Assembly: GCF_009674665.1 (NCBI RefSeq) | Contig: NZ_WKJD01000012.1 | Location: 124,001 to 188,000 of the forward strand | Direction: 5' to 3' | DNA length: 64,000 nt | Source: Agromyces kandeliae | GTDB taxonomy: Bacteria > Actinomycetota > Actinomycetes > Actinomycetales > Microbacteriaceae | In this document: positions 1 to 64,000 of the stretch, piece by piece | Numbering within the stretch: the first letter of the stretch is position 1 | Layout of the letters: every line of letters begins with the position of its first letter | Notes under the pieces: model-generated | Seen by the model: only the letters and a program-made list of their open reading frames with translations | What the model was told of the DNA's origin: nothing | The model's database searches: none | Translations under genes and position numbers: made by a program

Positions 1-42
1 CGAAGCGCCCTGACGCCCGGCTCGGGCTCGGAGGCTCCCGCG

Positions 43-2262
43 CTACTCCTCCACGATCTCCGCGTCGATCACGTCGTGGTCGCCGCCCTCGGGCACGTCG
101 CCCGGCTCGGGCGCCCGCGTCACCGTGAGGTGGTCGCCGTCGGGCGCGAGGCCCACCACGACGGTGTCGCCGTCGCGGATCTCGCCGGCCAGCAGCGCAC
201 GCGCCAGGCGGTCGGCCACCTCGGTCTGGATGAGCCGGCGCAGCGGCCGCGCGCCGAACAGCGGGTCGTACCCGCGCTCGGAGAGCCACGTGCGCGCGTC
301 GGGCGTCACGCCGAGCTCGAGCCGCCGCTCGTGGAGTCGCGCGGTGAGCCGGTCGATGGAGAGGTTCACGATCTCGCCGAGCTCCTCCTGCGTGAGCGCC
401 GAGAAGACGACGAGGTCGTCGAGGCGGTTCACGAACTCGGGCTTGAACGCCTGGCGGACGGCCGCCATCACGGCGCCCTCCTTCTCCTCCCACGACAGCG
501 TCGGGTCGATGAGGAACTGCGAACCGAGGTTGGAGGTGAGGACGAGGATCACGTTGCGGAAGTCGACCGTGCGGCCCTGGCCATCCGTGAGCCGCCCGTC
601 GTCGAGCACCTGCAGCAGCACGTCGAACACCTCGGGGTGCGCCTTCTCGACCTCGTCGAAGAGGATCACCGAGTACGGGCGGCGACGAACGGCCTCGGTG
701 AGCTGACCGCCCTGCTCGTAGCCGATGTACCCGGGAGGTGCGCCGACGAGCCGCGCGACCGAGTGCTTCTCGCCGTACTCCGACATGTCGATGCGCACCA
801 TGGCGTGCTCGTCGTCGAAGAGCACCGACGCGAGCGCCTTGGCGAGCTCGGTCTTGCCGACACCGGTCGGTCCGAGGAACAGGAACGAACCGGTCGGGCG
901 GTCGGGGTCGGAGACGCCGGCCCGTGCGCGGCGGACCGCGTCGGCGACCGCCTCGACCGCACGGCGCTGGCCGATGACCCGGCGGCCGAGCTCCTGCTCG
1001 AGGTGGAGCAGCTTCTCGGTCTCGCCCTGCATGAGCCGGCCGACGGGGATGCCGGTCCACTGCGCGATGACCGCGGCGATGTCCTCCTCGGTGACCTGCT
1101 CGTTGACCATGCGCGGCTCGTCGGGCGCCTGCTCGGCCTGCTCGGCTGCCTCGAGGTCGCGCTGGAGCTGCGCGATGGTCTCGTACTCGAGCTTCGATGC
1201 CTTCGCGTAGTCGGCCTCGCGCATCGCGCGGTCGCGCTCGGTCATCGCCTCGTCGAGGCGCTTCTTCAGCTCGCCGACGCGGTTCAGCGACATCCGCTCG
1301 CGCGACCAGCGCTCCTCGAGCGCGGCGAGCTCGCGCTCGTTCTCGAGGAGCGTCTCGTGCAGGCGCTCGAGCCGCTCCTTCGACGCGTCGTCCTTCTCCT
1401 TCTTCAGGGCGAGTTCCTCGAGCCGCATCCGGTCGACCTGGCGCTTGAGCTGGTCGATCTCGACGGGGCTCGAGTCGATCTCCATCTTGAGGCGCGACAT
1501 CGCCTCGTCGATGAGGTCGATGGCCTTGTCGGGCAGTTGCCGCGCGGAGATGTACCGGTTCGAGAGCGCGGCGGCGGCCACGAGGGCGGCGTCGGTGATG
1601 GTCACGCCGTGGTGGGCCTCGTACCGGCCCTTGAGCCCGCGCAGGATGGCGACGGTGTCCTCGACGCTCGGCTCGCCGACGAAGACCTGCTGGAAGCGGC
1701 GCTCGAGCGCGGCGTCCTTCTCGATGTACTCGCGGTACTCGTCGAGCGTGGTCGCGCCGATGAGCCGCAGCTCGCCGCGGGCGAGCATGGGCTTGAGCAT
1801 GTTGGAGGCCGCGACCGACCCCTCGCCGCCGCCCGCCCCCATGAGCAGGTGCAGCTCGTCGACGAACGTGATGATGCGGCCCTCGGCCTCGTTGATCTCC
1901 TTGAGCACGGCCTTGAGCCGCTCCTCGAACTGGCCGCGGTACATGGCGCCCGCGACGAGTGCGGAGATGTCGAGCGCGACGAGCTGCTTGTCCTTCAGCG
2001 AGTCGGCGACGTCGCCGGCCACGATGCGCTGCGCGAGCCCCTCGACGACGGCGGTCTTGCCGACGCCGGGCTCGCCGATGAGCACCGGGTTGTTCTTGGT
2101 TCGCCGTGTGAGCACCTGGCTGACGCGGCGGATCTCGGCGTCGCGACCGATCACGGGGTCGAGCTTGCCCTGCTTCGCGATCTCGGTGAGGTTGACGCCG
2201 TACTGTTCGAGCGCCGACTTCTGCTCCTCCTGCGAGCTCGGCGCGCCCTGCATGTTGGCCAC
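43..2262 (-). CDS. clpB: ATP-dependent chaperone ClpB lacking the N-terminal domain
   Basis: Hsp100 disaggregase that works with DnaK/DnaJ/GrpE to extract polypeptides from aggregates in the cytoplasm. Two AAA+ modules are visible: the first Walker A (GEPGVGKT) lies at residues 63-70, the second (GPTGVGKT) near residue 470, and a charged coiled-coil middle domain lies between about 270 and 390. At 739 residues it is about 120 shorter than typical ClpB because the usual substrate-binding N domain is absent; the protein starts just before the first AAA+ domain. The start is supported by a GAAAGGAG-type ribosome site and by a HAIR operator 19 bases upstream, so it is not an annotation artefact. 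Repressed by HspR in all likelihood. The C-terminus is acidic. Identification is secure. Confidence 0.96.
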
Positions 2263-2280
2263 GGGGCTCCTTTCGACAAA

Positions 2281-2301
2281 GTTGAGTCTACTACGCTCAA
2301 C
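2281..2301 (-). promoter_or_regulatory. HAIR operator (HspR site) of clpB
   Basis: GTTGAGT, a seven-base spacer, then GCTCAAC, matching the HspR consensus CTTGAGT-N7-ACTCAAG in 12 of 14 arm positions. It sits immediately upstream of clpB. The hspR gene itself is in this window, at the end of the dnaK operon. Confidence 0.9.
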
Positions 2302-2429
2302 TTGCGGACCGTGAGCGGTATTCCGGATGCCGTGCCGAACGCGTACCCGAGCACGGCACCGGGACGCTCGGGAATTGCAGCGCGGATGTCCGCGTTACCG
2401 TGGAGCGACACCCGAACAAGGAGGAACGG

Positions 2430-2930
2430 ATGCCGCTCGAGGGCGACTACGCACCCAGCACGGCCAAGTGGGCACGCGACCAGGCCGAGACCTACGAGGC
2501 GACGGGAGGGCGCGAGGCGAACTCCCTGCGCGGGAAGCCCGTCATCGTGCTGACGACGGTCGGCGCGAAGAGCGGAAAGCTCCGCAAGACCGCGCTCATG
2601 CGCGTCGAGCACGACGGCGAGTACGCCGTCGTCGCGTCGACCGGGGGCGACCCGAAGCATCCGGCGTGGTACTTCAACCTGAAGGAGGAGCCGCGCGTCG
2701 AACTCCAGGACCGCGACGTCAAGCGCGACTACCTGGCCCGCGAGGTCACGGGCGCCGAGAAGGAGCTGTGGTGGGGGCGCGCGACGGAGGTCTGGCCCGA
2801 CTACGACGGGTACCAGGCGAAGACCGACCGCGAGATCCCGATCTTCGTGCTCACCCCGCTCGAGGCCGAGGCGACCGCCGTCGACGCAGCCGACTCGGTC
2901 GAGGCCGAGGACGACGGCGCCGCCGCCTGA
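2430..2930 (+). CDS. deazaflavin (F420)-dependent nitroreductase-family protein
   Basis: 166-residue protein of the DUF385/deazaflavin-dependent nitroreductase group, split-barrel proteins that bind F420 or flavin and are typical of actinobacteria. Recognisable features are the segment [16 protein letters not shown] near residues 36-51, the [12 protein letters not shown] strand, and the HPAWYFNLK motif near residue 78, all characteristic of the family. A GTG 30 bases upstream could extend it, but an AAGGAGG site five bases before this ATG decides the start. The alanine- and acid-rich tail is probably disordered. Substrate cannot be told from sequence. Confidence 0.88.
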
Positions 2931-2943
2931 CGGGCCGCGAGAC

Positions 2944-3360
2944 TCAGAGATCCGCTTCCGCGAGCGCCCTGATGTTCTCGGCGCTCCGCGTCATGCGTGC
3001 ACGGATGAGGTCGGCGTCGACCGAGTCCGGGACGCTCACGAGGATCGTGATGCGCGTCGCGCCGGGTCCCTCCGCTGCGAACTCCGCACGCGCGGGCATC
3101 TCGAAGCCCCCCTCGGTGATCAGCACGCCGAACGACCGGGGCGGCTCGTACTCGACGACCTCCATCGTGCCCTCGACCGGCTCGCCGTAGCGCGTGTTCC
3201 GCCGCCGGAACACGGTGCCCACGCCCGTCGGCTCGTCCGACGTGCGTTCGAGCGAGACGTCGGGGTCCCAGCGGGGGTGGTTCTCGGCGTGGGCGCCGGC
3301 GTACCAGGCGAAGACCGCATCGAGCGGCCGTTCGATGCGCAGTGAATTCTCGACCCACAT
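2944..3360 (-). CDS. SRPBCC-family (START-like) protein
   Basis: 138-residue protein whose opening, a hydrophobic strand with the IERPLDAVFAWYAG motif at about residues 9-22, is the standard beginning of polyketide cyclase/dehydrase or lipid-transport (SRPBCC) folds. The family binds hydrophobic ligands in a deep cavity; no ligand can be inferred. Start chosen at the ATG preceded by GCAGGAGGACCTC; the longer open frame upstream has no ribosome site. It is convergent with the F420-type oxidoreductase and downstream of the polyketide cluster on the same strand, from which it is separated by about 110 bases, so a role in that pathway is possible but unproven. Confidence 0.8.
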   Translation of the reverse strand: MWVENSLRIERPLDAVFAWYAGAHAENHPRWDPDVSLERTSDEPTGVGTVFRRRNTRYGEPVEGTMEVVEYEPPRSFGVLITEGGFEMPARAEFAAEGPGATRITILVSVPDSVDADLIRARMTRSAENIRALAEADL

Positions 3361-3472
3361 GAGGTCCTCCTGCCCGAGGTGCGCGGCGACGTCGCCTCGC
3401 ACCCTCGACGTGGCGTAGGTCGAGTCAAGCACCGGCCGATACCCGCGGCAAGCGTCGCGACCCTCCGGGCCC

Positions 3473-4636
3473 TCAGAGCCACTGCATGGTGAACGCCCGC
3501 CCGAGGAATCCCCGAAGCCCCGGCAGGCCGAGCACGCGCACCGCCGCATTGCGGGTCCGCAGCCGCAGGCCCGTCGCGGGCGCGCCCATGCGCATGTTGA
3601 ACGCGGCCTGCCGGGTCGCGCGCAGCGCGGCCGCGCGGCGCGAACGGTCGTAGGCGGCGAACACGTCGATCGGGGCGGCCGCGGCGAGCGCGCCGGCGAG
3701 CTCCCGGTCGAGGTGCACGGCGTCGCTCCATCCGAGGTTCATGCCCTGACCGCCGATCGGGCTGATCTCGTGCGCGGCGTCGCCGACGAGCACCACGCGG
3801 CCCGAGGCCATCGGGTGGGCGACGTGCTGCGCCGCCACGAACGCGGTGGGCGTGGTCGCGGCATCCGTGTCGAACGACGAGCCGGTGCGGGACTCGACCA
3901 CGGTCGCGATCGCGGCGGCGTCGAGCTCGGTGGGTTCGCGTCGGACCCGCGCGACCCACCGCCGTCGGCCGCCCGGCAACGGGAACGACTCGACGACGCC
4001 CGCCGGCTCGAAGTGCAGCAGCGCGGTCTCGGGCGCCCCCGTGTCGTCGCGCGTGTCGCACATGACGTACGAGGCGCGGCCGCGACGCGGCTTCCAGTCG
4101 GCGCCGATGAGCGAGCGGATGCCGCTGCGCACGCCGTCGGCGCCGACGGCGTAGCGCGCCGGCAGGTCCACCTTCGACTCCCCGTCGACCGCGTGCACGA
4201 CGAGGTGCGTCCCACGGTCGGTGACGCCGGTGACCTCGACGCCGCGCCGGATGGAGACGGTCCGGGCGCCGTCGATCCGCTCCTCGAGCAGGGCCTCGAC
4301 CTCGAGCTGCGGCAGGGAGTGCACCAGCCCGGAACGGGGGAACTTCAGCCGGCCGAGGGTCCGTCCGTCGCACGTGACGCGGCCGTCGCGGATGACGACG
4401 GCCCGCCGCCGCACCTCGTCGCCGATCCCCGCGGCGGCGAGGGCGCGGAGCCCGGGCGGGTGGATGCCGATGGCGCGCGAGGGCGTGGCGGCCGGGTCGG
4501 GTGCGTGACGCCGCTCGAGGACCACGGCGTCGAGGCCCCGGCGCGCGAGCAGGCACGCGAGCAGGAGGCCCACTGCACCCCCGCCGACGACGACCACGTC
4601 GTGCATCGGCCGCGCGCCCGACTCCGCCTCACTCAT
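3473..4636 (-). CDS. FAD-dependent monooxygenase of the UbiH/PHBH class
   Basis: 387-residue aromatic-ring hydroxylase-type flavoprotein. The N-terminal Rossmann motif VVVVGGGAVGLLLA is at about residues 13-26, and the late FAD-binding motif GRVVLVGDAAHEISPIGGQG with its GD pair is near residues 285-305. It overlaps the upstream methyltransferase by 8 bases and sits third in a PKS-methyltransferase-monooxygenase operon, so it probably oxidises the ring of a polyketide such as an alkylresorcinol or pyrone toward a quinone; that substrate is inferred from context. A second in-frame ATG ten codons downstream is an equally possible start because neither has a strong ribosome site. Confidence 0.85.
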   Translation of the reverse strand: MSEAESGARPMHDVVVVGGGAVGLLLACLLARRGLDAVVLERRHAPDPAATPSRAIGIHPPGLRALAAAGIGDEVRRRAVVIRDGRVTCDGRTLGRLKFPRSGLVHSLPQLEVEALLEERIDGARTVSIRRGVEVTGVTDRGTHLVVHAVDGESKVDLPARYAVGADGVRSGIRSLIGADWKPRRGRASYVMCDTRDDTGAPETALLHFEPAGVVESFPLPGGRRRWVARVRREPTELDAAAIATVVESRTGSSFDTDAATTPTAFVAAQHVAHPMASGRVVLVGDAAHEISPIGGQGMNLGWSDAVHLDRELAGALAAAAPIDVFAAYDRSRRAAALRATRQAAFNMRMGAPATGLRLRTRNAAVRVLGLPGLRGFLGRAFTMQWL

Positions 4637-5390
4637 CCGGGATCTCGCTGCCCCACACGAGTTCGAGCCGCGACGGGAACCCGCGCTTGACGCGCCAGCC
4701 GCGGGGGATGGCGCGCGCCAGCTCGGGCGCCGTGTGGCTGCGCCGGATCGAGGTGAGCCCGTCGGGGCGGATGAACGAGCCCGCGAGCACGTTCCAGGCG
4801 AACGGCAGCGTCGCCGCCCAGAACCCCAGGTACGCCCCACGGCTGCGCTCGATGTCGCCGTGCACCCCGATGCCGCCCGGCGCGACGAGCCGTTCGGTGT
4901 CGGCGAGCAGCGCACCGAGCTCCGCGGCGCCGAGGTGGTGCAGCACGTGGTTCGACCAGACCACGTCGAACGTCTCGCCCTCGGCGACGAGATCGGCGGT
5001 CGTCGCCACCCGGGTACGGAAGCCCGACGTCGCGAAGCGCGACGCGGCCGAGACGGCACGGTCGTCGGGGTCGATCGCCACGACCTCGAGCCGCAACCCG
5101 TCGCGCTCGGCGAGCTGGAGGATCCGATGCGGGAGGTCGCCGCCGCCCACGCCGATGTCGAGCAGGCGAGCCCGATGCGTGGTCGCGAGCCGCGGCCGCA
5201 CCCACTCCTCGTACACGGCCGCGGGCCGCGACACGATGCGGTTCACGACTCCGAACCGGTGGAAGGTGCGTTCGAGTGCCTCGGGGTCGGCGGCCGGGTC
5301 GTCCATCAGCTCTCGCGCGTCCACGTCCCTGTGGTCGAGCGTGGCGAGCGCGTGCAGCAGCCCCGGCCCGCCGGCGTCAGCTCCCGGCAT
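4629..5390 (-). CDS. class I SAM-dependent methyltransferase of the type III PKS cluster
   Basis: 253-residue methyltransferase. Motif I, LLDIGVGGGDLPHRI, is near residue 78, the acidic end of strand 2 (VVAIDPDD) follows, and the post-motif NHVLHHL is near 148. The ATG begins three bases after the PKS stop and the 3' end overlaps the monooxygenase gene by 8 bases, so the three are translationally coupled. The likely substrate is the PKS product (O- or C-methylation of a phenolic or quinone ring), by context only. Confidence 0.85.
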   Translation of the reverse strand: MPGADAGGPGLLHALATLDHRDVDARELMDDPAADPEALERTFHRFGVVNRIVSRPAAVYEEWVRPRLATTHRARLLDIGVGGGDLPHRILQLAERDGLRLEVVAIDPDDRAVSAASRFATSGFRTRVATTADLVAEGETFDVVWSNHVLHHLGAAELGALLADTERLVAPGGIGVHGDIERSRGAYLGFWAATLPFAWNVLAGSFIRPDGLTSIRRSHTAPELARAIPRGWRVKRGFPSRLELVWGSEIPDE

Positions 5391-5393
5391 CCG

Positions 5394-6542
5394 TCACCCC
5401 TTCACCGTCAACAGGGCGGACTCGACGGTGAGTCCCGGCCCGAACGCCATCGCCGCGACGCGGTCGCCGTCCTCCGACGACGCGCGGTCGAGGATGTTCC
5501 GGAGCACGAACAGCACGGTGGCGCTCGACATGTTCCCGAAGTCGCGGAGCGTCTCACGCGCGGGCTCGAGCTGCGGCTCGGTGAGCTTCAACCGCGACTC
5601 GACCTTGTCGAGGATGCTCCGGCCACCCGGGTGGATGGCCCAGTGCGCGACGCGCTCGCCCGCGGCATCCGTCGCCAGGCCTTCGGCGAGGTCGTCCTCG
5701 GCGGCGAACAGCGGCTCGAGCGCCCCCGTGATGTGGTCGTCGATGATGGCGGGCACCGCGTTGGAGAGCACCATCTCGAAGCCGTGGTCGCCGATCTTCC
5801 ATGCCATGTCGCCCTCGCCCACGGGCGTGATGCGGGTCTCGAACCGGTCCAGCGCGAACGCGCGCTCGCCCTCCTCGAGCGGGCGCGCCGTGACCACGCC
5901 GGCACCGGCGCCGTCGGCGAACAGCGACGACGCGACGATCGTGTCGGGGTCGTTCGAGGAGCGCAGGTGCAGCGTGCAGAGTTCGACGCTGACGACGAGC
6001 ACGACCGCGTCGGGGTCGGCGACGCAGAACTGGGCGGCGGTCCGCAGCGCGGGCATCGAGGCGTAGCAGCCCATGAAGCCGAGGTGGTAGCGCTGCACCG
6101 CGGGCCCGAGCCCGAGGTCGCGCACGAGCATGTAGTCGGGACCCGGCGCGTAGAAGCCCGTGCACGAGACCGTGACGACGTGCGTGATGTCGGATGCCTC
6201 GATGCCGGGTGTCGCGTCGATGGCGCGACGACCCGCCTCGAGGTACATCTTCGTCGCCTCGACCGCGTAGATCTCGTTGCGCGCCTTCGTTCCCGGCAGC
6301 AGGAGGTCGCCCGTCGTCCGATCGAAGAACACCGGTTCGTCGTCGCGTTCGTCGAAGGTGAGCTCCTCGAGCACGCTGTAGCGTCGTTCGATCCCCGACA
6401 CGTCGAACGACGTCGTGATGATCCGCTGCGCGAGCCGATTGAGGCCCGGCTGCGCGGAGAAGACATCGCGGACCGCCGACTGCGGGAGCACGGTCTCGGG
6501 CACGGCGGTCGAGAGACCCCTCAGGTGCACCCCCGCGCTCAT
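5394..6542 (-). CDS. type III polyketide synthase (chalcone/stilbene synthase family)
   Basis: 382-residue homodimeric ketosynthase-like enzyme that extends a CoA-linked starter with malonyl-CoA and cyclises the product. The catalytic triad is intact: Cys127 in VTVSCTGFY, His304 in HWAIHPGG and Asn337 in FGNMSSAT. The length is normal for the family. It heads a three-gene operon with a methyltransferase and an FAD monooxygenase; similar actinobacterial sets make alkylated resorcinols, pyrones or quinones. The ATG chosen gives a start aligned with the family; its ribosome site is weak (GAGGCC), and a longer open frame upstream has no plausible start. Confidence 0.93.
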   Translation of the reverse strand: MSAGVHLRGLSTAVPETVLPQSAVRDVFSAQPGLNRLAQRIITTSFDVSGIERRYSVLEELTFDERDDEPVFFDRTTGDLLLPGTKARNEIYAVEATKMYLEAGRRAIDATPGIEASDITHVVTVSCTGFYAPGPDYMLVRDLGLGPAVQRYHLGFMGCYASMPALRTAAQFCVADPDAVVLVVSVELCTLHLRSSNDPDTIVASSLFADGAGAGVVTARPLEEGERAFALDRFETRITPVGEGDMAWKIGDHGFEMVLSNAVPAIIDDHITGALEPLFAAEDDLAEGLATDAAGERVAHWAIHPGGRSILDKVESRLKLTEPQLEPARETLRDFGNMSSATVLFVLRNILDRASSEDGDRVAAMAFGPGLTVESALLTVKG

Positions 6543-6687
6543 GCCGTCGGCCTCGGATCGGTTCGTCGCTGCGGCATGGGTGCCCCCTCTCCCCGCTTGC
6601 AGACTAGCCGCGCGGGCCGTCGTCGATCCAGCATCGCGCGCGCATCCACGGCTCGCGTTCAGCCGGATCGCCCGGCGGGGCGTGGGC

Positions 6688-7833
6688 TCAGGCGCGTTCA
6701 TCCGATGCGGGCTCCGGCGAGGGTGCCGCCGCGCCCGTGGTCGCCCCCGGGGGCGGCGCCTGGACCGCCGCGTTCCCCGAGAGCCAGCGCAGCCACCCGT
6801 TCCCGTCGCCGAGCAGCGCCTCGCGTGCCGCGAGGGTGAGCGGGATCGACAGGATCGCGCCCAGCGGGCCGATCACGAACGTCCAGAACACGACCGAGAA
6901 GAAGCTCAGCGTGAGCGAGAGGTCGACCGCATCGCTCACGAACTTCGGCTGGACGAGCACCTGCAGCACGACGTTGACGACGGAGTAGACGGCGATCACG
7001 ACGAGGAGGAGCGGCACTCCTCCGACGACGAACGCGAGGATCGCGGGCGGGACGAGCCCGAGCACGAACCCGATGTTCGGGATGAAGTTCGTCACGAACG
7101 CGAGGATCGCCCACACCGCCGGGATCGGGATGCCGAGGGCCCACAGCGCGAGCCCATCGATCACCGCGACGATCGCGCCGAACGACGCGTTCACGACGTA
7201 GTAGCGGCGGATGGACGAGTTGAGCGCGCGGATGCGATCCACGCGGGGCCGGATGCCGGCGCCGAAGGCGCGCTCGGCACGTCGGTAGCGGGCGGCGTCG
7301 GCTGCCATGAAGATCACGTAGGCGAGCACGAAGAACGCGGCCGTGAGGAATCCGAGCAGCCATCCGCCGAGACCCTGCGCGAGGTCGAGCAGCGCCGACG
7401 GGTCGAGCGCCGAGGCCGTCGCATCCGCCAACTGGTCGCCGAGCCCGACCGATTCGAGCCAGGCGGCGACGGATGCCACGGCCGCCTGCAGCTCGTCGAC
7501 GACGTCGACCACGAGGTCGGCGAACTCGACGCCGGCGAAGACGAGCAGCGCCGCGAGCACCGCGAGGATCAGGTACACGACCGCGATCACCACGGTCGTC
7601 GCCGCCCACGCGGGCCACCCGCGGCGCTCGAGCGGATGCCGGATCGGATGCGCGATCACGACGAGCACGAGGGCGAGTGCGAGCGGAGCGACGAGCTCGC
7701 GCCCGAACCAGAGCGCGACGAGCACGAGCAGGGCGGCGATGACGGTGACGCCGCCGCGCAGGCTGGGCGCGCCGGTGGCGCCCGTGCGGCCGGACTCGGG
7801 GAGGGGAGGCGCCTGATCGGTCACGGACCCCAC
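6688..7833 (-). CDS. AI-2E family (PerM/YdiK-like) transporter
   Basis: About 381-residue integral membrane protein with roughly eight hydrophobic segments; the family core is visible around AYVIFMAAD, the amphipathic loop with SSIRRYYVVNA, and the FVTNFIPNIGF-to-PKFVSDAVDLSLTLSFFSVVFW region. The family was named for AI-2 export, but most members are of unknown substrate. GTG at 7833 is 11 bases after a GGGAGGGGAGG site and is my choice; GTG at 7824 is an alternative. The ribosome site and the first dozen codons form the two arms of a perfect 15-base inverted repeat, described separately. The C-terminal tail is rich in Ala and Pro. Confidence 0.88.
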   Translation of the reverse strand: MGSVTDQAPPLPESGRTGATGAPSLRGGVTVIAALLVLVALWFGRELVAPLALALVLVVIAHPIRHPLERRGWPAWAATTVVIAVVYLILAVLAALLVFAGVEFADLVVDVVDELQAAVASVAAWLESVGLGDQLADATASALDPSALLDLAQGLGGWLLGFLTAAFFVLAYVIFMAADAARYRRAERAFGAGIRPRVDRIRALNSSIRRYYVVNASFGAIVAVIDGLALWALGIPIPAVWAILAFVTNFIPNIGFVLGLVPPAILAFVVGGVPLLLVVIAVYSVVNVVLQVLVQPKFVSDAVDLSLTLSFFSVVFWTFVIGPLGAILSIPLTLAAREALLGDGNGWLRWLSGNAAVQAPPPGATTGAAAPSPEPASDERA

Positions 7834-7855
7834 GATAGGCGGCGCCTCCCCTCCC
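7799..7855 (-). promoter_or_regulatory. perfect 15-bp inverted repeat covering the ribosome site of the AI-2E gene
   Basis: Arms at 7799-7813 and 7841-7855 are exact reverse complements, with a 27-base loop. In the minus-strand mRNA the first arm holds the purine-rich ribosome site and the second arm holds codons for Ala-Pro-Pro-Leu-Pro, with the GTG starts in the loop. It also begins five bases after the stop of the upstream alkylsulfatase gene. It could therefore be a terminator for that gene, a translational on/off hairpin, or both. No U-tract follows. Confidence 0.7.
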
Positions 7856-7859
7856 GTCG

Positions 7860-9734
7860 TCACGGCAGGACGATGTCGAACGACGGGTCGCCGGGCTGCA
7901 GCACCGACATCAGCCGGTCGAGCACGTCGGTGTCGCCGCCGCGCTCGATGCCCGCGCTCTCGCGGTCGCCCCCGAGGAGTGCGAGCATGCGCGGCTTCGC
8001 CAGGGCCACCGTCGCCTGCGCGCTCGCCTCGTCGGCCGGCTTCTCGACGTAGACGAGCACTCCGTTGCGCAGCGTGACGCGGAAGTTCCGCCCGACGTCG
8101 GTGAACGTCAGGTCGAGCACGAGGTCGAGGTCCCATGCACGGGGTCCGTCGACGGTGATCGCGATCGCGTCGAGCAGTTGCTCCGGAGTCAGCTGGGCGA
8201 GGATCTCGGGCGCCGCCGTCGAAGTCGGCGTGCCGAAGTTCTCGCCGCGCAGTTCCGTGGCGCCCGAGAGGAAGAAGTTCCGCCACGGCCCGTTCTCGGC
8301 GCCGTAGGCGAGCTGCTCGAGCGTGTCGGCGTAGAGCGTTCGCGCCGCCGCATGGTCGGCATCGGCGAACACGGCGTGGTCGAGCAGGGTCGCCGCCCAC
8401 CGGAAGTCGCCCTCGTCGTACGCCTGCTGCGCGAGCTCGACGACCCGGTCGACGCCGCCGATCGCCGCGACGTACCGCTCGGCGAGCGGCTTCGGCGGGT
8501 GCGGCCACAGCCGCGCGGGGTTGCCGTCGAACCAGCCCATGTAGCGCTGGTAGATCGCCTTCACGTTGTGGCTCACCGAGCCGTAGTAGCCGCGCGCGTG
8601 CCAGGCGTTCTCGATCGCCGGCGGCAGTCGGATCTCCTCGGCGATCTCGGCGCCGGTCATGCCCTGGTTCAGCATGCGCAGCGTCTGGTCGTGCAGGTAG
8701 GCGTAGAGGTCGCGCTGCAACCCGAGGAACTCCCGGATCTCGTCGGCGCCCCACGTCGGCCAGTGATGCGAGGCGAACACCACGTCGACCCGGTCGCCGA
8801 AGCGCTCGATCGCCTCGGTGAGGTAGCGCGACCAGACGTGGGGGTCGCGCACGAGCGCCCCACGCAGCGTCAGGAGGTTGTGCAGGGTGTGCGTCGCGTT
8901 CTCCGCCATGCACAGCGCCCGCTTCTGCGGGAACAGGAAGTGCATCTCGGCCGGCGCCTCGGTGCCGGGCGCCATCTGGAACTCGATCTCGACGCCGTCG
9001 ATCACGTGCGTCTCGCCCGTGCGCCGGATCTCGAGCGTCGGGACGAGGATCCCGGCGTGCCCCGTGGACGTGGACTGGCCGAGGCCCGCGCCGACGGCGC
9101 CCTTCGGCCCGCGCTCGAGCGCGGCGCCGTACATGTAGCCGGCGCGACGACCCATCGCGGTTCCCGCGTACACGTTCTCTGCGACGGCCTCGCCGACGAT
9201 CCCGATCGGGGCGATGACCTGCACGCCGCCGGGCCGCACGTCCTCGGGGTCCACGACGCCGAGCACGCCGCCGAAGTGGTCGATGTGGCTGTGCGTGAAG
9301 ATGACGGCCGTGACCGGGCGGTCGCCCCGGTGCTCGCGGTAGAGCGCGAGCGCCGCCGCCGCGGTCTCCTTCGAGATGAGCGGGTCGATGACGATGACCC
9401 CCGTGTCGCCCTCCACGAAGCTGACGTTCGACAGGTCGAGCCCGCGCACCTGGTGGATGCCGTCGGCGACCTCGAACAACCCCTGCTTCGCCACCAGCGT
9501 CGACTGCCGCCAGAGGCTCGGGTTGACGGTGTCGGGCGCGTCGCCCGTGATGAACGCGAACTCGTTCGCGTCCCAGACGACCTTCCCGTCGGCGTCGTGG
9601 ATCTCGCCTGGCTCGAGGGCCGCGACGAACCCCCGGTCGACGGCGTCGACGTCGCGGCGATCGCCGAACGGCAGGTTCGACGCGAGCTCGCGCTGTCGCG
9701 CGCGGATGGCCTCGGTCGCGTCCTTCTGGTGCAT
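7860..9734 (-). CDS. alkylsulfatase, metallo-beta-lactamase fold (SdsA1/BDS1 family)
   Basis: 624-residue enzyme predicted to hydrolyse alkyl sulfate esters with a binuclear zinc centre. The zinc motif HSHIDH is at residues 148-153, followed by the EMHFLFPQKRALCMAEN and THTLHN segments that supply further ligands, and by the dimerisation and C-terminal SCP2-like regions (about residues 500-620, DGPRAWDLDLVLDLTFTDVG). The length fits the family (about 620-660). No signal peptide is visible, unlike Pseudomonas SdsA1, so it appears cytoplasmic. Start supported by GAGAGGGAG seven bases upstream. It may feed sulfate to the assimilation block elsewhere in the window; that link is speculative. Confidence 0.92.
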   Translation of the reverse strand: MHQKDATEAIRARQRELASNLPFGDRRDVDAVDRGFVAALEPGEIHDADGKVVWDANEFAFITGDAPDTVNPSLWRQSTLVAKQGLFEVADGIHQVRGLDLSNVSFVEGDTGVIVIDPLISKETAAAALALYREHRGDRPVTAVIFTHSHIDHFGGVLGVVDPEDVRPGGVQVIAPIGIVGEAVAENVYAGTAMGRRAGYMYGAALERGPKGAVGAGLGQSTSTGHAGILVPTLEIRRTGETHVIDGVEIEFQMAPGTEAPAEMHFLFPQKRALCMAENATHTLHNLLTLRGALVRDPHVWSRYLTEAIERFGDRVDVVFASHHWPTWGADEIREFLGLQRDLYAYLHDQTLRMLNQGMTGAEIAEEIRLPPAIENAWHARGYYGSVSHNVKAIYQRYMGWFDGNPARLWPHPPKPLAERYVAAIGGVDRVVELAQQAYDEGDFRWAATLLDHAVFADADHAAARTLYADTLEQLAYGAENGPWRNFFLSGATELRGENFGTPTSTAAPEILAQLTPEQLLDAIAITVDGPRAWDLDLVLDLTFTDVGRNFRVTLRNGVLVYVEKPADEASAQATVALAKPRMLALLGGDRESAGIERGGDTDVLDRLMSVLQPGDPSFDIVLP

Positions 9735-9804
9735 GGCTCCCTCTCCGGTTCTCCGACGGTCGGATCCGTCGCGGTCGATGCGGCGTCGCTGCTCGGCGCC
9801 TGGC

Positions 9805-10476
9805 TCAGAAGTTGCCGACGCCCTTGCCGATCAGCACCACGCCGATCACGAGCAGGAGCACGGCCATGACGGTCGCGTTGTTGTGCACGAGCCATCCGCG
9901 CAGCCGCTCGAGCGGTGCGGCCATGCGCTCCGATGCCGCCAGGTAGGCGATCACCGGAACGGCGACGGATGCCGCGGCGACGACCGTGAAGACGAGGAGC
10001 ACCACCGCGGTCGGGCCCGCGCCGAGCTCGGCCGAGCCGATCGCCAGGCCCGCGCCGGCCCCGAGGAGGAGGTTCTTCGGGTTCACGGCGGCGAGCAGGA
10101 AGCCCAGTCCCAACGCCCTGCCCGCGGTCATCGAGTCGATCCCCGCCATCCACTTCGGCAACGGCGGCTCCACGCCGGGGGCCGGGCGGCTGCGCCACTG
10201 GCGGAGGGCCAGGAAGAGCAGGCCCGCCCCGAGCACGAGCTGCATGACCGCCGTGATCGGCTTCGGGTCATCCGCTCCGCCCTGCGGCAGCACCGCCGAG
10301 AGCAGCGTGAACACGGTCGCCGCGACCGCGATGCCGAGGACCCAGCCGCCGAGGAAGCCGACGCTCGTCGTCCTGGCCCGCGGCGAGAGCAGCATCAGGA
10401 TCGCGGCGATGATCGGGACCGGACTGATCGCGATGCCGACCGCCAGGGGCAGGGTGTCACCGATGGCCGAGCCCAT
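9805..10476 (-). CDS. GAP/Sap-family six-helix membrane protein
   Basis: 223-residue membrane protein with about six transmembrane helices, of the GAP (GPL-addressing/sulfolipid-1-addressing protein) family, which is related to LysE-type exporters. The family opening GDTLPLAVGIAISPVPIIAAILMLLSPRA and the internal FLLAAVNPKNLLL segment are characteristic. In mycobacteria these proteins help move glycolipids to the cell surface; the cargo here is unknown. It is separated by about 90 bases from the unrelated membrane gene upstream. Confidence 0.82.
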   Translation of the reverse strand: MGSAIGDTLPLAVGIAISPVPIIAAILMLLSPRARTTSVGFLGGWVLGIAVAATVFTLLSAVLPQGGADDPKPITAVMQLVLGAGLLFLALRQWRSRPAPGVEPPLPKWMAGIDSMTAGRALGLGFLLAAVNPKNLLLGAGAGLAIGSAELGAGPTAVVLLVFTVVAAASVAVPVIAYLAASERMAAPLERLRGWLVHNNATVMAVLLLVIGVVLIGKGVGNF

Positions 10477-10563
10477 GGGCGGCCTCCTCGTCTGCGACCT
10501 CGGTCGCGTCCGGGACCCGAACCGGGTCCGCGCTGTCGATGGGTCCGGGGCGCGCCACGGAGA

Positions 10564-11187
10564 TCAGATCCGTATCGGGAACGTCGTCAGGATGACCACC
10601 CCGACGATCGCGACGACCCCGGCCAGGCCGAGCAGGGTTCGCGCCATCCACGGAACGATCTCGCGTTGGGACATCGCCGTGAGGAAGAGCACGAGCGCGA
10701 AGAGGACGGTGAGCAGCGAGTAGTTGTCGCCGCGCTGGTTGTTCTCGAGGGCCGCGGCGAACTTCTCGTCGGCGCGCGCGTTCAGTTCCTCGGCCTCGTA
10801 CGTGCCCTCGGGAACGTATTCCTCGCGCGCGAAGGGCGCCCGCTCGATCTGGCCGTCGCGGACCCAGGCGTCGTACGCCACCTCGAACTCGGGCGTGAAC
10901 CGCTGGCGGATGTAGTCCGCCAGCTCATCCTCGCCGCGACCGACCGCCTCCACGTACGAGGCGTAGATCGTGAGGTCGAACGTCCGCGCCGACCTCGCCT
11001 CGCCCTCGGCCGATGCGGCCTGGATCCGGGCACTCGAAGCCTGGCTGAAGGCGATCGACATCTCGCCGCCCCACTTCGAGGCCTGGAACCCGCACCACGC
11101 CGTCAGCACCGCCACGACCGACAGCAGGAAGACGCCGATGATCTCAGTGGCGCGCTTCCAACGGTCGCGCGTCTCGCCTTCGGTCAT
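10564..11187 (-). CDS. membrane protein of unknown function
   Basis: 207 residues. One transmembrane helix is at about 14-33 (IIGVFLLSVVAVLTAWCGFQ), followed by a long soluble loop rich in Ala, Glu and Arg (about 34-150), then two helices near 152-170 and 180-202. The pattern resembles DUF4337-like proteins with a soluble insert between helices, but I cannot assign a family. It is the last gene of a tight operon after the DUF6325-type and SHOCT genes, with 10-base gaps throughout, so it may act with them. Confidence 0.7.
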   Translation of the reverse strand: MTEGETRDRWKRATEIIGVFLLSVVAVLTAWCGFQASKWGGEMSIAFSQASSARIQAASAEGEARSARTFDLTIYASYVEAVGRGEDELADYIRQRFTPEFEVAYDAWVRDGQIERAPFAREEYVPEGTYEAEELNARADEKFAAALENNQRGDNYSLLTVLFALVLFLTAMSQREIVPWMARTLLGLAGVVAIVGVVILTTFPIRI

Positions 11188-11197
11188 CGGGGCGCCG

Positions 11198-11554
11198 TCA
11201 GCCGAGCAGCTTGGCCTTCGCCGCGGCGAACTCGGCGTCGCTCAGGATGCCCTGCTCCTTCAGCGTCGCGAGCTTCTGCAGTTCGGCGACGACGTCGACG
11301 CCGGCGGCTGCAGGGGCTGCGGGCGGCGGCGGCGCCTGCATCGCCGCCTGCTGCGCGGCCGCCTGCTGGGCCTGGTACTGCTCGGCCTCCCACTGCTGCT
11401 GGGCGGCTGCGCCCTCCTGCGCCTGCTGCTCCGCGTACCTGCCCTGCTGTCGACGTGCGACGCGACCGCTCACGGCGGTCGCGGTTCCGGCGACGACCGC
11501 GGTGCGCGCGGCCATCCCGATCAGGCCGGGTCGACCCATCCTTCGAATCGGCAT
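11198..11554 (-). CDS. SHOCT-domain protein with Gln/Ala-rich linker
   Basis: 118 residues. A short basic/hydrophobic N-terminus (GLIGMAARTAVVAGTATAV, about 10-28) may associate with membrane; a Gln/Ala-rich low-complexity segment spans about 35-85; the C-terminal 30 residues (ELQKLATLKEQGILSDAEFAAAKAKLLG) are a SHOCT domain, a short helical module thought to mediate oligomerisation or membrane association. Middle gene of a three-gene operon. A second SHOCT protein is encoded divergently at 12179. Confidence 0.8.
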   Translation of the reverse strand: MPIRRMGRPGLIGMAARTAVVAGTATAVSGRVARRQQGRYAEQQAQEGAAAQQQWEAEQYQAQQAAAQQAAMQAPPPPAAPAAAGVDVVAELQKLATLKEQGILSDAEFAAAKAKLLG

Positions 11555-11564
11555 GACGTTCCCC

Positions 11565-11996
11565 CTACTCCTCGTCGCTCGCCTCGGCGAGCACCTCGTT
11601 CACGACCGTGGCCGGGATGCGCTCCACCTGCAGCACCTCGCCGCCGGATGCGGCGAACGCCGACGCGATCTTCTTCGCCCACAGCAGCTCGATCGCCATG
11701 ATCGCGCCCGACGTTCCGGGCGGGATCGTGTCGGCGAGCTCGTCGATGTCCTCGTCGCCGATGACGCCGGACGCCTCGAGCTCGACCACCGTGAAGCCGG
11801 CCTCGTCCCGGAACTCCTCGTACTCGCGAACCGTGACCTCGCCGTCGTCGTCGCGCGAGACGATCAGCAGGTCGAGCAGCCGGATCTCGTCGCCGACCAT
11901 CAGCTCACCCAGTGCCGTCGCCGTCGCCTCGTCGAGGCGATCGCCCTCGAAGCTCACGACGTAGACGTCGACCGGACCGTATTCGAAATCAGCCAT
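11565..11996 (-). CDS. DUF6325/DUF1269-like small acidic protein
   Basis: 143 residues, acidic and cytoplasmic. The opening GPVDVYVVSFEGD and the later ELADTIPPGTSGAIMAIELLWAKKIASAF segment fit the DUF6325 (DUF1269-like) group, which is habitually encoded next to SHOCT-domain proteins. Its function is unknown. Start at the ATG preceded by AAGGGGGG; the longer open frame upstream lacks support. First gene of the SHOCT operon; the divergent gene on the other side also carries a SHOCT domain. Confidence 0.75.
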   Translation of the reverse strand: MADFEYGPVDVYVVSFEGDRLDEATATALGELMVGDEIRLLDLLIVSRDDDGEVTVREYEEFRDEAGFTVVELEASGVIGDEDIDELADTIPPGTSGAIMAIELLWAKKIASAFAASGGEVLQVERIPATVVNEVLAEASDEE

Positions 11997-12178
11997 CGAT
12001 TCCCCCCTTGGAGAGCAGACTAGGCGCGCGCCGCACGGCAACGCCAGTCCCGATTCCAGTGCACCTCGCGGCGCGCCGACGTGCCCAAGGTCCTCCCGCA
12101 CAGAGCCCCCGCGCCGCTAGTGTGACGCTCGGGGGCGGCATCCGGCGTCCCCGTCAACGACTGGAAAGGCCCAACCCC

Positions 12179-12574
12179 GTGGACTTCGCGAGCAACTTCT
12201 GGAACTTCGTCTGGATCTTCTTCTGGAGCTTCGCCTTCATCGCGTACCTCTTCGCGCTGTTCGCGATCATCGGCGACCTCTTCCGCGACCACCAGCTGAA
12301 CGGCTGGTGGAAGGCCGTCTGGATCATCTTCCTGATGTTCGTGCCGTTCCTCACGGCCCTGATCTACCTCATCGCCCGCGGCAACGGCATGGCGGAGCGT
12401 TCCGCCGCTGCGGCCTCCGACGCCCAGGCCGCGACCGAGGCCTACATCCGCCAGACCGCAGGCGCATCGGCGAGCCCGTCCGACGAGATCGCGAAGGCCA
12501 AGGCGCTGCTCGACGCCGGCACCATCTCCGCGCAGGAGTACGAGGCCATCAAGGCCAAGGCGCTGAGCGCCTGA
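12179..12574 (+). CDS. membrane protein with PLDc_N-type helices and a C-terminal SHOCT domain
   Basis: 131 residues. Two transmembrane helices (about 8-30 and 44-64; WKAVWIIFLMFVPFLTALIYLIAR) resemble the phospholipase D N-terminal membrane anchor (PLDc_N), followed by an Ala-rich linker and a C-terminal SHOCT module (EIAKAKALLDAGTISAQEYEAIKAKAL). GTG start with GGAAAGG ten bases upstream. Divergent from the DUF6325-SHOCT operon across a 180-base region that carries a TAGTGT -10-like box near 12119. These proteins are common in actinobacteria and lack a known role; stress or membrane maintenance is a guess. Confidence 0.82.
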   Translation: MDFASNFWNFVWIFFWSFAFIAYLFALFAIIGDLFRDHQLNGWWKAVWIIFLMFVPFLTALIYLIARGNGMAERSAAAASDAQAATEAYIRQTAGASASPSDEIAKAKALLDAGTISAQEYEAIKAKALSA

Positions 12575-12586
12575 CGCACGACGACG

Positions 12587-12615
12587 ACGGCCGGGCACCC
12601 GCGGGGCCCGGCCGT
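12587..12615. terminator. bidirectional terminator hairpin
   Basis: Perfect 10-base arms (ACGGCCGGGC and its complement) around a 9-base loop, flanked by further GACG/CGTC pairing. It lies between the convergent SHOCT gene and the DUF998-like gene. Confidence 0.7.
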
Positions 12616-12639
12616 CCGTCGTCGCGGCGACCTCCCGCG

Positions 12640-13767
12640 TCAGGCGGTGACCGCCACCACCCGACGGGCCCCGACCGACCCGGTGTTGCGCAGGAACAGG
12701 ATGATCCAGCTGAAGATCAGCAGGCCCGCGACGAGCTCGACCGCGGTCAGGTTGTAGTACCCGATCGCGAAGAACACCCCGAGCACCACGATCACCCCGA
12801 CGTACACCCAGCCGAGGATCACGAAGACCCGCGGCATCGAGGGCAGGAAGCGCGGGAGCCCGATCACGATCACCGCGTAGACGACGGCCATGCCCGAGGC
12901 GACGGTGTTGTGCAGGAGGAAGAAGTCGTCGACCGGGAAGATGCCGACGCACGCGAGCAGGACCCCGATGAGGACCAGCCCGTACCGGACGAAGTCCCTG
13001 CCGCGCCGGTCGCGGTCCGTCGTCACCGGCAGGCCGGCGGTCGCGTACCGGGCGACGATCGTGACGATGGCGCCGGCGATCACGAGCGTCAGGTTGAACG
13101 CCAGTGCCGAGAGGTCGTCGGTCATGCCGAGCGCGCTGAGGTTCATCTGCCACCAGTGGGGATCGGTCGAACTGAGCATCGCGGTCACGACGCCCACCAC
13201 GAGGAACACGGCGAGCACGATCGACAGCAGCATCGGGGTCATCCGCACCGACGAGAGGAAGCACACGTACGCGGTGAGCGTGAGCGCGACCCCGAAGAGC
13301 ACGGCTGCCGGCAGCGGGTAGACGGGGGCGCCGATGAAGCTCTGCTCGAGGACGTCGGCGAGGGCGACCCAACCGAGCATGGCGATCACGGCATGCGCGA
13401 TCGACAGGGCGACGACGTCGAACCACCGCAGCCGCGGCGCCTCCGCACCGCGCGGCCCGGTCGCGCTGCGTGTCGCCGCGGCATCCTCGACCGACGGATC
13501 GTCGGGCTTCGGCCCGAACCGCCTGCGCTGGAGGAGGCGGCCTGCGACGAACGCCACGGCCGCGGCGATCGCCGAGCCGAGCGCGATGTACATGCCGAGG
13601 GAGTCCCGGCCCGAGATCGCGAGGTCGCGACCCCAGAATGCGAGCAGCCCGATCGGCGTCGCGAGGACGAAGACGATCGCGCCGAGGATCAGCGCCGACG
13701 ACTCGGTCGACTCGGTCGTGCGCGTGGGCTCGCGCAGGATCCCCACGATCGAGGACGGCTGGGACAT
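12640..13767 (-). CDS. polytopic membrane protein, DUF998-like
   Basis: 375 residues with about ten hydrophobic segments and a charged loop near residues 80-100. The stretch around HWWQMNLSALGMTDDLSALAFNLTLVIAG (about 210-240) resembles the core of DUF998 proteins, a loose family of actinobacterial and archaeal membrane proteins with no firm function. GGAGGAACG directly precedes the ATG. It appears to be a single-gene unit between a terminator and the DUF7144 gene on the same strand. Confidence 0.7.
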   Translation of the reverse strand: MSQPSSIVGILREPTRTTESTESSALILGAIVFVLATPIGLLAFWGRDLAISGRDSLGMYIALGSAIAAAVAFVAGRLLQRRRFGPKPDDPSVEDAAATRSATGPRGAEAPRLRWFDVVALSIAHAVIAMLGWVALADVLEQSFIGAPVYPLPAAVLFGVALTLTAYVCFLSSVRMTPMLLSIVLAVFLVVGVVTAMLSSTDPHWWQMNLSALGMTDDLSALAFNLTLVIAGAIVTIVARYATAGLPVTTDRDRRGRDFVRYGLVLIGVLLACVGIFPVDDFFLLHNTVASGMAVVYAVIVIGLPRFLPSMPRVFVILGWVYVGVIVVLGVFFAIGYYNLTAVELVAGLLIFSWIILFLRNTGSVGARRVVAVTA

Positions 13768-13903
13768 CGTTCCTCCGCTCAGCGCCGCCCGTCGCGCCGT
13801 CGACCGGCGCAGGCGCCGGGCCCGCGGCACCAGACTGCCAGCAGCGTGGGCGCGATCGCCAGCGCCGGTCCGTGGGATCGCCTCGATACGCGCGGCCGGA
13901 GGA

Positions 13904-14311
13904 TCAGCGCCTCGCGGCGAGCTCCTTGCCGTGCACCGTGAGCGCGTAGATCACGAACACGTCGACCGCGATCACGATCGCCGACCACCAGGGCTGCAGC
14001 GGGAGCACCATGAGGTTCGCCAGGACGCTGAAGGCCGCGAGGACGATCGCGACGACCCTCGCCCACGAGGCGCCGGCGAGCAGGGCGACGCCCACGAGCA
14101 CGAGGAAGAGCCCGAGGAACAAGTGCAGCCAGCCCCAGCCCGTGGCGTTCAGGATCAGCAGCTCGCCGTCGGACGGCTTCAGGAAGTAGGTGTTGTTCGG
14201 CAGCAGGATCGCGATGAGTCCGTAGATGGCGCCGATCGCGCCGGAGATGATGATCATCACACCGGCGAACCAGCCCCAGCCGACCCAGCCGGTGACGTTC
14301 GTGTCTGACAT
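13904..14311 (-). CDS. DUF7144-family four-helix membrane protein
   Basis: 135 residues with four transmembrane helices. The signature elements are the first helix WFAGVMIIISGAIGAIYGL, the central GWGWLHLFLGLFLVLVGVALL, the ASWARVVAIVLAAFSVLANL helix and the closing PWWSAIVIAVDVFVIYALTVHG. This matches the DUF7144 group found across actinobacteria; role unknown. Start set at the ATG before SDTNV, with GGAGGCGCGCC upstream. Confidence 0.85.
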   Translation of the reverse strand: MSDTNVTGWVGWGWFAGVMIIISGAIGAIYGLIAILLPNNTYFLKPSDGELLILNATGWGWLHLFLGLFLVLVGVALLAGASWARVVAIVLAAFSVLANLMVLPLQPWWSAIVIAVDVFVIYALTVHGKELAARR

Positions 14312-14401
14312 GGCGCGCCTCCATCCGGCACGCCCCCCGATGGGCGCGCCCACGCGCATCGTCCTACGATCCCCGATCGCGACCTCGGGACCTTCGGCCC
14401 G

Positions 14402-14899
14402 TCACCGCCCGATCGGGTCGAGCACCTCGAGCATCGAGCCCTGCACGATGCCCGCCCATTCGTAGGCGGCGCGCAGGTAGTCGTCGCGCTCGTCGTCGGC
14501 GGGTTCCGCCTCGTCGGGGTCGGTCACGCCGACGCGCTCGGCGAGGATCAGCCGCAGGTCGGTGAGGAACGTCAGCCATCCCCAGGCCTGCGCCTGGTCG
14601 AGCTCGATCTCGACCAGGCCCGCGTCGCGCTCGGTGGCCGTGGCGTCGCGGACGGATTGGGCGGCCTGGCGCTTGCCGTCGACGAGGCTGTCGCGCGTGT
14701 AGCGCGTGAAGTCGCGCGCGGCCTCGCGGTCCTCGGGGTACGCGGACGGGAAGAGGCGCCCCAGCGCCGGGTCGTCGTCGCCGCCGAGCAGCAGGACCGA
14801 GTCGACCTGGTCGGCGAGCTCCGACAAGAGCATCGCCTCCTCCGTCTCCAGCACGATCCGCACGCCGTCGGCGCCGCCCTCGCGTCCGGCGACGATCAC
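14402..14899 (-). CDS. DUF2017-family protein encoded with ClpS
   Basis: 165-residue acidic soluble protein of the DUF2017 group, which in actinobacteria nearly always follows clpS. The GTG start overlaps the clpS stop codon (GTGA), so translation is coupled. The conservation of this pairing suggests a role with the Clp protease adaptor, but the function is not known. The body is largely helical, with an [19 protein letters not shown] opening segment and a Trp-rich [17 protein letters not shown] helix. Confidence 0.88.
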
Positions 14900-15192
14900 G
14901 GCTCGGCCTTCGAGACGGTCGCCTGCAGCCCGTAGCCGTGCATGGCGTGGACGTGTCGCTCCATGGCCTCGCGATTGCCGGATGCCACGACCGCGCGCCC
15001 CTCATGGTGCACCTGCAGCATGAGTCGCTCGGCCTCCTCTCGCGGGTAGCCGAAGTAGCTGCGGAACACGTACGTGACGTAGGTCATGAGGTTGACGGGA
15101 TCGTCCCACACGATCGTCTGCCAGGGCAGGTCGGGCCGGACGGCCTCGTCGGTGACGAGGTCGGCGTCGAGCTGCTCGATGGTGGACGTCAC
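14896..15192 (-). CDS. clpS: ATP-dependent Clp protease adaptor ClpS
   Basis: 98-residue N-end-rule adaptor that delivers substrates to ClpC/ClpP. The hallmark segments [38 protein letters not shown] and the closing HGYGLQATV are all present, including the residues of the N-degron pocket and the Clp-N contact. GTG start without a ribosome site; a CAGTCT box six bases upstream suggests a leaderless transcript. Coupled to the DUF2017 gene by a GTGA overlap. Confidence 0.95.
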
Positions 15193-15260
15193 GATCCCAG
15201 ACTGACACGGTCGCGGCCCGCTCGCACGTCCCCATCGAGGGATCCCGCCGACGCCCCCGG

Positions 15261-17930
15261 TCAGCCGCCGTCCGTCGGCACCGGCCGCCCGAGCGCGTAC
15301 TCGACGGCCTGCGCCAGGTCCATGGCCATGCCCGCCCGGTAGAGCGGCTCGAGGTCGTCGCGGCTCGGGTCGATCTCCTCGATCGAGAGACCGCGGATCC
15401 GCGTGATCTCGTGGTCGACGATCTTCGCGCCCGACGAGTTCCTGAGACCGCGCACGGCGCCCGCGAGCCGGGCCGCCCGCTCCTCGTCGTCGGCCGCCTG
15501 CGCGAGCGCCGCGGCCAGCGACAGGAAGAGCACGACGGCCGAGACGTCGCGGTGCGGTGCGAAGAGCTCGAGCCCCTCCTCGAGGTAGTCCCACGCCGTG
15601 GCGATGTCACCGAGCCTCGCGGAGAAGATCGCGACCTCGAACATGCCCCACCCCATGCCGAACTCGTTGCCGGCGGCCCGATAGTGGTCGATGCTGCGAT
15701 GGAAGAGCTCGAGCGACTGCTGGACGTCGTCATCGAGGTCGGACACGGCGAGGCCCCTGCCCCACGTGATGTTCCCGAGCCCGTTCTCATCGCCCAGGCT
15801 CCGGAAGATCTTCTCCCCCTCGTCGTAGAGCGCGTAGACCTCGGTGCGCACCTCGTCGGTGATGCCGGTGGTCACGGCGGCCACGGCCTGCCCGATCGCC
15901 ACGTTGTAGATCGCGTTCGCGATCTCGGCGGGCTCTCCGAGTTCGCGTTGGATCGCGAGCGCCTCGCGGTAGGGCGGCACGCATCGCTCGATCTCACCCT
16001 GCCACCAGTACACCCCGCCGAGCGCCTCGAGGGCGCGGGCACGGTTGAGCGGTTCGCCGCCGGGGAGCGAGACCACGGTCTCCAGCCGGCTCCGACCCTC
16101 GTGCAGGTGGCCGCGCGACTGCCAGAAGCGCCACGATGCGGCGGCGAGCCGGAGCGCGAGGTCGGTCTCCCCGTGCACGGCGGCCCAGTCGAGCGCGGTT
16201 CGGACGTTGTCGTGGTCGGCGTCGAACCGGTCCAGCCAGGCGGATCGGTCCTCTCCCAGGACGTGCGCGGCGACCTCCTCCGCCCAGGCGACGTACGCCT
16301 CGAGGTGGCGCCGGTGCACGGCCTCGCCGGTTCCGCTCGCCTCGAGCTTCAGCAGCGCGACCTCGCGGATCACGTGCAGCGTGCGGAAGCGCGCCCGGCC
16401 GCCCGGTGCTGCGACCTGCCGGAGCAGCCCCTGGTCGACGAGCTCGGCGAGGCCGCCCAGCAGGTCGACGTCGATGTCGTCGCACACCCGCTCGATCTGC
16501 TCGAGGTCCGCGCCGCCGGCGAAGACCCCGAGGCGTGCGAAGAGGTCCTGCACGGGCGGGTCGAGCAGGTCGTGGCTCCACTCGATCGCGCCCTCGATGG
16601 TCCGCTGCCGCTCCGGGAGGTCGATCGTCCCGGTGCCGGGCCGGGCCGGGTCGAGCCTGGCGAGGATCTCGGGCACCGGCAGCAGCCGCACGCGCGACGC
16701 GACGAGCTCGATCGCGAGCGGGAGACCGTCGAGCCCGCGCACCAGCTCCGAGACCGCGGCAGCGTTCTCCGGCGTCACCGTGAAATCGGGTCGGACCGCC
16801 ATGGCGCGGTCGACGAACAGCGCGACGGCGTCGGTGTCGGTCGCCCGGCTCACGTCGCGCCGGTCGGGGAGGTCCATGGGCTCGAGGGGCATCTCCTGCT
16901 CGGCGGCGATCCGGAGGGGCCCACGGGACGTGACGAGGAAGCGGGACCTCGGCGCGACCGAGACGAGGTCGGCGACGATCGGCGCCGCGGGGATGAGCTG
17001 CTCGAAGTTGTCGAGGATGAGCAGCACCTCGAGGTCGCCCATCCGCTCGAGCAGGGCGTCCCGCGGCGGCCGGTTCCCGGGCGACGAGTCCTCGCCGAGG
17101 GCGCGGAGGATCTGCGACGGCACGACCTCCGGATCGTCGACCGGTGCGAGGTCGACGAAGAACACCCCGTCGCGGAACTGCCCGCCGACCTCGGAGCCGA
17201 CCTGGAGGGCGAGCCGGGTCTTGCCCGTTCCGCCCGTGCCGGTGACGGTCACGACGTGCGAGGACTCGAGCAGCTCGCGGACCCGGGCGCGTTCGCGTCG
17301 TCGCCCGACGAAGTGGGTGACCTGCGCCGGGAGGTTGTTCGGCACGGCCTCGAGCGACCGCAGGGCGGGGAATCGGGCGTCGAGCCCGGTGATGTCGAGC
17401 TGGAAGATGCCCTCGGCCTGCGACAGGTCCCTCAGGTGGTGCCGGCCGAGGTCGTGGAGCACGACGTCGACCGGCAGCTCGTGCTCCACGAGCGCCGCGG
17501 TCGACGCGGACAGCACGACCTGCCCGCCGTGCGCGGCGGCCATGATCCGAGCGGCGCGATGGACGTCGAGCCCGATGTAGTCGTCTCCGCCGAGCAGCCC
17601 CAGCCCGGTGTGCAGTCCCATGCGGACCTTCGGCGCGAGCCCCTCGGGCCAGTCGTGACCGGCGATCCCCCGTTGGGCCGCCACCGCCGCGGTCACGGCG
17701 TCGATCGCCGAGGCGAAGGCCGCGAAGAACCCGTCGCCCTCGGTCTTGACCACGGTGCCCCCGCTGCCCGTGATGGCCTCGCGGACCAGTGCGTCGTGCT
17801 CCGCGAGCAGCGTCGGCCACCGCTCACCGGCAGCCTCGACGAGGCGGGTCGATCCTTCGACATCCGTGAACAGGAAGGTGACCGTCCCCGTCGGGAGACG
17901 ACGACGGCTCGTGGCAGCCGTGGTGGTCAC
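15261..17930 (-). CDS. adenylyl/guanylyl cyclase-domain, STAND ATPase and TPR fusion protein
   Basis: 889-residue signalling protein. Class III cyclase domain at about 14-180: metal aspartates Asp23 (FTDVEGS) and Asp66 (KTEGDG), and Lys62, the residue that normally selects adenine, are present. In the transition-state motif the usual Asn is His124, while Arg128 remains. A STAND/NB-ARC ATPase follows with Walker A GTGGTGKT at 231-238 and Walker [11 protein letters not shown] near 310, then an Ala/Leu-rich TPR-type region from about 560 to the end. There is no DNA-binding domain of the LuxR type. Mycobacteria carry many such fusions with weak or unknown cyclase activity. Cytoplasmic; stimulus unknown. 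Confidence 0.9.
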
Positions 17931-18011
17931 ACTCCGAGCCTGACAGGTTCGCGCCGAGACCGCACGCCCCAGTTCGCGGCGTGTCCGCTCGGACGGCGCA
18001 CGAGCGCGCGC

Positions 18012-19142
18012 TCAGCGTCGCGTCGAGGCCGTGACCGTGAACTTCGGGTTGCGTGCGATCTCCCGGGTCGGACCGACGATGCGCTCCAGCATCGGTCGGT
18101 AGCGCAGGTGCGAGTTCCACACGCACCAGAGCTCGCCGCCGGGCGCGAGCACCCGCGCGGCCTCGCCGAACAGGTGCGTCGCGATGCCCGTGTGCACGGC
18201 GGCCTCGGAGTGGAACGGCGGGTTCAGCACCACGAGCCGCTCGCTCGCGTCGGGGAGGTGCTCGAGGCCGTCGGCGCGCGCGACGTCGACGCGGTCGGCG
18301 ACGCCGTTCGCGGCCGCGGTGAGCGGGGCGGATGCCGCGGCCGCGGCGCTCCGGTCGGAGGCGCGCACCACGAGCCCGGGGCGCTCGCGCGCGAGCCAGG
18401 CGGCGACGACGCCCGAGCCGCAGGCGAGGTCCACGGCGGTCCCGGCGTCGGGCACCGCGCCGCCGAGCACGCCGAGCAGGAACCGGGTGCCGATGTCGAC
18501 GGTCGTACCGGCGAACACCCCGCCGTGCGCCACGACCTCGAGCCCGAGGGCGGCGTCGCGCGCACTGCGCGGCCAGGGCGTCGAACGGGACGGATCCGGC
18601 CGCGGGGCGGTCGCGACGAGCACGCGCGACTTCTGCCGGGCGTGCGTCACGTCGAGATGTGCGAACCACCGGTCGAGCACGTCGTTCATGGCGAGCGACA
18701 TGTGCTTGATGCGGCCGCCGGCGAACACCCGCACGTCGGGTGCGGCGTGCCCCGCGATGAGCCCGGCGACCTCGTCGAGCCGGTCGAGCGCGCGCGGGAG
18801 CCGCATCAGCACGACTCGGGCATCGGCGACGAGCTCGGGCTCGAACGGAAGGCTCGTCGGGCGCTCGTCGGCGGGCAGGCCCAGCCGCTCGGCGTTCTCG
18901 CGAAGCGCGCGCTCACCCGTGATCGGGTCCTGGTGCACGCGGACGCCGCGCGCACCGGCCGCGACCGCGCCGAGCGCGAGCGCCCCGTACGCGTCGTCGA
19001 TCACGACGACCGAACCCTGCACCGGCGCCGCTTCGGCGAGCGCGGTCGCCGACTCGTCGAGGATCAGCCGGTCCGCGGCATCCGCCGCGGCCAGCCCCGG
19101 CGCCTCGAGGTCGGGATGCCGTCGGAGCGCATCGAAGTCCAC
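18012..19142 (-). CDS. RlmG/RsmC-like rRNA guanine-N2 methyltransferase
   Basis: 376-residue two-domain methyltransferase. An N-terminal degenerate methyltransferase-like half is followed by a catalytic half with motif I AVDLACGSGVVAAWLA (about 240-255) and the N2-guanine motif NPPFH near residue 310. This fits the RsmC/RlmG group that methylates 16S G1207 or 23S G1835; which of the two cannot be decided. The GTG start lies six bases after a TAGGGT -10 box, so the message is probably leaderless. Confidence 0.85.
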   Translation of the reverse strand: MDFDALRRHPDLEAPGLAAADAADRLILDESATALAEAAPVQGSVVVIDDAYGALALGAVAAGARGVRVHQDPITGERALRENAERLGLPADERPTSLPFEPELVADARVVLMRLPRALDRLDEVAGLIAGHAAPDVRVFAGGRIKHMSLAMNDVLDRWFAHLDVTHARQKSRVLVATAPRPDPSRSTPWPRSARDAALGLEVVAHGGVFAGTTVDIGTRFLLGVLGGAVPDAGTAVDLACGSGVVAAWLARERPGLVVRASDRSAAAAASAPLTAAANGVADRVDVARADGLEHLPDASERLVVLNPPFHSEAAVHTGIATHLFGEAARVLAPGGELWCVWNSHLRYRPMLERIVGPTREIARNPKFTVTASTRR

Positions 19143-19248
19143 CCCGGAACCCTACCCGCGCAGCATCCGCCGAATCTCCCCCGAACGGGGCGCACGGCGC
19201 CACCCGCCACAGGACTATCGTCACGGCCAAGCCTGGATGGGGGGAGCC

Positions 19249-22200
19249 ATGGCCGCCGTCGTCGAACGTGCCTCGGCATCGTCCGTGGCAGGGCGGGCCC
19301 GCGCCGCCGACGAGCTGAAGCGGTGGGTCAAGTCCCGGCGGCCGCGCACGATGCGCGCCATCGTCGCGGTCACGGTGGCGCTCGCCGCGATCATCTCGCT
19401 CGCCGAGATCGACCGGCTCATCGCCGGCGCGCTGAGCGCCACCGGACGCAGCGCGTCGCTGAACGGCACGATCGGGCCGCTCGCACTGCTCTCCCGGGAG
19501 AGCTGGTCCGAATGGGCGTCGAGCGCGAGCCGCGGTTCGATCGGCGGATGGATCATCGCGTCGATCCTCATCGACCTGGCCCTCATCGTCGCCTACTTCT
19601 GGATGGCGAAGCGCATCATCGCCCGGATGGGCGACGAGGATCCGCGGCGGTACGCGCACACGACCCTCATCGTGCTGCTCGGCGTCGAGGCGGCCGAGTT
19701 CGTCGTGCTGCTCGCGGCAGCGCTGCTCCTCGTGTTCGGCGGGGCGCCGGTCCCGGCCGACCAGGCGGGCCTCCTGGCGCCGCTCGGTCCGATCGCGATC
19801 ACCGAGGCCGCGCTCGGCACCCTCAAGTGCGCGCTCATCCTGCTGCTGGCCGTCTTCGTCGTGCGCGACGCCCTCGCTCGGCGGATCATCTGGACCGCCG
19901 TCCGCCGGCTCGCGCAGGCGCTCTGGCTGCACCGGCTGTCGGCCGTGCTGGTCCTCGCCCTCGCGGTCCTCACGTGCATCCCCACCGAAGGCGTGCTCGA
20001 CCAGCTTCCGGACCTGCAGCGCCGGTGGGCGGCGTTCGACGGCGCGGCCGGTCGGCACATGGCCCTCGCCCTCGTGGCGATCGCGATCGCCGTGCTCTGC
20101 GCCTGGTCGCTCGGCCGGGCGCGCACTCGCGCACTCGCCTCGGGGGTCCGGGGGTTCGACGTGACCGAGGTGACGCCCCGCCGCGTGCACGCGCTGTGGT
20201 GGCTCGCCCCGATGATCGTCTGGCTCGTGCTCTGGGTGGTGACGGGGTCGCTGACCGGCGCTTGGGTGCCCGGATGGTCGGCCATCGTGTTCCTCGTCGT
20301 GCCAGCGCTCGTCATGCTGACCTGGCTGCGCTGGCCGGATGCCGCGTGGAAGATCACTCCTCGGATCGACCGCCTCGACCGCGCGCGCTGGGCGTGGCTC
20401 ACGGGCGACGCCGTCGCCGTCGCCATCCCGGTCATCGCGGGACTCGGGCTCGTGCGCTCGTTCACCGCGCCCGTGTTCGCCGGGCGGCTGCCGAACGACG
20501 CCGCGGAGCGGTATCCGCTCTCCATCGTCCTGCTCCTGCTCGGGCTCGCGATGGCGGTCGCCTCGCCGTGGCTGCTGCGGTGGAAGTGGCACGTGCCGGT
20601 GCTGCTCGACCCGACCGTCCGCGTGGACGCGGACGCCGGGGCGCCGCGGCGACGGCGGATCCACGTCATCGTCATCGTGCTCGGGTTCGCCGCCGGGCTC
20701 CTGCTGCTCGCGTGGATCGGCCTCCTGCCTGTGCAGACCGCCGCGCTCTTCGGGGCACCGGCGCTCGCGGTGCTGCTCCTCACCGCGTGGGGTGCGGTGC
20801 TCGGTGCCTTCACGGTCGTGCTGCAGGACCACCCGCCCGCGCCCGTCTTCCGGTTCCTGCGGCTCCGTGCGGATCCCGTCCTCACGCTCGCCATCACGAT
20901 CCCGCTCATCTGGGCGATCATCGCGCCGGTGGTCGGTGCGGACGACGTCGGCCTGCACGGCGTCCGCACGGGGGCGGTCGCGTCGAAGGGCGATCCGGTC
21001 GCGGCGCGCAACGCCGACGACTCGTTCGAGGACCAGGTGGACGATCGGTTGGGCACGCTCGCCCGCGCCGGCTGCACGGCCACCGTCGGCGATGCGGAGT
21101 TCACTCCGGCGCTCGTGGTCGCCGCCGAGGGCGGCGGCATCCGCGCCGCGTACTGGACCGCGCGGGCGCTCGACCAGCTCCGCGGTCGCGTCGACGAGCC
21201 GGACTGCATCGCCGCCTCCGTACTGCTGTCGAGCGGCGTCAGCGGCGGGTCCGTGGGACTCGCCGTCGCCGCCGCCGGTGAATCGGACGAGGTCCGTGCA
21301 GCGACGGAGCTCAAGCGGCTCGCGGGACCGGACGCCGTCGGCACCGGCGCCGCGTCGCTCATGGTGGGCGATCTCGTCGCCTCGGTGACCGGGCTGCGCC
21401 TCCCGTCGAACGTCGCCGGCGAATGGGCGTGGCGCGACCGCGCGGCCCTCATCGAGGACGTGTGGGTTGACGCCGTGAACGGACTCGAGGCCACGGTCGC
21501 GCTCGAGGCGAACGACCGCGTCGGCATCCCGGTGCTGAACTCCACCGACATCCGCTCGAAGTGCAAGGTGCTCGTCTCGAACGGGCTCACGACCGAGGCC
21601 GGGCCGACACCCGCGCCGCCGACGACGTCCGGCGCCGGCGGTGCGGCGCCCGACGACGACCCGGACGCCGCCGCCGCCGCGGTCGAGGCCGACCCGAGCA
21701 TCGGATGCGAGACGCCCGCGACGGCTCCCGCGGCGAGCCTGCCCGTCGCGTCCGCGTGCTTCTCCGACATGGATTGGGCGACCGCGGCGATGCTCTCCGC
21801 GCGCTTCGCCGTGATCACGCCGGCCGCGCGCATGCCGGGCGAGAGCGTCTGCGGCAACGCGAGCATGCAACTCGTCGACGGCGGCTACGCGGAACCGTCG
21901 GGCCTCGGCACCGCCGCCGACCTGGCGCCGGTCATCGCCGACCGCATCGCGGCGTGGAACCGCGAACACCCGACCGCGGATCCGATCGTGCCGATCCTCG
22001 TGTACCTGAAGAACTCCGCCGGGTACGACCTCCGACGCAACCTCGAGGACGTGACCGCCGAGCCCCTCGTCCCGCTCGTGGGGTATCCGGCCCTGACGAA
22101 GGCCGCCACCGAGCAGGCGCTGCGACAGCGGGTGACCGCGGCGTTCGTGACGATCGGCGAGGTCGACGAAGGCGACGCCACGACGGCGGACGCGGAGCCG

Positions 22201-22455
22201 ACGGCCTCGAACGAGGGCTCCGAGAAGGCGGCTCGCGCGATCGAGGAAGTGCAGGACTGCGCGAACCCACGATGCCTGCCGGGCCTCGAGGTCATCGTCG
22301 CGCCGTCCACCGTGCCCGCGGTGATGCCGCCGCTCGGCTGGGCGCTGAGCGGCTTCAGCATCGGGAGCCTCGACCGCGCCATGCTGGTGCAGACGGAGAA
22401 GTCGACGACGGACGTGCCGAACCTCCGCACGCTGCGCTCGCTCACCGAGGACTGA
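19249..22455 (+). CDS. large membrane protein with C-terminal patatin-like phospholipase domain
   Basis: 1068 residues. The first 560 residues hold many hydrophobic helices in several groups (for example about 43-61, 104-124, 141-165, 185-205, 320-365, 395-425, 480-500, 530-560). The C-terminal part carries all patatin signatures: oxyanion loop GGGIR at 628-632, nucleophile elbow GVSGG with Ser665, and the catalytic Asp877 in DGGY. An Ala/Pro/Asp-rich insert lies near 785-815. A lipid acyl hydrolase acting at the membrane is therefore likely, but I know no characterised protein with this layout. GGGGGAGCC precedes the ATG. It is a single-gene unit. Confidence 0.8.
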   Translation: MAAVVERASASSVAGRARAADELKRWVKSRRPRTMRAIVAVTVALAAIISLAEIDRLIAGALSATGRSASLNGTIGPLALLSRESWSEWASSASRGSIGGWIIASILIDLALIVAYFWMAKRIIARMGDEDPRRYAHTTLIVLLGVEAAEFVVLLAAALLLVFGGAPVPADQAGLLAPLGPIAITEAALGTLKCALILLLAVFVVRDALARRIIWTAVRRLAQALWLHRLSAVLVLALAVLTCIPTEGVLDQLPDLQRRWAAFDGAAGRHMALALVAIAIAVLCAWSLGRARTRALASGVRGFDVTEVTPRRVHALWWLAPMIVWLVLWVVTGSLTGAWVPGWSAIVFLVVPALVMLTWLRWPDAAWKITPRIDRLDRARWAWLTGDAVAVAIPVIAGLGLVRSFTAPVFAGRLPNDAAERYPLSIVLLLLGLAMAVASPWLLRWKWHVPVLLDPTVRVDADAGAPRRRRIHVIVIVLGFAAGLLLLAWIGLLPVQTAALFGAPALAVLLLTAWGAVLGAFTVVLQDHPPAPVFRFLRLRADPVLTLAITIPLIWAIIAPVVGADDVGLHGVRTGAVASKGDPVAARNADDSFEDQVDDRLGTLARAGCTATVGDAEFTPALVVAAEGGGIRAAYWTARALDQLRGRVDEPDCIAASVLLSSGVSGGSVGLAVAAAGESDEVRAATELKRLAGPDAVGTGAASLMVGDLVASVTGLRLPSNVAGEWAWRDRAALIEDVWVDAVNGLEATVALEANDRVGIPVLNSTDIRSKCKVLVSNGLTTEAGPTPAPPTTSGAGGAAPDDDPDAAAAAVEADPSIGCETPATAPAASLPVASACFSDMDWATAAMLSARFAVITPAARMPGESVCGNASMQLVDGGYAEPSGLGTAADLAPVIADRIAAWNREHPTADPIVPILVYLKNSAGYDLRRNLEDVTAEPLVPLVGYPALTKAATEQALRQRVTAAFVTIGEVDEGDATTADAEPTASNEGSEKAARAIEEVQDCANPRCLPGLEVIVAPSTVPAVMPPLGWALSGFSIGSLDRAMLVQTEKSTTDVPNLRTLRSLTED

Positions 22456-22537
22456 CGCGCCCGTCCGGGAACGCGTCGGATCGTCGCGCGGAACCCGATG
22501 GCGGCGATCAGCCGCGTTTGGTAGGTTCGGCCCCCGA

Positions 22538-23362
22538 ATGCGAGACACGGCAGGTCCACCGGGGGAGCGCCGCGCGGCGAGGGGATCGACCACGCGGCGT
22601 CCGTCGTCGGCGCCGTCGGGGCGCCGGGTCGCACCGACCGCGTCGCCCGGTCGGGACGCGGCGTCCGCTCGCCGGGTTCCAGCGCCGCAGCGCCGTCGTG
22701 CGGCGTCCGTCCGCCCACGTCGCCGGCGGCTCGGGAATGCACTCGCGGCGACCGCCGCGGTCGCCGGCATCCTCGCGACGCTCGCCCTCGCACCGCTCCC
22801 GCGCGCGAGCGCGCCGATCGCGGAGGCGTCCGTCACGACCGTCTCGCCGTTCTCCGGCGCCGTGCAGGAGGTCGAGGTCGATGGCGACGTCGCGCCCGCG
22901 AGCGTGTCGCGCGAGGGCTACTCGACGACGACCGGGCCGGAGACCCTCGTCGACTCGGGCACGAACTACGACTGGGCGAGGCTCGTGCTCGTGTTCGGCG
23001 ACTGGCCGCTCACCGACGAGAACGTGCGGCTCATGGTCGAGTGGATGCGCGAGGAGAACGGCCCCGACAACTGGTGGAACCGCAACAACCCGCTGAACAA
23101 CGGGTACGGCTCCGGCGGCGGCAGCGGTCTCGGGAGCTACGACACGCTCGTGACCGCGGCCGAGTACGCGGCCTCGAACCTGAAGAAGCGCTCGTTCTAC
23201 GCCGGCATCGTCGCGGGACTCGAGGCCGGCACCTCGGCGGATGCCACGGCTCGCGCGATCTGGGCCTCGCCGTGGGCGTCGAGCCACTACGGGAACGGTG
23301 CGTGGTGGTCGACGGCGCCCGTGCCGGTCGTCGCCGCACCCGCGTCGGCCTGGGGGCGCTAG
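22538..23362 (+). CDS. secreted or membrane-anchored protein with lysozyme-like domain, tentative
   Basis: 274 residues. An unusually long Arg-rich N-terminus (about 1-66) precedes one hydrophobic helix (LAATAAVAGILATLALAPLP, about 69-88) ending in an Ala-rich possible cleavage site. The rest is extracellular: WMREENGPDNWWNRNNPLNN followed by SYDTLVTAAEYAASNL resembles small muralytic domains seen in actinophage and cell-wall proteins, but catalytic residues cannot be assigned. A TAGGTT box ends ten bases before the ATG and there is no ribosome site, so the start is nearly leaderless. Its TAG stop shares the CTAG tetranucleotide with the stop of the convergent arsR gene. Confidence 0.6.
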   Translation: MRDTAGPPGERRAARGSTTRRPSSAPSGRRVAPTASPGRDAASARRVPAPQRRRAASVRPRRRRLGNALAATAAVAGILATLALAPLPRASAPIAEASVTTVSPFSGAVQEVEVDGDVAPASVSREGYSTTTGPETLVDSGTNYDWARLVLVFGDWPLTDENVRLMVEWMREENGPDNWWNRNNPLNNGYGSGGGSGLGSYDTLVTAAEYAASNLKKRSFYAGIVAGLEAGTSADATARAIWASPWASSHYGNGAWWSTAPVPVVAAPASAWGR

Positions 23363-23724
23363 CCGTCGGCGAGGAGCTGCGACATCCGGTCGAGCGCGCC
23401 CGGCACCAGCTTGTAGTACGCCCACGTGCCGCGCTTGCTGCGCTCGAGGAACCCGGCCGTGGCCAGGATCTTGAGGTGGTGCGAGACGGTCGGCTGGCTG
23501 AGGCCGACGGGCTCGATGAGGTCGCACACGCACGCCTCCTCGCCTTCGGACTTCGCGACGATCGACAGCAGCCGCAGTCGCGTCGGGTCGGCCAGCGCCT
23601 TGAACGACGATGCGAGCTGCTCGGCGCGCGCGGCATCCATCGGCTCGGTCACGAGCGGGCTGCAGCACGCCGCACCGGTGTCGGCGGACCCGACGCCGAC
23701 CGGCGTGAGTTCGAAGGTCGTCAT
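23359..23724 (-). CDS. arsR: ArsR/SmtB-family metalloregulator
   Basis: 121-residue winged-helix repressor. The As(III)-type metal motif CVCDL is near residue 54, followed by the recognition helix SQPTVSHHLKIL; an extra Cys pair is present near residue 20. It probably represses itself and the divergent flavin monooxygenase through the 22-base palindrome between them. The start ATG gives a normal-length protein; the longer open frame upstream runs through the divergent promoter and is not real. Confidence 0.92.
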   Translation of the reverse strand: MTTFELTPVGVGSADTGAACCSPLVTEPMDAARAEQLASSFKALADPTRLRLLSIVAKSEGEEACVCDLIEPVGLSQPTVSHHLKILATAGFLERSKRGTWAYYKLVPGALDRMSQLLADG

Positions 23725-23776
23725 GCGACCGATCCTACCTCGAATATTGACAAACTTCGATGTACAGGTCGACACT

Positions 23777-23798
23777 GATATCGAAGAACTTCGATATC
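23777..23798. promoter_or_regulatory. perfect 22-base ArsR operator palindrome
   Basis: GATATCGAAG, two bases, then CTTCGATATC. A further half-site (AACTTCGATGTA) lies at 23753-23764, just after TTGACA at 23747-23752. It stands between divergent arsR and the monooxygenase gene, whose AGGAAGG ribosome site follows. Confidence 0.8.
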
Positions 23799-23814
23799 CC
23801 CAGGAAGGCCCGCC

Positions 23815-25131
23815 ATGACCCTGCTCGACCTCACCCGCCCCGCGACGCGCTCCGAGCGCCTCGACACCCTCCCCGTCGCGGTGATCGGCGCCGGCCCGAT
23901 CGGCCTGGCGGCCGCGGCCAACCTGCTCGAGCGGGGCATCGACGTCGTGGTCTACGAGGCCGGCGACCGGGTCGGCGCGAGCATCCGCGAGTGGGGCCAC
24001 GTCCGCCTGTTCTCACCGTGGCGCGTCCTCGTCGACCCCGCGTCGCGCCGCCTGCTCGAGGCGGCCGGATGGAAGCACCCCGACGAGGATCGACTGCCCA
24101 CCGGCGCCGAGCTCGTCGAGCAGTACCTCGAGCCGCTCGCCGCCCTCGAGCCGCTCGCGTCGCGCATCCGCCTCGGCGTGGACGTCACCGCCGTCGCCCG
24201 CGAGGGCATGGACCGGACCCGCACGGCCGGGCGCGCGGCGACGCCGTTCCTGCTGCGCGTGCACGAGGCATCCGGCGAGGTGGAGGACGTCGCGGCGCGT
24301 GCCGTCATCGATGCGTCGGGCACCTGGCGCACGCCCAACCGGCTCGGCTCGAACGGCCTGGACCCCCTCGGACTCGACGAGGTCGCGGACTCGGTGACGC
24401 ACGCGCTGCCCGACGTGCTCGGGCGCGACCGCGCCCGCTTCGCCGGTCGCCGCGTGACGGTCGTCGGTGCGGGGCACTCGGCCGCGAACACGCTGCTCGC
24501 ACTCGCCGCGCTCGCACGCGAGGAGCCGGAGACCAGCATCACCTGGGCGATCCGCAACGCCTCCGCCGTCCGCGTCACGACCTCCGACGACGACGGGCTC
24601 CCCGCCCGCGCCTCGATCGGGCGCCGTGTCGACGACCTCGTGCACGCCGGACGCATCGAGGTGCTCGACCGGTTCGAGATCGTGCGCCTCGGCCGCGCCG
24701 CCGACGGCGGCGTGCGCATCGTCGGCTCGCGCCGCGGCGAGCTCGTCGACCACGAGGCCGACGTCGTCGTGAACGCGACCGGCTTCCGCCCCGACCTCGA
24801 CCTGCTGCGCGAGATCCGGCTCGAGCTCGACGACGTGGTCGAGGCGCCGAAGCGACTGGCGCCGCTCATCGACCCGAACGTGCACTCATGCGGCACGGTC
24901 GAGCCGCACGGCTTCGCCGAGCTCCGGCAACCCGAGGACGGCTTCTTCCTCGTCGGCATGAAGAGCTACGGGCGGGCCCCGACGTTCCTGCTCGCGACCG
25001 GCTACGAGCAGGTGCGCTCGATCGCGTCCTGGCTCGCGGGCGATGCCGCCGGCGCCGCGAAGGTGCAGCTCGAGCTGCCGGCGACCGGCGTCTGCTCGAC
25101 GAGCCTCGACGGGTCGAACGGCTGCTGCTGA
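23815..25131 (+). CDS. flavin-dependent monooxygenase of the ars cluster (ArsO-like)
   Basis: 438-residue two-dinucleotide-binding flavoprotein. FAD motif GAGPIGLAAAANLLERG is at about 25-41 and the NADPH motif VVGAGHSAANTL near 220-231; the ATGF-type motif NATGFRPD follows near 319. The C-terminus ends in a Cys-containing tail (GVCSTSLDGSNGCC). Such proteins, often called ArsO, occur in actinobacterial arsenic operons and are presumed to oxidise an arsenical or a thiol adduct; the reaction is not established. Divergent from arsR and therefore probably arsenite-inducible. Confidence 0.85.
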   Translation: MTLLDLTRPATRSERLDTLPVAVIGAGPIGLAAAANLLERGIDVVVYEAGDRVGASIREWGHVRLFSPWRVLVDPASRRLLEAAGWKHPDEDRLPTGAELVEQYLEPLAALEPLASRIRLGVDVTAVAREGMDRTRTAGRAATPFLLRVHEASGEVEDVAARAVIDASGTWRTPNRLGSNGLDPLGLDEVADSVTHALPDVLGRDRARFAGRRVTVVGAGHSAANTLLALAALAREEPETSITWAIRNASAVRVTTSDDDGLPARASIGRRVDDLVHAGRIEVLDRFEIVRLGRAADGGVRIVGSRRGELVDHEADVVVNATGFRPDLDLLREIRLELDDVVEAPKRLAPLIDPNVHSCGTVEPHGFAELRQPEDGFFLVGMKSYGRAPTFLLATGYEQVRSIASWLAGDAAGAAKVQLELPATGVCSTSLDGSNGCC

Positions 25132-25164
25132 GCCCGGCGGGCCGGCAGCGGCGTCCGCCGCATT

Positions 25165-25184
25165 GCATAGACTTGCGTCTATGC
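25165..25184 (+). promoter_or_regulatory. operator/promoter of the ArsR-ArsC fusion gene
   Basis: Perfect 8-base arms GCATAGAC and GTCTATGC separated by four bases. The palindrome contains a TAGACT -10-like box and ends inside the ATG, so repressor binding would cover both promoter and start of a leaderless message. The same design recurs before arsC at 26164. Confidence 0.75.
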
Positions 25185-26083
25185 ACAAGGGTGGGGCGGA
25201 TGCCGCGGCCGGCGGCCTGGCGCTGATCGCCGACCCCACGCGGGCGCGCATGCTCTCGCTCATCCTCACGAGCCCGGACGGCCGCGCGACCGTGACGGCG
25301 CTCGCGGACGAGCTCGGCCTCCGGCAGCCGACGGTCTCGCACCACGCGAAGGCGCTGCTCGACGACGGCGTGCTCGTGCGCGAGCCGGACGGGCGCCGGG
25401 CGTGGTACTCGGTCGCGCCCGATCACCTCGATCGCGTGACCGAGCTGCTCGACATGCCGGCGGCCGAGTCCCGCCCCGACGACGAGGCCGCGATCGTGCG
25501 CGTCGTCGACGATCTCGCGACGCGGTTCGCGGGCACGTTCGGCCGCGAGACGGTCGAGCGCTACGTCCGCGAGAGCCGGGACCTCCTCGCCGAGCGGAGC
25601 GGCGTCTCGAAGCGGTTCACGTCTCGCGCAGCGGCGTTCGCCGCCGAACGTCTCGCGGCCCTCGCCGCCCAGGCACCCGAGTCGGGCGGCGCCGCGCCCG
25701 AGGTGCTCTTCGTGTGCGTGCAGAACGCCGGTCGCTCGCAGATGGCCGCCGCGATCCTGCGGCATCTCGCGGGCGACCGGGTGCACGTGCGCACCGCCGG
25801 GTCGGAACCCGCCGACGCCGTGTCGCCCGCCGTCGTCGGGGTGCTCGACGAGATCGGCGTGCCCGTCGGCGGCGCCTACCCGAAGCCGCTGACCGACGAG
25901 GTCGTCCGCGCGGCCGACGTCGTGATCACGATGGGGTGCGGCGACGCGTGCCCCGTGTATCCCGGCAAGCGCTACGAGGACTGGGAGCTCGACGACCCGG
26001 TCGGCCGGCCGCTCGGCGACGTCCGCGGCATCCGCGACGACATCGATCGGCGGGTGCGCGAGCTCATCGCGAACCTCGCCTGA
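25181..26083 (+). CDS. ArsR-type regulator fused to arsenate reductase
   Basis: 300 residues in three parts. Residues about 10-85 form a winged helix (RQPTVSHHAKALLDDG) without the CVCDL metal motif. About 90-150 (TFGRETVERYVRESRDLLAER) match the three-helix segment that precedes many actinobacterial ArsC proteins. Residues 170-300 are a low-molecular-weight-phosphatase-type arsenate reductase with nucleophile Cys179 in VCVQNAGRS and the later MGCGDACP motif. The fusion suggests that sensing and reduction are linked, perhaps with the reductase cysteines taking part in derepression. The repressor half probably binds the CATAGAT/ATCTATG-type operators before its own gene and arsC. Confidence 0.9.
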   Translation: MHKGGADAAAGGLALIADPTRARMLSLILTSPDGRATVTALADELGLRQPTVSHHAKALLDDGVLVREPDGRRAWYSVAPDHLDRVTELLDMPAAESRPDDEAAIVRVVDDLATRFAGTFGRETVERYVRESRDLLAERSGVSKRFTSRAAAFAAERLAALAAQAPESGGAAPEVLFVCVQNAGRSQMAAAILRHLAGDRVHVRTAGSEPADAVSPAVVGVLDEIGVPVGGAYPKPLTDEVVRAADVVITMGCGDACPVYPGKRYEDWELDDPVGRPLGDVRGIRDDIDRRVRELIANLA

Positions 26084-26102
26084 GTCGGCCCGGACTCCGC
26101 GG

Positions 26103-26122
26103 TCGGCGGCGCCCGCCGCCGA
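26103..26122 (+). terminator. GC hairpin after the ArsR-ArsC gene
   Basis: Nine-base arms TCGGCGGCG and CGCCGCCGA with a two-base loop, nested in a GGCCCGGA/TCCGGGCC outer pair. There is no U-tract. It separates the fusion gene from arsC, which has its own operator. Confidence 0.5.
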
Positions 26123-26163
26123 TCCGGGCCCGAACCGGCCGCCGCGGCATCCGCTCGACATTA

Positions 26164-26181
26164 CATAGATCACAATCTATG
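26164..26181 (+). promoter_or_regulatory. operator upstream of arsC
   Basis: CATAGAT, four bases, ATCTATG. It has the same half-site core (CATAGA/TCTATG) and four-base spacing as the site at 25165, so the same repressor, most simply the ArsR-ArsC fusion, probably controls both genes. Confidence 0.7.
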
Positions 26182-26212
26182 CTTTAGGCGTCCCGAGCGA
26201 AACGAGGTCCCG

Positions 26213-26632
26213 ATGTCCGACAAGCCCACCGTCCTGTTCGTCTGCGTGCACAACGCCGGACGATCCCAGATGGCCGCCGGCTACCTGCGCGAGCTCGGCG
26301 GCGACCGCGTCGAGGTGCTCTCGGCGGGCTCCGCCCCGAAGGACGAGATCAACCCGGTCGCCGTCCAGGCGATGGCCGAGGAGGGCATCGACATCGCCGG
26401 CAACACCCCGAAGGTGCTCACCACCGAGGCCGTGCGCGAATCCGACGTCGTGATCACCATGGGCTGCGGCGACGCGTGCCCGATCTTCCCCGGCAAGCGC
26501 TACGAGGACTGGGAGCTCGACGACCCGGCCGGGCAGGGCATCGACGCCGTCCGCCCCATCCGCGACGAGATCCGCCGCCGCATCGAGGAACTGCTCGGCG
26601 AGATCGCGCCGGTCCCGGCCTCTCGAGACTGA
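26213..26632 (+). CDS. arsC: arsenate reductase ArsC (phosphatase-fold type)
   Basis: 139-residue low-molecular-weight protein-tyrosine-phosphatase-type arsenate reductase that converts arsenate to arsenite. The nucleophile Cys11 is in VCVHNAGRS and the second cysteine pair in MGCGDACP near residue 85; the RYEDWELDDP motif is typical of the actinobacterial group that uses mycothiol or thioredoxin. It is about 65% identical by eye to the reductase half of the neighbouring fusion, suggesting duplication. The next gene is convergent and starts its stop four bases away. Confidence 0.94.
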   Translation: MSDKPTVLFVCVHNAGRSQMAAGYLRELGGDRVEVLSAGSAPKDEINPVAVQAMAEEGIDIAGNTPKVLTTEAVRESDVVITMGCGDACPIFPGKRYEDWELDDPAGQGIDAVRPIRDEIRRRIEELLGEIAPVPASRD

Positions 26633-26635
26633 CCG

Positions 26636-27961
26636 TCAGGCCGTCGGCGGACGCTCGGACGAACCGGACTCGGTCGCCGTCGCGGCATCCGCACTTGGCA
26701 GCACCGGCTTCGGCACGATCCGGAACTCGGGCGCCCTCGAGACGAGCAACCACGCGGGCAGGATGACCACGCAGAGCCACGGGAGGAGCGCCAGGTCGCC
26801 CGCGACCGCGGCGGCGACGAAGAGCGCGAGCCATCCGTCCCTCGCGACCACCAGCAGGATGCCGATCAGCGCGCTCGCCACGCACAACGCGATCGGCAGG
26901 GACGGGATCAGGGTGTGCGCGAGGATGCCGAGCGCGGCGCCGATGAAGGCCGCGGGGAACACCCGGCCGCCGCGGAACGCGGCACTCGCCGCCACGATGA
27001 GCGCGACCATCTTCACCAGGACGATCACGACGAGCTGGCCGGCGTCGTAGGCATCGGGATCCTCGAACAGCTCGGCCATCTGGTCGAGGCCCTTGAACAG
27101 GGTGATCGGGCCGCCGATGAGCCCGAGCAGCCCGAGGACGAGACCGCCCGCAGTCGCGATGAGCAGCGGCTGCCGGAGCGAGTGGAAGAGCCGGTGCACG
27201 ACCGGGAAGGCGTATGCGCCCACGAGGCCCAGCACGACCGCGACGCACGCGATGACGATGCCCGCGAGGAGGAGCATCGGCGTCGTGGGCGCCGTCGGCA
27301 GCGTGAACTGGAGCGGCGGGGCGCCCAGCACGTGCATCGTGCCCGCGGCGGCGGCCGCGGCGGCGAGCGGCAGGAACAGCTTGTCCCACAGGGCGCCGCC
27401 GCCGCGCACCGCGGCGAGCGTGCCCGTGAAGAGCAGCGCAGCGGCGACCGGCGAGCCGAAGAGCGCGCCGATCGTGCCGGCCGCGGCCATCAGCATCCCG
27501 AGACGCGCGCCGACGCGCGGCATCATCCGGCCGAGGAGCGCGACGGTCAGGGCCACGTTGATGGCGATGATCGGGTTCTCGGGGCCGAGGCTCACCCCGC
27601 CCGCGAGCGCGAGCCCGGTGACGATGGCGAGCCCGGGCAGCGTGCGGAGCTTCAGCGGCTCCGAGACGAGTTCGGTCGTGGCGGAATCCGGTCCGCCATG
27701 GCCCGGCAGGAACTGGAGCCCGAGGCCCACCGCGAACCCGGTCGCGGTGAGCACCACGACGATCCACCAGCCGTCGGGATCGACGCCCAGCGCGTCGGGC
27801 AGGGTCGTCCAGAGCACGCCCTGCAGTGCGCCGGCCGCGACCTCGAGCGCACGCAGCACCAGCGCGCAGAGCGCGCCGATGACGATCGCCGGGATGAGGA
27901 GGAGCAGGAGCTGTCGCGGCGTGGGCGGCGGCAGCGGCGCCACGTCCGAGTCATCCGTCAT
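26636..27961 (-). CDS. ClC-family ion channel/transporter (YfeO-like)
   Basis: 441 residues with about ten to eleven transmembrane helices. ClC selectivity-filter motifs are recognisable in altered form: GPENP (in place of GREGP) at about 125 and GSPVAAALLF at about 168, plus FRGGRVFPAAFIGAALG near 336. The protein lacks CBS domains. This is the YfeO-type branch whose ion (chloride, fluoride or other) is not established. It is convergent with arsC and has its own GGGGGAGG ribosome site, so membership in the arsenic cluster is doubtful. Confidence 0.85.
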   Translation of the reverse strand: MTDDSDVAPLPPPTPRQLLLLLIPAIVIGALCALVLRALEVAAGALQGVLWTTLPDALGVDPDGWWIVVVLTATGFAVGLGLQFLPGHGGPDSATTELVSEPLKLRTLPGLAIVTGLALAGGVSLGPENPIIAINVALTVALLGRMMPRVGARLGMLMAAAGTIGALFGSPVAAALLFTGTLAAVRGGGALWDKLFLPLAAAAAAAGTMHVLGAPPLQFTLPTAPTTPMLLLAGIVIACVAVVLGLVGAYAFPVVHRLFHSLRQPLLIATAGGLVLGLLGLIGGPITLFKGLDQMAELFEDPDAYDAGQLVVIVLVKMVALIVAASAAFRGGRVFPAAFIGAALGILAHTLIPSLPIALCVASALIGILLVVARDGWLALFVAAAVAGDLALLPWLCVVILPAWLLVSRAPEFRIVPKPVLPSADAATATESGSSERPPTA

Positions 27962-28073
27962 CGTCGCCTCCCCCGAAACGCGCTCGCGCCCGGTGCCGCC
28001 GGGGCGCTAGGCACAGCCTCGCACAGGGGCCCGGTCGGTGGCGAGCGTCACGCGGAGCGGATGCGCCGGGAGC

Positions 28074-28496
28074 TCAGCCGCGCTCGAGCGGCCGCCAGAC
28101 GACCACCGCGTTCTCGCGCCGGACGCGCGTGCCCGTGCGCAGCGTGACGACCTCGCCCTCGGAGCCGGCCGCGAACACGCGGCGCCCCGGGCGGTTCAGC
28201 ATCTCGTCGGCGAGCGCGCGCTCGAGCTCGCGCACGCGCTGGCGCAGCTCGTTCACCTCGTTCTCGAGCCCGAGCACCCGGCGGATGCCCTCGAGGCTCA
28301 CGCCCTCGCTCGAGAGCTGCTGGATCTCGCGCAGCTGCGCGACGTCCCGCATCGAGTAGCGGCGCGACTTGCCCGCGGTCCGCTTCGGCGAGACGAGCCC
28401 CATGCGGTCGTACTGGCGGAGCGTCTGGGGGTGCATGCCCGCCAGCTCGGCCGCGACCGAGATGACGAACAGCGGGCTCTCGCCGTCGACCTGCAT
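28074..28496 (-). CDS. hspR: heat-shock repressor HspR
   Basis: 140-residue MerR-family repressor. The winged helix-turn-helix SVAAELAGMHPQTLRQYDRMGLVSPKRTAG at the N-terminus is the hallmark of HspR, followed by RRYSMRDVAQLREIQQL and a coiled coil. The C-terminal third is variable. It is the last gene of the dnaK operon; its ATG shares one base with the dnaJ stop. HspR with DnaK as co-repressor should bind the two HAIR sites before dnaK and the one before clpB, which makes the circuit autoregulatory. Confidence 0.95.
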   Translation of the reverse strand: MQVDGESPLFVISVAAELAGMHPQTLRQYDRMGLVSPKRTAGKSRRYSMRDVAQLREIQQLSSEGVSLEGIRRVLGLENEVNELRQRVRELERALADEMLNRPGRRVFAAGSEGEVVTLRTGTRVRRENAVVVWRPLERG

Positions 28497-29497
28497 CAGG
28501 CGCTCCGGGCCTTGGCGAGGAGGTCCTCGCGTGGGTCTTCATCGGGCAGCTGCGCGGCGAAGTCGCGGAGCTTCTCCTCGGCGTCCTTCGACAGGTGCGC
28601 CGGCACCGCGACCTGGACGACCGCGAGCAGGTCTCCGGTGCCCTTCTTCGTCTCGACTCCGCGGCCCTTCACCCGCAGCACCCGCCCGCTCGGCGTGCCG
28701 GGCGCGACGCGCAGCTTGACGGGGTCGCCGCCGAGGGTCGGAACCTGGATGGTGGCGCCGAGCGCGGCCTCGGCGTACGTGACCGGCACGGTGACGCGCA
28801 GGTTCAGGCCGTCGCGCTCGAACACCGGGTGCTTGCGCACCTTCACGGTGAGCACGATGTCGCCGGCCTCGCCGCCGTCGGGCGACGGGTGGCCCTTGCC
28901 GCGGAGCCGGATCTTCTGTCCGTCGGCCACTCCTGCGGGAACGTTGACGCTGATCTCCCGCCCTTCGGCGGTCTGCAGCGTGATCCGGTCGCCCTTGGTC
29001 GCCGTGACGAAGTCGAGCGTGGTCGACGCGGTCACGTCGCGGCCCTTCGTGGGGCCGCCGTACCCGCGGTAGCCGCCGGTGGGCTGACCGAATCGCCCGC
29101 CGCCGAACAGCCCGCCGAGCAGGTCGTCGTAGTCGCCGCCTCCGCCGCCCTGGCGGAAGGTGTAGCGCGTTCCGCCGGCGCCCTGCTGGCCGAACATGCC
29201 GCCGAAGACGTCCTCGAAGCCTCCTGCGCCGGCACCGCCCGGAGCGGTGAAGCGCGCGCCGCCGCCCATCGCCCGGACCGCGTCGTACTCCTTGCGCTCC
29301 TCCGGGTCGGAGAGCACGGAGTTCGCCTCGCTGATCTCCTTGAACTTCGCCTCGGCCGCAGCATCCCCGGGGTTCTGGTCGGGGTGGTACTTGCGCGCGA
29401 GCTTGCGGTACGCCTTCTTGATGTCGGCGTCGCTCGCGTCCTTCGAGACGCCGAGCGTGGCGTAGAAGTCCTTGTCGAACCAATCCTGGCTGGCCAT
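28496..29497 (-). CDS. dnaJ: DnaJ-family co-chaperone without zinc-finger domain
   Basis: 333 residues. J domain at about 8-75 with the HPD tripeptide in [10 protein letters not shown], a Gly/Phe-rich linker with many GG repeats (about 85-150), then the two C-terminal beta domains ([20 protein letters not shown]). The four CXXCXGXG zinc motifs of DnaJ proper are missing, so it is a class B (CbpA/DnaJ1-like) J protein, although it sits in the dnaK operon. A second, zinc-bearing DnaJ probably lies elsewhere in the genome. AGGAGGCGCC precedes the ATG. Confidence 0.93.
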
Positions 29498-29536
29498 CGG
29501 CGCCTCCTTCCTGCTGAATCTACTGGGAACCGTTGA

Positions 29537-29586
29537 GGGCCGGCCCGCGGCATCCGTTGCTGATCACGGATGCCGCGAACCGGCCC
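29537..29586 (-). promoter_or_regulatory. long hairpin in the grpE-dnaJ gap
   Basis: Seven-base outer arms (GGGCCGG/CCGGCCC) and perfect 11-base inner arms (GCGGCATCCGT/ACGGATGCCGC) around an 8-base loop. The inner stem is an inverted pair of the GGATGCC word that is over-represented in this window. It may be an mRNA-processing or attenuation hairpin that lowers dnaJ-hspR relative to dnaK-grpE. Confidence 0.65.
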
Positions 29587-29593
29587 GAGTGGG

Positions 29594-30238
29594 TCACGCG
29601 GGCGTCTTGACGACGACCTTCGCGGCGCGCAGCAGCGTGCCGCCGAGCAGGTACCCGGTCTCGACGACGTCGGCGACCGTGTCGACCTCGACCTCGTCGG
29701 AGTGCTGCTGGAAGATCGCCTCGTGGCGCTGCGGGTCGAACGGCTCGCCGACCTCGCCGAACTTCGCGAGGCCGAGCTTCTCGACCGACGCGCGCAGCTT
29801 CGCCGCGATCGTGACGAACGGGGTGTCGCCCTCGAGGTCGCCGTGCTTCTCGGCCCGGTCGAGGTCGTCGAGCACGGGCAGGAGCACCGCGACCGTGGCG
29901 CCGATCGCGCGCTCGCGCTCGACCTCGCGGTTCGCCTCGGTGCGCTTGCGGTAGTTGGCGTACTCCGCGGTGACCCGCTTGAGGTCGGCGAGGTGCTCCG
30001 CCGACGGGTCCTCGACCTCGGCCTGGGCCGCGTTGAGGATGTCGTCGACGGTCAGCTCCTCGTCGGCCTCGGCGACGGTGTCGGCGTCGGCGGCCTCCGC
30101 GTCGGTGGCCTCCGGGGAGGCGGATGCCGCGGCATCCGCCCCCTCGGCCTGCGGCTGGCGAACCTCACCCGTCTCCGGGTCGATCCGCCGCTTGTCGCGG
30201 ATGATCGGCTCGTCCTGGTTCTGGTTCTCGTCCGTCAT
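29594..30238 (-). CDS. grpE: nucleotide exchange factor GrpE
   Basis: 214 residues. An acidic, Ala-rich N-terminal region (1-75) precedes the long helix (ADLKRVTAEYANYRKRTEANREVER, about 85-110) and the four-helix/beta-wing domain with LPVLDDLDRAEKHGD and FDPQRHEAI. It releases ADP from DnaK. Its GTG/ATG start is two bases after the dnaK stop. The coding sequence contains a perfect 22-base palindrome at 30119-30140 built from two GGATGCC words. Confidence 0.95.
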   Translation of the reverse strand: MTDENQNQDEPIIRDKRRIDPETGEVRQPQAEGADAAASASPEATDAEAADADTVAEADEELTVDDILNAAQAEVEDPSAEHLADLKRVTAEYANYRKRTEANREVERERAIGATVAVLLPVLDDLDRAEKHGDLEGDTPFVTIAAKLRASVEKLGLAKFGEVGEPFDPQRHEAIFQQHSDEVEVDTVADVVETGYLLGGTLLRAAKVVVKTPA

Positions 30239-30240
30239 GG

Positions 30241-32240
<2,000 letters not shown>

Positions 32241-32282
32241 TGTCGGACCCGCCCGAATCGATGTCAAGTCGAGCTCACCGAA

Positions 32283-32303
32283 CTTGAGCCTACTCGACTC
32301 AAC
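32283..32303 (-). promoter_or_regulatory. HAIR operator 2 of the dnaK operon
   Basis: CTTGAGC, seven bases, ACTCAAC: 12 of 14 arm positions match the HspR consensus. Its centre is 63 bases, close to six helical turns, from that of operator 1, so HspR dimers could sit on one DNA face. Confidence 0.9.
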
Positions 32304-32352
32304 TCTCGGCGCTCTCCCAGTATTCCTGCCCGCTCGTGCCCTCCCTGGCCTT

Positions 32353-32395
32353 CCCCCTCCCCCCTTCTTCCCCACCCCTCTCCCCCTCCTTCCCC
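32353..32395 (-). other. G-quadruplex-capable tract upstream of dnaK
   Basis: Five or more runs of four to six G on the minus strand separated by one to five bases, inside a wider 70-base pyrimidine/purine tract (about 32336-32412). The tract lies upstream of the HAIR sites on the dnaK-sense strand. Strand asymmetry this strong occurs nowhere else in the window that I noticed. The remainder of the region 32304-32596 shows only a repeat copy (32422-32470) and no gene. Confidence 0.6.
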
Positions 32396-32421
32396 AGCTC
32401 TGCGCTTCTCCTCTGCACGGA

Positions 32422-32470
32422 TTGCCGATCGTGCCGGGAATGGGGCGGGAGTTCCCGGCGCAAGTGGCAC
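32422..32470 (-). repeat. dispersed hairpin repeat, copy A
   Basis: An imperfect hairpin with arms of about 19 bases whose core GCCGGGAA/TTCCCGGC is perfect. Read on the minus strand, the 5' arm is GGTGCCACTTGCGCCGGGAA, which recurs nearly unchanged in copies B and C. Confidence 0.65.
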
Positions 32471-32596
32471 CGCACCGCGGCGTCGGCGGCGTGGCGGGGC
32501 GGGGAGCGCTCCTCCACACCGAAGTCCGCGAGCGCGAGTTCCATCGAGGCGAGCGGATGGCGCGCGCGGCCCGCCCCCGCGGGCTGGGGTTGCGGC

Positions 32597-33499
32597 ATGA
32601 GACCACCCGCTCCGCTCCCGGACGAGCTCAGGTCGCGGCCGTTCCACGTGCGGCGGGCCGCCGAACTCGGGGTCACCCGCGGCCGCCTCGGGGCTCGCGA
32701 CCTGTCCGCCCCGTTCCGCGGGGTTCGTGCCGTCGCCCGCCCCGCGGGCCTGCTCGACCTCTGTCGCGCGTACGCCGAGCGGATGCCGGAGCGCCATGTC
32801 TTCGGCCACGAGACGGCGGCAGGGCTGTGGGGCCTGCCATTGCCGAGCCGGGCACCGCTGCCGCTCCACGTGTCCGCACCGGCGCCGCTCCGCCAGCCCC
32901 GCGTGTCGGGGGTCGTCGGACATCGACTCGGCAGCGGCATCCGCACGACGCACCTCGCCGGACTTCCGCTCGTCGCCGCTGCCGACGCATGGTGCCAACT
33001 CGCCGCGGCCCTCGGCCACGACGACCTCGTGTCGGCGGGCGACCGGCTCGTGGGATGGCGCTCACCCCTCGTGGCGCTCGACGAGATCGATGCCGCGATC
33101 GAGCGGTTCGGGCCGCGTCACGGGGCCAAGCGGCTGCGCGCGGCGCGCGGCGACATCCGCCCGGGATCGGCGTCGCGACGCGAGACGCGCCTACGGCTGC
33201 GGGTACTGCGCGCGGGGTTCCCCGAGCCCGAGCTGAATGCGCCGATCCGGCTCGGGGCGGGATGGACTGCGCACGGCGACCTCGTCTTCCGGCAGTACGG
33301 CGTGCTGCTCGAGTACGACGGCGAGCAGCACCGGGAGGACGAGGTGCAGTTCCACCGCGATGTCGAGCGGCTCAACGACTTGGCCGCCGACGGATGGATC
33401 GTGATCCGCGTCGGCCGTCGGCTGCCACCCGCCCGGGCGCTCGACCAGCTCGAGCGCGCCCTGCGAGCCCGCGGATGGCACGGCATCCGCGTGCGGTGA
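32597..33499 (+). CDS. DUF559-type endonuclease-fold protein
   Basis: 300 residues, cytoplasmic. The C-terminal 90 residues (VLLEYDGEQHREDEVQFHRDVERLNDLAADGWIVIRV) have the Vsr/DUF559 restriction-endonuclease-like pattern, with Glu/Asp and the QH...D...R residues kept. The N-terminal two thirds, with FGHETAAGLWGLPLP, are the conserved AbiEi-like front part of this actinobacterial family. Such genes occur in many copies per actinobacterial genome; function unknown. The GTTG-free start ATG has no clear ribosome site. The gene is flanked on both sides by copies of the dispersed hairpin repeat. Confidence 0.8.
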   Translation: MRPPAPLPDELRSRPFHVRRAAELGVTRGRLGARDLSAPFRGVRAVARPAGLLDLCRAYAERMPERHVFGHETAAGLWGLPLPSRAPLPLHVSAPAPLRQPRVSGVVGHRLGSGIRTTHLAGLPLVAAADAWCQLAAALGHDDLVSAGDRLVGWRSPLVALDEIDAAIERFGPRHGAKRLRAARGDIRPGSASRRETRLRLRVLRAGFPEPELNAPIRLGAGWTAHGDLVFRQYGVLLEYDGEQHREDEVQFHRDVERLNDLAADGWIVIRVGRRLPPARALDQLERALRARGWHGIRVR

Positions 33500-33506
33500 C
33501 CGCCGC

Positions 33507-33555
33507 GTTGCCACTTCCGCCGGGAATCTTCGCGGGGCACCCGGCGGAAACGGCA
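33507..33555 (+). repeat. dispersed hairpin repeat, copy B
   Basis: 5' arm GTTGCCACTTCCGCCGGG pairs with CCCGGCGGAAACGGCA; ten central pairs are perfect, around a loop of about 13 bases. It begins eight bases after the DUF559 gene stop and could also act as its terminator. Confidence 0.65.
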
Positions 33556-33622
33556 CGCCGACACCCGCCGGCCCGAACGGCGGGGGACGACAACGAGGCG
33601 TATCGGCGCAACGGGCCTCCCC

Positions 33623-33805
33623 CGAGAGTTCGATCACGAGTGCGAAGGAGAGGACGTCTCTGGCGCGGACCTCGACGCGTTCTTCCACACCTGGCTCTAC
33701 GAACAGCAGAAGCCGCCGGCCACCTGGACCACGCCGTGGCGACGGCTCCCGGGCGGGTCGCTGTGCAGAACGACCCGCCCGGGCACCCCGCCCGCCCTAC
33801 GCTGA
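33623..33805 (+). pseudogene. remnant of an M1-family metallopeptidase C-terminus
   Basis: One frame without a start reads EGEDVSGADLDAFFHTWLYE followed by QQKPPATW, from 33644 onward. The pattern VSG-DL-FF-TWLY-KP is the signature of the C-terminal end of actinobacterial M1 aminopeptidases. Nothing upstream encodes the zinc motif HEXXH or the rest of the roughly 450-residue enzyme, and the frame runs on to a TGA at 33803. It appears to be a relic left after deletion; the region 33556-33809 holds no intact gene. Confidence 0.6.
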
Positions 33806-33809
33806 CCGC

Positions 33810-34364
33810 ATGACCCGACTCGTCCACCCGCGCATCGTCGCGCCGGTCCTCGCCGCCCTCCTCGCGATCGGAGTGGCGGGATGCACCGCCGCGACGACGC
33901 CATCGTCGTCCGAACCGAATCCCTCGACCTCCGCCCCCGACGACTCGGCGAGCGCGGACCCGGCACCCGACGCGACGACGATCGGTGCGACCTGCGAGAC
34001 CCTGCTCGCGCCCGACGCATACGTCGAACTCGAAGCCGGAGGACTCGAAGCGCGAGCCCCGACGCTCTTCGACCCGATCGCCGCCGAGATCGCCGACGAG
34101 GGCGGCCTCGTCTGCTCGTGGGGCAGGCCGAACACCGACAACGTCGTCGACGTCGCACAGCTCGCGATCGGCGACGACGAGTCGAGGTGGATGTCGGCAC
34201 TCGCCGAGGCCGGCTACGAGCAGGACGACGACCCGGTGCCGGGCGGCTACCGCGGACGGCCCGACGCGGCGAACGGCATCAGCCCGGTCGTGGTCATCGA
34301 GACCGGCACGCTGACCTACGTCAGCACGCCGACGTACGCGGCGTTCCTCCGTCCCGCGAGCTGA
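33810..34364 (+). CDS. secreted lipoprotein of unknown function
   Basis: 184 residues. Lipoprotein signal peptide with lipobox VAGC at about 22-25 after [11 protein letters not shown], then a Ser/Pro/Asp-rich tether (26-56) and a compact domain with two cysteines (ATCETLL and LVCSWG) that may form a disulfide. The TACGCT box six bases before the ATG and absence of a ribosome site point to a leaderless message. I recognise no family; the domain resembles small actinobacterial lipoproteins of the DUF3558 sort in layout only. Confidence 0.7.
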
Positions 34365-34422
34365 CCGGTTCCCGCGCCCGGCGTCCAGCCGATGCCCGGA
34401 CGTCGACGCGTACCCTTGGACC

Positions 34423-35697
34423 ATGCCGACCGACGCGCCCGAGAGCACCACGCCCGCCGATGGGGGCCGGTCGACCCCGCCGCGCTCGACCGGGATCCGA
34501 CAGGTCCGCCCGAAGACCGAGGGCTGGAAGCAGGCCAAGGGGCCCGACGGGCGCCCGCTGCTGCAGTTCGCGTCGCCGAAGCGCGGCAAGCCGCCCGCCC
34601 ACCTCGCGGACCTCGCGCCCGAGGAGTGGAAGGGGAGGGCCGAAGAGCTCGGCGTCCCGGCGTTCCGCCTGAAGCAGGTCGCGCGCCACTGGTTCACACG
34701 GTGGACGAGCGACCCTGCCGAGATGACCGACCTGCCCGCCGACGGTCGCGAGGAACTCATCGCGGGCCTGCTGCCCCCGCTCCTCACCGAGGTGAAGCGG
34801 CTCGAGACCGACCGCGGCGACACGATCAAGTTCCTCTGGAAGCTGCACGACGGCGCCCTCGTCGAGTCGGTGCTCATGCGCTACCCCGGCCGCATCACGC
34901 TGTGCGTGTCGAGCCAGGCCGGCTGCGGCATGAACTGCCCGTTCTGCGCCACCGGGCAGGCGGGCCTCACCCGCAACATGTCGGCGGCCGAGATCCTCGC
35001 GCAGGTCGTCGAGGCGAACCGCGTGATCGCGTCGGGCGCACTGCACGGCAAGCGCGCCGACGACGGCACCCCCGAGCGCGTCTCGAACATCGTGTTCATG
35101 GGCATGGGCGAGCCGCTGGCGAACTACGCCCGGCTCATGCGCGCGGTCCGCACGATGGCGGCGCCCGCGCCGACCGGCCTCGGCATGTCGGCCCGCAACA
35201 TCACCGTCTCGACGGTCGGGCTCGTGCCCGCCATCCGCAAGCTCGCCGACGAGCACGTGCCCGTCACCTTCGCGCTCAGCCTCCACGCGCCCGACGACGG
35301 CCTGCGCGACGAGCTCATCCCCGTGAACTCGAGGTGGAAGGTCGACGAGGCGCTCGACGCGGCGCGCGAGTACTTCGAGAAGACCGGCCGACGCGTGTCG
35401 ATCGAGTACGCGCTCATCAAGGACATGAACGACCACGGATGGCGCGCCGACCTGCTCGCGGAGAAGCTCAACGAGCGCGGGCGAGGCTGGGTGCACGTCA
35501 ACCCGATCCCGCTGAACCCGACGCCCGGCTCGATCTGGACGGCCTCCGAGGTCGACGTGCAGCGGGAGTTCGTGCGCCGCCTCTCCGACGCCGGCATCCC
35601 GACCACGATCCGCGACACGCGCGGCAAGGAGATCGACGGCGCCTGCGGGCAGCTCGTCGCGACCGAGGACGACGAGGCCGCCGCGGCGCGAGCCTGA
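34423..35697 (+). CDS. rlmN: dual-specificity 23S rRNA/tRNA adenine-C2 methyltransferase RlmN
   Basis: 424-residue radical-SAM enzyme that methylates A2503 of 23S rRNA and A37 of some tRNAs. The radical-SAM cluster cysteines are Cys168, Cys172 and Cys175 in CGMNCPFC; the catalytic cysteine pair partner is in DGACGQL near the C-terminus. The N-terminal helical accessory domain ([21 protein letters not shown]) is intact, while the first 50 residues are a low-complexity extension. A TACCCT box lies six bases before the ATG, implying a leaderless message. Confidence 0.96.
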
Positions 35698-35734
35698 GTC
35701 GCGGCACCGGCCGCGGAGGAGGAGGAGAACCACC

Positions 35735-36001
35735 ATGGCCGAACCCATCGAGGTCGGAATCGTCCCGTACACCCTGTCGGCGGACGTCTACGAACGCGTC
35801 GGCGCCGACTTCGACACGGAGGCCGTGGACGACGCCATCCTCGCGCGGCTCAACCAGCTTGTCCCCGCCGGGATCGTCGTGCATCGGAACGGCAAGGCGT
35901 TCGCCGATCCGGACGTCGCGGACATCGCGCGCGGGATCGACTGGCAGCACCTGCTCTCCCGGATCGACGTCGACCAGATCCTCGCCGACCACAGCCGATA
36001 G
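35735..36001 (+). CDS. small acidic protein of unknown function
   Basis: 88 residues, soluble, rich in Asp, with no recognisable domain; the pattern of alternating helix and strand suggests a compact fold. A strong AGGAGGAGGAG ribosome site supports translation. It follows rlmN by 37 bases on the same strand, so it may be co-transcribed. I cannot suggest a function. Confidence 0.7.
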   Translation: MAEPIEVGIVPYTLSADVYERVGADFDTEAVDDAILARLNQLVPAGIVVHRNGKAFADPDVADIARGIDWQHLLSRIDVDQILADHSR

Positions 36002-36020
36002 CGCCGGCGGCTGAGGACCC

Positions 36021-36115
36021 TTTACGGATGCCACGGAGCGGGCGTATGCTCAGGCGGGCCGCGCCACGCGGCATCCGTCGCCCGTTCGGGGCGACCCACG
36101 ACGCCCGAAGCGGGC
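36021..36115 (+). promoter_or_regulatory. promoter and structured 5' leader of the RIO-kinase gene
   Basis: TTTACG (36021) and TATGCT (36045) with 18-base spacing predict transcription from about 36057, giving an untranslated stretch of some 80 bases before a short peptide. It contains two tight hairpins: GTCGCCC/GGGCGAC with a five-base loop (36077-36095) and GCCC/GGGC (36103-36115). Confidence 0.5.
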
Positions 36116-36138
36116 CGAGACCGGAAGGAGTGGGAGCG

Positions 36139-36198
36139 ATGAACACCGTCCTTGTCGCGCGTATCGCAGACACCCTTCCCTGCGAGGCCGCCCGCTAG
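36139..36198 (+). CDS. putative 19-residue leader peptide
   Basis: MNTVLVARIADTLPCEAAR, preceded by a strong GGAAGGAGTGGGAGCG ribosome site. It ends in TAG 40 bases before the kinase start. The ribosome site is stronger than that of the kinase, which suggests real translation and perhaps attenuation or coupling. It has one Cys. Conservation is unknown to me. Confidence 0.5.
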   Translation: MNTVLVARIADTLPCEAAR

Positions 36199-36238
36199 CA
36201 TCCGCGACGGTGGCCTCCACGATCTCGGAGACACCACC

Positions 36239-37135
36239 GTGAACATGCTGTCGTCACTCGACGATTCCGCCGCGCGATCGCGCGCGGCATCCGCTGCACC
36301 CTTCGGTGCGGCATCCGCCTCACTCGCCTTCTCGGACGTCGAGCCGGGCGAGGACCAACGCTGGTCGACCTGGCCGGCGACCCAGCCCAGCGAGCGCGGG
36401 CCTCAGCCGCGGCCCGGCTGGCTCGTCACCTCTGCCGCGGCGATCGACACCGAGCTCGGCGTCGTGAAGACCGGCAAGGAGGCCGACCTGTGGCTGATCG
36501 AGCGCGCCGTGCCCGGCGCGCCGGCCGACGTGCCCGGCAACGCCGTACTGCTCGCCGCGAAGCGGTACCGCGGCGCGGAGAACCGGCTCTTCCATCGCTC
36601 GGCGGTCTACACCGAGGGGCGCGGCACGCGCCGCTCCCGCGACGTGCGCGCCGTGCAGCGCTCGTCGTCGTACGGGCGCGAGGTCGCGCGCGTCGAGTGG
36701 GCCTACGCCGAGTTCGCCGCGCTGTCTCGCCTCACCGAACTCGGCGCAGCGGTGCCGTATCCGGTCCAGGTGAGCGAGACCGAGGTGCTCATGGAGTTCA
36801 TCGGCGACGGGCGGGTCGCCGCCCCGCGGCTCGCCCAGGTTCGGACGACGCCCGAGGGACTGCGCGACCTCTTCCAGCAGGTCGCCGCGTTCATGCGCAC
36901 GCTCGCGCACGCCGGCCTCGCGCACGGCGACCTCTCGCCGTACAACCTGCTCGTCGACCGAGACCGGGTCGTCGCCATCGACCTGCCGCAGGTCGTCGAC
37001 GTCGTGGCGAACCCGAACGGGTTCGACCTGCTCCACCGCGACTGCGTGAACGTGTGCGAGTGGTTCACCCGGCAGCGACTGGAGTGCGACGCCGAGGAGC
37101 TCTTCGCCGAGCTCGTCGGCGACGTGACACGTTGA
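36239..37135 (+). CDS. RIO-type serine/threonine kinase
   Basis: 298 residues. An Ala/Ser-rich N-terminal region (1-60) is followed by a RIO1-like kinase core: nucleotide-binding GVVKTGKEADLWLIER, catalytic Lys in LAAKRYRG (about 105), the catalytic loop AHGDLSPYNLLV (about 225-236) and the metal-binding Asp in VAIDLPQVVD. RIO kinases act in ribosome maturation in eukaryotes and archaea; bacterial members are uncharacterised. GTG start with GGAG eight bases upstream; the ATG two codons later is an alternative. A structured leader with a short peptide precedes it and a 12-base-pair terminator follows. Confidence 0.87.
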   Translation: MNMLSSLDDSAARSRAASAAPFGAASASLAFSDVEPGEDQRWSTWPATQPSERGPQPRPGWLVTSAAAIDTELGVVKTGKEADLWLIERAVPGAPADVPGNAVLLAAKRYRGAENRLFHRSAVYTEGRGTRRSRDVRAVQRSSSYGREVARVEWAYAEFAALSRLTELGAAVPYPVQVSETEVLMEFIGDGRVAAPRLAQVRTTPEGLRDLFQQVAAFMRTLAHAGLAHGDLSPYNLLVDRDRVVAIDLPQVVDVVANPNGFDLLHRDCVNVCEWFTRQRLECDAEELFAELVGDVTR

Positions 37136-37141
37136 CGCGAG

Positions 37142-37177
37142 GGCCGATCGGGCACCGAGGATCGCGCCCGATCGGCC
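37142..37177 (+). terminator. terminator after the RIO-kinase gene
   Basis: Perfect 12-base arms GGCCGATCGGGC and complement around a 12-base loop, beginning seven bases after the stop codon. No U-tract, as is usual in high-GC actinobacteria. Confidence 0.75.
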
Positions 37178-37257
37178 TGATCGACCGCGCATTGGGCCTC
37201 CGACCAGCCCGGGGATGAGAGACTGTGGGAGTTTTGGTGAACGACCCTGGGGAGATC

Positions 37258-37830
37258 ATGACCGACACCGGACCCGACCTGAGCGGCGACTGGGACCTCG
37301 ACCCGGCGCACACGCGCATCGGCTTCTCGGCCAAGCACGCGATGGTGGCCAACGTCCGCGGCGCCTTCAACGACGTCACCGGCGCGCTGCACGTCGACTT
37401 CGACGACCCCGACGAGTCGAAGGCCGAGATCGTGCTCAAGGTCGCGAGCGTCGACACGCGCAACACGCAGCGCGACGAGCACCTGAAGAGCGCCGACTTC
37501 TTCGACGCGGAGAAGTTCCCCGACATCACGTTCCGCAGCACGCGGATCGAGGAGGTCGCGGACAACGCACTCGTGGTGTCCGGGGACCTGACGATCCGCG
37601 ACGTCACGAAGCCGATCACCATCCCGATCGAGTTCACGGGCGTGGAGACCGACGCGTTCGGCGCCCTCCGAGCCGGCTTCGAGGGCACGCGGCGCATCGA
37701 CCGTCGGGAATTCGGCCTCGAGTGGAACATGGCGCTCGACTCGGGCGGATGGCTCGTGTCGGAGAAGATCACGCTCGAGTTCGAGCTGTCGGCGATCAAG
37801 CGCGAGAGCGCCGCCGAATCGGCCGCCTGA
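37258..37830 (+). CDS. YceI-family lipid-binding protein
   Basis: 190 residues forming a lipocalin-like barrel. The hallmark opening WDLDPAHTRIGFSAKHAMVANVRG is at about 11-34, and the strands EIVLKVASVDTRNTQRDEHLKSADFFD and FRSTRIEEV follow. YceI proteins bind long polyprenoid or fatty chains. No signal peptide is visible, so this one looks cytoplasmic, as in many actinobacteria. Start chosen at the ATG with GGGGAG three bases upstream rather than the longer frame starting at 37225. Confidence 0.92.
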   Translation: MTDTGPDLSGDWDLDPAHTRIGFSAKHAMVANVRGAFNDVTGALHVDFDDPDESKAEIVLKVASVDTRNTQRDEHLKSADFFDAEKFPDITFRSTRIEEVADNALVVSGDLTIRDVTKPITIPIEFTGVETDAFGALRAGFEGTRRIDRREFGLEWNMALDSGGWLVSEKITLEFELSAIKRESAAESAA

Positions 37831-37978
37831 GGCGAGCTTCCGGGGGAACCGGCGGCGCGACGGCATCCGGCTATCGCGCACCGAGCCGGAGGCGTTAGCC
37901 TGCACGGGATCGGCGCGGATCGGCCCTGACCGGGCGCGCCGTCACCGCCCGTTCACCCCACGTCGGAAGACTTCGCCC

Positions 37979-39439
37979 ATGACCGACCAGCCCCAGTCGC
38001 CCGAACCTCCGCACCCGACTCGCCCCGGCGCCGTCACGCCCCCGCTCTCGACCGCGGAACTGCGCGCCGTCACGGGCCTCGAGCTGCAGGGTGAGCGCGT
38101 CGTCCCGAAGCGGCAGGTGTGGTCGTGGGCGCTCTGGGACTGGGCGACGCAACCGTTCAATTCCGTCATCCTCACGTTCGTCTTCACGGCGCTGTACCTC
38201 ACGAGCGACTGGTTCCTCGACCCCGCGGTCGCGGCCCTCGGCGAGGACGACCCCGCCTACGAGCGCGGGCTCGCCGACCTCGCGAGCGGCCTCGGCTGGG
38301 CGATCACGATCGCCGGCATCCTCATCGCCGTGCTGGCGCCCGTGCTCGGTCAACGAGCGGATGTCGCGGGCCGCCGCAAGCTCTGGCTCGGCGGCGCGAC
38401 GGCTGCACTCGTCGCGTGCATGTTCGGCCTCTTCTTCGTGCAGGGGACGGCGTCGTACTTCGTGCTCGGCGTCTCGCTCATCGCGGCGGGCACGGTGTTC
38501 GGCGAGATCGCGGGCGTGAACTACAACGCGATGCTCGTGCAGGTGTCGACGCCGAAGACGGTCGGCAAGGTGTCGGGCCTCGGATGGGGCCTCGGCTACC
38601 TCGGCGGGATCGTCGCACTGGTGCTCGTGGTGGTCGCGACGGCATTCGACTGGTGGGGGATGCCGACCGACGACGGGCTCGTCTACCGGGTCATCGCGGT
38701 CGGCTGCGCCGTGTGGACGCTCGTGTTCGCCTGGCCGGTGCTCGTGTACGTGCCCGAGGCGCCGCCGGCGCCGGGTCGCGCCCGGGTCGGCTTCTTCCGC
38801 AGCTACGGCGTGCTGGTGCAGGACATCGTCCGGCTCTGGCGCGAGTCGCGGCCGACGTTCTGGTTCCTGCTCGCGAGCGCGGTGTTCCGCGACGGGCTCG
38901 CGGGGGTCTTCGCGTTCGGCGCCGTGATCGCGGCGGTGGCGTTCCGCTTCACGTCGAACGAGGTCATGATCTTCGGCATCGCCGCGAACCTGCTCGCGGG
39001 CGTCTCGACGATCGTCGCGGGCCGGTTCGACGACCGCTTCGGCCCGCGGGCGGTCATCCTCACCGCGCTCGGCGGACTCGTGGGCGCCGGGCTCATCGTG
39101 TTCTTCCTGCACGATGCCGGCAAGTTGCCGTTCTGGATCTTCGGCCTGATCCTCACGCTGTTCGTCGGCCCCGCCCAGGCGGCCTCGCGCTCGTTCCTCG
39201 CGCGGGTCACGCCGGCCGGCCGTGAGAGCGAGATCTTCGGGCTCTACGCCACGACGGGCCGCGCCGCGAGCTTCCTGTCGCCGATGCTCTGGTCGGCGTT
39301 CATCGTGATCTTCGGCGCGACCTACTGGGGCGTGCTCGGCATCGTGCTCGTGCTCGCCGCGGGGCTCGTGCTGATGCTGTTCGTCCGCGTGCCGCAGCGG
39401 GCGGATGCCGCGGCCTCGGGTCCCACGTCGGGCGCGTAG
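37979..39439 (+). CDS. MFS transporter, UMF1/Atg22-like family
   Basis: 486 residues with about twelve transmembrane helices. The opening WSWALWDWATQPFNSVILTFVF (about 45-66) is the UMF1 signature, and LGQRADVAGRRKLWL gives the MFS loop 2-3 motif. In yeast Atg22 exports amino acids from the vacuole; bacterial substrates are unknown. GGAAGACTTCG precedes the ATG. It is convergent with the secreted nuclease gene across a strong bidirectional terminator. Confidence 0.9.
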   Translation: MTDQPQSPEPPHPTRPGAVTPPLSTAELRAVTGLELQGERVVPKRQVWSWALWDWATQPFNSVILTFVFTALYLTSDWFLDPAVAALGEDDPAYERGLADLASGLGWAITIAGILIAVLAPVLGQRADVAGRRKLWLGGATAALVACMFGLFFVQGTASYFVLGVSLIAAGTVFGEIAGVNYNAMLVQVSTPKTVGKVSGLGWGLGYLGGIVALVLVVVATAFDWWGMPTDDGLVYRVIAVGCAVWTLVFAWPVLVYVPEAPPAPGRARVGFFRSYGVLVQDIVRLWRESRPTFWFLLASAVFRDGLAGVFAFGAVIAAVAFRFTSNEVMIFGIAANLLAGVSTIVAGRFDDRFGPRAVILTALGGLVGAGLIVFFLHDAGKLPFWIFGLILTLFVGPAQAASRSFLARVTPAGRESEIFGLYATTGRAASFLSPMLWSAFIVIFGATYWGVLGIVLVLAAGLVLMLFVRVPQRADAAASGPTSGA

Positions 39440-39471
39440 CCGACGGCTCCGGGCGAACTGCCCGGACACGG

Positions 39472-39512
39472 CGACGGCGCGTCGCCCCGGGGAGGGGAGC
39501 GACGCGCCGTCG
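39472..39512. terminator. bidirectional terminator between convergent genes
   Basis: Perfect 14-base arms (39472-39485 and 39499-39512, CGACGGCGCGTCGC and complement) around a 13-base loop, midway between the MFS and nuclease stop codons. A smaller CGGGCGAACTGCCCG hairpin precedes it at about 39450. Confidence 0.85.
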
Positions 39513-39529
39513 GGCTTGCGCAGGCGGGA

Positions 39530-42118
39530 CTACGGTCCGACCGTGACGGTCACCTCCTGCGTGGTGGTGTTGCCGCTCGGGTCGGTCGCCTCGAACAGGA
39601 ACGTGTACACGGCGCCCTGGCGGGCGAGCACGCGCGCCTCGGTCGTGGAGACGACCTCGACGTCGGCCTTGTGCCCCTCGGCCGTGGCCTCGACCAGTTC
39701 GACCTCGACCTCGCCGGAGTCGTCCGACGCGTCGATGTCGAAGGTCACGGTCTGCCACTTGGCGTTCGGCGGGAAGACCAGCTCCGGGTCGACCGTCACC
39801 GAGAGCTCGGGCGCGATGAAGTCGAACCCGACGATCACCGGGTCGTGGTCGCTCGAGCGGTACGGGTCGGGTGCGAAGATCGCATCCTGCGCGTCCTTCT
39901 TGAATCCCATGAGGTAGTCGATCAGGTCGGGCTCGTCCGCGTTGATCGACCACGTGGAAGCGCCGGTCACCTTCGGCGCGAGCGCCGAACCCACGAGGGC
40001 GTAGTCCAGGTATCCGAGCTGGCCGTCGAACACGTACGAGTACGCATCCTCGCCCTGCTCCTGGAGGAGCAGGTCGGTGTAGCCGCCCGCGACCAGCGCA
40101 TCGATCGGGTCCTCCTTGTCGTAGGAGTTGAGGTCGCCGATGATGAGCTCCCGCCCGGCCGGCGCGCCGGTCGGCTCGCTCGCGAGCCAGTCGACGAGCG
40201 CCTCGGCGGCGGCCTCGCGCGTCAGGTTGCAGTTCCCCTGCCCGTCGCCGACGTCGGGGTCGCCGATGTCGTCGCAGTCGCTGCCCTTCGACTTGAAGTG
40301 GTTCACGACGACCGTGACCACGTCACCGGTGTCGAGGTCGGCGAACGTCTGCGCGAGGGCGGGACGGTTCTTGTCGTCATCGAACCGCGCGTCGACCGAG
40401 CTGTCGAGGATCGCGAAGTCCCCGGCCGGCTCGACGGCCGACGGCTTGTAGATAAACGCCGTCGTGATCTCGTCCGTCCCGACCACCCCGGTGTCGATCG
40501 CGACATAGCGATCCTCGCCGATCTCGTCGTTGAGCGCATCGACGAGGGTCTGCACGGCCTCGCCGTTGTTCTCGATCTCGATGAGTCCGAAGACGTCGGC
40601 GTCGATCTCGGCGAGCGCGGCGACGATCTTCGACTCCTGGCGATCGAACTCCTCGGCGGTCGCCGCTCCGCGTGAGCCGAGCGTGGTGAAGTAGTTCAGC
40701 ACGTTGAAGCTCGCGACGCTGAAGTTCCCGCCGACGTCGGGCACGTCCGTCCTCGGGTTGGTCGCGGTGTAGTCGGCACCCTGGGTGGGCTGCACGCGCC
40801 AGAGACCGAACCGGTAGTCGAGCACGCCGGTGGCGTTCGTCACGAGGTCGCCGCCGCGGAACGTGTTCTCGAGCGTGAACTCCTCGCCGTTCGGGTGGAT
40901 CGCCGGGTCGGGGTTCTGCACGCTGCGCCCGTCGTCGAGCGTGATGCGGTTCACCTGGTTGCCCGCGGCCAGTTGCGCGGCCTCGGGCGAGCCGGGCTCG
41001 TACACGGCCGTCGGCTGCATCTGGCGCTCGGTGCCGAGCACGATCTCGCCGAAGCGGTCGAAGTTGAAGTACTCGATGATGCTGAGCTCCTGCGGGAGCG
41101 TCACGCGCATGCCCTCGAGCGCCTCGTAGGTCGTGTCATCGCGGGGGAGCGTCAACTCGGTGGCCGCGGGCAGCGCGAGTCCGCTGTCGCACGTGGAGAC
41201 GACCGTCGCGGTGATCTCGGTCAGTCCGTTGAACTCGCTGACGGTGCCGAGCACGTGCACGAGGTCGCCCTCGTCCACTGCGGCGCCACCGGGTGCGAAG
41301 ACGAAGATGCCATCGGAGGTCGCAGGGTCGCCATCGCCCTCGTCCTGCACGTAGTACCCGTTGAATCCGCCGGCCTGGAAGTCGCCGACGACCACTCCCT
41401 CGATCTCGACGGTGGAGCCGGCCAACGGCGACGCGCTGCCGGAGCCCTGGACCTGTCCGATCGCGAGGAAGTCGGCGTCGCAGTCAGCGACCGGAGGCGG
41501 CGGCGGGGTGCCGTCGCAGTCGACGGCGTGCGAGCCGAGGCCGTCGAAGGTGTTCAGGGCGAATCCGGTCCACTCGATCGCCGGGTCGAACACGTCGTCC
41601 ACGATGGTGTCGCCGGCGCAGACGTTCGCGTTGCGTCGGATCGTGTTGTCCTGGGTCGACGTGAGGCCGGCACCCCACTCGCTGCCCGGGTCGAATCCGA
41701 CTTGGCCGAGCGAGTCGACGACGGCTCCGTCGTGCTTCAGGACGATCGCGTCGTCGCCGTTCCACAGGCTGCTCGCCGTGACCTGGTCCGCAAACGCGGC
41801 GAGGTCCTCGTCGGCGAAGACGAAGGCGTCGCCGGCGGCGACGGTGCCCGTCAGTGCGAAGGTGCCGCCGGACGTCGCGGTCGCGCTGCCGTTGAAGTAG
41901 ACCTCGAGGGAGTAGCCCGCGAGCGGCACGTCGGCGTCGGTCGGGTTGTAGAGCTCGACCGCCTTGTTGAAGGACGACCCTTCGACGTACTCGCTGATGA
42001 TGAGGTCGGTCGGGCCTCCCTCTGCGGCGATCGCGGCACCGGCCGGCACCGCGATTCCCACCCCCATCAGGGCAGCCGCGGTGAGCCCCACGGTCAGGCG
42101 TTGGACGGGTCGTTGCAT
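39530..42118 (-). CDS. ExeM/NucH-family extracellular endonuclease
   Basis: 862 residues, secreted. Signal peptide 1-32 (LTVGLTAAALMGVGIAVPAGA), a lamin-tail (LTD) domain at about 35-170 (DLIISEYVEGSSFNKAVELYN), an OB-like/middle segment, and an endonuclease/exonuclease/phosphatase domain at about 470-770 with FSVASFNVLNYF, DVFGLIEIENNG and the closing SDHDPVIVG. A C-terminal Ig-like segment ends the protein; there is no LPXTG anchor. ExeM-type enzymes degrade extracellular DNA in biofilms and as nutrient. Single-gene unit; AGGTGCC-type weak ribosome site. Confidence 0.92.
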   Translation of the reverse strand: MQRPVQRLTVGLTAAALMGVGIAVPAGAAIAAEGGPTDLIISEYVEGSSFNKAVELYNPTDADVPLAGYSLEVYFNGSATATSGGTFALTGTVAAGDAFVFADEDLAAFADQVTASSLWNGDDAIVLKHDGAVVDSLGQVGFDPGSEWGAGLTSTQDNTIRRNANVCAGDTIVDDVFDPAIEWTGFALNTFDGLGSHAVDCDGTPPPPPVADCDADFLAIGQVQGSGSASPLAGSTVEIEGVVVGDFQAGGFNGYYVQDEGDGDPATSDGIFVFAPGGAAVDEGDLVHVLGTVSEFNGLTEITATVVSTCDSGLALPAATELTLPRDDTTYEALEGMRVTLPQELSIIEYFNFDRFGEIVLGTERQMQPTAVYEPGSPEAAQLAAGNQVNRITLDDGRSVQNPDPAIHPNGEEFTLENTFRGGDLVTNATGVLDYRFGLWRVQPTQGADYTATNPRTDVPDVGGNFSVASFNVLNYFTTLGSRGAATAEEFDRQESKIVAALAEIDADVFGLIEIENNGEAVQTLVDALNDEIGEDRYVAIDTGVVGTDEITTAFIYKPSAVEPAGDFAILDSSVDARFDDDKNRPALAQTFADLDTGDVVTVVVNHFKSKGSDCDDIGDPDVGDGQGNCNLTREAAAEALVDWLASEPTGAPAGRELIIGDLNSYDKEDPIDALVAGGYTDLLLQEQGEDAYSYVFDGQLGYLDYALVGSALAPKVTGASTWSINADEPDLIDYLMGFKKDAQDAIFAPDPYRSSDHDPVIVGFDFIAPELSVTVDPELVFPPNAKWQTVTFDIDASDDSGEVEVELVEATAEGHKADVEVVSTTEARVLARQGAVYTFLFEATDPSGNTTTQEVTVTVGP

Positions 42119-42274
42119 CTCGGCACCTCCGGCACACGCCAGGGGGCCACCCTGACCCCCGGACGGCGTCAGCCTATGGAGGTCCCGGTCGATCGGGAAC
42201 CCCTGTCACGAGACGTTCACGCAGCGCCCGCAAATGTGCAGATGCCGGCCACTGGCCTGCTCACATGAGCACGG

Positions 42275-42856
42275 TCAGGAGTGCGGTGGATGCGCCCGAC
42301 GAAGGCCGTCCGCGAACCGGCCCAGCAAGTCCGCGAATCGCGCCCGATCCTCGTCGCTGAAGCCCTCGAGTGCCGACTCGATCGCGCGACGCCGAGTCGA
42401 GTTCGCCGCGTGCACCGCCTCGCGACCCTCCTCGGTGATGCGGATGCGGGTACGACGAGCATCCTCGGGGTCGGCCTCGCGGACCACGAGCCCCTCCTCG
42501 ACGGCCGCCTGCACGAGTCGGCTCGCCCGGGGCTGGTCGACGCCGATCGCACCGGCGAGTTCGGTCACCGACATCGGCCGGTCCGCCGCGTCGAGCATCG
42601 CCAGGAGGCGGGCTCGGGCGACCGGGCCGACGCGGAACTCCCAGGGCCCGCGCGGGCCGCCGCGACCGCCGGGGCCGCCCCGACCGAACGGACCGCCGTG
42701 CCGGTGCGGCTCATCCGGGCCGTGAGCGTGGCCGCCGCCGTGCCCGTGCGGTACGCCGCCCCACGACGGACGGCCGCCCCTCCTGAGCGACGCCAGCGCC
42801 TGCTCGATGCGGTCGACCGCGTCGCCCCGACCGTTCGCGCCGTCCTCTTCGCCCAT
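42275..42856 (-). CDS. MarR-family regulator with His-rich N-terminal segment
   Basis: 193 residues. Residues about 37-70 are extremely rich in His and Gly (GHGGGHAHGPDEPHRHGG), a probable metal-binding or disordered tail. A standard MarR winged helix follows (RLLAMLDAADRPMSVTELAGAIGVDQPRASRLVQAAVEEGLVVRE, about 83-130) and a long dimerisation helix. It is divergent from a second His-rich winged-helix protein, and the short gap between them is full of CATGTCA half-sites, so it probably represses both genes. The ligand may be a metal, judged only from the His content. Confidence 0.87.
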   Translation of the reverse strand: MGEEDGANGRGDAVDRIEQALASLRRGGRPSWGGVPHGHGGGHAHGPDEPHRHGGPFGRGGPGGRGGPRGPWEFRVGPVARARLLAMLDAADRPMSVTELAGAIGVDQPRASRLVQAAVEEGLVVREADPEDARRTRIRITEEGREAVHAANSTRRRAIESALEGFSDEDRARFADLLGRFADGLRRAHPPHS

Positions 42857-42867
42857 GCATCCAGATT

Positions 42868-42920
42868 ACATGTCACTTGACATGTGATGTGACTGCATGT
42901 CATAGTGCATATCCATGTCA
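42868..42920. promoter_or_regulatory. operator region between the His-rich regulators
   Basis: Perfect palindrome ACATGTCA-CT-TGACATGT at 42868-42885, with more CATGTCA half-sites at 42896-42902 and 42914-42920. A promoter toward the right-hand gene (TTGACA at 42877, CATAGT at 42901, 18-base spacing) is embedded in it, so repressor binding would block it. Confidence 0.75.
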
Positions 42921-42969
42921 TGCAACATGCACCGACGGTGAGGATCACCGTCGCCACGAGAGGATTCCC

Positions 42970-43821
42970 ATGGACACCCACGACAGCTACGAAGACCACG
43001 ACCACCACGACCGGCCCGGCGAGGCCGACGACGCCGACGGCGCGCGCGACGCGCACGAGCCGCCGGCCGCCGGCGTCCGCCCCCTCGGCTACTGGCTGAA
43101 GGTCGTCGAGCGGCGCATCGCCGCCGAGGTCGATGCCGCCCTCGCCGACGAGGGCGTGAGCCTGCGCGACTGGCGCCGGCTCAACCTCGTCGCCGGCGAG
43201 GTCCGCGGCGAGCGACTCGCCGAACGACTGGCCGCCCGGCCGCACAAGCTCGACGACCTCGTCGAGCGCGGCTGGATCGTCGGCGAGCCGGGCGAATGGA
43301 CGCTGACCGACGCCGGCCGCGACGTGCTCGACGCGCTCACCGAGCGAGTGCGGGCCGTCCGCGACCGCGTGCGCTCGAGCGTCTCCGAGGAGGAGTACGC
43401 GACCATGACCGCCTCGCTCGAGGCGATCGCCCGCGAGCTCGGCTGGGACGAGTCGACGCCCGAGCCGCGTCGCCGTCGAGGCGGGCCCGGCTTCCGCCGA
43501 GGTTTCGGCGGCCGGCCGTGGATGCGGCGCGGCGCGACCGGATGGGGCGCGCCGCCCTGGGCGGTGGCGGCGCCCCACGGCGGACCGATGCGGCATCCGT
43601 CGGCGTTTGACCACCGTCCGGGCGACGACGCCGATGCCTGCGAGCACGGCCACGACGCGCACCGGCGCGGACGGGGGCACGGGCACGCGCACGGACGTGG
43701 ACGGCGTCGCGACGACGTCCACGTGCACGTCCACGTGCACCACGACGGCGATCCTCACCACGATGATCGCGGTTCCGGTCGCGCTCGGGGTCGCGGCGGC
43801 CGCGACCGCCACGACACCTGA
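42970..43821 (+). CDS. winged-helix protein with extended His-rich C-terminal tail
   Basis: 283 residues. N-terminal His/Asp-rich stretch (2-18), a MarR-like winged-helix core at about 35-165 (YWLKVVERRIAAEVDAALADEGVSLRDWRRLNLVAGEV and ERGWIVGEPGEWTLTDAGRDVL), then an Arg/Gly-rich segment and a tail of more than 60 residues packed with His (HVHVHVHHDGDPHH). The start at 42970 has GAGAGGATT upstream; a longer frame from 42877 would run through the operator. Probably a metal-responsive or metal-storing regulator, partner of the divergent MarR protein; the family is not one I can name. Confidence 0.75.
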   Translation: MDTHDSYEDHDHHDRPGEADDADGARDAHEPPAAGVRPLGYWLKVVERRIAAEVDAALADEGVSLRDWRRLNLVAGEVRGERLAERLAARPHKLDDLVERGWIVGEPGEWTLTDAGRDVLDALTERVRAVRDRVRSSVSEEEYATMTASLEAIARELGWDESTPEPRRRRGGPGFRRGFGGRPWMRRGATGWGAPPWAVAAPHGGPMRHPSAFDHRPGDDADACEHGHDAHRRGRGHGHAHGRGRRRDDVHVHVHVHHDGDPHHDDRGSGRARGRGGRDRHDT

Positions 43822-43857
43822 CTCCGTCGCCGCACCACCGCCGTGGCGCGGCCGGGC

Positions 43858-44460
43858 CTACCGCTCGGTCGCGCCGCGCGCGTTGTAGACGACCGCGTCC
43901 GACGCGCCGAACGCGCGGAACACCTCGATCGCCTCGTCGCGACGCACCCCCGAATGCACGCGGATCCCGCGCCGCTCGAACTCGCCCTTCCAGTCGGCGG
44001 GCATGGGCCCCTCGTCGAACCCGGTGAGCCGTTCGCACTCCTCGCCGTCGCCGGCGATGACGAGGCGGCGCACGCCCGACCACATGGTCGCGCCGTAGCA
44101 CATCACGCACGGGGCCCAGTTGACGACGAGCTCGAGTCCGGCGCCTCCGGCGCCGAGGTCCCACCGGCCGAGCCGCCGCTGCGCGAGCGAGAGCGCCGTC
44201 ACCTCGGCGTGCAGCGAGCTCAACCCGTTCGAGAGCACGAGGTTCACCCCGGCCGAGACGAGTTCGCCGGATGCCGCGTCGACGACCAGCGCGGCGAACG
44301 GACCGCCGCTGCCCGCGCGCCAGTTCCGGTCGGCGAGCTCGATCGCGAGCGACATCCGCGCTGCGTCGTCGCCCAGCGGTTCGGCCGCGAGCCGCGGCAG
44401 GTCGTCGACCAGCCACTCGGGCAGCGATGCGGAGAATGACGACGTCGGCGTGGCATCCAT
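43858..44460 (-). CDS. nucleoside/guanine deaminase of the cytidine-deaminase superfamily
   Basis: 200 residues. The zinc motifs HAE (SSLHAEVTALSLA, about 92) and PCVMC (NWAPCVMCYGATMW, about 124-128) are complete, so it should be active. The C-terminal part (GFDEGPMPADWKGEFERRGIRV) resembles guanine-deaminase-type nucleoside deaminases rather than TadA. GGAGAATGG precedes the ATG. It is the last gene before the ABC operon on the same strand and may handle purine scavenging; context is weak. Confidence 0.88.
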   Translation of the reverse strand: MDATPTSSFSASLPEWLVDDLPRLAAEPLGDDAARMSLAIELADRNWRAGSGGPFAALVVDAASGELVSAGVNLVLSNGLSSLHAEVTALSLAQRRLGRWDLGAGGAGLELVVNWAPCVMCYGATMWSGVRRLVIAGDGEECERLTGFDEGPMPADWKGEFERRGIRVHSGVRRDEAIEVFRAFGASDAVVYNARGATER

Positions 44461-44519
44461 GCGCCCATTCTCCACCCGGGCGGAGGCGGAGCGTGGGGGC
44501 CGCGGCTCCGCCCCCGCGG

Positions 44520-45320
44520 TCAGCGGCGCTGCTGCTCGTCGCCCGACAGCCGCTGCGCGAGCCAGATCGGGATGATCGACACGAGCACCAGCACGACCGC
44601 GATGACCGACACGATCGGCGCCTGGTTCGGCCGGAACATGTTGTTCAGGATGAAGATCGGGAGCGTGGTCACCCCGGACCCGGCGGTGAACGTGGTCACG
44701 ATGATCTCGTCGAACGACAGCGCGAACGCGAGCAGGCCGCCCGCCAGCAGCGCCGACCGGAGCTGCGGGAAGGTCACGAGCCTGAAGGTGGTCCAGACCC
44801 CCGCACCGAGGTCGGCCGACGCCTCCTCGAGCTTCGTCCCGGTGCGGCGGAGTCGCGCGATCACGTTGTTGAACACGGTCACGATGCAGAACGTGGCGTG
44901 CGCGATGATCACCGTCCAGATCGACAGCGGCACGCCCATGATCGTGCGGAAGAAGTTGTTCAGGGCGATACCGGTGATGATGCCGGGCAGCGCGATCGGC
45001 AGGATCACGAGCAGGTTCACGGTGTGGCGGCCGAAGAAGTCGAACCGCTGCAGCGCGAACGAGATGAGCGTGCCGAGCACGAGCGCGATCGCGGTCGCGA
45101 TGATCGCGACGAACACGCTCGTGCCGACGGCCTCCATCGCGCCCGCGGACTGGAACGCCCGCTGCCACCACTCGAACGTGAAGCCGGGGGGCGGCCAGCT
45201 GAGCGACGTCGAGGTCGAGAACGAGTTCACGAGCACGACGCCGAGCGGCACGTACACGATCACCAGGATGAGGCCGGCCACGACGGCGAGCGTCGTGCGC
45301 GAGAGTCGGGAGAGTCGCAT
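44520..45320 (-). CDS. ABC transporter permease, polyamine type (PotC-like)
   Basis: 266 residues with six transmembrane helices and the EAA loop (EEASADLGAGVWTTFRLVTFPQL, about 160-183) that contacts the ATPase. The pattern PPPGFTFEWWQRAF and FSFDEIIVTTF-like segment LSFDEIIVTTF are typical of the PotC group that imports spermidine/putrescine or similar. Last gene of the potA-potD-potB-potC-ordered operon; ten bases after the PotB-like gene. Confidence 0.9.
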   Translation of the reverse strand: MRLSRLSRTTLAVVAGLILVIVYVPLGVVLVNSFSTSTSLSWPPPGFTFEWWQRAFQSAGAMEAVGTSVFVAIIATAIALVLGTLISFALQRFDFFGRHTVNLLVILPIALPGIITGIALNNFFRTIMGVPLSIWTVIIAHATFCIVTVFNNVIARLRRTGTKLEEASADLGAGVWTTFRLVTFPQLRSALLAGGLLAFALSFDEIIVTTFTAGSGVTTLPIFILNNMFRPNQAPIVSVIAVVLVLVSIIPIWLAQRLSGDEQQRR

Positions 45321-45330
45321 CCGTCGCCCC

Positions 45331-46320
45331 TTAGAGGTTGTCGAGGGCGCCCGTGCGACGCACGAGCGCGAGGTAGCCGAAGATGATCGCGATCGGGATG
45401 AGCGCGATCGCCGACGCGAGCGGCAGGTTGTTCGCCGCGCCGACGTTCGTGTAGACGAGGTTTCCGAGCATCTGGCTCGCACCGCCCACGATGTTGACGG
45501 TGATGTAGTCGCCGAGCGAGAGCGAGAAGCTGAAGATCGTGCCGGCGATGATCGCGGGCAGCGCCATGGGGAAGACGACGTGGCGGATGGTCGGCCAGGT
45601 CTTGCCGCCCAGGTCGGCGGATGCCTCGAGCAGCGAGTCGGGGACCCGCTCGAGCCCCGCGAAGATCGGCAGGATCACGTACGGCAGCCACAGGTACGAG
45701 AGCGTGATGACCGTGGCCGGCAGCCCGTAGCCCGGCGTGTGCAGGCCGAAGGGCGCGAGGACCCACTCGAGGATGCCGTCCTGGGAGAGCACCGAGCGCC
45801 AGGCGTACGCCTTCACGAGGTAGCTCGCCCAGAGCGGCATGAGCACGGCGATCACGAGGATGCGGCGGGCACGCGGCGACGCGACCTTCGCCATGTAGAA
45901 CGCGATCGGCAGGGCCAGCGCGACGTCGATGATCGTGACGAGGAGCGCGACGCCGATCGTGCGGAAGGTCACCGTCTGGTAGAGCGAGCCGGTGAGCACC
46001 GTGATGACGTTGTCGAGCGTCCACTCGGTCGTGATCTCGCCCGTGAAGCTGTTCACCGACCAGAACGCGGTGACGAGCAGGGCGGCCAGGGCGACGACGT
46101 AGACGAGCCCGAGCCAGAAGAGCGGTGCCGCGAGCAGGAACCCGAGGCGCACCCGGGGGTGCGCGCTGAGGAAGACCGACCCACGGCGGGCCGGTGTCGA
46201 CTTCGGCCTCGGGATGCCGCGCTTGGGCGCTCCGCCGGTGGCGGAGCCGGCCGGGTCGGGATCGGGCGGTCCGGATGCCTCGCCGCGAGCGGATGCCGGT
46301 GCCGTCGCGTTCATCGTCAT
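45331..46320 (-). CDS. ABC transporter permease, polyamine type (PotB-like)
   Basis: 329 residues. A Pro/Ala-rich cytoplasmic N-terminus (1-45) is followed by six transmembrane helices; the EAA loop is EASADLGGKTWPTIRHVVFPMALP near 225-248. It pairs with the PotC-like permease. GGAAGC precedes the ATG; a second ATG two codons in is equally possible. The gap to the upstream binding-protein gene holds a very stable 13-base-pair hairpin. Confidence 0.9.
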   Translation of the reverse strand: MTMNATAPASARGEASGPPDPDPAGSATGGAPKRGIPRPKSTPARRGSVFLSAHPRVRLGFLLAAPLFWLGLVYVVALAALLVTAFWSVNSFTGEITTEWTLDNVITVLTGSLYQTVTFRTIGVALLVTIIDVALALPIAFYMAKVASPRARRILVIAVLMPLWASYLVKAYAWRSVLSQDGILEWVLAPFGLHTPGYGLPATVITLSYLWLPYVILPIFAGLERVPDSLLEASADLGGKTWPTIRHVVFPMALPAIIAGTIFSFSLSLGDYITVNIVGGASQMLGNLVYTNVGAANNLPLASAIALIPIAIIFGYLALVRRTGALDNL

Positions 46321-46362
46321 GCTGCTTCCTGTCGGGTGGTGCTCGGGGGGAAACGGGGGTGT

Positions 46363-46392
46363 GCGGGCCGGGGAGACGGCTCCCCGGCCCGC
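46363..46392 (-). terminator. intercistronic hairpin between the binding-protein and permease genes
   Basis: Perfect 13-base arms GCGGGCCGGGGAG and complement with a four-base ACGG loop, 14 bases after the binding-protein stop. Partial termination or 3'-end protection here would give more binding protein than permease, a common design in ABC operons. Confidence 0.7.
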
Positions 46393-46406
46393 GCGGGCCT
46401 ACTGGC

Positions 46407-47594
46407 TCAGCCCTTGATCTCCTGCCACGCAGCAGTCCACTGCGCGTAGTCGACGCACTCGACGTCGGTGCGACCGTCGACGCACTCGGCGATCGGGGTC
46501 GTCCAGTACCAGATCTGCGAGGCGTACTCCTCGTCACCTGCGTGGTAGGCCTCGCAGTCCTCGCGGTACTCGCAGGCCTCCTGGCTCGACGGCGCCTCGC
46601 CGAAGTAGGACGTCGCGGTCGCGTTCGCCTCGGGGCTGGCGATGTAGTCGAGCCACATGTACGCGCAGTTCACGTTGGCTGCGTCGGAGGCGACCATCCA
46701 GGTGTCCGACCAGCCGGTCGCGCCCTCTTCGGGGAGCACGACGTCGGTCGACGCGCCCGAGCCGGCGAGCACGTTCTGGATGACCTGCCAGGTCGTGCCG
46801 ACGACCGAGTCGCCGGTCTCGAAGGCCTGGATCTCCTTGAGGTAGTCCGACCAGTACTCGCCGACCGACTCGCGCTGCACCTTCAGCAGGTCGACCGCGG
46901 CCTGGAACTGCTCCTCGTCGAGGGCGTAGGGGTTCTCGATGCCGAGCTCGGGCTGGTGCGCCATGAGGTAGACGGCGGCGTCGGCGATGTAGATCGGCGA
47001 GTCGTAGGCGGTCACCTTGCCGGCGTTCTCGCTGGCCTTGTCGAACACGACGTCCCACGAGGTCGGGGCCTCGGCGAAGGTCTCCGTGTTGTACATGAGC
47101 AGGTTGGCGCCGTAGCCGTGCGGGACGCCGTAGCTCTGCCCGTCGACCGAGTTCCACTCCTTCTCCTTGAGGAAGTCGAAGACGCCCTCGTAGTTCGGGA
47201 TGAGGTCGGTGTTGACCGCTGCCACGTCACCGCCGGCGATCAGGCGGAGCGTCGCGTCGCCGGAGGCGGCGACGACGTCGTACTCGCCCGTCTTCATGAG
47301 GTTGACGGCCTCGTCGGAGGTGCCGTACGTCTTGGAGGTCACCTCGCAGCCGGTCTCGTCCTCGAAGGGCGTGACCCAGTCGACGGTCGGGTCGTTCGAG
47401 CCGTCCTCGACGTAGCCGGGCCACGCGAGGATCGAGACCTGGCCCTCGGCCTCGCCGAGCTCGGTGAGCGCGTCGCCGGTCGATGCGGAGTCGCCCGAGG
47501 TGGTGCCGCAGGCGGTGAGGGTGAGCAGGGCGATCGAGCCGATCGCCACGCCGACGGTCGCGCCGCGGCGCGCCGTGCGCGGGGTGCGCATCAT
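46407..47594 (-). CDS. polyamine-type ABC substrate-binding lipoprotein (PotD-like)
   Basis: 395 residues. Lipoprotein signal with lipobox LTAC at about 27-30 after ATVGVAIGSIALL. The mature protein is a two-lobed binding protein of the spermidine/putrescine group: VSILAWPGYVEDGS, GCEVTSKTYGTSDEAVNLM and GYGANLLMYNTETF are the family segments. Two Cys pairs near the C-terminus (CEYREDCEAY) may be disulfides. GGAGAG precedes the tandem ATGATG. The exact ligand (polyamine or other amine) is not determined. Confidence 0.9.
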   Translation of the reverse strand: MMRTPRTARRGATVGVAIGSIALLTLTACGTTSGDSASTGDALTELGEAEGQVSILAWPGYVEDGSNDPTVDWVTPFEDETGCEVTSKTYGTSDEAVNLMKTGEYDVVAASGDATLRLIAGGDVAAVNTDLIPNYEGVFDFLKEKEWNSVDGQSYGVPHGYGANLLMYNTETFAEAPTSWDVVFDKASENAGKVTAYDSPIYIADAAVYLMAHQPELGIENPYALDEEQFQAAVDLLKVQRESVGEYWSDYLKEIQAFETGDSVVGTTWQVIQNVLAGSGASTDVVLPEEGATGWSDTWMVASDAANVNCAYMWLDYIASPEANATATSYFGEAPSSQEACEYREDCEAYHAGDEEYASQIWYWTTPIAECVDGRTDVECVDYAQWTAAWQEIKG

Positions 47595-47634
47595 GGTTCT
47601 CTCCTGGTTCTGTGTGTGGTGGTGTGGTGCAGGT

Positions 47635-48684
47635 TCAGGCAGCGGGTTCGGATGCGACATCCGCCCCGCCGAGCGCGACGACGTCGTCGTCGTGCCAGCT
47701 GACGACGACGCGGTCACCGCGCTCGTCGTCGTGGACCCGGTTGCGGTCGTTCTGCTCGAGCACGCTGACGCGAACGCCGGCGTCGAGGTCGACGACGAGG
47801 CGGATGCCGCTGCCGAGGTAGATCGTCTCGACGACGGTGCCGGGGGCGTTGCGCACGTCGGCCGCGGTCTCGCCGGAGCCGACGGCCATCTTCTCGGGGC
47901 GGACGGAGTGCACGCCGCCGCGACCGAGGAGCGCACGCGAGACGGCGTCGTCGAAGAGGTTCGACGTGCCGACGAAATCCGCGACGAAGCGCGACGAGGG
48001 TCGCTCGTAGAGCTCGGCCGGCGTGCCGAGCTGCTCGATGCGCCCGTCGTTGAAGACGGCGACGCGGTCGGAGAGCGTCAGCGCCTCCTCCTGGTCGTGC
48101 GTGACGAAGATGAAGGTGATGCCGAGTTCGCGCTGGATCTCCTTCAGCTCGACCTGCATCTGCTCGCGGAGCTTCAGGTCGAGCGCGCCGAGCGGCTCGT
48201 CGAGCAGCAGCACCTTGGGCTGGACGACGGTCGCGCGGGCGAGCGCGACCCGCTGCCGCTGGCCGCCGGACAACTGCGACGGCTTGCGGTCGCCCATCTG
48301 CTCGAGGCGCACCGACGCGAGGGCGCGGCGGGCGCGCTCGATGCGCTCCCTCCGCCCGATGCCGCGGACGCGGAGGCCGTAGGCGACGTTCTCGAGCACG
48401 CTCATGTGCGGGAACAGCGCGTAGTCCTGGAAGACCGTGTTCACGTCGCGGTCGAACGGCGCGCGCTTCGTGACGTCGTCGCCGAAGAGCTCGATCGTGC
48501 CGTTCGTGGGCTGCTCGAAGCCGGCGATGAGCCGGAGGACGGTGGTCTTGCCGGAGCCCGAGGGGCCCAGCATGGAGAAGAACTCCCCCGCGGCGATCTC
48601 GAGATCGACGTGGTCGACGGCGGTGACGGCTCCGAACTCCTTGGTGAGTCCGGTGAGCCGGATGGCCGGCTGCGGGTCGGTCAT
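47635..48684 (-). CDS. ABC transporter ATP-binding protein, polyamine type (PotA-like)
   Basis: 349 residues. Walker A GPSGSGKTT at about 41-49, signature LSGGQRQRVALARA near 138, Walker B VLLLDEPLGALDLKLR, then a C-terminal TOBE regulatory domain (about 240-340). The start is the ATG with GAAGGAGAGG upstream; a longer frame upstream crosses the operator. It heads the operon, before the binding protein and both permeases, and faces the GntR regulator. Confidence 0.93.
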   Translation of the reverse strand: MTDPQPAIRLTGLTKEFGAVTAVDHVDLEIAAGEFFSMLGPSGSGKTTVLRLIAGFEQPTNGTIELFGDDVTKRAPFDRDVNTVFQDYALFPHMSVLENVAYGLRVRGIGRRERIERARRALASVRLEQMGDRKPSQLSGGQRQRVALARATVVQPKVLLLDEPLGALDLKLREQMQVELKEIQRELGITFIFVTHDQEEALTLSDRVAVFNDGRIEQLGTPAELYERPSSRFVADFVGTSNLFDDAVSRALLGRGGVHSVRPEKMAVGSGETAADVRNAPGTVVETIYLGSGIRLVVDLDAGVRVSVLEQNDRNRVHDDERGDRVVVSWHDDDVVALGGADVASEPAA

Positions 48685-48716
48685 GGGCCTCTCCTTCGAT
48701 GGCGTGGTTCCTAATC

Positions 48717-48737
48717 CTATGAATCCATATGTCATAG
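48717..48737. promoter_or_regulatory. palindromic operator between potA and the GntR gene
   Basis: CTATGA and TCATAG arms separated by nine bases, with an internal CATATG. It sits in the 150-base divergent gap and is the only clear palindrome there. An AT-rich patch surrounds it. The adjacent GntR protein is the obvious candidate to bind it. Confidence 0.55.
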
Positions 48738-48835
48738 TCCAGAGGTTCGTGTTACGGTCGCATCACGGATTCGCCGGCGACCGTCCCCAGTCCGGGGGGT
48801 GAGGGGATCCGCGGGCGCACGATCGAGGAGGACGG

Positions 48836-49624
48836 ATGCCGCACGCCACCGCGCGCGCCGACGCCGCCCGCGCCGTCGTCTTCTCGCCGCTCGAGGGTGC
48901 CGGACGAGCCGAGCTGGTCGAGCAGCGCCTGACCGACGCGATCGCCTCCGGCGTGCTCCGCGACGGCGAACGCCTCCCCAGCGAGGCCGACCTCGCCAAG
49001 CTCCTCGGCGTCGCCCCGGTCACCGCGCGCGAGGCGCTCGTCGCCCTCCGGCACAAGGGACTCGTCCGCACGCGGCGCGGCCGCGACGGCGGCAGCTTCG
49101 TGACCTACGACGACGACGTCTCCCTCCGACTCACCGAGGAGCGCGTCCGCGCGCTCAGCCGCATCGAACTGCGCGACCTCTCGCTGCACTACGCCGCCAT
49201 CGCCGGCATGGCCGCCGAGGTCGCGGCCGATCGCGCGAGCGACGACGACCTGCAGAGCCTGGTGGAGATCGACGCGCGAGCCGACCTGGCCACCCCCGGC
49301 GGGGCCCGCCGGGCGGTCGGACGGTTCCAGCTCGAGGTCGCCGCCATCAGCCAGTCGCCGCGCCTCGTCCACGAGGAACTGCGCCTGCAGGCCGAGACGG
49401 GAGCCCTCCTCTGGATGTGCCTGCGCGAACAGGAGTACCGTGACCGCACGAGGGAGCACCGCCTCGAGGTGATCGCCGCGATCCGGGCGGCGGACGGCGC
49501 ATCCGCCCGCCGATCGACCACGACGCACATCGGCTCGGCGGTGGAATGGCTCATCGACGAGAAGGTGCGGCTCGAAGCCGCATCCGCACCGCCCATCGCG
49601 CACGAGGAAGGGAGCGCGTCATGA
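48836..49624 (+). CDS. GntR/FadR-family transcriptional regulator
   Basis: 262 residues. Winged helix at about 25-92 (ELVEQRLTDAIASGVLRDGERLPSEADLAKLLGVAPVTAREALVALRHKGLV) and an all-helical FCD ligand-binding domain (about 115-235) with Asp/His metal-site positions only partly visible. GAGGAGGACGG precedes the ATG. Divergent from the polyamine ABC operon and overlapping the Cache gene by ATGA, so it most likely controls both. Confidence 0.9.
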   Translation: MPHATARADAARAVVFSPLEGAGRAELVEQRLTDAIASGVLRDGERLPSEADLAKLLGVAPVTAREALVALRHKGLVRTRRGRDGGSFVTYDDDVSLRLTEERVRALSRIELRDLSLHYAAIAGMAAEVAADRASDDDLQSLVEIDARADLATPGGARRAVGRFQLEVAAISQSPRLVHEELRLQAETGALLWMCLREQEYRDRTREHRLEVIAAIRAADGASARRSTTTHIGSAVEWLIDEKVRLEAASAPPIAHEEGSAS

Positions 49625-50412
49625 CACAGGCACTCGCCACGGGCGCCGCCGCGATCGCCCGACGGATCGCCGACGTGATCGACCCGGTGTTCGCCCTCAT
49701 CGACGGCTGGCAGCAGGGGCTGCAGGCGCGGCTCGCGTCCGAGCCCGAACCCCGGGCCGCCGACCTCGACCCCGCCGTCGCGGCGACCGTCGCCGCCGAG
49801 CTCGATCGCCCCGGCACGCTCATCACGGGCGCCGGCTTCGTCGCCGCACCGGGCTACCTCGTCGACGCGCCCTGGCACCTCGCCTGGTGGCTGAGCGACG
49901 GCAACCCCTTCCGCGGGGTGCCGGCACGCGGCATCCGCCGCCTCGACGCGGTGAGCGACCCGGACGCCGAGTCGTTCCGCGACTACACGACGCTCGAGTG
50001 GTGGCGCGTGCCCGAACGCACCGGCACGAGGCACCTGACCGGGCCGTACGTCGACTACCTCTGCACCGACGACTACACGGTGACCGTGACCACCCCGGTC
50101 ACGATCGACGGCGACATGATCGGCCTGGTCGGCGCCGACATGTACGTGGCGCGCCTCGAGCAGGCGCTCGCGCCCGTGCTGCGCGACGCCGATCGCACCC
50201 TCACCGTCGTCAACGCGTCGGGTCGCATCGTCGCCTCGACCGATCCGCATCGCGCGACGGGCGCGCTGCTGCGCCTCGAGGGCCTCCCCGACGCGCTCGC
50301 GCCGCTGCGCGAGGCCGAGGCCGAGGGGCGGGTCGGCGGCGCCGTCCGCCTGCCGAGCGGTGCCGACGTCGTGCCGTGCGGCGACACCTCGCTCGCGCTC
50401 GTCGCCGAGTAG
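49621..50412 (+). CDS. Cache-domain sensor-like protein
   Basis: 263 residues. A PDC/Cache-like ligand-binding core is recognised around LEWWRVPERTGTRHLTGPYVDYLCTDDYTVTVTTPV and the following DMIGLVGADMYV. There is no signal peptide, membrane helix or output domain, so it is a free cytoplasmic sensor module. ATGA overlap with the GntR gene couples them. It may bind the ABC substrate and modulate the regulator; this is inferred from gene order. Confidence 0.78.
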   Translation: MTQALATGAAAIARRIADVIDPVFALIDGWQQGLQARLASEPEPRAADLDPAVAATVAAELDRPGTLITGAGFVAAPGYLVDAPWHLAWWLSDGNPFRGVPARGIRRLDAVSDPDAESFRDYTTLEWWRVPERTGTRHLTGPYVDYLCTDDYTVTVTTPVTIDGDMIGLVGADMYVARLEQALAPVLRDADRTLTVVNASGRIVASTDPHRATGALLRLEGLPDALAPLREAEAEGRVGGAVRLPSGADVVPCGDTSLALVAE

Positions 50413-50545
50413 CGGAGCGCTCGCCGGCCCGGGCGGCAACCCCGATGGAGCGCGCCCGAAACACGCGCCCGCTAGGGTGAGGGCCAGCGGAACGGGGTGC
50501 GCACGCGCCAGCGCGTGCGACTGACGAGAGGCCGGCGCTCGGCTC

Positions 50546-51097
50546 GTGACGACCATCAAGCAGAAGCAGGCACGCAGACGGCGGGGACGCGCCGTCGCGT
50601 ACGGCGGCGTGTCCGCGGCCTGGGCGCTGACCGTCTGGCTCAGCGCCGTCCTCAGCCCGCCCGACTGGCTGCACGGCCTCGCCCTGTTCGTCCACCTCGC
50701 GTCGCTCGTCGTCGGGCTCGGCGCCGTGCTCATGATCGAGTGGCACGCACTCCTCTGGGCGACCGGCTGGAGCACCGTGCGCGAGCTCCGCCAGGCCGAC
50801 CGCACCATGATCCTGCCCGTCTGGGCCGGGCTCGGCGGGCTGCTCGTGAGCGGCGCGCTGCTCGAGCCCGACCTCACGTCCACGGCGACGCAGGTCAAGC
50901 TGGCCGCCGTGCTCGTGCTCAGCCTCAACGGCGTCGCGCTGACGCGCTGGACGTCGGACCTCGCGCGCCTGCCGCCGACCGCGCGGTTCCGGGCGCTGCC
51001 GCGCGGCGTCCGGGCGTGGTTCGTCCTGAGCGCGCTCGTGTCGCAGGCGGCGTGGTGGACGGCCGTCGTCATCGGCCTCATGAACGCGACCGGCTGA
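50546..51097 (+). CDS. four-helix membrane protein of unknown function
   Basis: 183 residues: a basic N-terminus (KQKQARRRRGR) and four to five hydrophobic segments (about 18-37, 43-68, 88-105, 117-133, 152-176). Conserved-looking His residues in the second and third helices (FVHLASL, EWHALLW) give it the look of heme- or copper-linked membrane proteins, but no family is recognised. GTG start with weak GAGAGG site. Single-gene unit. Confidence 0.7.
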   Translation: MTTIKQKQARRRRGRAVAYGGVSAAWALTVWLSAVLSPPDWLHGLALFVHLASLVVGLGAVLMIEWHALLWATGWSTVRELRQADRTMILPVWAGLGGLLVSGALLEPDLTSTATQVKLAAVLVLSLNGVALTRWTSDLARLPPTARFRALPRGVRAWFVLSALVSQAAWWTAVVIGLMNATG

Positions 51098-51124
51098 ACG
51101 GCATCGGACGTGCGCGGACGTTCC

Positions 51125-51154
51125 CTGCGACGTCGCAGCCTGCTGAGCTAGGCT
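51125..51154 (+). promoter_or_regulatory. palindrome and -10 box upstream of the VWA gene
   Basis: A perfect 14-base palindrome CTGCGACGTCGCAG (51125-51138) lies where a -35 element would be, ten bases before TAGGCT (51149-51154). This is a likely regulated promoter. Confidence 0.45.
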
Positions 51155-51190
51155 CACGATCGAGCCAGCCGTCGCCCGACTGGAGGAACG

Positions 51191-53107
51191 ATGTCCGACG
51201 CACCGAGCCATGTTCCGTCCCGACGCGATCGCAGCGAGCTGCGCGAAGAGCGGCGGCGACGTCGTCAGCGCGGCATCTGGACGGCCGTCGGCGCGGGGGT
51301 CGTCGTGCTCCTGCTCATCGGCGGGGCCGTCACCGCGATGGTCCTCGGGAACCAGGGCGGCGGGCCTGCGGCCGCGCCGAGCGAGGCGGCCGAGCCGGAG
51401 CCCATCGTGTTCCCCGACGACGAGCCCGCGGCGGAACCCGGCGCCGAGCCGTGCACGATCGTGTCGGTGCTGTCGTCCTTCGAGAACGCCGAGATGGTCG
51501 AACGCCTCGCCGAGGGGTACAACGCCGAGCCGCGCGACGTCGACGGCTCGTGCGTCACGGTCGTCACCGCGAGGGACAAGTCCGGCATCGCGGCGGAGGA
51601 GGCCGCCGTCGGCTTCACCGAGACCCCTGAGGACGAGCGGCCCGACGTGTGGATCCCCGACGCCCGCTCCTGGCTCGGCGTCGCGCGCGAAGCGGGCGGG
51701 AGCGCGAACGTGCCGGCGGAGGGACCGAGCATCGGCTCGTCCGACATCGTGCTCGCCATGCCCGAACCGCTCGCCGCCGCGATCGGCTGGGACGAGGAGC
51801 CGCCCACCTGGGCGGAGGTCTTCGAGACCGCCGACGACGCCGCCGTCTGGACCGACCTCGACCATCCCGAATGGGGCGAGTTCAAGCTGGGCAAGACCAG
51901 CCCGGTCATCGCGAGCTCGGGCGAGGCCGCCATGCTCGCGTCGTACGGGGCGGCGGCGGGATCGGTCGCCGACCTGACGGCCGCCGACATCGCCGACGAC
52001 GAGATCACCGACGAGGTCAAGCAGCACGAGCTCGCGACGAGCCACTACATGGCCACGCCCGAGCACTTCCTCTGGCACGCTCGGCAGTCGGCCGACACCG
52101 GCGGGTCCGCGGCCGGCTTCCTCTCGGCCGTGATCGTCGACGAGAAGTCGGTCTGGGACTACAACCGGGGCATCACCAGCCGCGACGGCGTCACGCGCAT
52201 CGAGGCCGACCCGCCCGCCGAGCAGCTCGTGCCGATCTACCCCGCCGACGGCTACTACGTCGCCGACAACCCCGCCGTCGTGCTCACCGGCTCCTGGGTC
52301 GACGAGGCCGAGACCGCCGCCGCCGAGGACTTCCTGCGCTTCACGGGCACGAAGGAGGGCCAGGCCATCGTGCGCGAGGCCGGCTACCGCGACCTGAACG
52401 GCGAGCTCGATCCCGAGGTCGAGGAGGTCGGCGCGCTCGCCGAGTCGACCGATGCCGGACTCCCCTTCCCGGAGCCGCAGGTGGTCGTGGCGATGCACGA
52501 GGCGTTCCCCGACGTCCGCAAGCGCGCCAACGTCCTCTTCCTGCTCGACGTCTCCGGGTCGATGGGCGACCCCATCGAGACCGGCGAGACGAAGCTCGAG
52601 GCCGCCAAGCACGCCGTCGAGCTGTCCCTCGACCACTTCTCCGACGGCGACAACGTCGGACTCGCGGCGTTCTCCGAGGTCGACGCCCAGGCGCTCGCCC
52701 CCGGTGAGGTGAGCGCCGTCGCCGACATCGCCGACACGCGCGACCGGTTCGAGTCGGCGCTGGGCGGCCTGAAGCCGATCGAGTGGACGCCGCTCTACGA
52801 GGCGGTCGACACGTTCGCGAAGCAGCAGGCGACGGACTACGACCCCGACCGCATCAACGCGATCGTGCTGCTCAGCGACGGGCGCAACGAGACCGAGGCA
52901 CCGAGCACGTCGTCGCAGCAGATGCTCGACACGCTCGAGGAGCTGCACCACTCGACGCCGGTGCTCGTCTTCACGCTCGCCTATGGCGCCGATGCCGACG
53001 TCGACACGCTCCGGGCGATCTCCGGGGCGACCGGTGCGCACTACTACGACGCGACCGACCCGACCGAGGTCGACGAGGTCCTCGGCGACCTCGTGACGAG
53101 CTTCTGA
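51191..53107 (+). CDS. membrane-anchored solute-binding/von Willebrand A fusion protein
   Basis: 638 residues. Cytoplasmic Arg-rich N-terminus (RRDRSELREERRRRRQRG), one transmembrane helix (about 29-53), then an extracellular type-2 periplasmic-binding-like domain (about 85-430: CTIVSVLSSFENAEMVERLAEGYN) and a VWA domain (about 440-638) with a complete MIDAS motif DVSGSMG and the Thr and Asp in WTPLYEA and LLSDGRN. VWA domains coordinate Mg for protein binding. Known as a recurrent actinobacterial architecture of unknown role; perhaps surface adhesion or complex assembly. GGAGGAACG precedes the ATG. Confidence 0.87.
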   Translation: MSDAPSHVPSRRDRSELREERRRRRQRGIWTAVGAGVVVLLLIGGAVTAMVLGNQGGGPAAAPSEAAEPEPIVFPDDEPAAEPGAEPCTIVSVLSSFENAEMVERLAEGYNAEPRDVDGSCVTVVTARDKSGIAAEEAAVGFTETPEDERPDVWIPDARSWLGVAREAGGSANVPAEGPSIGSSDIVLAMPEPLAAAIGWDEEPPTWAEVFETADDAAVWTDLDHPEWGEFKLGKTSPVIASSGEAAMLASYGAAAGSVADLTAADIADDEITDEVKQHELATSHYMATPEHFLWHARQSADTGGSAAGFLSAVIVDEKSVWDYNRGITSRDGVTRIEADPPAEQLVPIYPADGYYVADNPAVVLTGSWVDEAETAAAEDFLRFTGTKEGQAIVREAGYRDLNGELDPEVEEVGALAESTDAGLPFPEPQVVVAMHEAFPDVRKRANVLFLLDVSGSMGDPIETGETKLEAAKHAVELSLDHFSDGDNVGLAAFSEVDAQALAPGEVSAVADIADTRDRFESALGGLKPIEWTPLYEAVDTFAKQQATDYDPDRINAIVLLSDGRNETEAPSTSSQQMLDTLEELHHSTPVLVFTLAYGADADVDTLRAISGATGAHYYDATDPTEVDEVLGDLVTSF

Positions 53108-53186
53108 GCGCCGGCCGTCGCTCGGTCGGCGCGTCATCCGGCGTGACAGGCGCGCGCCTCGCGCGCGAGGGTGCCAGCATGGGCGG

Positions 53187-53936
53187 ATGACGCCTCGACG
53201 CCCGCCCGCGCTCGTCGCCGTGTCGCACGGCACCTCCTCGCCCGAGGGTCGCGCCGCCGTGCGCGGCCTCTACGACGCCGTGGTCGCGGCGGTCGCCGAG
53301 CGGTGGCCGGATGCCGCGCCCGAGACGCGCCTCTGCCACGTCGACGTCGAGCAGCCCGACGTGCCGGCCGCGCTCGGAACGCTCCCGGACGGCGAGCCCG
53401 CGGTGATCGTGCCCCTGCTGCTGTCGGCCGGGTACCACGTGCACGTGGACCTCGCCGAGGCGGCGACCGAGGCCCGCGACGGCGGTCGCGAGGTCGTCGT
53501 CGCCGACGCCCTCGGCCCCGACGACCGGCTCGTCGCCGTGCTGCGCCGGCGGCTCGCCGAGGCCGGCGCAGACGACGATGCTCCGGTCGTGCTCGTCGTG
53601 GCGGGATCCAGCGACGTGCGCGCCGTCGAGGCGTGCGCGCGCGTGCGCGATGCGCTGGCCGAGGCATCCGTCGCCGAGGTCTCGATCGGGTTCCTCTCGG
53701 CGGCCGAGCCGCGGTTGCCCGACGCGATCGCCGCGGCCCGCGTCGCGCACGGCCCCGACGTGCGCATCGCGGCGGCGAGCTACCTGCTCGCGCCCGGGTA
53801 CTTCCAGGACCTCGCGGCGAGCGCCGGGCCCGACGTGCTCGCCGAGCCGCTGCTGCTCCCCGACGACGCGCCCGGCGAGCTCGTCCAGGTCGTGCTCGAC
53901 CGCTACGCGGCATCCGTCACGGCCCTCGCCGGCTGA
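53187..53936 (+). CDS. sirohydrochlorin ferrochelatase-like protein (CbiX/SirB family)
   Basis: 249 residues in two tandem class II chelatase halves. The active-site His is in VAVSHGTSSPEGR at about residue 14, with the second metal-binding region LLLSAGYHVHVDL near 75-87. It should insert iron into sirohydrochlorin to make siroheme for the sulfite reductase encoded next. A CAGCAT box six bases before the ATG suggests a leaderless message. First gene of the sulfur block. Confidence 0.88.
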   Translation: MTPRRPPALVAVSHGTSSPEGRAAVRGLYDAVVAAVAERWPDAAPETRLCHVDVEQPDVPAALGTLPDGEPAVIVPLLLSAGYHVHVDLAEAATEARDGGREVVVADALGPDDRLVAVLRRRLAEAGADDDAPVVLVVAGSSDVRAVEACARVRDALAEASVAEVSIGFLSAAEPRLPDAIAAARVAHGPDVRIAAASYLLAPGYFQDLAASAGPDVLAEPLLLPDDAPGELVQVVLDRYAASVTALAG

Positions 53937-54091
53937 CCCGCGGGTCCACCCCGTCGGACGTCATATTTCGCCGTGCGACGCCTCGTGACATGGGGTGACC
54001 GTGCGTGACGGGGCCGGGTTCCGGCATCCGCCCGACCCCCGTACGGTCGTCGGCACGTGCCCCGAACGGGGTGCGGACGAGGAGGGGAACC

Positions 54092-55861
54092 GTGACGATC
54101 GAGACGACGGATGCCGCGACGCGCGCGCCGAGCGCCGAGCGCGCCGCGCGCCCCGCGAGCGCCGACCGGCCGGCACGCGACATCCGCCCGCCGCGCCCGT
54201 CGACCCGCCCGAACGGGCAGTGGAAGGTCGACGGCACCGCGCCGCTGAACGCCAACGAGGAGTGGAAGCAGGAGGACGGCGGACTCGCCGTGCGCGAGCG
54301 CATCGAGCGGATCTACGCCGACGGCGGCTTCGCGTCGATCGACCCGACCGACCTGCACGGCAGGTTCCGCTGGTGGGGCCTGTACACGCAGCGCAAGCCC
54401 GGCATCGACGGCGGCCGCACGGCCACGCTCGAGCCGCACGAGCTCGAGGACGAGTTCTTCATGCTCCGCGTCCGCATCGACGGCGGACAGCTGACTACCG
54501 AGCAGCTGCGCGTCATCGGCGGCATCTCGACCGAGTTCGGCCGCGACACCGCCGACCTCACCGACCGCCAGAACATCCAGCTCCACTGGATCCGCGTCGA
54601 GGACGTGCCCGAGATCTGGCGCCGCCTCGAGTCGGTCGGCCTCGGCACGACCGAGGCGTGCGGCGACGTGCCGCGCGTCGTCCTCGGCTCGCCCGTCGCG
54701 GGCATCGCCGCCGACGAGCTCATCGACCCGACCCCGCAGATCGACGAGATCACGAGCCGGTTCATCGGCGACGAGTCGCTCGCGAACCTGCCGCGCAAGT
54801 TCAAGTCGGCGATCACCGGCCACCCCAGCCAGGACGTCGTGCACGAGATCAACGACGTCGCGTTCGTCGCGGTCGAGCACCCCGAGCTCGGCGTCGGGTA
54901 CGACCTGTGGGTCGGCGGCGGGCTCTCGACGGCGCCGCGGCTCGCCGAGCGGCTCGGCGTGTTCGTCGCCCCCGCGCAGGTGGCCGACGCCTGGCACGGG
55001 GTCGCGCAGATCTTCCGCGACTACGGCTACCGGCGGCTGAGGAACAAGGCGCGCCTGAAGTTCCTGCTCGCCGACTGGGGCACCGAGAAGTTCCGCGAGG
55101 TGCTCGAGACCGAGTACCTCGGGCACGCGCTGCCGGACGGCCCGGCGGCGCCGACTCCGGTCACGACCGGCGACCACGTGGGTGTGCACCGGCAGAAGGA
55201 CGGCCGGTTCTACGTCGGTGCGACGCCCATCGTCGGACGCGTCTCCGGACCGACGCTCACGAAGCTCGCCGACCTCGTCGAGGCGCACGGCTCGAGCCGG
55301 CTCCGGACGACGCCGCACCAGAAGGTCGTCATCCTCGACATCCCCGAGGACCGCGTCGAGTCGCTCGTCGCCGGCCTCGACGAGCTCGGACTCCAGGCGC
55401 GGCCCAGCCTGATCCGCCGCGGCACGATCGCGTGCACCGGCATCGAGTTCTGCAAGCTCGCGATCGTCGAGACCAAGGCGTTCGCGACGGCCGCCGTGCT
55501 CGAGCTCGAGGAGCGCCTCGACGCGTTCGACCTGCCGCACCCGATCAGCCTGCACGTGAACGGATGCCCCAACTCGTGCGCGCGGATCCAGACGGCGGAC
55601 ATCGGGCTGAAGGGCCAGCTCGTCACGATCGACGGCGAGCAGGTGCCCGGCTACCAGGTCCACCTCGGCGGCGGCCTGGCCTCGCAGGACCGCGACGAGG
55701 CCGGCCTCGGACGCACGGTGCGCGGCCTGAAGGTCACGGCCGATGGCATCGCCGACTACGTCTCCCGCGTGGTCACGCGGTTCATCGACGAGCGCGACGC
55801 GGGGGCCGACGAGACGTTCGCCCAGTGGGCGCACCGCGCCGACGAGGAGGCGCTGCGATGA
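54092..55861 (+). CDS. ferredoxin-dependent sulfite reductase (SirA/NirA family)
   Basis: 589 residues with two ferredoxin-like halves that bind siroheme and a 4Fe-4S cluster. Cluster ligands are Cys448, Cys454, Cys492 and Cys496 (CTGIEFC and CPNSC). Context with cysH, cysD and cysN makes sulfite, not nitrite, the likely substrate. The first 35 residues are Ala/Pro/Arg-rich and disordered. GTG start decided by GAGGAGGGG seven bases upstream. Electrons could come through ferredoxin from the FprA-like reductase at the end of the block. Overlaps cysH by ATGA. Confidence 0.93.
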   Translation: MTIETTDAATRAPSAERAARPASADRPARDIRPPRPSTRPNGQWKVDGTAPLNANEEWKQEDGGLAVRERIERIYADGGFASIDPTDLHGRFRWWGLYTQRKPGIDGGRTATLEPHELEDEFFMLRVRIDGGQLTTEQLRVIGGISTEFGRDTADLTDRQNIQLHWIRVEDVPEIWRRLESVGLGTTEACGDVPRVVLGSPVAGIAADELIDPTPQIDEITSRFIGDESLANLPRKFKSAITGHPSQDVVHEINDVAFVAVEHPELGVGYDLWVGGGLSTAPRLAERLGVFVAPAQVADAWHGVAQIFRDYGYRRLRNKARLKFLLADWGTEKFREVLETEYLGHALPDGPAAPTPVTTGDHVGVHRQKDGRFYVGATPIVGRVSGPTLTKLADLVEAHGSSRLRTTPHQKVVILDIPEDRVESLVAGLDELGLQARPSLIRRGTIACTGIEFCKLAIVETKAFATAAVLELEERLDAFDLPHPISLHVNGCPNSCARIQTADIGLKGQLVTIDGEQVPGYQVHLGGGLASQDRDEAGLGRTVRGLKVTADGIADYVSRVVTRFIDERDAGADETFAQWAHRADEEALR

Positions 55862-56613
55862 GTGCGCGCAACCTCGGGACGGGGGCCGTCCCGACCGCGG
55901 GTCGCCGTCCGGCCGACGAGCTGCACGCCCTCGCGGTGGCCGGCAACGCCGAGCTCGGCAGCCTGACCGACCACGAGGCATCCGCCGCCGAGGTCGTCGC
56001 CTGGGTCGCCGCGAACTTCGAGACGGATGCCGCGGCCGTCGCCTGCTCGATGGCCGACGCCGCGCTGCCGCACCTGGTGGCCCGGCAGCTGCCCGGCGTC
56101 GACGTCCTGTTCCTCGACACCGGGTACCACTTCGCCGAGACGCGCGTCACCCGTGACAAGGTCGCCCGGCAGCTCGACGTGCGCGTGGTCGACGTGCTGC
56201 CCCGGCAGACCGTCGCCGAGCAGGACGCGGAGTTCGGCGCGGAGCTGTTCGCGCGCGACCCCGCCCTGTGCTGCGCGCGCCGCAAGGTCGAGCCGCTGCA
56301 GCGCGTGCTCGGCGGCTACGAGGTGTGGTTCACGGGCGTGCGCCGCGACGAGGCGCCGACGCGGACGCGGACGCCGCTCGTGACGTACGACGAACGGAAT
56401 GGACTCGTGAAGGTCAATCCGGTCGCGGCATGGAGCTTCGACGACCTCCTCGACTACGCGGGCGAGCACCAGGTGCCCGTGAACCTCCTGATGTCCCACG
56501 GCTACCCCTCGATCGGCTGCGAGCCGTGCACGAAGCCCGTCGCCGCGGGCGAGGACCCGAGGTCCGGCCGCTGGGCCGGCCTCGCCAAGACGGAATGCGG
56601 GTTGCACCTATGA
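55858..56613 (+). CDS. cysH: adenylylsulfate (APS) reductase CysH, 4Fe-4S type
   Basis: 251 residues. PP-loop-type fold with the usual P-loop replaced by ACSMADAALPHL; the Cys138-Cys139 and Cys221-Cys224 pairs bind a 4Fe-4S cluster, which marks the APS-reducing branch, and the catalytic Cys is in the C-terminal ECGLHL. It reduces APS to sulfite with thioredoxin. Coupled by ATGA overlaps to the genes on both sides. Confidence 0.95.
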   Translation: MSARNLGTGAVPTAGRRPADELHALAVAGNAELGSLTDHEASAAEVVAWVAANFETDAAAVACSMADAALPHLVARQLPGVDVLFLDTGYHFAETRVTRDKVARQLDVRVVDVLPRQTVAEQDAEFGAELFARDPALCCARRKVEPLQRVLGGYEVWFTGVRRDEAPTRTRTPLVTYDERNGLVKVNPVAAWSFDDLLDYAGEHQVPVNLLMSHGYPSIGCEPCTKPVAAGEDPRSGRWAGLAKTECGLHL

Positions 56614-57581
56614 CCGAGAACCTGACGACGGATGCCGCGGCATCCTCTGCGCGCCTCGCCGACCCGGGCGATGCGGCCGGCGCAGCCCCCGCGCTCGACG
56701 CCCTCGACGCGCTGGAGGCCGAGGCGATCCACGTGATCCGCGAGGTCGTGGCCGAGTTCGAGCGGCCCGTGCTGCTGTTCTCCGGCGGCAAGGACTCCGT
56801 CGTGGTGCTGCACCTGGCGACCAAGGCGTTCTGGCCGGCGAAGGTGCCGTTCCCCGTGCTGCACGTCGACACGGGTCACAACTTCCCGGAGGTGCTGCGG
56901 TTCCGCGACGAGACCGTCGCGCGCCTCGGCATCCGCCTCGAGGTCGCGTCGGTGCAGGACTACCTCGACGACGGCCGCCTCCAGGAGCGCGCCGACGGCA
57001 CGCGCAACCCGCTGCAGACCCAGCCGCTGCTCGACGCCATCGCCGCCGGCCGGCACGATGCGGTGTTCGGCGGCGCGCGACGCGACGAGGACAAGGCCCG
57101 CGCCAAGGAGCGCATCATCTCGCTGCGCGACGAGTTCGGGCAGTGGGACCCGCGCAACCAGCGCCCCGAGCTCTGGACGCTCTACAACGGCCGGCACACC
57201 GTCGGCCAGCACGTCCGCGCGTTCCCGATCTCGAACTGGACCGAGCTCGACGTCTGGCGCTACATCGAGCGCGAGGGCATCGCCCTCCCACCGCTCTACT
57301 TCGCGCATGAGCGCGACGTCTATGCGCGGGACGGCATGTGGCTCGCGGTCAGCGACGTCTCCGCTCCGCGTGCGGGCGAGGCGGTCGAGCGGCGAACCGT
57401 GCGCTACCGCACCGTCGGCGACCTGAGCTGCACGGGCGCGGTCGTCTCGGAAGCCGCGACGGTGTCGGACATCGTCCGCGAGGTCGCGGCATCCACCCTC
57501 ACCGAGCGCGGCGCGACGCGCGCCGACGACCGCCTCTCCGAGGCGGCCATGGAGGACCGGAAGAAGGACGGGTACTTCTGA
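56610..57581 (+). CDS. cysD: sulfate adenylyltransferase subunit CysD
   Basis: 323 residues; the ATP-PPase P-loop is LLFSGGKDS at about 53-61, with the HVDTGHNFPEV and GARRDEDKARAKER segments of CysD. With CysN it makes APS from ATP and sulfate, driven by GTP hydrolysis. The stop overlaps the cysN start (TGATGA). Confidence 0.97.
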   Translation: MTENLTTDAAASSARLADPGDAAGAAPALDALDALEAEAIHVIREVVAEFERPVLLFSGGKDSVVVLHLATKAFWPAKVPFPVLHVDTGHNFPEVLRFRDETVARLGIRLEVASVQDYLDDGRLQERADGTRNPLQTQPLLDAIAAGRHDAVFGGARRDEDKARAKERIISLRDEFGQWDPRNQRPELWTLYNGRHTVGQHVRAFPISNWTELDVWRYIEREGIALPPLYFAHERDVYARDGMWLAVSDVSAPRAGEAVERRTVRYRTVGDLSCTGAVVSEAATVSDIVREVAASTLTERGATRADDRLSEAAMEDRKKDGYF

Positions 57582-58948
57582 TGAGCACGACGACGCCCAC
57601 GACGACCGGCACCGCGGCGACGGACGGCGCGGCCGCGCCGGCGACCGGGTCGCTGTTCCGGTTCGCGACCGCCGGATCGGTCGACGACGGCAAGTCGACG
57701 CTCGTCGGTCGACTGCTGCACGACTCGAAGGCGATCCTCGCCGACCAGCTCGAGTCGGTCGCCCGCACGTCCGCCGAGCGCGGCTTCGGCGGCAAGCCGG
57801 GTGCGATCGACTTCGCGCTCCTCACCGACGGCCTGCGCGCCGAGCGCGAACAGGGCATCACGATCGACGTCGCCTACCGCTACTTCACGACGGGCCGCCG
57901 GTCGTTCATCCTCGCCGACTGCCCCGGCCACGTGCAGTACACGCGCAACATGGTCACCGGCTCGGCGACCGCCGATGCGGTCGTCGTGCTCGTCGACGTG
58001 CGCAACGGCGTGCTCGAGCAGACGCGTCGGCACCTCGCGGTGGTGCAGCTGCTCCGCGTTCCGCACGTCATCGTCGCCGTCAACAAGATCGACCTCGTCG
58101 GCTACGACCGCGCCGCGTTCGAGTCGGTGGCCGCGGACGTCGCCGCCCTCGCACGCGACCTCGGCCTGCCCGACACGCACACGGTGCCGGTCTCGGCGCT
58201 CGCGGGCGACAACGTGGTCGAGCGGTCGGCGAACACGCCCTGGTACGACGGCCCGAGCCTGCTCGGACTGCTCGAGGGGCTCTCGACGATCGACGAGCTC
58301 GAGACCGACCTCGAGGCGCTGCGCCTGCCCGTGCAGCTCGTGATCCGCCCGCAGGGCGGGCTCTCGCCCGAGTTGGCGGATGCCGCGGCCGACGCGTTCC
58401 GCGACCACCGCGCGTTCGCCGGGCGCATCGAGTCGGGCACGGTGCGGGTCGGCGACCAGGTCGAGGTGTTCCCCGCCGGAGTGCGGACGACCGTCACGGG
58501 CATCCGCCGGGGGCCCGAGGCGCTGGGCGAGGCATCCGCCCCGCTCTCGGTCGCGCTCGAGCTCGCCGACCCGGTCGACGCCGCACGCGGCGCGGTCATC
58601 GCCGCCGCCGGGTCGCTGCCCGCGCCGCGCCGTGAACTCGACGCCGACGTCTTCCAGCTCGACGGCCGACCGCTCACGACCGGCGCGCGGGTCCTCGTCA
58701 AGCACGGCACGACGACCGTGCAGGCGATCGTCACCGACATCCGCGGCCGCCTCGACCTCGACACCCTCGACACGACGCCCGCGACGGCGCTCACGACGAA
58801 CGACATCGGACTCGTCCGCCTGAAGCTCGCCACCGACCTCGCGGTCGCGCCCTACGCCGCGCACCGTCGCGCCGGCGCGTTCCTCGTCATCCACCCGCAG
58901 GACGGCGCGACGCTCGCCGCCGGCATCGTCGTGGAGGCTCCGGCGTGA
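57581..58948 (+). CDS. cysN: sulfate adenylyltransferase GTPase subunit CysN
   Basis: 455-residue EF-Tu-like GTPase. G1 GSVDDGKST is at about 32-40, switch/G2-G3 REQGITIDVAYRYF and DCPGHVQY, and NKID near 167; beta-barrel domains 2 and 3 follow. There is no fused APS kinase (CysC), which agrees with the APS-type CysH downstream of it in the pathway. A Thr/Ala-rich N-terminal tail (1-22) is unusual but harmless. Overlaps the binding-protein gene by GTGA. Confidence 0.96.
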   Translation: MSTTTPTTTGTAATDGAAAPATGSLFRFATAGSVDDGKSTLVGRLLHDSKAILADQLESVARTSAERGFGGKPGAIDFALLTDGLRAEREQGITIDVAYRYFTTGRRSFILADCPGHVQYTRNMVTGSATADAVVVLVDVRNGVLEQTRRHLAVVQLLRVPHVIVAVNKIDLVGYDRAAFESVAADVAALARDLGLPDTHTVPVSALAGDNVVERSANTPWYDGPSLLGLLEGLSTIDELETDLEALRLPVQLVIRPQGGLSPELADAAADAFRDHRAFAGRIESGTVRVGDQVEVFPAGVRTTVTGIRRGPEALGEASAPLSVALELADPVDAARGAVIAAAGSLPAPRRELDADVFQLDGRPLTTGARVLVKHGTTTVQAIVTDIRGRLDLDTLDTTPATALTTNDIGLVRLKLATDLAVAPYAAHRRAGAFLVIHPQDGATLAAGIVVEAPA

Positions 58949-60072
58949 CGCGCCGCGGGCTCGGTGGTCAGCTCGGCGAACTCGTCGCCGGCGTCGCGGT
59001 CGCCGCGGCGATCGTCATCGTGCCCGTGGTGATCGGATCCGTCGGTCGTGCCGCCGCCGAGGGGCCCGGCGGGGCCGGGGCGACGGAGGCCTCGGCGCTC
59101 CGCCTCGGCTACTTCGCGAACGTGACGCACCTGCCCGCGCTCGTCGGCCTCGAGACCGGTGTCCTCGCCGACGAGCTCGACGACGTCGGGACCTCGCTCG
59201 AGCCGCAGGCGTTCGCCGCCGGCCCGGCCGCCGTCGAGGCGCTGAGCGCCGGGGCGATCGACGCCGCCTACCTCGGCCCGAGCCCGGCGATCAACAGCTT
59301 CGTGCAGTCGGGCGGCGCGTCGCTCCGGATCGTGGCGGGCGCGGTCGGCGGCGGCGCCGCGCTCGTCGTGCGCGACGGGATCGACGACGCCGACGACCTG
59401 CACGGCACGACCCTCGCCACGCCGCAGCTCGGCAACACGCAGGACGTGGCGCTGCGCACGTGGCTCGCCGACCACGGCCTCGAGAGCTCGCCGACGGGAG
59501 CGGGGGACGTCGACATCGTTCCGACCGACAACGCGCGCACGCTGCAGCTCTTCGCGACCGGAGCGCTCGACGGCGCCTGGCTGCCCGAGCCGTGGGCGTC
59601 ACGGCTCGTGCTCGAGGCGGGCGCGAGCGTACTCGTCGACGAGGCGGAGCTCTGGCCCGACGGCGAGTACCCGACGACGCTGCTCGTCGTGCGCACCGCC
59701 TACCTCGAGGCCCACCCCGACGCGGTCGCCGCGCTCGTGGCCGGCCACGCGGCATCCGTCGACTGGATCTCGGCGCACGCCGACGCGGTGCCCGCGATCG
59801 TCAACGCGCGTCTCGAGGATGACGCGGGCGCTCCGCTGCCCGACGCCGTCCTCGAGCGCGCGCTCGCCCACGTCACGCCGACCGTCGACCCGTTCGCGGC
59901 GACGCTGCCGGTCCTGCAGCATCGGGCCGTCTCGGCCGGAACCTCGAACGGCGGCGACCTCACCGGGATCGTCGACCTCGCCCCGCTCGCCGCGCTGCGG
60001 GCCGCGGCGGGGCTCGACCCCATCGACGGCGCCGGGCTCGACGGCGCCGGACAGGACGGCGGGTCGCGATGA
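58945..60072 (+). CDS. ABC substrate-binding protein, sulfonate/taurine type (SsuA/TauA-like)
   Basis: 375 residues. An N-terminal hydrophobic segment (about 14-33) acts as signal or anchor, without a lipobox cysteine. The mature part is a NitT/TauT-type binding protein: LRLGYFANVTHLPALVGLETG, IDAAYLGPSPAINSF and GALDGAWLPEPWASRL are diagnostic. Placed directly after cysN and before an ATPase and permease of the same family, it probably imports sulfonates, or sulfate esters, as sulfur source. A Gly/Asp-rich tail ends it. Confidence 0.9.
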   Translation: MTRRGLGGQLGELVAGVAVAAAIVIVPVVIGSVGRAAAEGPGGAGATEASALRLGYFANVTHLPALVGLETGVLADELDDVGTSLEPQAFAAGPAAVEALSAGAIDAAYLGPSPAINSFVQSGGASLRIVAGAVGGGAALVVRDGIDDADDLHGTTLATPQLGNTQDVALRTWLADHGLESSPTGAGDVDIVPTDNARTLQLFATGALDGAWLPEPWASRLVLEAGASVLVDEAELWPDGEYPTTLLVVRTAYLEAHPDAVAALVAGHAASVDWISAHADAVPAIVNARLEDDAGAPLPDAVLERALAHVTPTVDPFAATLPVLQHRAVSAGTSNGGDLTGIVDLAPLAALRAAAGLDPIDGAGLDGAGQDGGSR

Positions 60073-60818
60073 GCACGACCTCCGCCATCCGCCTCACCGG
60101 CGTCGGCAAGCGGTACGCCGCCGACGGCCCGGTCGTGCTCGACGGCATCGACCTCGCGGTCGCGCCCGGCGAGTTCGCGTGCCTCCTCGGGGCGTCCGGA
60201 TGCGGCAAGTCGACGCTCCTCGGGCTGATCGCCGGCCTCGAGCAGCCGAGCACCGGCACGATCGACGTCGACGGCCGCGCCGCGGTGATGTTCCAGGAGG
60301 CGTCGCTGCTGCCGTGGCTGAGCGCCCGCCGCAACGTCGAACTCGCGCTGCGCTTCGGCGACGGTGGACTGCCGCGCGCCGCGCGCCGCGCCCGCGCGCT
60401 CGAGCTGCTCGACGTGGTGCACCTCGCGGACGCCGCGGAGAAGCGCCCGCACGAGCTCTCCGGCGGCATGCGGCAGCGGGTCGCGCTCGCGCGCGCGCTC
60501 GCGCAGGACCGCTCGGTGCTGCTGATGGACGAGCCGTTCGCCGCGCTCGACGCCATCACGCGCGACCTGCTGCACGAGGAACTCCAGCGCGTCTGGCGCG
60601 AGACCGGCCGCACGATCGTGTTCGTCACGCACAACGTGCGCGAGGCCGCACGGCTCGGGCAGCGGGTGCTGCTCATGTCGAGCCGCCCGGGGCGGATCGT
60701 GAACGAGTGGCGCATCGCCGACGACGGTCCGCGCCGCATCGAGTCGCCCACCGTGTCCGAGCTCTCGGTGGAGATCACCGAGCACCTGCGAAGGGAGATC
60801 CGTCGCAATGCCGCATGA
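60069..60818 (+). CDS. ABC transporter ATP-binding protein, sulfonate/taurine type
   Basis: 249 residues. Walker A GASGCGKST at about 44-52, signature LSGGMRQRVALARA near 133, Walker B VLLMDEPFAALDAITR, and H-loop FVTHNVREA. NitT/TauT-family ATPase that energises the neighbouring binding protein and permease. ATGA overlap upstream; its 3' end overlaps the permease gene by 11 bases. Confidence 0.94.
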   Translation: MSTTSAIRLTGVGKRYAADGPVVLDGIDLAVAPGEFACLLGASGCGKSTLLGLIAGLEQPSTGTIDVDGRAAVMFQEASLLPWLSARRNVELALRFGDGGLPRAARRARALELLDVVHLADAAEKRPHELSGGMRQRVALARALAQDRSVLLMDEPFAALDAITRDLLHEELQRVWRETGRTIVFVTHNVREAARLGQRVLLMSSRPGRIVNEWRIADDGPRRIESPTVSELSVEITEHLRREIRRNAA

Positions 60819-61791
60819 CCTGCTGCCTTCTGCCACCGCCGCGCCCGCCCCGGACCGCGGGTTGCCAGTTGCGCCGGGAACGACCCGCGAGAACCCGCCA
60901 CATGCGGCAACCCGATCGCGTTCGGGCGGCGACGACGACCTCCGCACGCTCGAGGCGGGGCTCGACCGGCTCCAGACGACCGCCGAGCGCCGCATCCCCT
61001 GGTGGCGCCGCGCGATCGACGGCGTGCTGCCGCCCGTCCTGCTGCTCGCCGTGCTGATCGCCGCCTGGCAGGCGTACACGGTCATCGCGCAGCCGCGGCC
61101 CGACCTCGCGCCCGGCCCGCTCGACGTCGCCGCCGCGCTCGGCGCCGCATGGGAGGACGGCCGCCTGCAGCTCGCCGTGACGACGAGCCTCGAGCGGGGC
61201 GTCCTCGGGTTCCTCATCGCGGTCGCCGTCGGCACGCCGCTCGGCCTGCTGCTCGCCGAGTGGGCGCCGCTGCGCCGTGCGCTCGGCCCGCTCATCTCGG
61301 GCCTGCAGGTGCTGCCGTCGGTGGCCTGGGTCCCCGCCGCGATCCTCTGGTTCGGCCTGTCGGATGCCACGGTGTACTTCGTCGTGCTCATGGGCGCGAT
61401 CCCGTCGATCGTCAACGGGCTCGTCGCCGGGGTCGCCCAGGTGCCCCCGCAGCTGCGCCGGGTCGGGACCGTGCTCGGCGCGTCGCGACTCCAGCTCGCG
61501 GCATCCGTCGTGCTGCCGGCCGCCCTGCCCGGCTACCTCGCCGGCCTCAAGCAGGGCTGGGCGTTCTCGTGGCGCTCGCTCATGGCCGCCGAGATCATCG
61601 CGTTCGGCGGGTCGATCGGCTTCGGCGTCGGCTCGCTGCTGCAGCAGGGCCGCGACCTGGCCGACCTCGCGAGCGTGCTCGGCACGATCCTCGTGATCCT
61701 CGCCATCGGCGTCGTGATCGAGCTGCTCGTCTTCGCCCCGGTCGAGCGCGGGATGCTGCGCCGCCGCGGACTCACGGGAGGAACCCCATGA
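60808..61791 (+). CDS. ABC transporter permease, sulfonate/taurine type
   Basis: 327 residues with six transmembrane helices after an unusual 65-residue N-terminal extension. The EAA loop is RRVGTVLGASRLQLAASVVLPAALPGYLAGLKQG (about 211-244). Codons 18-36 are formed by a 57-base copy of a dispersed hairpin repeat, exactly 19 codons, so the insertion kept the frame. No internal start with a ribosome site is visible, so the repeat is translated. Overlaps the SUMT gene by ATGA. Confidence 0.92.
   Translation: MPHDLLPSATAAPAPDRGLPVAPGTTRENPPHAATRSRSGGDDDLRTLEAGLDRLQTTAERRIPWWRRAIDGVLPPVLLLAVLIAAWQAYTVIAQPRPDLAPGPLDVAAALGAAWEDGRLQLAVTTSLERGVLGFLIAVAVGTPLGLLLAEWAPLRRALGPLISGLQVLPSVAWVPAAILWFGLSDATVYFVVLMGAIPSIVNGLVAGVAQVPPQLRRVGTVLGASRLQLAASVVLPAALPGYLAGLKQGWAFSWRSLMAAEIIAFGGSIGFGVGSLLQQGRDLADLASVLGTILVILAIGVVIELLVFAPVERGMLRRRGLTGGTP
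60858..60914 (+). repeat. dispersed hairpin repeat, copy C, in frame within the permease gene
   Basis: Outer arms CGGGTTGCC/GGCAACCCG are perfect (9 bases); the 5' arm continues as AGTTGCGCCGGGAA, matching copies A and B. Length is 57 bases, a multiple of three. Confidence 0.7.
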
Positions 61792-62627
61792 CCGAGAACG
61801 CGTTCGAGAACCGGGCGACGGATGCCACGGGGCGCGCGCCGCGCGCCGACGACACCGGGCGCGGCCACGTCGCACTCGTCGGTGCGGGCCCGGGCGACCC
61901 CGGGCTGCTGACGCTCCGCGGCCTCCGCGCCCTCGAGGCGGCCGACGTGGTCGTCGCCGACCGGCTCGGCGCCCGCACCGTGCTCGACGGCCTCGCCGCC
62001 GAGGGCGTGGAGCTCGCCGCCGAGGTCGTCGACGTCGGCAAGCTGCCCGGCCACCACGCGGTGCCGCAGGACGCCATCAACGAGCTGCTCGTCACGCTCG
62101 CCCGGGGCGGCAAGCGGGTCGTCCGGCTCAAGGGCGGCGACCCCTACGTCTTCGGCCGCGGCGGCGAGGAACTCGCATACTGCCGCGAGCGCGGCGTCGA
62201 CGTCGTGGTCGTCCCGGGCATCACGAGCGCCGTCTCGGTGCCCGCGATCGCCGGCATCCCGCTCACGCACCGCGGGCTCGCGACGACGTTCACGGTCGTC
62301 ACGGGCCACGACCAGATCCAGGCGCTCGGCGGCGCCCGCGACCACACCGTCGTGCTGCTGATGGGCGTCGGCACGCTCGCGAACTCCGCGATCACGCTCG
62401 CCCGCGGCGAGCGCGGTGCCGAGTGCCCCGTCGCGATCGTGGAGGATGGGTACGGCCCTCGCCAACGAGTGACGATCGGCACGCTCGGCACGATCGCGCA
62501 TCAGGCGGCGGTGCGGGGCGTGCGGTCGCCCGCGGTCGTGGTGGTCGGCGACGTGGTGCGGCTCAGCCCGTACGCGCCCGCCGAGCTCGCGGCATCCGCC
62601 TTCGCAGCGCCACCCGCCATCGACTGA
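61788..62627 (+). CDS. cobA: uroporphyrinogen-III C-methyltransferase (SUMT)
   Basis: 279 residues. Family motifs are VGAGPGDPGLLTLRG near 31-45, VVRLKGGDPYVFGRGGEE near 109-126 and the PGITSAVSVPA segment. It converts uroporphyrinogen III to precorrin-2, first step toward siroheme for the sulfite reductase and also toward cobalamin. No CysG-type oxidase or chelatase domain is fused; the chelatase is supplied by the CbiX-like gene at 53187. Coupled to the permease by ATGA. Confidence 0.94.
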   Translation: MTENAFENRATDATGRAPRADDTGRGHVALVGAGPGDPGLLTLRGLRALEAADVVVADRLGARTVLDGLAAEGVELAAEVVDVGKLPGHHAVPQDAINELLVTLARGGKRVVRLKGGDPYVFGRGGEELAYCRERGVDVVVVPGITSAVSVPAIAGIPLTHRGLATTFTVVTGHDQIQALGGARDHTVVLLMGVGTLANSAITLARGERGAECPVAIVEDGYGPRQRVTIGTLGTIAHQAAVRGVRSPAVVVVGDVVRLSPYAPAELAASAFAAPPAID

Positions 62628-62682
62628 TCCGCCCAGACCCTTCCCGCATTCCTCCTGCACTCCTCCGAAAGGCCATGCCCTC

Positions 62683-64000
62683 ATGACCCTCTCCCTCCGT
62701 GTCGCGATCGTCGGCGCCGGCCCCGCCGGCATCTACGCGGGCAACATCCTCCGCCGCCAGGTCGACGAGGCCGGCGGCGAGGTCGCGATCGACCTGTTCG
62801 AGTCGCTGCCCGCGCCGTACGGCCTGATCCGCTACGGCGTCGCGCCCGACCACCCGCGCATCAAGGGCATCGTGAACTCCCTGCACGAGATGCTCGACGA
62901 GGGCACGATCCGCCTCATCGGCAACGTCGAGGTCGGGCGGGACGTCACGGTCGACGAGCTGCGCGAGCGATACGACGCCGTGATCTTCGCGACCGGCGCC
63001 CTGAAGGACGCCCCGCTCGACATCCCCGGCATCGACCTGCCCGGCTCGTTCGGCGCGGCCGACCTCGTGGCCTGGTACGACGGCCACCCCGACGTGCCGC
63101 GCGACTGGCCGCTCGAGGCCGAGTCGATCGCGGTCATCGGCAACGGCAACGTGGCGCTCGACGTGGCGCGCGTGCTCGCGAAGCACCCGGCCGACCTGCT
63201 CACGACCGACATCCCGGCGAACGTGCACGCAGGGCTCCTCGCCTCGCCCGTGACCGACGTGCACGTCTTCGGCCGTCGCGGGCCGTCGCAGGTGAAGTTC
63301 ACGCCCATCGAGCTGCGCGAGCTCGGCGAGGTGCCCGACGTCGACATCGTCGTGTACGACGACGACTTCGCGCGGGCCGAGGGCGACGAGCACGCCGCGC
63401 ACCTGCTGGCGACGAACAACCAGGTCAAGGTCATGACGCGGACCCTGAACGGATGGCGCCGCGCCGACGACCGGCCGTACACGGCGTCGCGCCGCCTGCA
63501 CCTGCACTTCTTCCACTCGCCGGTCGAGGTGCTCGGCACCGACGCCGTGGAGGGCGTGCGCTTCGAGCGGACCCGCCCGGTCGGCGACGGCTCGGTCGCC
63601 GGCACGGGCGAGTTCGTCGACGTGCCCGTGCAGGCCGTGTACCGCGCGGTCGGCTACGCGAGCTCGCCGATCTCGGGCGTGCCGTTCGACGAGTCGGCGC
63701 GCGTGATCCCCAACGACGGCGGGCGGGTGACGGATGCCTCCGGCGCCCCCGTCGCGGGCGTCTACGCGACCGGCTGGATCAAGCGCGGCCCCGTCGGGCT
63801 CATCGGCCACACGAAGGGCGACGCGCTCGAGACGATCACGAACCTGGTGGCCGACGCGCAGGCGGGCGTGCTCGCCGCACCCGGGGTCGCGCCGGTCGTC
63901 GAGGCCGAGGGCGGCGACGAGGTGCTCGAGCTGCTCGAGGCCCGTGGCATCCGCTTCACGACCTGGAACGGATGGCTCGCGCTCGACGCGCACGAGCGCT
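62683..64000 (+). CDS. ferredoxin/flavodoxin-NADP reductase (FprA-like), cut by the window end
   Basis: At least 439 residues are visible with no stop before the window edge; the family is about 455, so only the C-terminal end is missing. FAD motif AIVGAGPAGIYAGNIL is at about 9-24, the APYGLIRYGVAPDHPRIKGI signature at 46-65, and the NADPH motif VIGNGNVALDVARVL near 149-163; the closing ATGWIKRGPVGLIGHTKGDA is typical of FprA and adrenodoxin-reductase-like enzymes. It can deliver electrons from NADPH through ferredoxin to the sulfite reductase. GAAAGG 13 bases upstream. Confidence 0.93.
   Translation, partial: MTLSLRVAIVGAGPAGIYAGNILRRQVDEAGGEVAIDLFESLPAPYGLIRYGVAPDHPRIKGIVNSLHEMLDEGTIRLIGNVEVGRDVTVDELRERYDAVIFATGALKDAPLDIPGIDLPGSFGAADLVAWYDGHPDVPRDWPLEAESIAVIGNGNVALDVARVLAKHPADLLTTDIPANVHAGLLASPVTDVHVFGRRGPSQVKFTPIELRELGEVPDVDIVVYDDDFARAEGDEHAAHLLATNNQVKVMTRTLNGWRRADDRPYTASRRLHLHFFHSPVEVLGTDAVEGVRFERTRPVGDGSVAGTGEFVDVPVQAVYRAVGYASSPISGVPFDESARVIPNDGGRVTDASGAPVAGVYATGWIKRGPVGLIGHTKGDALETITNLVADAQAGVLAAPGVAPVVEAEGGDEVLELLEARGIRFTTWNGWLALDAHER

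Follow-up and report, generated by a model that had tools for sequence, protein, structure and literature searches.

A polytopic actinobacterial membrane protein ending in a patatin domain that very probably faces outward

Bacterial patatins are mostly cytosolic, injected, or secreted via a beta-barrel. What, then, does a patatin lipase domain do at the end of a long series of membrane helices? The question is raised by one gene in a 64,000-nucleotide stretch of the Agromyces kandeliae genome (hereafter the window), predicted from its letters alone to encode a helical membrane carrier followed by a complete patatin domain. The frame is a genuine gene, as predicted: it reads through 1,068 residues to a stop, its GC content by codon position (0.73/0.54/0.94) is the pattern expected for a coding gene at high GC, and its start coincides with that of the nearest homologue in the alignment (a simple gene caller picked an alternative in-frame ATG at 19237). 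Purifying selection acts on the family, with dN/dS of 0.17-0.23 in four close pairs; the value for the window gene against the more distant L019 is 0.44. Together with homologues across Actinomycetota, the ratios in the close pairs indicate that this is not a chance frame. The coordinates of the gene, its flanks, and its features are collected in the table.

Table. Features of the patatin-protein locus, in window coordinates; fractions are counts among 63 aligned actinobacterial proteins
Feature	Position	Strand	Remarks
RsmC/RlmG-type methyltransferase, upstream neighbour	18012..19142	-	Divergent; one flank of the empty site
Polytopic patatin protein gene	19249..22455	+	1,068 aa, stop included; GC3 0.94
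Membrane half, 13 predicted TM helices	19354..20931	+	Residues ~36-561; N-in/C-out; from hydropathy, AlphaFold2 model, and loop charges
E53-x-D55-R56	19405..19416	+	TM1 outer end; E 56/63, D 47/63, R 46/63
D109	19573..19575	+	Acidic, inside TM2; 58/63
E150	19696..19698	+	Acidic, inside TM3; 61/63
K193	19825..19827	+	Basic, inside TM4; 59/63
DQLPDxxRxW	19999..20028	+	Outer-loop motif, residues 251-260; Q252 and D255 63/63
D566xxxHxxR573	20944..20967	+	Linker motif right after last TM; H570 63/63; matches DNHxxR-type motif of most shorter relatives
C609	21073..21075	+	First of six core patatin-half cysteines (63/63); others C653, C772, C820, C837, C868
GGGIR	21130..21144	+	Oxyanion-hole motif, residues 628-632
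Ser665	21241..21243	+	Predicted nucleophile in GVSGGS; 63/63
Asp877	21877..21879	+	Predicted catalytic acid in DGGY; 63/63
PLGWxLS	22330..22350	+	C-terminal motif, residues 1028-1034; small departures in shorter relatives
274-aa downstream neighbour	22538..23362	+	Other flank of the empty site

The patatin superfamily is recognized by a GGGxR/K oxyanion motif, a GxSxG nucleophile, and a DGG/A acid, and all three are found in the window protein. Across the 63 aligned actinobacterial proteins G628-630, R632, S665, and D877 are invariant, and I631 and Y880 are kept in 61 and 57, respectively. In the AlphaFold2 model (pLDDT 87.5, pTM 0.90) a patatin fold encloses Ser665 and Asp877, in agreement with the original prediction. 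Foldseek against the PDB returned three matches below E 0.001, all chains of one patatin entry (1oxw, E 5.4e-4), and VIA-align superposed residues 617-1068 on patatin-17 with Z 19.6 (rmsd 5.0, 310 aligned); iPLA2-beta, CapV, CapE, PlpD, and cPLA2 also gave Z of 16-19. At the sequence level, Pfam Patatin (PF01734) matches residues 627-885 by hmmscan with E 2.1e-5 and 25.2 bits against a curated cut-off of 27.7; the 28.7 obtained in a six-frame genome search is counted with neighbouring stretches in frame. Sequence searches of PDB sequences retrieved no patatin, and hhalign against the same genome's canonical patatin (L001) covered no more than the DGG region (probability 6.1%, or 0.9% for a shorter relative), so this comparison adds little. 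Since the Pfam match is weak and PDB sequences yield no patatin, membership of the superfamily rests on motifs and fold. At E 0.01 Pfam Patatin finds 3 of 12 family members (set A1) and 9 of 11 shorter relatives, and NCBIfam has no match to the window protein at E 1, making the family hard to see by annotation.

The N-terminal half is polytopic and helical, as had been claimed. By family-averaged hydropathy, residues 39 to 556 contain 12 hydrophobic runs, of which the one at 478-520 could accommodate two helices; the AlphaFold2 model splits it into helices 466-492 and 503-526, for a total of 13. The count of about 13, and hence the odd parity, requires this run to be two helices, which the model predicts and hydropathy does not separate. 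Folded alone, the membrane half scores pLDDT 89.1 and pTM 0.90. R403 is a further conserved charge within a helix (59/63), and the conservation of D109, E150, K193, and R403 suggests that the membrane half is functional. At E 1, Pfam has no match to this half in the window protein, MFS and AT3 (PF01757) included. Among the matches listed, Foldseek gave no convincing PDB fold match (best E 0.43) and there was no strong MFS or AT3 fold match; at least a fifth of the rows covered residues 33-224 only. The best VIA score was Z 9.3 to vinculin-type bundles, in the range common for helical bundles. Comparing profiles of residues 1-305 and 300-575 revealed no internal duplication (probability 0.2%), and this idea was rejected. 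One of the 12 A1 members matches DUF3549 (E 0.0071), and the membrane part of one of 11 shorter relatives matches DUF7670 (E 1.4e-4, below the cut-off).

Two sequence statistics, loop charges and cysteine counts, bear on which side of the membrane the patatin half occupies. Family-averaged K+R/D+E values are 4.2/3.4, 4.0/0.6, 4.7/0.8, 6.2/2.5, 4.0/3.4, 4.7/3.1, and 3.0/1.3 for the inside segments and 3.3/4.8, 0.8/2.8, 1.7/4.0, and 0.5/1.2 for the four longer outside loops, an alternation expected of an N-in/C-out protein; taken by itself, the window protein has some ambiguous loops (outside 59-96, K+R 3 and D+E 2; inside 124-135, 3 and 3). The patatin half contains an even number of cysteines in 63/63 proteins (10 in 40 rows, 8 in 16, 6 in 5, and 12 in 2), with the six core positions filled in every row, and the membrane half an even number in 24/63. 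L010, whose first core cysteine is displaced upstream, comes to 9 if the cut is fixed, and L050, a row running off its contig, has an odd count. Of the remaining genes called at these loci, counting those with at least 250 aa and at least 4 cysteines, 117 were even and 81 odd. One control cluster was odd in 10 of 10 genes, so parity can be fixed by descent, and the 63 related rows are not 63 independent events. From these statistics, the patatin half is very probably extracytoplasmic and probably disulfide-bonded. The original prediction suggested that the enzyme could be embedded in the membrane; its catalytic domain instead very probably lies on the outer face. Counting cysteine parity across an alignment is a simple topology readout that can be reused.

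The original prediction also regarded the architecture as an unrecognised one. It is shared by a family across Actinomycetota, with full-length frames in most loci, and shorter relatives, with some 7 helices ahead of the patatin, are found in Pseudomonadota, Verrucomicrobiota, Desulfobacterota, and Bacteroidota. These relatives (L087-L098), for which we found no name, have 662-866 aa as called and share the last helices, the patatin core, and a PLGWxLS-type end with the window protein, as well as the DNHxxR-type linker, which is absent in L096; the profile match between the two groups spans residues 386-598 (probability 95.7). The six core cysteines of the actinobacterial family are not conserved in them, and their loop charges read as 7 TM, N-in/C-out, again placing the patatin outside. 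Through one short form, L094, we reached a 1,023-aa Nostoc plasmid protein (WP_104902218.1, annotated as "patatin-like phospholipase family protein"; 54% of the L094 query aligned) that by eye shares the hydrophobic N-terminal half, DNHRLR linker, GVSGG, DGGY, and PLGWYLS, with GGGIF in place of GGGIR. The L094 plasmid search gave 6 records, none spanning 80% of L094. A plasmid origin was rejected because queries with the window protein and with an Arthrobacter homologue turned up no relative on the plasmids searched; a phage origin was rejected as well, no viral-contig relative being confirmed and a virus-library fold search giving nothing under E 0.001. Among the papers listed by searches of the open literature, we found no description of polytopic helices joined to a patatin.

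Neighbouring genes were surveyed at 80 loci plus the window, using a simple gene caller and cluster names given by eye from one representative each. A conserved operon partner was rejected: neighbours are shared mainly inside clades (gcvT-like at 12 loci, CitE-type lyase at 14, aldo-keto reductase at 14, MaoC dehydratase at 12), and the survey gives no substrate hint. Of the 14 cluster representatives, none was a conspicuous candidate for a lipid or wall-polymer partner, though one, from an Arthrobacter-type clade, resembled MurB. The 274-aa downstream neighbour has no Pfam match at E 1.

Based on these data, we propose that the protein probably works on outer-leaflet lipids as a membrane acyl hydrolase or transacylase with its active site facing outward. 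The C-terminal patatin, with its predicted Ser665-Asp877 dyad and GGGIR oxyanion loop, would lie on the outside of the cytoplasmic membrane, with disulfides stabilising it and about 13 helices keeping it against the bilayer. An outer-leaflet lipid would enter the active site at the interface of the two halves, where attack by Ser665 on an acyl ester would give an acyl-enzyme; water would then take up the acyl group if the protein is a lipid acyl hydrolase, an extracytoplasmic acceptor if it is a transacylase. The putative role in lipid remodelling is plausible. The fold, GGGxR, GxSGG, DGG, and predicted Ser-Asp dyad are common to patatin-17, PlpD, CapV, CapE, iPLA2-beta, and cPLA2; unlike these, the window protein begins with some 13 helices, scores weakly or below threshold in Pfam, carries the extra PLGWxLS end, is predicted to be extracytoplasmic, and belongs to a family with an even number of 6-12 cysteines. 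In the Type Vd secreted patatin PlpD, POTRA and a 16-strand beta-barrel follow the patatin, whereas here the helices come first, the patatin fold closes the chain, and the model's secondary structure contains no barrel.

A possible but unlikely alternative makes the protein a transmembrane acyl-transfer machine, in which the 13-helix half binds or moves a phospholipid or acyl-CoA donor and the patatin acylates a cell-wall or surface acceptor. Lnt, which draws its acyl chains from phospholipids, carries a nitrilase as exo-membrane domain on 8 TMs (PMC5500890); the likeness in working (polytopic domain, outer-face catalytic domain, bilayer lipids) stops at its nitrilase, its 8 TMs, and its Glu-Lys-Cys triad. 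In OafB and OatA, as PMC9833829 describes, an extra TM after the AT3 domain puts SGNH outside, the same layout of odd last helix and outer hydrolase or transferase; Pfam finds neither AT3 nor SGNH in the window protein, whose hydrolase is a patatin. The odd TM count and the conserved intramembrane charges and outer-loop motifs suit this alternative. Against it, Pfam finds nothing in the membrane half of the window protein, no convincing PDB fold was among the matches listed, the MurB-like cluster is the only wall or glycan neighbour among the clusters examined, and the conserved charges may serve structure alone. In its most specific form, which we regard as rather improbable, an undescribed 13-helix fold would feed acyl groups through a D109/E150/K193/R403 charge network to a disulfide-bonded patatin that acylates wall or surface molecules; if true, this would be an independent invention of the Lnt and AT3-SGNH function with patatin chemistry.

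It is doubtful that the membrane half does no more than anchor a secreted-type lipase that scavenges lipids from outside. The gene is accessory, present in 8 of 36 other same-genus genomes and with its flanking genes adjoining at an empty site in 12 of 22, which suits an optional nutritional enzyme, and about 7 TMs suffice in the shorter relatives. However, 13 helices, with buried charges and outer-loop motifs both conserved, are more than an anchor needs. Wider counts are lower bounds: at least 4 of 149 genomes including its own in an order-wide protein search (one of the 4 is weak, with E 2.5e-7, and no listed genome had more than 5 candidates scored) and at least 2 of 197 including its own in a class-wide profile count (at most 4 scored per genome), on which we do not rely.

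A cytosol-facing lipid-signalling phospholipase, of the NTE/PNPLA6 or CBASS CapV/CapE kind, is very unlikely. The patatin half does have CapV, CapE, and iPLA2-beta among its highest-scoring structures, but loop charges and the even cysteine counts place the domain outside; the cytosolic role was rejected on this topology, and the signalling function suggested originally is disfavoured in that sense. CapV and CapE sit beside a CD-NTase, and no CD-NTase is present in the window neighbours scanned by PADLOC: at E 1 the patatin protein and the 274-aa neighbour have no match, and two other neighbours have partial matches only (mads_2, mads_8, PycC, TPR, and others). The conserved neighbours resemble housekeeping genes. 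The mycobacterial proteins Rv3728 and Rv3239c join an MFS-type carrier, a cyclic-nucleotide-binding domain, and a presumably inside-facing patatin in about 1,000 polytopic residues, and they resemble the window protein in size, membrane character, actinobacterial origin, and patatin. The window protein differs in having its patatin very probably outside and no cyclic-nucleotide-binding or MFS domain by Pfam at E 1, and the ~55 residues that separate the patatin fold (617) from the last TM (561) are too few for the former. Rv3728 is listed as a membrane protein among hypothetical lipases/esterases in a review (PMC10865251). A pseudo-enzyme or decayed gene, consistent with the weak Pfam score and with matches in 10 of 59 other genomes in a search of relatives, is extremely improbable given the invariant catalytic residues, the dN/dS of the close pairs, and the full-length frames.

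We therefore favour the outward-facing acyl hydrolase or transacylase. If this is correct, a conserved family with an outer-face patatin on a large polytopic domain would hint at an unrecognised step of extracellular lipid turnover or acylation.

The patatin gene sits on contig 4 of a genome of 3.78 Mb, and its codon-position GC (0.73/0.54/0.94) together with full-length homologues marks it as genuine. With Pfam searched up to E 1, the 1,068-residue product has a sole match, Patatin, which covers residues 627-885 and scores 25.2 bits (E 2.1e-5), below the cut-off of 27.7; it has no match in NCBIfam or PADLOC, nor among PDB sequences at E up to 10. We aligned it with 62 of 68 actinobacterial relatives, omitting six loci as duplicate, partial or uncertain (L020, L038, L050, L056, L062, L073), and find G628-630, R632, S665 and D877 kept in all 63 rows. 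An AlphaFold2 model built on this alignment (mean pLDDT 87.5, pTM 0.90) has the patatin fold around Ser665 and Asp877 on which the original prediction depended. Searched against PDB, it gave three Foldseek matches at E < 0.001, all chains of one patatin entry; VIA-align placed residues 617-1068 on patatin-17 (Z 19.6, rmsd 5.0, 310 aligned) and gave Z 16-19 for the patatin half with iPLA2-beta, CapV, CapE, PlpD and cPLA2. By motifs and predicted fold, the protein is a patatin. The same genome carries two more patatin loci, one canonical (E 7.8e-33) and one (E 1.1e-12) within a very long open frame of 1,446 aa.

Relatives are thinly spread. Agromyces binzhouensis and A. bracchium supply the closest named ones, and matches were found in 10 of 59 other genomes (same genus 8/36, same order 2/23; 11/60 with the own genome counted in). 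When the order was sampled evenly, 4 of 149 genomes matched, the own included and one match weak. Scanning 84,980 species at genome level for two short motifs yielded 138 stretches encoding a relative. The best 80 of these were taken as loci, 68 titled actinobacterial (L019-L086) and 12 shorter ones titled Verrucomicrobiota, Pseudomonadota, Desulfobacterota or Bacteroidota; on viral contigs, no relative was confirmed. Relatives from one family mostly cluster in a tree of 64 rows. Two labels deserve comment. L043, titled a Rhodococcus MAG and listed under Cyanobacteriota, encodes a protein clustering with Gordonia and Aldersonia, so its lineage label looks wrong or its bin mixed. L051, titled Streptomyces sp. 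SID13031, clusters closely with Kribbella catacumbae, either by transfer or through a wrong name.

The membrane half shows 12 hydrophobic runs in family-averaged hydropathy (residues 39-556), of which the run 478-520 could hold two helices; the AlphaFold2 model divides it into helices 466-492 and 503-526, giving 13 in total. Modelled alone, this half reaches pLDDT 89.1 and pTM 0.90. PDB fold searches with it returned no convincing relative among the matches listed, a result that falls short of establishing a new fold. Charged residues inside helices (D109 58/63, E150 61/63, K193 59/63, R403 59/63) and outer-loop motif residues (Q252 63/63, D255 63/63, W260 60/63) are conserved, and the membrane half is therefore probably more than an anchor.

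Two lines of evidence bear on which side the patatin half faces. Family-averaged loops rich in K/R alternate with neutral or acidic ones and put the N-terminus inside, so 13 crossings would leave the C-terminal half outside. The window protein on its own shows a less regular alternation (59-96, K+R 3 and D+E 2; 124-135, 3 and 3), and the loop-charge argument thus rests on the family average. Independently of loop charges, cysteine parity supports an outside patatin half. Its cysteine count is even in 63/63 proteins (10 in 40, 8 in 16, 6 in 5, 12 in 2), that of the membrane half in just 24/63. Six positions are occupied in every row (609, 653 or 655, 772, 820, 837, 868); those past this core are always even in number but shift in position, often 970 with 994 or 998, and in the window protein 1004 with 1009. 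Of six rows outside the alignment, all but L050 have an even count, and L050 runs past its contig end. A fixed cut gives even counts in 10 of 11 further homologues; L010 reads 9 because an insertion moves the first of its core cysteines past that point. As background, other called genes at the same loci (>=250 aa, >=4 cysteines) number 117 even and 81 odd, and six control clusters of neighbour genes have 5/12, 5/9, 11/14, 7/14, 5/10 and 0/10 even. The last shows that parity can become fixed by descent; counts there are 1 or 3 only, whereas the patatin family ranges from 6 to 12 and is always even. The simplest reading is that the patatin half carries disulfides and hence is extracytoplasmic.

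Eleven of the 12 shorter loci were aligned, L091 being near-identical to part of L088. All 11 have GGGIR, GVSGG or GISGG, and DGGY; most have a DNHxxR-type linker (absent in L096) and a PLGWxLS-type end. About 7 TMs are predicted, with loop charges indicating N-in/C-out, one long run being taken as two helices and the last loop being uninformative. Window-protein residues 386-598 match short-form 111-290 in profile comparison (probability 95.7). From these shared motifs, layout and profile match, the actinobacterial form appears to be a longer variant within a broader polytopic-patatin group. The short form does not keep the six core cysteines of the actinobacterial form; with a fixed cut, its C-terminal half has an even number of cysteines in 10/11, mostly few (0 to 6). 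A Nostoc plasmid protein of 1,023 residues, found via L094, has the same motifs by eye, but GGGIF for GGGIR.

On one side of the patatin gene is a divergent methyltransferase gene of RsmC/RlmG type, on the other the 274-residue gene. Of the 22 other same-genus genomes searched, 12 (L102, L104, L106, L107, L110, L111, L112, L113, L115, L120, L122, L126) have these two adjacent with no patatin gene between, whereas A. bracchium (L019, from called genes) and G014 have the window arrangement; the patatin gene is thus gained or lost as a unit. G014, one of the 22, is split across contigs, and its patatin contig starts with a fragment of that methyltransferase gene. A family member occurs elsewhere in two of the 12, G013 and G019. 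Among the rest of the 22, one genome (L101) has the ArsR-type gene directly after the methyltransferase, and eight have neither flanking neighbour nor patatin in the stretch covered (~1.5 kb each side). Farther afield, a gcvT-like gene lies within 8 kb in 12 of the best 80 loci, mainly Microbacteriaceae, and Arthrobacter relatives have CitE-like lyase and MaoC-like genes nearby (all names by eye). Nothing among the neighbour genes viewed indicates a substrate or phage defence. An arsenic-type cluster (23359-26632) adjoins the locus, and an 889-residue protein resembles an AfsR-type regulator with a cyclase head.

Features at and around the patatin locus
Feature	Position	Strand	Remark
889-residue protein	15261-17930	-	class III nucleotide cyclase-type domain, NB-ARC-type ATPase, TPR regions
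patatin gene	19249-22455	+	1,068 residues
274-residue gene	22538-23362	+	no Pfam match; adjoins methyltransferase gene in 12/22 other same-genus genomes
ArsR-family regulator	23359-24000	-	arsenic-type cluster
flavin monooxygenase, weakly like ArsO	23815-25131	+	below its cut-off
ArsR + arsenate-reductase-type fusion	25043-26083 (frame)	+	arsenic-type cluster
separate arsenate-reductase-like gene	26213-26632	+	below its cut-offs
NCBIfam 'Ion channel protein'	26636-27961	-	434 bits, cut-off 312

Literature searches did not find the architecture of polytopic membrane half plus patatin described. The MFS-CNB-patatin proteins of mycobacteria, such as Rv3728, suggest that patatins on polytopic carriers, similar in size but with other domains, are already known. 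One review names Rv3728 as a membrane protein (PMC10865251).

Based on sequence and model, the window protein is most likely a serine acyl hydrolase held in the membrane and facing outward. An outer-leaflet lipid would reach the active site, where Ser665, together with Asp877 and the oxyanion loop GGGIR, would form an acyl-enzyme; the acyl group would then pass to water or to a surface acceptor. With a surface acceptor, the protein would work like AT3-SGNH enzymes (PMC9833829), or like Lnt, which has an exo-membrane nitrilase domain on 8 TMs and takes acyl chains from phospholipids (PMC5500890). It belongs to neither group, its exo-domain being a patatin. The family is real, conserved and under-annotated, and its interest lies in a patatin that would face outward, joined to a membrane domain without a match.
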